DNA from: Chloroflexota bacterium
GTDB lineage: Bacteria > Chloroflexota > Anaerolineae > Fen-1058
NCBI GenBank assembly: GCA_016219235.1
Contig: JACRBO010000174.1
Location: 1-13,157, forward strand
Direction: 5' to 3'
Length of the DNA: 13,157 nt
Positions 1-13,157 of the stretch are shown piece by piece. A program made the translations under genes and the position numbers. The notes beneath the pieces are model-generated. The model searched no databases and was not told where the DNA came from. It saw only the letters and a list, made by a program, of their open reading frames with translations. Position 1 is the stretch's first letter. Every line of letters begins with the position of its first letter.

Positions 1-4
1 CCAT
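1..4 (-). CDS. Start codon of the gene after groES (probably groEL), cut by the window edge
   Basis: An ATG on the minus strand lies at positions 4-2. It is 12 bases past the groES stop and is preceded by AGGAAAG at positions 16-10, a good ribosome site at 5-base spacing. In most bacteria groEL directly follows groES, so the expected product is the 60-kDa chaperonin. Only one codon and one base are visible, so identity rests on gene order alone. Confidence 0.45.
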
Positions 5-9
5 GGGTG

Positions 10-16
10 CTTTCCT
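10..16 (-). promoter_or_regulatory. Ribosome binding site for the gene after groES
   Basis: AGGAAAG on the minus strand lies 5 bases upstream of the ATG at position 4, in the short gap after the groES stop. It shows that translation of a downstream gene restarts here, as expected for groESL. Confidence 0.55.
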
Positions 17-316
17 TTATTTCTCAACGATGGCCAGAATGTCGCTCTCTTTGAGGATGAGCAGCTTCCGGTCGTCGATTTTGACTTCGGTGCCGGCGTA
101 TTTGGCATACAACACCACGTCGCCAGTTTTGACATCCATCGTGATGCGTTGGCCATCGTCATCCGTGCGGCCCGGCCCGGCGGCCAACACCGTTCCTTCC
201 TGGGGCCTCTCTTTGGCCGTCTCCGGCAAAATGATGCCGCTGGCCGTCTTCTCGTCTTTTTCCAACGGCTCCACAACTAAACGATCACCCAGCGGTTTCA
301 GATTCTTGCTTGCCAT
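17..316 (-). CDS. groES: Co-chaperonin GroES (Hsp10)
   Basis: A 99-residue protein of normal GroES length. GroES forms the seven-membered lid that closes the GroEL folding chamber in the cytoplasm, with ATP-driven cycling. The N-terminus reads [13 protein letters not shown] (residues 7-19), the typical Cpn10 opening. The mobile loop (about 20-36) carries the hydrophobic tripeptide IIL at 28-30, followed by PETAKE, which docks into GroEL. A short roof loop with [10 protein letters not shown] is at 48-57, and the end reads ESDILAIVE. The start is fixed by a perfect AGGAGG 8 bases upstream. A following start codon at position 4 fits a groES-groEL operon running off the left edge. I do not see a CIRCE operator upstream; an unrelated inverted repeat is there instead. 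Identification is secure. Confidence 0.97.
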
Positions 317-324
317 GCGTGCTG

Positions 325-330
325 CCTCCT
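325..330 (-). promoter_or_regulatory. Strong groES ribosome binding site
   Basis: AGGAGG on the minus strand, fully complementary to the anti-Shine-Dalgarno, is 8 bases before the groES ATG. It decides the start and predicts high translation. Confidence 0.85.
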
Positions 331-353
331 GATGAGATTATTTCACTGTGCAG

Positions 354-408
354 CCTTGCGAGGGGTGGCCTGGGCGACTGACAATCCTTGAATTCAACCC
401 TCGCAAGG
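354..408. repeat. 11-bp inverted repeat upstream of groES
   Basis: CCTTGCGAGGG at 354-364 and its exact reverse complement CCCTCGCAAGG at 398-408 are separated by 33 bases. A perfect 10-base palindrome, TTGAATTCAA, lies at 388-397, directly against the right arm. The element is in the 110-bp gap between the RRM gene stop and groES. No run of T follows it on the minus strand, so it does not look like an intrinsic terminator. A two-site operator for groESL, or a leader structure, is more plausible. No GCACTC-N9-GAGTGC (CIRCE) is visible. Confidence 0.6.
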
Positions 409-426
409 TTCTCCCCACCCACTGAA

Positions 427-702
427 TCATTGCGGTCGGCCACTGCCGCGCACCAGGCGCGGTCGGGCCAGGCTCACCGTCATCGATCGATCACCCAGGC
501 GATACGCGTCGAACATACGGATCGCTTTTCGAGTGTCGGCGCGCGCGGCCATCGTGACGAACGCATGACCCGTCGACGCGCCGGTGGCCCGATCTTTCAT
601 CACTGCGACCAGAGCGACCTCGCCTGCCTGCGCAAATAACCGGCGCAAATCGTCATTCGAGGTTGTGTCCGACAAGTTACCCACAGCCAGTTTTGCGTCC
701 AT
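427..702 (-). CDS. Small RRM-type RNA-binding protein
   Basis: A 91-residue single RNA recognition motif protein, of the kind found as stand-alone RRM proteins in cyanobacteria, Chloroflexota and others. These bind single-stranded RNA and are often linked to cold or stress response. RNP2-like KLAVGNL is at 4-10 and RNP1-like STGHAFVTM at 43-51, with the expected spacing. DDLRRLFAQAGEV (17-29) fits helix 1 and strand 2, and ADTRKAIRMFD (55-65) fits helix 2. The tail PRLVRGSGRPQ is short and basic. Odd point: of the three aromatic positions that usually stack on RNA, only F48 remains; the others are A6 and H46. AAGGAG 7 bases upstream supports the ATG. The neighbours are a small ORF upstream and groES downstream on the same strand. 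The family call is firm; function is inferred. Confidence 0.88.
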   Translation of the reverse strand: MDAKLAVGNLSDTTSNDDLRRLFAQAGEVALVAVMKDRATGASTGHAFVTMAARADTRKAIRMFDAYRLGDRSMTVSLARPRLVRGSGRPQ

Positions 703-720
703 TCTTTATCTCCTTCGTCA

Positions 721-735
721 CCGGCTATGCGCCGG
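721..735 (-). other. Short hairpin just upstream of the RRM gene ribosome site
   Basis: CCGGC-TATGC-GCCGG is a perfect 5-bp stem with a 5-base loop. On the minus strand it ends 4 bases before the GAAGGAG ribosome site (710-716). It could tune translation of the RRM gene; this is weak evidence from a short stem. Confidence 0.35.
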
Positions 736-746
736 GAGACCACAAA

Positions 747-953
747 TTACCGGTTGAATCGTCCCTGGTTGCTCCCAATGTGATTGGCTTGCTGCCGTGC
801 CTGTCGGTCCAGTGCGCGGCGTGCCGCTATCGGTAAGGCTTTCCATTCGTCCGGCGTAAGGACGCGCCCAAACTTTGCAAGGAAAATCCGTTTGAGGTTT
901 CGATCGATTCGGTGTGCCAGGCGTGTGTCCGCCCGCATGTCGTGTGATGTCAT
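747..953 (-). CDS. Small basic hypothetical protein, 68 residues
   Basis: I do not recognise the family. The 68-residue product starts MTSHDMRADTRLAHRIDRNL and continues with a LAKFGRVLTPDEWKALP segment that reads like an amphipathic helix-turn-helix-like stretch. It then runs through a very basic helix (ARRALDRQARQQ) to a polar tail. There are no cysteines, membrane segment or signal peptide. It ends 44 bases before the RRM gene and runs the same way, so the two could be co-transcribed. The ribosome site is weak (GAGAGA about 7 bases upstream of ATG). An overlapping frame starting at 978 (GTG) has a less protein-like composition and was not chosen. A real small gene is plausible, not proven. 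Confidence 0.45.
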   Translation of the reverse strand: MTSHDMRADTRLAHRIDRNLKRIFLAKFGRVLTPDEWKALPIAARRALDRQARQQANHIGSNQGRFNR

Positions 954-1074
954 CGGTTATCTCTCGCTGTTGCTCCACTCTGATCAGTCAGGCCGTTGGA
1001 CAATTTTCAAATCGATGCTGGTGCCAGCGTCGACCCGCCGCGTACCGTGGGGGCCTGCCGATGCGCCACCCAAC

Positions 1075-1088
1075 GTTATCATGATAAC
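1075..1088. promoter_or_regulatory. 14-bp perfect palindrome in the divergent intergenic region
   Basis: GTTATCATGATAAC reads the same on both strands. It lies between the 68-residue ORF (minus) and the histidine kinase gene (plus), in a GC-rich stretch where an AT-rich perfect palindrome stands out. This is the form of a dimeric-regulator operator. No regulator can be named. The rest of 954-1190 shows no gene; a second 10-base palindrome, TTGCGCGCAA, is at 1139-1148. Confidence 0.4.
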
Positions 1089-1192
1089 TGCTTCACAGGC
1101 CGGTGGCTGTCGGCTTGAGGCTGAAGAATTTGTAGGCATTGCGCGCAAATGGCTGTCGGTCTTTGTCCTACACGTGCCCCTGCAATCGATTT

Positions 1193-1207
1193 GCGCGTGT
1201 CACGCGC
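1193..1207. promoter_or_regulatory. 15-nt dyad over the -35 region of the kinase promoter
   Basis: GCGCGTG-T-CACGCGC has two perfect 7-bp arms around one central base. It covers the place where the -35 box should lie (about 1198-1203) for the TATAAT at 1221-1226. No good -35 consensus is present there. This arrangement suggests a promoter controlled by a dimeric protein bound at the dyad. Confidence 0.5.
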
Positions 1208-1220
1208 CCGGACTCTGGTC

Positions 1221-1226
1221 TATAAT
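1221..1226 (+). promoter_or_regulatory. -10 box of the histidine kinase promoter
   Basis: A perfect TATAAT lies 70 bases before the kinase start codon and predicts transcription from about 1233. The -35 region is poor (TGTCAC at 17-base spacing), which fits a promoter that depends on an activator. Confidence 0.6.
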
Positions 1227-1243
1227 GGACTTAGTGATGTCAC

Positions 1244-1276
1244 TTCAAGCGTCGTTCACTTTGAGCGACGCTTGAA
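1244..1276 (+). other. 15-bp hairpin in the leader of the kinase mRNA
   Basis: TTCAAGCGTCGTTCA (1244-1258) pairs with TGAGCGACGCTTGAA (1262-1276) around a CTT loop, with a single G-T wobble. It begins about 11 bases after the predicted transcript start and ends 8 bases before the GGAG ribosome site (1285-1288). No T tract follows on either strand, so it is not an intrinsic terminator. It may stabilise the mRNA or act as a binding site. Confidence 0.6.
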
Positions 1277-1295
1277 AAGAAGACGGAGCAGTTCG

Positions 1296-2651
1296 ATGCC
1301 GCCCACACTTGAATCCGAACCTGATGAAGCGCAAAATGACGCAGGCCAGCTGGACAAAGCCCGACTGTACCGTGAGAGTCAACGCTTGAACGTCGAGTTG
1401 GAACAGCGTGTCGGCGATCGCACCGCCGAATTGCGGGCCGCGGTCGCGCAGCTAAAACAATCGGAAGCGACGATCCAGACGCTGTTCCGCATCAGCACGA
1501 AGCTGAATGCGACGCTCGACGTGGGCGTCATCCTGGATGAACTGGCACAAGAAGCTATCCGCATTGTCAACGGTGAAAGCGGCTTTGCGGGTCTACGAAC
1601 ACCCGACGGCATGACGGTTCGCAAATATTTCCGGCAGGGTCGAGCCATCCCGTTTGAATACACCTGGCCGGCGGGGCTCGGCATCCCCGGCTGGGTGTTG
1701 CAGCACAAAGTCCCCTATGGCACCAGCGATGCGCGCCACGATCCGGTGATCCAGTTGGAACTCGCGATCAATGCCGATGTGCGCTCGATCATTTGTACGC
1801 CAATTCTGGACTCGATCGGTGAGGTGCTGGGCTATTTCGATATCCGCAACAAGCGGGACGGCGAAGGTTTCACCATCAGCGATCAAGAAATGCTGATGGC
1901 ACTCGCCCCGGCCGCGTCCATCGCCATTCAGAATGCGCTGGCCTATCAGCAGCGCCTGTCAGCCGAAGCCGAGCTGCAGGCGTCGTATGAACGTTTGCGC
2001 GCGCTGGCGGCCAATCTGGAATTGGTGCGCGAAGAGGAACGGACGCAAATTGCGCGCGAACTGCACGATCAATTGGGGCAGGCGTTGACAGCGATGAAGT
2101 TCGATCTGGCATGGCTGACCGATCGGCTGGTAAGTAAGGACGCCGCGCTTGGCCAACGGGCGAAAGCGGTCACCGCGCAGATGGATACGATGATCAAAAC
2201 GGTGCGCCGCATCGCGACCGAGTTGCGGCCGGGCATGTTGGACGACCTCGGGCTGGCCGCCTCGATCGAATGGCTGGCGCACGACTTTGAGAAACGCACG
2301 GGCATTGTGTGTGAAGTGAATCTACCTGTTCAAGACCTGCCTTTATCGCGTGCTCAATCGCTGGCGCTGTTTCGCATCTTTCAGGAAGCATTGACGAATG
2401 TGGCCCGTCACGCCGGTGCACAGCTCATCGAAGTGGTCCTGCGGGTCGACGCCGCGCCCGAGGTGTTGACGCTTCAGGTTCACGATGACGGGCGCGGGAT
2501 TCAAACGGGTGAAATTGCCGGCTTGCACTCGCTGGGCCTGCTGGGAATGCGCGAGCGCGCGCAGCGTCTGGGCGGCGCCTTCGCTATTCGCGGTGCGCCG
2601 GGTGACGGAACGTTCGTGACGGTGTCGATTCCCGTCAAGCCGACTGACTGA
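1296..2651 (+). CDS. Cytoplasmic GAF-domain sensor histidine kinase (HisKA_3/NarL partner type)
   Basis: A 451-residue soluble kinase with no membrane segment. After a polar N-terminus, a coiled coil spans about 20-60, then a GAF sensor domain about 65-215, a second coiled coil 217-248, a HisKA_3 dimerisation/phosphoacceptor domain with ELHDQLGQ (phosphorylated His257), and a HATPase domain with N-box FQEALTNVARHA (362-373), G1-box DDGRG (397-401) and G2-like LGLLGMRERAQRLGG (413-427). It should autophosphorylate and pass phosphate to the regulator encoded directly downstream. The GAF ligand cannot be told from sequence. An upstream in-frame extension to 1149 exists, but GGAG at 1285-1288, 7 bases before ATG 1296, and the promoter at 1221 fix this start. 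The stop overlaps a possible ATG of the next frame by one base, so the pair is one operon. Confidence 0.93.
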   Translation: MPPTLESEPDEAQNDAGQLDKARLYRESQRLNVELEQRVGDRTAELRAAVAQLKQSEATIQTLFRISTKLNATLDVGVILDELAQEAIRIVNGESGFAGLRTPDGMTVRKYFRQGRAIPFEYTWPAGLGIPGWVLQHKVPYGTSDARHDPVIQLELAINADVRSIICTPILDSIGEVLGYFDIRNKRDGEGFTISDQEMLMALAPAASIAIQNALAYQQRLSAEAELQASYERLRALAANLELVREEERTQIARELHDQLGQALTAMKFDLAWLTDRLVSKDAALGQRAKAVTAQMDTMIKTVRRIATELRPGMLDDLGLAASIEWLAHDFEKRTGIVCEVNLPVQDLPLSRAQSLALFRIFQEALTNVARHAGAQLIEVVLRVDAAPEVLTLQVHDDGRGIQTGEIAGLHSLGLLGMRERAQRLGGAFAIRGAPGDGTFVTVSIPVKPTD

Positions 2652-2674
2652 TGTGGTCGAATCGGAGACGTATG

Positions 2675-3304
2675 ATGCTTAGAATTCTGTTAGCCGATGA
2701 TCACGCCGTGGTGCGCCAGGGCGTCAAGCAAATTCTGGCCGACGCGTTTGCCAGGGCCACGTTTGGTGAGGCGCAAAATGCCCGCGAACTGCTGGACCTG
2801 GTTGCCGGCAAGCGTTGGGACATCGTGGTGTTGGATCTGACGATGCCAGGCGGCAACGGCCTGGAGGCGTTGAAGCAGATCAAGCACGATCGGCCGCAAC
2901 TGCCGGTGTTGATTCTCAGTATGTATCCTGAAGATCAGTATGCGGTGCGAACCATTCGAGCGGGGGCGGCGGGCTACTTAAACAAGGAGAGCGCGCCGGA
3001 GGAGCTGGTGACTGCCATCCGCAAAATCTTGCACGGCGGGAAATACATCAGCGCGGCGGTCGCCGACGAGTTAGTGCTGCACGCCCGGCACGAGGATGAT
3101 CAGCCACTGCATAAACACCTGTCAGATCGTGAGTATCAAGTGCTGTGCCTGATTGCGGCGGGTAAGGAGGTCAAAGAAATTTCCACTGAACTGTCCCTGA
3201 GCGCCAAAACAATCAGCACCTATCGCACGCGGCTGCTGGAGAAGATGAACATGAAGACAAGCGCTGAACTCACCCACTATGCGATTCAGAACGGTCTGGT
3301 CTAA
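2675..3304 (+). CDS. NarL/LuxR-family response regulator
   Basis: A 209-residue two-domain regulator. Receiver domain: acidic pair D8-D9, phosphoacceptor D54 in VVLDLTMPGGNG, conserved serine in LILSMYP (80-86) and K104 in YLNKESAPEE. The C-terminal LuxR-type helix-turn-helix spans about 147-205 (LSDREYQVLCLIAAGKEVKE, then the recognition helix around LSAKTISTYRTRLLEKM). Phosphorylation by the upstream HisKA_3 kinase should promote dimerisation and DNA binding; palindromes near the kinase promoter could be its targets, which is a guess. Start choice: GGAG at 2664-2667 is 7 bases from ATG 2675. ATG 2672 (4 bases) and ATG 2651, which overlaps the kinase stop, are in frame but less well placed. 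The family is certain; the target genes are unknown. Confidence 0.94.
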   Translation: MLRILLADDHAVVRQGVKQILADAFARATFGEAQNARELLDLVAGKRWDIVVLDLTMPGGNGLEALKQIKHDRPQLPVLILSMYPEDQYAVRTIRAGAAGYLNKESAPEELVTAIRKILHGGKYISAAVADELVLHARHEDDQPLHKHLSDREYQVLCLIAAGKEVKEISTELSLSAKTISTYRTRLLEKMNMKTSAELTHYAIQNGLV

Positions 3305-3440
3305 GATGGTCGTAAGCAGCCAGGACAAGAACAAGCGAGGTAATGGTTGACGAAGACGTACGTGCGCACGACTACCTCCTGAACCGCCCCCCAAATTTCT
3401 CGGCGGATCTCAATGACGAGGTGCGCAAGACCATAGCCCT

Positions 3441-4115
3441 TCACATCTCCTCCTCCAGCACCCTTCCATTCTCCCTGAGCCACGCCTTCGCCTCCTCATA
3501 CTTCGGCACCTGTACCGAGACGATGTTCCAGAACCTCGCCGTGTGATTCGGCTCCAACAGGTGCGCCAGTTCGTGGACAATAACGTAATCGATGACGAAG
3601 GTCGGCGCTTTGATGATGCGCCAGTTGAAGTTGAGGTTGTTCTTTGGCGTGCATGATCCCCAGCGGACTTTGAGATCGGAGATGAGCACACGACCATAGG
3701 TGACGCCTAAGGCTTTGGCAAAGGCATCGACTTTGGCGGGGAGTTTCTGCCGCGCCCGTTCGATGTACCACTCGCGCACGAGGCGCGCCGCGTTCGACCG
3801 CTGGCGGCGCGAGAGGGTGAAGCCGCCGTTGAAGTGCAGGCCGGGCACATCATCGTTGGTCAGATCGAGGCGGTAGTTGCGGCCCAGATAGAGGAGCGTT
3901 TCACCAGCGACGAATTCTTTGCGCGTAACGTATGCCGGATACTTTTGCTTGTGGTTGGTCTTCTCGTACAGCCACAAGCGCTTGGCTTCGACGGCGTGGC
4001 GGATGGAAGTATCGCTGGTGCCAAGCGGGGCGCGCACGACCACCGAGCCATCGCGCTCGACGATGAGGCTAAGCGTGCGGCGCTTCGAGTAGACGACAGA
4101 ATAATTGAGTTTCAT
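3441..4115 (-). CDS. YgjP-like zinc metallopeptidase (DUF45/COG1451 family)
   Basis: A 224-residue protein of the YgjP/DUF45 family of predicted zinc-dependent hydrolases. The N-terminal half is a beta-rich domain (SVVYSKRRTLSLIVERDGSV, 6-25). The family signature RWGSC is at 151-155. The gluzincin-like active site HELAH is at 181-185 (zinc ligands H181, H185; catalytic E182), with the third ligand H191 in the EPNHTARFW segment. All catalytic residues are present. No signal peptide is visible, so it should be cytoplasmic. The substrate is unknown for this family. It lies 63 bases after hsdR on the same strand with a palindromic repeat in the gap, so it is probably the last gene of the restriction operon; genes of this family are often found beside type I systems. 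It could instead be a separately expressed housekeeping gene. Confidence 0.88.
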   Translation of the reverse strand: MKLNYSVVYSKRRTLSLIVERDGSVVVRAPLGTSDTSIRHAVEAKRLWLYEKTNHKQKYPAYVTRKEFVAGETLLYLGRNYRLDLTNDDVPGLHFNGGFTLSRRQRSNAARLVREWYIERARQKLPAKVDAFAKALGVTYGRVLISDLKVRWGSCTPKNNLNFNWRIIKAPTFVIDYVIVHELAHLLEPNHTARFWNIVSVQVPKYEEAKAWLRENGRVLEEEM

Positions 4116-4132
4116 CGCCGTTCCGAGAAGTC

Positions 4133-4168
4133 GCGTCCTTCGACTGCACTTCGTTCCGCTCAGGACGC
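4133..4168. repeat. Palindromic intergenic repeat between hsdR and the metallopeptidase
   Basis: GCGTCCT (4133-4139) pairs with AGGACGC (4162-4168). Between them lie CTTCGACTGC, CTTCGTTCCG and GCTCAGGA-like words, typical of short dispersed repeats seen between genes in some environmental bacteria. It fills more than half of the 63-bp gap and differs in sequence from the two repeats around the GIY-YIG gene. It may act as an mRNA stability or attenuation structure; dispersal in the genome is not testable here. Confidence 0.5.
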
Positions 4169-4178
4169 TTGAAGGGCG

Positions 4179-7100
4179 TCAGTCACGCACAATAGTAGCA
4201 TGATTCTCTCTCGCCCATTCCATCAGGCGCGAGATGAGCGGCTGCCACTTCGCCAGCATATTCGGATAGGTGACAAAGCGTTCGGACAAGAGTAACTGCT
4301 GCAATTCGGCCTTCAGGCGATTCTGCGCCGGGATGGACTGCCAGAAGCCGGCCGAGCGCACTTCGCGCTGAAGCACGATGAAGATATTTTGCGTTAGATC
4401 GACGTTTTGGGCAATTTCGTCTTCGCTCAGATCGCGGTTGTCGAAGAGTTCGGCCCGGAAGATGCGGAAGATGGGCATCTGCCGCTTGCGATCGAGGCCG
4501 TAGGTCTGCTCTTTCTCTTTGGCTTCGATGCGCTGCCGCAACTTCTCCAGTTCTTCGACGATCTTGTCCCAGTTGTCTTTGAAGTCGCGCAGGATTTGCT
4601 CCAGCGCCTGCGCGAAGGACGAGAACAGTTCCGGGTCTTCGTCGATGTTGACATCGATGAAGTGGCGGATGGCATGCTCGACGGCGGCGGCTTTGGTCTT
4701 GCTGCGTTTGCGCGCCTGCACGTCCTTCTGGAAATCGTCGTCCAGAATCGAGATGGGCGCGACCTTCAGCGTGATGCCCTGCGAGCGCAGATACTCATCG
4801 GTGATGGTGCGCAGCTTGGGCGGAATGCCCTTCATGCTCAGGCGTCCATCGTGCAGATGCCGATAAGCCAGTTCGTTGACTTCAGAAAAATTCTGGTAGT
4901 CGGGCCACACGTCGAGCGCTTCTTTGCGCGGCATGGCCTGATTGAAGGCGCTGGTCAACTTCTGGAACGCGAGGATGTAGTCAAAGCGGATGTCTTCGTC
5001 GTAGAAGAGATCGAAGAAGGCATCGGGATCGGAGAAGTCGTGCAGGCCGTGGCGCTTGAGCAAGTCCCAGATTTCCCGCCGGGCCTGCTCCAGTTCGCCG
5101 AGGATGTCCTGTTCGTCGCGCAGCGCATCGAGGATGTCCTGCTGCTCGCGTTCGGCATAACTGTCGAGCGCGCGTTTGAGATGATGGCCGATGCCGACGT
5201 AGTCCACGACGAAGCCGCGCTCTTTGTGCTCGTCGCCGACGCGATTGACGCGGGCGATGGTCTGCAGCAAGTTGTGATCGGTGATGACGCGATCGAGATA
5301 GAGCACCTGCTCGATCGGCGCGTCGAAGCCCGTGATCAGCATGTTGTTGACGACGATGATGCCCACGCGCCCATCCACCCGATCGGTCCCCTCACCCTCG
5401 ATCGATTCGAAGGGCAGTTTGAAGCGGCGGATGCTGCGGCGATGATAGCCTTCGTCGGTGAAGGGCTTGAGATGCGCCAGATCGTTGTGACCCCCCGAAA
5501 TGACGACGGCTGTTTCCAGCGTCCGCAAGCGATCGACGTTGATGCACAGCGGATTCTTGATCTCAAGTTCGGCGATCCTGGCTTGCAGCGCGGCGTCGAG
5601 GTAGGTCTTGTAGCGCACCGCGGCCTCGCGCGAGGTGGCGACGACCTGCGCCTTGAAGCCGCCGGGGAAGACGTGGCGCACGTAGTGATCGATCATGTCG
5701 AGCGCTTTGGCGCGGATGGTGTCCTGCGCTTCCAAATAGGCATCGCGCGAACCGTAGCCCAGAATTTGCAGGCGCTCGCCCAGATTGTAGTCGCTGAAGA
5801 CATCCTCGAAGCGTCGATCCATCGCCGCCGGGTCGCTGATCTCGGCGTTGTGCGTGCGCCCTTCGTACACGATTTCGAGCGTCGTGCCGTCGGCGATCGA
5901 CTGGCGCATGGTGTACTTGTCGATGTAGTCGCCGAAGGTCTGCTCGGTCCGATCGATGGGCGTGCCGGTGTAGGCGATGCGCGCGGCGTTGGGCAAGGCC
6001 CGATCGAGATTGGCGCCCAGCAGTTTGTACTGCGAGCGGTGCGCTTCATCGATCATGATCAGGATATGCGGGCGCGGGTTGAGTTCAGGGAAAATCTCGC
6101 GCAGATCGCGCTCTTGAAATTTGTGGATCATCGCCATGACCAGATCGGGCGAGTCGGTGGCGAGCAGTTCTTTGAGGCTGCGGCCGGGCCGATCGGGATT
6201 GGGGTTGATCCACTCGACGATCTTCACCGTCTGCCCGACGCTGCCGCCGGTCTCCGTCAACTGTTCTTCCAGCTGCGTCCGATCGGTGACGAAGACGATC
6301 TTCCAATCGGCAAAGGCCGTCTGCCGCCGCATGGCACGCACCATGAACATCATCGTCAGCGATTTGCCGGAACCTTGCGTGTGCCAGATGATGCCGCTGC
6401 GCTCGCGGCGATTGCGCCCGTCCAGCAGGCGCTTCACGGCCAACTGCACCGCGCGGAACTGCTGATAGCGCGCAACGATCTTGATGGTCTGGCCTTTGTC
6501 GTTGACGCCGAAGATGGTGAAGGCGTGAATGAGGCGCAGGAGATTATCGGGCGCGCACATGCCGGCGAGGAGCCGCTGCTGATCGTTGGGCGCGGTGCCT
6601 TGATGCGGCACGCGAAGCGCGTCGAGCGTGAGCGGATATGGATCGCTCCAGCGGTAGAAGTGCTTTTCGATGTGCGTGGTGAGCGTGCCGAATTTGGCCT
6701 GCTGGCGGCAGGTGGCGACTATGAACTGGTTGTAGGCGAACAGCTCTTGATTGCCTTCCGCACCTTCACCGCGCTGCTGGCTATAGCGCAGCAGTTGATC
6801 GATGGCTTCGGCGATGGCGTCTTTGACGTGCGGCGATTTGCATTCGACGACGGCGACGGGCAGGCCGTTGAGGAACAGCACCACGTCGGGCACGACGCAG
6901 TGCTCGGTGCCGGGCACGCGCACTTTGAATTGCGAGATGGCGATGAACGAGTTACGCTCGGGATGCTGAAAGTCGATGTAGCGGACGGTGGGGCTGATTT
7001 CGCCCGTGGTGTGATTGACGGCGACGTGCGTGTTGTCCAGCAGCAGTTCCAGCACGCGCCGGTTGTTCTCGATGAGGTTCTTCTGCGGGAAGTGCGTGAT

Positions 7101-7352
7101 CCGATTGACGACTTCGGCCACCTGATCATCGCGCAGGAAGGGATTGATGCCGCGCAACGCCTCGATCAACTTGGGCTTGAGCACGATTTCGCCAAAGTCC
7201 GATCGGAAACTCTGCCCCGGCGATTGATGATGCAAGTCCAGCCGGATGACATCCCAGCCCAGATCGTGCAGTTGATCGAGCAGCGGCTCTTCGACGTGCG
7301 ACTTCTCGTCGAGGCGGATAGAGGCGGTGGCTTTGTCGTTGGAGAGGATCAT
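4179..7352 (-). CDS. hsdR: Type I restriction enzyme R subunit (HsdR)
   Basis: A 1057-residue HsdR of normal length. It is the ATP-driven translocase and nuclease of the R2M2S complex: it pulls DNA past the bound specificity subunit and cuts unmethylated DNA at a distance. The N-terminal PD-(D/E)XK nuclease is visible as PDVVLF (155-160) followed by VVECKSP (168-174), giving D156, E170 and K172. Helicase motor motifs follow: Walker A HTQGSGKS (324-331), motif II DEAH (435-438), motif III TGTP (462-465), motif V TGFDAP (674-679) and motif VI QTIARVNR (697-704). The C-terminal part is helical and should bind the methylase core. ATG 7352 has AAGG about 12 bases upstream. It follows hsdS, but a repeat-GIY-YIG-repeat unit is wedged between them. 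The gene appears intact with all catalytic residues. Confidence 0.97.
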   Translation of the reverse strand: MILSNDKATASIRLDEKSHVEEPLLDQLHDLGWDVIRLDLHHQSPGQSFRSDFGEIVLKPKLIEALRGINPFLRDDQVAEVVNRITHFPQKNLIENNRRVLELLLDNTHVAVNHTTGEISPTVRYIDFQHPERNSFIAISQFKVRVPGTEHCVVPDVVLFLNGLPVAVVECKSPHVKDAIAEAIDQLLRYSQQRGEGAEGNQELFAYNQFIVATCRQQAKFGTLTTHIEKHFYRWSDPYPLTLDALRVPHQGTAPNDQQRLLAGMCAPDNLLRLIHAFTIFGVNDKGQTIKIVARYQQFRAVQLAVKRLLDGRNRRERSGIIWHTQGSGKSLTMMFMVRAMRRQTAFADWKIVFVTDRTQLEEQLTETGGSVGQTVKIVEWINPNPDRPGRSLKELLATDSPDLVMAMIHKFQERDLREIFPELNPRPHILIMIDEAHRSQYKLLGANLDRALPNAARIAYTGTPIDRTEQTFGDYIDKYTMRQSIADGTTLEIVYEGRTHNAEISDPAAMDRRFEDVFSDYNLGERLQILGYGSRDAYLEAQDTIRAKALDMIDHYVRHVFPGGFKAQVVATSREAAVRYKTYLDAALQARIAELEIKNPLCINVDRLRTLETAVVISGGHNDLAHLKPFTDEGYHRRSIRRFKLPFESIEGEGTDRVDGRVGIIVVNNMLITGFDAPIEQVLYLDRVITDHNLLQTIARVNRVGDEHKERGFVVDYVGIGHHLKRALDSYAEREQQDILDALRDEQDILGELEQARREIWDLLKRHGLHDFSDPDAFFDLFYDEDIRFDYILAFQKLTSAFNQAMPRKEALDVWPDYQNFSEVNELAYRHLHDGRLSMKGIPPKLRTITDEYLRSQGITLKVAPISILDDDFQKDVQARKRSKTKAAAVEHAIRHFIDVNIDEDPELFSSFAQALEQILRDFKDNWDKIVEELEKLRQRIEAKEKEQTYGLDRKRQMPIFRIFRAELFDNRDLSEDEIAQNVDLTQNIFIVLQREVRSAGFWQSIPAQNRLKAELQQLLLSERFVTYPNMLAKWQPLISRLMEWARENHATIVRD

Positions 7353-7387
7353 GTGCGCTGCACCTTCATTGTGTCATCATCCCAGTC

Positions 7388-7484
7388 GTGTCATTCCGAA
7401 TGCCGTGAGGAATCTCTTTCCTGATTGGCACTCGTTGTTGGCCGTGATAGAGATTCCTCGTCGCTACGCTCCTCGGAATGACAC
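7388..7484. repeat. 97-bp imperfect palindrome, copy A
   Basis: The ends are a perfect 12-bp inverted pair, GTGTCATTCCGA (7388-7399) and TCGGAATGACAC (7473-7484). An inner perfect pair follows, GAGGAATCTC (7407-7416) and GAGATTCCTC (7450-7459). The centre (7417-7449) is unpaired. It starts 36 bases upstream of the hsdR ATG and stops 6 bases short of the GIY-YIG stop codon. Copy B at 7799-7898 shares the same ends. Confidence 0.85.
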
Positions 7485-7490
7485 AAGCAG

Positions 7491-7781
7491 TCAGTCTAAC
7501 TCCCCACTCAAATCTTTCCATGTCGGATTCATGGATTCGATCAACGTAACTTTCTTACTGCGCCGCCAGCCTTTGAGTTCCTTCTCTCGCGCCAGCGCCG
7601 AGTGTACGTCGTTGGTGACTTCGTAGAAGACCAGTTGTGTTACATTGTACTTCTGCGTGAAGCCTTCGACGAGTTTCTGTTGATGCTGCTCGACGCGACG
7701 GCGCAAGTCATTCGTCATGCCGATGTAGATGACTCGCGAACGGCTCGCCATGATGTAGACGTAGTATTGCTTGGTCAGCAT
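7491..7781 (-). CDS. Small GIY-YIG domain endonuclease
   Basis: A 96-residue single-domain GIY-YIG protein of the UvrC N-terminal/YhbQ-like type. The GIY counterpart is YVYI (7-10) and the YIG counterpart is IYIG (18-21). The helix NDLRRRVEQH (24-33) carries the active-site arginine region, and AREKELKGW (64-72) the metal-binding Glu66. The C-terminus IESMNPTWKDLS is characteristic of this small subfamily. These enzymes cut DNA in one metal-dependent step; the role of the stand-alone members is not established. ATG 7781 is chosen because GGAG (7790-7793) is 8 bases upstream; the longer frame from 7805 starts inside the flanking repeat and lacks a ribosome site. It shares the strand of hsdS and hsdR and would be co-transcribed. 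No DNA-binding domain is attached, so any target specificity must come from elsewhere. Confidence 0.9.
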   Translation of the reverse strand: MLTKQYYVYIMASRSRVIYIGMTNDLRRRVEQHQQKLVEGFTQKYNVTQLVFYEVTNDVHSALAREKELKGWRRSKKVTLIESMNPTWKDLSGELD

Positions 7782-7798
7782 GGCAACGACTCCGTTTA

Positions 7799-7898
7799 GT
7801 GTCATTCCGAGCGGAGCGAGGAATCTTTTCCTCTGCCGACAATATACGCCGGTCGGGTAGAGATGCTTCGTCGCAAAAGGCGCTCCTCAGCATGACAC
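7799..7898. repeat. 100-bp imperfect palindrome, copy B
   Basis: It starts GTGTCATTCCGA (7799-7810) like copy A, followed by GCGGAGCGAGGAATCT, and ends TCAGCATGACAC (7887-7898), two mismatches from a perfect inverted end. The inner right arm AGATGCTTC is a decayed version of AGATTCCTC. It lies 5 bases upstream of the GIY-YIG ribosome site and 10 bases past the hsdS stop. It is less perfect than copy A, so the two have diverged. Confidence 0.8.
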
Positions 7899-7908
7899 AT
7901 GGATTGGG

Positions 7909-9141
7909 TTATAGCAATGGTTCCACCGAGACTTTGCCAGTTAGTAGGTCTTGCATCAGGCCAGTCTTGAGACGATAGAGTTTAGCAAGGCGTGTGTTTT
8001 CGGATTGTATGCCAGCATCCTGTGCAGCGAAAGCGTTAACAATGCGCTTTTGCTCTTCGAAACTCGGCCATGCGAACAACAGGCCGTTTAGGATCGCTGT
8101 ATTTGCAACCTCACGTCCACCAGCATTGACTGACTCGCGTATTTGCCTTCGGGTTCGTTCGTGAGTGATGCTGTGATGCAAGAAATCTGGATCGGCCAAA
8201 GAATTGGCTAGCGAAATGCGCATCATATTTGAAGACATGATCCAGCCAGACTCTGAAGATCGAACAACCACGGACCGACCCACATCGGCCACTCGTGAGA
8301 ATACCAAGTCACCTTCCTCAACGGCATAGGTGGCCAAAGCGTGGGCTTTACTCTTGCTAATGAAGAGAAGCTCCGACTGAATAAATTCGCCTTCGCCAAG
8401 CGACCCAATGGTTATAACGGGAACGCCTACACCTACCCAATCTCTGGTCTTCAATGAGGAACCGAATGGACCAGTCTTGATGTGCGGCTTATCATGGCGT
8501 CTCTTGGCATCCAAGTGTGACTCTTCCCACTCCGCCGGAATCATCCCCAGCGGCGAGGGCTTGAACTCATGTGTCGCCGGATCGCGCAGTTGACCATGCT
8601 CGTCGATGCCGTGCGTCAGCAGGTCGTTCATCAGGCCGGCTTTGATGCGCTGGTATTTGGCGATCAGCGCTTCGGTCTGTTCGATGACGCGATCAACGGC
8701 GGAGAGGACTTCGGCGATTTTTACCTGTTCAGGTTGCGGCGGAAAAGGAATCTCGATTCCGTAAAATGTTTCTCTCGACAGGCTGGGAACGCCAGTGGCT
8801 TCATTAAAGTACGCCAAGCCAAGCGTCTGAACAAGATTGTAGAGCCACTTGGTTGATCCATCAAAATCGGAAGTGTAGAAAGCGGTGTCAACAGGCCAAA
8901 AGGGATGATCAATGTAGAGGGGATTATCCAGCGTGCCCTTTCGACCGATAATGATAGAGTCCCCCGCGCACAATGCACTCGTACCCATCTCGATTAGGCC
9001 GCCAGTGCCATAGATTGGGATGCTGCCATCCACGGAACGAATCGCCGACTGTAACTTTCCGTAGTTCAGCTTCAGATGGTTCCCAATGCGATCAAACTGC
9101 CATCGATCTGGGATTGATTGTTTTTCGAATCGAAGGCGCAT
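7909..9141 (-). CDS. hsdS: Type I specificity subunit (HsdS)
   Basis: A 410-residue HsdS of normal length. It reads the bipartite DNA target and holds two methylase subunits and the R subunits. Target recognition domain 1 spans about 1-140, ending in GIEIPFPPQPEQVKIAEVL. The central conserved helix 140-178 ends QRIKAGLMNDLLTHG. Target recognition domain 2 spans about 195-362, ending FAWPSFEEQKRIV. The C-terminal helix ends YRLKTGLMQDLLTGKV, a clear repeat of the central one, as expected for the pseudo-symmetric fold. The recognition sequence cannot be read from this. The start lies 5 bases after the hsdM stop, so translation is probably coupled; only a weak GGAT is seen upstream. GC falls in the recognition domains (42% at 8821-8880, 52% at 8041-8100) against 63% at 8581-8640, the usual sign of domain exchange. 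Confidence 0.95.
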   Translation of the reverse strand: MRLRFEKQSIPDRWQFDRIGNHLKLNYGKLQSAIRSVDGSIPIYGTGGLIEMGTSALCAGDSIIIGRKGTLDNPLYIDHPFWPVDTAFYTSDFDGSTKWLYNLVQTLGLAYFNEATGVPSLSRETFYGIEIPFPPQPEQVKIAEVLSAVDRVIEQTEALIAKYQRIKAGLMNDLLTHGIDEHGQLRDPATHEFKPSPLGMIPAEWEESHLDAKRRHDKPHIKTGPFGSSLKTRDWVGVGVPVITIGSLGEGEFIQSELLFISKSKAHALATYAVEEGDLVFSRVADVGRSVVVRSSESGWIMSSNMMRISLANSLADPDFLHHSITHERTRRQIRESVNAGGREVANTAILNGLLFAWPSFEEQKRIVNAFAAQDAGIQSENTRLAKLYRLKTGLMQDLLTGKVSVEPLL

Positions 9142-9146
9142 GAGGC

Positions 9147-11951
9147 TTATCCGATGTATCTCAGCGTTGAAAGAAACCCACGTAATGAGTCAAGTGACTG
9201 CTGACGATCAGATTCAATCTTCGTAGATGCAATCGCGTACTTCTCCCACAGATTCTCAAAGAAATGCACCAGTGCTCGCTGCTCGGTATTCAAATGGCGG
9301 TCAAGTTGCTCGGCAATGAGATCGTAATGCTTGCGCAGGATCAGGTCTCTGGCATCGTCGTCGGTGATGGTGCCGCCCACGGAATCGGCCAGCCGTTCAA
9401 TCGCCGTGATGCGGGTTTGCAGCGTGGCAATGTCACGCGTCAAGGCCGTGCGCTTTTTCTTCTTGTCTTTCTCGGGCAAGTCGAGCGTGTCCACGTCGGC
9501 CAGTTCGGCTTGCGCCTGCGTCAGCAGTTGGCGCGCTTCCAGCGTTTCATCCTCCGGCCCGAATTTCTTAAGCAGGAGTTTCAGTTCCAACTCGAAGCGG
9601 GCATCATCAAGAGCCTTGCGCAGTTGCTTGATGCGTTTCTCGCCGGCGCGGATCGCATCGAGGGCGGATTGGTAAGGCGCGAGGTCGGTGTTGTCAGATG
9701 CTCCCGCTGCGCGAAGCGTGTCAAATCCAGCGGTCTCAGACGACGGATTTGGCAATCCGTCGCGAGCCTCACTAATCGCCGCAATGAGTTGATCGCGCAT
9801 GAGGGCAGCGGTGATCTTCTCGTCCTCTTCAGCCTCGTATTCCAGCACGGCCTGCGCGGCCTCGACGGCTTCTTCCAGCGCACCCTCGGCCTCGCCCAGG
9901 TCGGCTTCCAACTGTTCGATCGCGCGCGCCTCGGCCTGAAAGAACGCCTCGATCAGATACGGGTCGGGAATCAGCGTCGGACTCCAGCCGTTCTGCATGA
10001 TGGTCTTCAGGTCATACTTGATGTTGTCCCACCAGTTGACGAACACGCCCGCCACCTGAAAATCGTCGAGCACGCCCAGCGGCGTGAGCTGCGCCTTGAG
10101 CGATTCGATCAGCGTGCGGCGGACCCTGGGCAGTTGCACGCTGCGCAGCGTCAGATACGCGCCGCCGCTCTCTCTGGCGATCGATCCGGTGTGATTGTTC
10201 ACGCGCCGATCGTCACTCAGCGCCAGCCGCGCAAAATCGGCCTGCGCTTCTGTCCACCAAGCCGATAGGTGATCGCGCGGCTCGATGAGCGTGTGCTGCA
10301 CGTGCGGATCATGTTCGATCAACGCTTTCAGCGCGTCCGGGCCGGATAAGTCCGATCGAAAATCGTAGTAGCGATCATCGCGATCGACGAAGAGCCGATC
10401 GGGCTGGAAACCAAACCGATCGAGTTGGCGGGTCTGCGCGGCCACTTCCGCTTTCGGCACACCGCCGATCAAATGCGCGCGCACATCCTCGGGTTCCGGC
10501 TCCGGCGTGTTATCGACATAGCGGCGAATGTTGAGATTCCAATCGTTGCGCTCGATCTCGGCCCGATCGACCAGGCGCGAATAACGCGGCACGTCCAACT
10601 TATGCGTGAAGACGTGATCGATCTTCTCGACATCTTCGGGGCGCAGCATGTTCTGATTCTTGCCCTCGGCGAACTCGGCATCGGCGTTGATGAAGAACAC
10701 CTTGTCGCGGAGTTCGTCGGGCTTGTGGCGATTGAGCACCAGAATCGCCGCCGGGATGCCCGTGCCGTAAAACAATTTGGGCGGCAGGCCGATGATGCCC
10801 TCGATGACGCCGCCATTGTCGGTGAGCAGCGCCTTGCGGATGTCCTTCTCTTTGCCGCCGCGAAACAGCACGCCGTGCGGCATGACGACCGCGCCGCGCC
10901 CGCTGGCCCGCAGGCTGGCCAGCATGTGCTGCACGAACATCAGATCGGCCTTCTTGCCGGTCTCGGGCGCGAGGCCGTATTTGAAGCGTTCTTTGTGCTG
11001 CACCGTGGCAGCCCGATAATTCTGCGAAAACGGCGGATTGGCGATGACGCGATCGAAGGAGAGCAGCCGGCCGTCGCGCACGTTGAGCGGCTCTTCCAGC
11101 GTATCGCCGAACTCAATGTGCGAGTTGGTGATGTTGTGCAGGATCAGGTTCATCTTGCAGATCGACACGACCGCACCGTCGTTGTCCTGCCCGTGCAGTT
11201 CCAGATTCTTGTCGTCGCCGCCCTGTTCGCCGACGTACTGCGCCGACTGGATCAACATGCCGCCTGATCCGGCGGTGGGATCGTAGACGCTCATGCCTTC
11301 GGCGGGCTTGAGCAGCTGCACCATCAGGCGCACGACGTGGGCAGGCGTGTAGAACTGGCCGCCCTTCTTGCCCGCGCTGTCGGCGAAATATTTGATCAGG
11401 TACTCGTAGGCCGCGCCGAGCAGATCGGGAAACTCGAAGTTGTCGTTGACCAGCACGAACTGCGGCTGATTGAAATGATCGATCAGGTCTTTAAGATCGG
11501 GATCACGGATGACGGGCTTGTCGTTGATCTGCCGGTTGAAGTTGATGTGCTTGAGCACGCCGCTCAGCACTTCGTTCTTGTCTTCCAGTTCGCCCAGCGC
11601 CTTGTTGAGCCGTGAGCCAATGTTGGCGTGCAGGTTTTTGATCGCAGGCTGCGGTTCTTGGTGCTCGTCAACGTAGCCTTCATTCCAGCGCGACAGCGGC
11701 GGCACAAACAGCGTATCACCGTAGGTCTGGCGCAGTTCCAGCAGTTCATCGACTTGCGCGGCAGGCAGGTGCTTGTAGACGCGGCGCAGTTCCAGACGTT
11801 TCGCGTCGAACACATCCGACGTGCGCTTGAGGAACAACATCCCGAAGATGTATTCCTTGTACTCGCTGGCGTCCATCTTGCCGCGCAGAATATCGGCCGC
11901 CGCGAAGAGGAAGTTTTCGAGTTGGGAGAGGGTGATCTTGGAGCGGTTCAT
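9147..11951 (-). CDS. hsdM: Type I DNA adenine methylase subunit (HsdM) with long C-terminal extension
   Basis: A 934-residue HsdM; classical forms are about 500-550. It should transfer a methyl group from S-adenosylmethionine to adenine N6 within the site read by HsdS. The N-terminal HsdM helical domain is at about 8-160. The methylase domain has QFYTP (199-203), SAM-binding motif I DPTAGSGG (224-231), catalytic motif IV NPPF (305-308) and a [12 protein letters not shown] segment (397-408). From about 540 the protein continues with a mixed domain, then long acidic and charged coiled coils (about 672-730 and 759-860), ending in a helix (about 865-934). Residues 730-756 are encoded by a palindromic insert. 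A similar extension occurs in one branch of HsdM proteins; here it may replace or extend contacts with HsdR or HsdS. The promoter gives a probably leaderless mRNA. First gene of the operon. Confidence 0.95.
9684..9764. repeat. Palindromic repeat in frame inside hsdM
   Basis: CGACGGATT (9741-9749) and AATCCGTCG (9754-9762) form a perfect 9-bp stem with a TGGC loop. Beside it lie two TGTCAGAT/TGTCAAAT-like words (9692-9699 and 9719-9726) around a GCTGCGCGAAGC hairpin. Read as protein it gives a low-complexity, helix-breaking stretch (HsdM residues 730-756, rich in Gly, Ser, Pro, Asp) between two charged helices. It keeps the frame. I infer a REP-like insertion into a linker that tolerates it. 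Confidence 0.55.
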
Positions 11952-11957
11952 TGAGTG

Positions 11958-11985
11958 ATTGTAGTCGGATTTGGCGGATGGGCAA
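11958..11985 (-). promoter_or_regulatory. hsdM operon promoter, predicted leaderless
   Basis: On the minus strand, TTGCCC (11985-11980), a 16-base spacer and TACAAT (11963-11958) match a housekeeping promoter at 4/6 and 5/6 positions. The -10 box ends only 6 bases before the hsdM ATG, so the transcript should begin at or next to the A of the start codon. No Shine-Dalgarno sequence is present in the 30 bases upstream, which agrees. Confidence 0.5.
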
Positions 11986-11996
11986 ATGGGGTGCGA

Positions 11997-12205
11997 TTAA
12001 GATGATTGATCGGCAAGGCGGGCGCGGATGCGGGCGGCGGCTCTTTGGGCAACGTCGCGTACAGATTGAGCCGGATCGGATTGAGCGATTCGATCACTAT
12101 CTGATAGAATGCTTACGTCTTCATAACTGCCCAACATCCCGACAGCAGTCCGGCGTACCGATGTATCCACGTATTCATCATGAGCTAGCTTACGTTGAGC
12201 CAGTG
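11997..12205 (-). pseudogene. C-terminal remnant of a HEAT-repeat-like protein
   Basis: This frame is open on the minus strand from 12254 to a TAA at 11997-11999. From about 12205 onward it reads like the end of a HEAT or armadillo-type repeat protein: KLAHDEYVDTSVRRTAVGML, then a segment ending SVRDVAQRAAARIRARL and a short tail. Two helix pairs with the typical V-R-x-x-A pattern are visible. Upstream of about 12205 the frame loses this character and meets a stop at 12255-12257. No start with a ribosome site is found; ATG 12137 would give only 46 residues. I read it as the truncated 3' end of a gene whose front is gone. A small independent gene cannot be excluded. Confidence 0.5.
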
Positions 12206-12373
12206 GCGCGGAAGATGGCGAGCAAGATGAAGGTACTGACGGACGAGGACAAGATCATCTTCATCCGCGCCGCCTGCAGCCGTATCTGGATCGATGGAAG
12301 CAACGAAATCGAGATCGAACTGTCGCTGCCTGGCTTAGAAGCATTCGCCAGGCGCGGGGGTGAGGCCGAAGGG
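12206..12373 (+). pseudogene. Possible C-terminal remnant of a site-specific (serine) recombinase
   Basis: Read on the plus strand, this frame gives KVLTDEDKIIFIRAACSRIW, then IDGSNEIEIELSLPGLEAFA and ARRGG. The pattern, an acidic helix, an IRAACSRI helix and a short IEIEL strand, resembles the last 40-50 residues of large serine recombinases. There is no catalytic domain, and upstream the frame overlaps the HEAT-like remnant on the other strand. The frame stays open to 12529, but beyond 12374 it runs antisense to the DUF1684 gene and is not protein-like. A weak promoter-like pair (TTGAGC 12081-12086, TAGAAT 12105-12110) precedes it. The family call is tentative; a fragment of another protein is possible. 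Confidence 0.33.
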
Positions 12374-12374
12374 G

Positions 12375-12923
12375 CTAATGACTCTCGTAATAGTTCTTCT
12401 CCCCCGCTTCAATCCGAACCTTCAGATGATTCTCCCGAGGGGGCAGGGGGCAGGACCAACGCTGGACGGCATTGGGATTTTCCTCATAAGGCTCGTTGTA
12501 CGCGCAATACGGATTGTAGGCATAGTTGAAGTCGATCGCGAACTGGCCGCCGGCGGTCGGCTCGAGGTCGAGGTGGCGCCCCGCGCCGTACGTTTCTTCG
12601 GGCGCAGTGGCATCGACGAAGGGCAGGAAGAAGTAGCCATCGTCGGCATCTTGATAGACTTGCAGCGTGGCCGCTTCGCCGTTCACGTCGAAGGTGAATT
12701 GCCCGTATTTCAGATACTCACGCGCGCCGCCCGTGCTGGTGATCATCGTGACGACGGGTTTGGGATCGTATTCCTCAACCGTAACCCACAACCGTAACAG
12801 CGGATTTTCCGGGAAATACTTCAGGCCGTCAAAGTCCCGCTGCTGATCGGGCGTCAATGGTGACTGCCAGTCGTGTTTGAAGAAGTCATCTTTCTGTTGG
12901 CGGAATTCAGTTAAGTTAGTCAC
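12375..12923 (-). CDS. DUF1684 domain protein
   Basis: A 182-residue protein of the DUF1684 family, whose biochemical role is unknown. The N-terminal helix FRQQKDDFFKHDWQSPL is followed by LKYFPENPLLRLWVTVEEYD, then beta strands including LKYGQFTFDVNGEAATLQVY, the LPFVDATAPEETYGAGRHLD core and the hallmark DFNYAYNPYCAYNEPY followed by RWSCPLPPRENHL. The tyrosine/asparagine/cysteine-rich hallmark suggests a conserved site. No signal peptide is seen. The GTG start at 12923 is chosen because AGGAG (12930-12934) is 6 bases upstream; the in-frame ATG at 12965 has no such site. A 10-residue stretch (EENPNAVQ region) sits between CAYNEPY and RWSCPLPP, where relatives I recall run more directly. It is flanked by a tRNA terminator upstream and gene remnants downstream, so it looks monocistronic. 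Confidence 0.88.
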   Translation of the reverse strand: MTNLTEFRQQKDDFFKHDWQSPLTPDQQRDFDGLKYFPENPLLRLWVTVEEYDPKPVVTMITSTGGAREYLKYGQFTFDVNGEAATLQVYQDADDGYFFLPFVDATAPEETYGAGRHLDLEPTAGGQFAIDFNYAYNPYCAYNEPYEENPNAVQRWSCPLPPRENHLKVRIEAGEKNYYESH

Positions 12924-12989
12924 ACGCCTCTCCTGCAAAACTGGACTGCTTGAATTGTCCCACAAAAACCACGGTCGTTACAGGCAAAC

Positions 12990-13016
12990 AAAAAGCCCTT
13001 CAAAATGAAGGGCTTT
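12990..13016 (-). terminator. Rho-independent terminator of the tRNA gene
   Basis: AAAGCCCTTCA (12992-13002) and TGAAGGGCTTT (13006-13016) form a perfect 11-bp stem with a 3-base loop. On the minus strand it is followed by TTTTTGTTT. It begins 2 bases after the tRNA CCA end, so it clearly terminates the tRNA transcript. Confidence 0.9.
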
Positions 13017-13018
13017 GC

Positions 13019-13110
13019 TGGCGGAGAGGCAGGGATTCGCACCCTGGATGACCCAAAAGAGCCATAACCGTTTTCGAGACCGCCCCGATCAACCACTCTG
13101 GCACCACTCC
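13019..13110 (-). tRNA. tRNA-Ser (anticodon CGA), with unusual stem mismatches
   Basis: A 92-base class II tRNA read on the minus strand, with CCA encoded at 13021-13019 and discriminator G73 at 13022. The anticodon loop CTCGAAA gives CGA, for serine UCG codons. A long variable arm (7-bp stem ATGGCTC/GGGTCAT with TTTT loop) and a T-stem CAGGG/CCCTG are present. Odd points: acceptor pair 5-68 is T-T (GGAGTGG against CCTCTCC), D-stem pair 12-23 is A-C, anticodon-stem pair 29-41 is G-G, and the T-loop TGCGAAT has G where T55 is near universal. The -10 box and terminator are intact. It may be a diverged but used tRNA, a decaying copy, or contain sequence errors. Confidence 0.85.
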
Positions 13111-13141
13111 GGGTTGGGGGCAACACCAGGTTGCGGCGAAG

Positions 13142-13147
13142 ATTATA
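13142..13147 (-). promoter_or_regulatory. -10 box of the tRNA promoter
   Basis: A perfect TATAAT on the minus strand lies 31 bases before the tRNA 5' end, giving a leader of about 25 bases. The -35 box would fall at about 13165-13170, beyond the window. Confidence 0.65.
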
Positions 13148-13157
13148 CACGCGGCGG

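Follow-up and report, generated by a model that had tools for sequence, protein, structure and literature searches.

The window analysed here is a stretch of 13,157 nucleotides from a Chloroflexota bacterium, and it carries a type I restriction operon on its minus strand. A small gene for a GIY-YIG nuclease, enclosed by two palindromes, lies between hsdS and hsdR, so that the order along the window is hsdR, palindrome, nuclease gene, palindrome, hsdS. The features are:

4179–7352, minus strand: hsdR, type I restriction subunit, downstream neighbour on the coding strand (open reading frame and profile matches)
7388–7484, no strand: left REPIN-type palindrome, 97 bp; two inverted head-outward GTCAT repeats with a short spacer
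7388–7415, plus strand: REP unit GTGTCATTCCGA..GAGGAATCT with GTC tag, ATTCC/GGAAT base and tandem G-A mismatch (sequence reading; repeat family D1)
7450–7484, minus strand: inverted REP unit AGATTCCTCG..CTCGGAATGACAC (sequence reading; inverted pairs I2 and I4)
7491–7781, minus strand: GIY-YIG nuclease gene, 96 residues (alternative start at 7805, 104 residues)
7799–7898, no strand: right REPIN-type palindrome, more diverged
7799–7826, plus strand: REP unit GTGTCATTCCGAGCGGAGCGAGGAATCT (sequence reading and repeat search)
7861–7898, minus strand: inverted, diverged REP unit AGATGCTTCG..CTCAGCATGACAC (sequence reading)
7909–9141, minus strand: hsdS, type I specificity subunit, upstream neighbour on the coding strand (open reading frame and profile matches)
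9147–11951, minus strand: hsdM, type I methyltransferase (open reading frame and profile matches)

An earlier note on this DNA had described two related palindromes of about 100 bp around a GIY-YIG gene, and this description was borne out by the complementary arms, the likeness of the two starts and the match of the gene product to PF01541. The plus-strand copies beginning GTGTCATTCCGA at 7388–7418 and 7799–7829 are 81% alike over 31 nt. In the left palindrome the outer arms are complementary at 12 of 12 positions (7388–7399 with 7473–7484) and the inner arms at 13 of 14 (7407–7420 with 7446–7459), and none of 200 shuffled sequences folded as well as DNA (z −5.7). The right palindrome folds more weakly (z −1.9; 7 of 200 shuffles as good). 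Each is an inverted repeat pair of the form TGTC-ATTCC-GA...GA-GGAAT-CT, the outer repeat of the right-hand pair having diverged. The note had allowed 5–6 bases between gene and palindrome on each side; this is right for the stop side (6 bp) but not for the start side, where 17 bp separate the palindrome from the 96-residue start. The 104-residue start overlaps the right palindrome. The outer ends of 7388–7898 are inverted as claimed, though the exact part covers only GTGTCAT, and the gap between hsdS and hsdR would indeed be 45 bp if the unit were taken out.

REPs are among the commonest bacterial repeats and fall into two superfamilies, GTAG, which has RAYT enzymes, and CGTC. The palindromes of the window have the make-up of REPINs, namely two inverted REPs and a short spacer, and dispersal was seen in related genomes. 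Within the class of G001 (a Thermoflexales MAG, Chloroflexi) the left palindrome, taken by itself, has matches at full or near-full length in G272 and G324 (76–79% identity) and the right palindrome likewise in G254, G272, G300, G324 and G363 (72–79%).

Further genes of the window encode GroES (17–316), an RRM protein (427–702), a GAF histidine kinase with a LuxR-type regulator (1149–3304), a YgjP-like metallopeptidase adjoining hsdR (3441–4115) and a DUF1684 protein (12375–12965). A spurious long open reading frame antisense to hsdR (4407–7424, plus strand) enters the left REP and ends ...CHSECREESLS; in-frame REPs of this type yield such peptides and could seed spurious database proteins.

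The nuclease and its distribution

The product of the window gene scored 59.6 bits against PF01541 (cut-off 22.6), and residues Y19, G21, R29, H33, E66 and N85 were invariant in all 37 aligned relatives. Y19, R29 and E66 are the Tyr, Arg and Glu that we take to be the catalytic residues of a GIY-YIG nuclease. The structure was predicted with a pLDDT of 94, and the folds nearest to the model were UPF0213 (BH0048) and Slx1, a branched-DNA nuclease, with I-TevI also among the structural matches. Profile score, conserved residues and fold thus agree in placing the protein in the GIY-YIG superfamily. None of the NCBIfam profiles gave a family above cut-off, and PADLOC returned only a weak match, to UzuA (E 4e-4).

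The nuclease is mostly intact and under purifying selection: dN/dS was 0.04–0.35 in eight pairs, and stop codons were present in 3 of 80 copies. Its distribution is patchy. Among 142 genomes of the alphaproteobacterial class to which the Rhodospirillales MAG G014 belongs, 44 had a relative (E ≤ 1e-8), at up to ten copies per genome; among 191 of the class of G002 (Magasanikbacteria; Patescibacteria), 113 had one. Purifying selection and the nearness of Slx1 would suit a structure-specific nuclease that is useful to the host, trims REP cruciforms and is kept beside its substrate, mobility being incidental. Such a role is, however, very improbable as the explanation given the patchy presence, the several copies per genome, the stop-bearing copies and the empty sites described below.

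Repeats around the nuclease genes

Relatives of the nuclease were gathered by protein similarity alone, and the best 80 of 249 confirmed stretches were used. The titles of their records include, among others, Acidobacteria, several Patescibacteria, Clostridia, Bacteroidaceae, Balneolaceae, Chloroflexi, Fibrobacter, Treponema, Gemmatimonadota, Chthoniobacterales, Phycisphaerales, Neomarinimicrobiota, Nitrospirales, Gastranaerophilales, Gammaproteobacteria and Rhodospirillales. A strict hairpin was defined as GTCAT, a 3-nt stem, a loop of 2–45, the stem again and ATC, no more than 200 bp from the gene. Among these best 80 of 249 it was found on the 5' side at 57 loci, on the 3' side at 55, on both sides at 47 and on neither at 15, counting four loci with a flank shorter than 150 bp. 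For control ORFs of the same loci the figures were 19 of 334 (5'), 24 of 334 (3') and 7 of 334 (both). The enrichment of palindromes around the subfamily that the earlier note had predicted is therefore present. The tag (GTC) of the outermost repeat pointed outward in 50 of the 57 cases on the 5' side and in 44 of the 55 on the 3' side. When each 70%-identity cluster was represented by a single protein, both sides were occupied at 27 of 42 loci. Counting again with a slightly larger 3' margin gave 48 of 80 for both sides and 65 of 80 for either.

Single classes were examined in the same way. When one locus was taken from each of 30 alphaproteobacterial genomes, the strict hairpin was present on both sides at 10 and on at least one side at 21, against 0 of 12 control ORFs. 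As the strict definition misses many alphaproteobacterial variants, a wider one was applied (GTC followed by a 7-bp stem, or the strict hairpin). This gave both sides at 20 of 49 loci and either side at 37 of 49. For the 762 control ORFs, which came from 800 kb of the alphaproteobacterial genome G143, the numbers were 1 and 65. The edge tolerance was 15 bp for the control ORFs and 0 for the nuclease loci, and just four genomes supplied 19 of the 49 loci. In the patescibacterial class repeats were seen on both sides at 14 of 30 loci and on at least one side at 28. The gene–repeat link is general and found in many phyla, and the window is one case of it.

Control genes were taken as the longest central ORF of their loci. 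By this measure none of 30 Y1_Tnp (RAYT-type) loci from host genomes had a repeat on either side, and among 19 uvrC loci from 18 genomes none had repeats on both sides and four had one on the 3' side. Four simpler readings were set aside: chance palindromes on the fold z-scores together with the counts at the flanks, a hotspot that takes any small gene on the control ORFs (7/334 and 1/762), a hidden RAYT driver on the RAYT-type loci (0/30), and a terminator role only on the 5' repeats and the outward orientation.

The link could also be approached from the repeats. Outward neighbouring pairs 250–700 bp apart were picked by eye among the repeat places listed, and all six such pairs enclosed the nuclease gene (G003:C5, G007:C1, G009:C132, G034:C1, G586:C3 and G607:C62). 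In 800 kb of G143 a single outward pair of this spacing was found, again around the nuclease gene, and the contig holds a second gene copy that has no such pair about it. Across the 142 alphaproteobacterial genomes the median number of repeats was 7 in the 44 gene-positive genomes and 0 in the 98 gene-negative ones, with at least five repeats in 25 of 44 and 10 of 98 respectively (Fisher p 1e-8, kinship ignored) and the same direction in three size classes. For the 191 patescibacterial genomes the corresponding figures were 47 of 113 and 11 of 78 (p 5e-5, kinship ignored). This co-occurrence is confounded by kinship. A reversed-pattern control gave no match in any of the 20 genomes of one scan and 7 matches in 6 of the 142 genomes.

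The gene-negative genomes that are rich in repeats, among them G678 with 104, may have lost the gene, may hold one below threshold or may be evidence against the link. They would be expected if REPs were spread by RAYT or other transposases and the nuclease gene were merely prone to lie among them, or if the repeats were its terminators, and RAYT-type genes are indeed present in 14 of 25 host genomes. This account is nevertheless improbable in our judgement, because none of the 30 RAYT-type loci inspected carries the repeat at the gene flanks, the tag-outward layout on both sides is rare around other ORFs, and terminators at the 3' end leave the 5' repeats unexplained.

Units at different sites, empty sites and deletion derivatives

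Two loci of one MAG (L033 and L036) share a 415-bp unit, 90% identical, that runs from TCGTCATTCAGAG to CTGGATGACG, and the sequence outside it cannot be aligned. This unit has inverted ends (CGTC...GACG), and the gene is accompanied by both end repeats at either locus. A second case comes from 81 genomes of Oscillospiraceae-type MAGs that were searched as one genus. Downstream of one gene G019 carries a REPIN plus a gene unit; at this place the aligned flanks are 46 bp apart in G486, with no GTCAT repeat, and G479 has REPINs only. Upstream of the same gene a unit is present in G463 and G474, and G018, G019, G486 and G419 are continuous there. Azospirillum lipoferum 4B carries REPIN, gene and REPIN between sufB and sufC. 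At this site short gaps and no GTCAT repeat are seen in A. ramasamyi (96.9% identity in the aligned flanks), in A. oryzae and in three others, the gaps measuring 55–129 bp in the four that are annotated; Azospirillum sp. B510 has an unrelated inverted repeat. Sinorhizobium meliloti Ak57 has a unit between gltA and lpxB, and Sinorhizobium K101 (94.9%) has only REP remnants.

The same unit is thus found at different sites, and sites are empty in relatives, as in a mobile element. The minimal mobile unit proposed in the earlier note is supported by these empty sites and by the enrichment at the flanks. Empty sites were found in Azospirillum and the Oscillospiraceae-type MAGs, at loci other than the one it had named; none was found between hsdS and hsdR when 199 genomes of the G001 class were searched. 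A search with the DNA of one further locus (L010) in 59 genomes of its genus found the left flank without the gene in several and the right flank elsewhere, so this was not counted as an empty site. Of what marks a classical insertion sequence, inverted ends were seen at L033/L036 and no known transposase is encoded. Target-site duplication was not visible at L033/L036 or in Azospirillum, where neither a base-perfect junction nor a base-perfect empty site could be read for comparison.

The same sites bear on another possibility, homing, in which resident REPs or REPINs are cut by the nuclease and receive its gene through break repair; the REPs would then be a target and landing pad, and something else would account for their dispersal. 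The GIY-YIG fold is well known from homing enzymes, I-TevI is among the structural matches, and both the REPINs at the G479 site that is filled in G019 and the REP remnants of Sinorhizobium K101 would be suitable targets. Against this, the site at which A. lipoferum has the whole unit is free of GTCAT repeats in A. ramasamyi and A. oryzae, as is the site filled in G019 when it is read in G486, and both end repeats move with the gene in L033/L036. Homing of this kind is unlikely, though it is a stronger contender than the other alternatives. Empty sites at which no repeat is present, as in A. ramasamyi, A. oryzae and G486, lean toward the unit moving as a whole.

Internal deletion is the way in which autonomous elements give rise to non-autonomous ones. 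In S. meliloti Ak57 an arrangement of REP, leader, last part of the nuclease gene and inverted REP lies beside the intact gene copy and is an internally deleted copy of the unit. In G019 the REPIN contains the stretch that directly precedes the 3' repeat of the G019 unit (GCGCCGGGGG..GATCC). Deletion derivatives of this kind fit the gene-less REPINs of the window.

Some further rearrangements were seen. In L236 (G463:C10, minus strand, left flank to 1644) a stretch of about 190 bp is present on both sides of the unit, each ending in the same REP, which gives the arrangement X-REP-gene-inverted REP-X'-REP; a footprint of an insertion or repair event is possible. In L188 (G343:C256, about 1344–1610) a match to hsdR residues 1–38 abuts a match to residues 924–975. 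This internally deleted remnant of hsdR was among the matches in the search for an empty hsdS–hsdR site.

CGTC-tagged REPs and a proposed mechanism

The repeats were also sought de novo. In 800 kb of G143, GTC was by rate the top trinucleotide before perfect hairpins of at least 8 bp (36 cases, 14.1 per 10,000; the median rate was 4.45), followed by TGG, the complement of a CCA tail. Among the 36 GTC hairpins the CCA tail was present in 24, and the stem began with AT in 20. These are traits given for the CGTC-tagged REPs by Di Nocera et al. 2013 (PMC3733652), where the tag is often TGTC, the stem starts AT and the tail is mostly CCA. The same paper states that CGTC REPs 'apparently lack a dedicated transposase', that the RAYT and other IS200 genes of the hosts are not flanked by them, and that, as the authors' guess, the CGTC enzyme was lost or replaced. 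It equates CGTC-1 with dRS3 and includes dRS3 of Neisseria and RPE-4/-6 of Rickettsia among the CGTC-tagged REPs. The nuclease gene is present in four of the hosts named in that paper, Azospirillum lipoferum, Sinorhizobium meliloti, Neisseria and Novosphingobium aromaticivorans. Many of the repeats flanking it in Alphaproteobacteria and Neisseria look like the published CGTC-tagged REPs.

Eight named records were inspected. GTCAT repeats were present on both sides in four, namely Neisseria gonorrhoeae (L364), A. lipoferum (L365), S. meliloti (L366, the near 3' repeat being degenerate) and Planktothrix (L370). The Neisseria repeat is GTCATTCCCGCGCAGGCGGGAATC, which, given its sequence and the equation of CGTC-1 with dRS3, is presumably dRS3. 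In L364 (NZ_CP119140.1) the relative of the gene is at 1501–1758, with GTCATTCCCGCG...CGGGAATC repeats on both sides; the record labels this 2.17-Mb molecule a plasmid and the gene site is unannotated. The other four records (L367, L368, L369 and L371) are without GTCAT repeats on both sides and have hairpins with another tag beside or near the gene. In N. aromaticivorans (L368) the hairpin is GTCGCCCC. In L367, L369 and L371 (Rhizobium/Sinorhizobium) longer repeats with an CCTCATTCCTGTGCTCGTCACAGG-like start, CTCAT-type or similar as against GTCAT, flank or lie near the gene, and in L369 a hairpin of this type lies further off on the 3' side. The L369 region as a whole, such repeats included, has 1146 matching places in 312 plasmid records.

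The base before GTC at 106 unit ends from the 80 loci was T in 82% and C in 15%. The window repeats (TGTC-AT) share the tag and the AT stem of the CGTC-tagged REPs. In place of the perfect stem of 8–9 bp, 4–5-nt loop and CCA-like tail of that family, however, their base is 5 bp long and followed by tandem G-A mismatches, the apex varies and the tail is CT; they are therefore called CGTC-like rather than members. In the repeats of G007 the base is constant while the apex varies yet is often self-complementary, which is expected if the hairpin is recognised. Several of the ten gene copies of G143 (L161–L170) have differing repeat stems, for example ATTCGCCG, ATTGCCGG and ATCCCCGC, suggesting matched enzyme–repeat lineages within one genome.

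The RAYT/REP system was an apt comparison for the earlier note to draw. Like REPtrons (TnpA-REP; GTAG REPs and REPINs), the present units have a small enzyme gene inside inverted hairpin repeats that are also dispersed as singles and dimers, a patchy distribution and several repeat classes per genome. Unlike them, the units have a GIY-YIG nuclease in place of the HUH tyrosine transposase and a (C/T)GTC tag in place of GTAG, and the 30 RAYT-type loci inspected in host genomes are without these repeats at the gene. A REPtron is a HUH/Y1 transposase gene flanked by REPs; as the HUH enzyme is absent, the unit is not a RAYT/REP member. With the CGTC-tagged REPs of PMC3733652 it shares the (C/T)GTC tag, the AT stem, inverted dimers, the CCA tail in G143 and some hosts; the difference is that they are said to be without a dedicated enzyme and a candidate is found here.

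We put at roughly 70% the probability that 7388–7898 is one copy of a widespread minimal mobile unit, outward-tag REPs or REPINs around a gene for a GIY-YIG nuclease of about 95 residues, which works in the manner of RAYT/REP with an unrelated enzyme. The action of the nuclease at the repeats would be as follows. It would recognise the base of an extruded or single-stranded REP hairpin (GTC-AT ... AT-C) and nick or cut there. The cut would allow the unit to be excised and copied, or the break would be filled by host repair from a unit elsewhere. The dispersed REPs and REPINs would then be non-autonomous passengers of the nuclease, as REPs are for RAYT enzymes. Three things suggest that hairpins, extruded or single-stranded, are cut and that the host then repairs the DNA: the Slx1-like fold, a hairpin base as the feature that would be recognised, and no obvious duplication of the target.

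The GIY-YIG gene is a candidate dedicated enzyme for a repeat superfamily described as having none, and it may be the long-missing partner of CGTC. A wider claim can be made, at about even odds: that these units are a distinct class of bacterial mobile DNA in about ten phyla, in which the nuclease of about 95 residues alone recognises the hairpin base (GTC-AT...AT-C) and moves itself and many REP/REPIN passengers. On this view it would be the enzyme that the CGTC superfamily, together with dRS3 of Neisseria, has been missing, and no earlier transposition-like system would have used GIY-YIG chemistry. If a dedicated GIY-YIG nuclease exists, the question of the missing enzyme is answered and the origin and spread of CGTC-type REPs become directly testable. 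It would also give meaning to the common annotation 'GIY-YIG nuclease family protein', and a minimal hairpin-bounded mobile unit of about 400–500 bp would be attractive for work on mechanism and for tool development. The link between nuclease and repeat had, according to the earlier note, seemed new; an earlier statement of it was not found in the open-access literature searched, and a subscription paper or preprint could hold one.

Free-standing GIY-YIG homing endonucleases of the T4 Seg type are stand-alone intergenic genes that are mobile and patchy, and the window nuclease resembles them in each of these respects. The unit here differs in being bounded by hairpin repeats that are themselves dispersed and in occupying several unrelated loci per genome. 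Slx1 and the small UPF0213/YhbQ-like GIY-YIG proteins have the closest folds (Slx1 and UPF0213 BH0048), and they are not known as REP-flanked mobile genes.

In plasmid p1 of Planktothrix agardhii (L370) the gene and its GTCAT repeats, at 1498–1782, lie between a type IIL restriction gene (MmeI) and the DISARM gene drmA, and the window copy lies inside a type I restriction operon. Units of this kind may favour defence loci or be tolerated in them.
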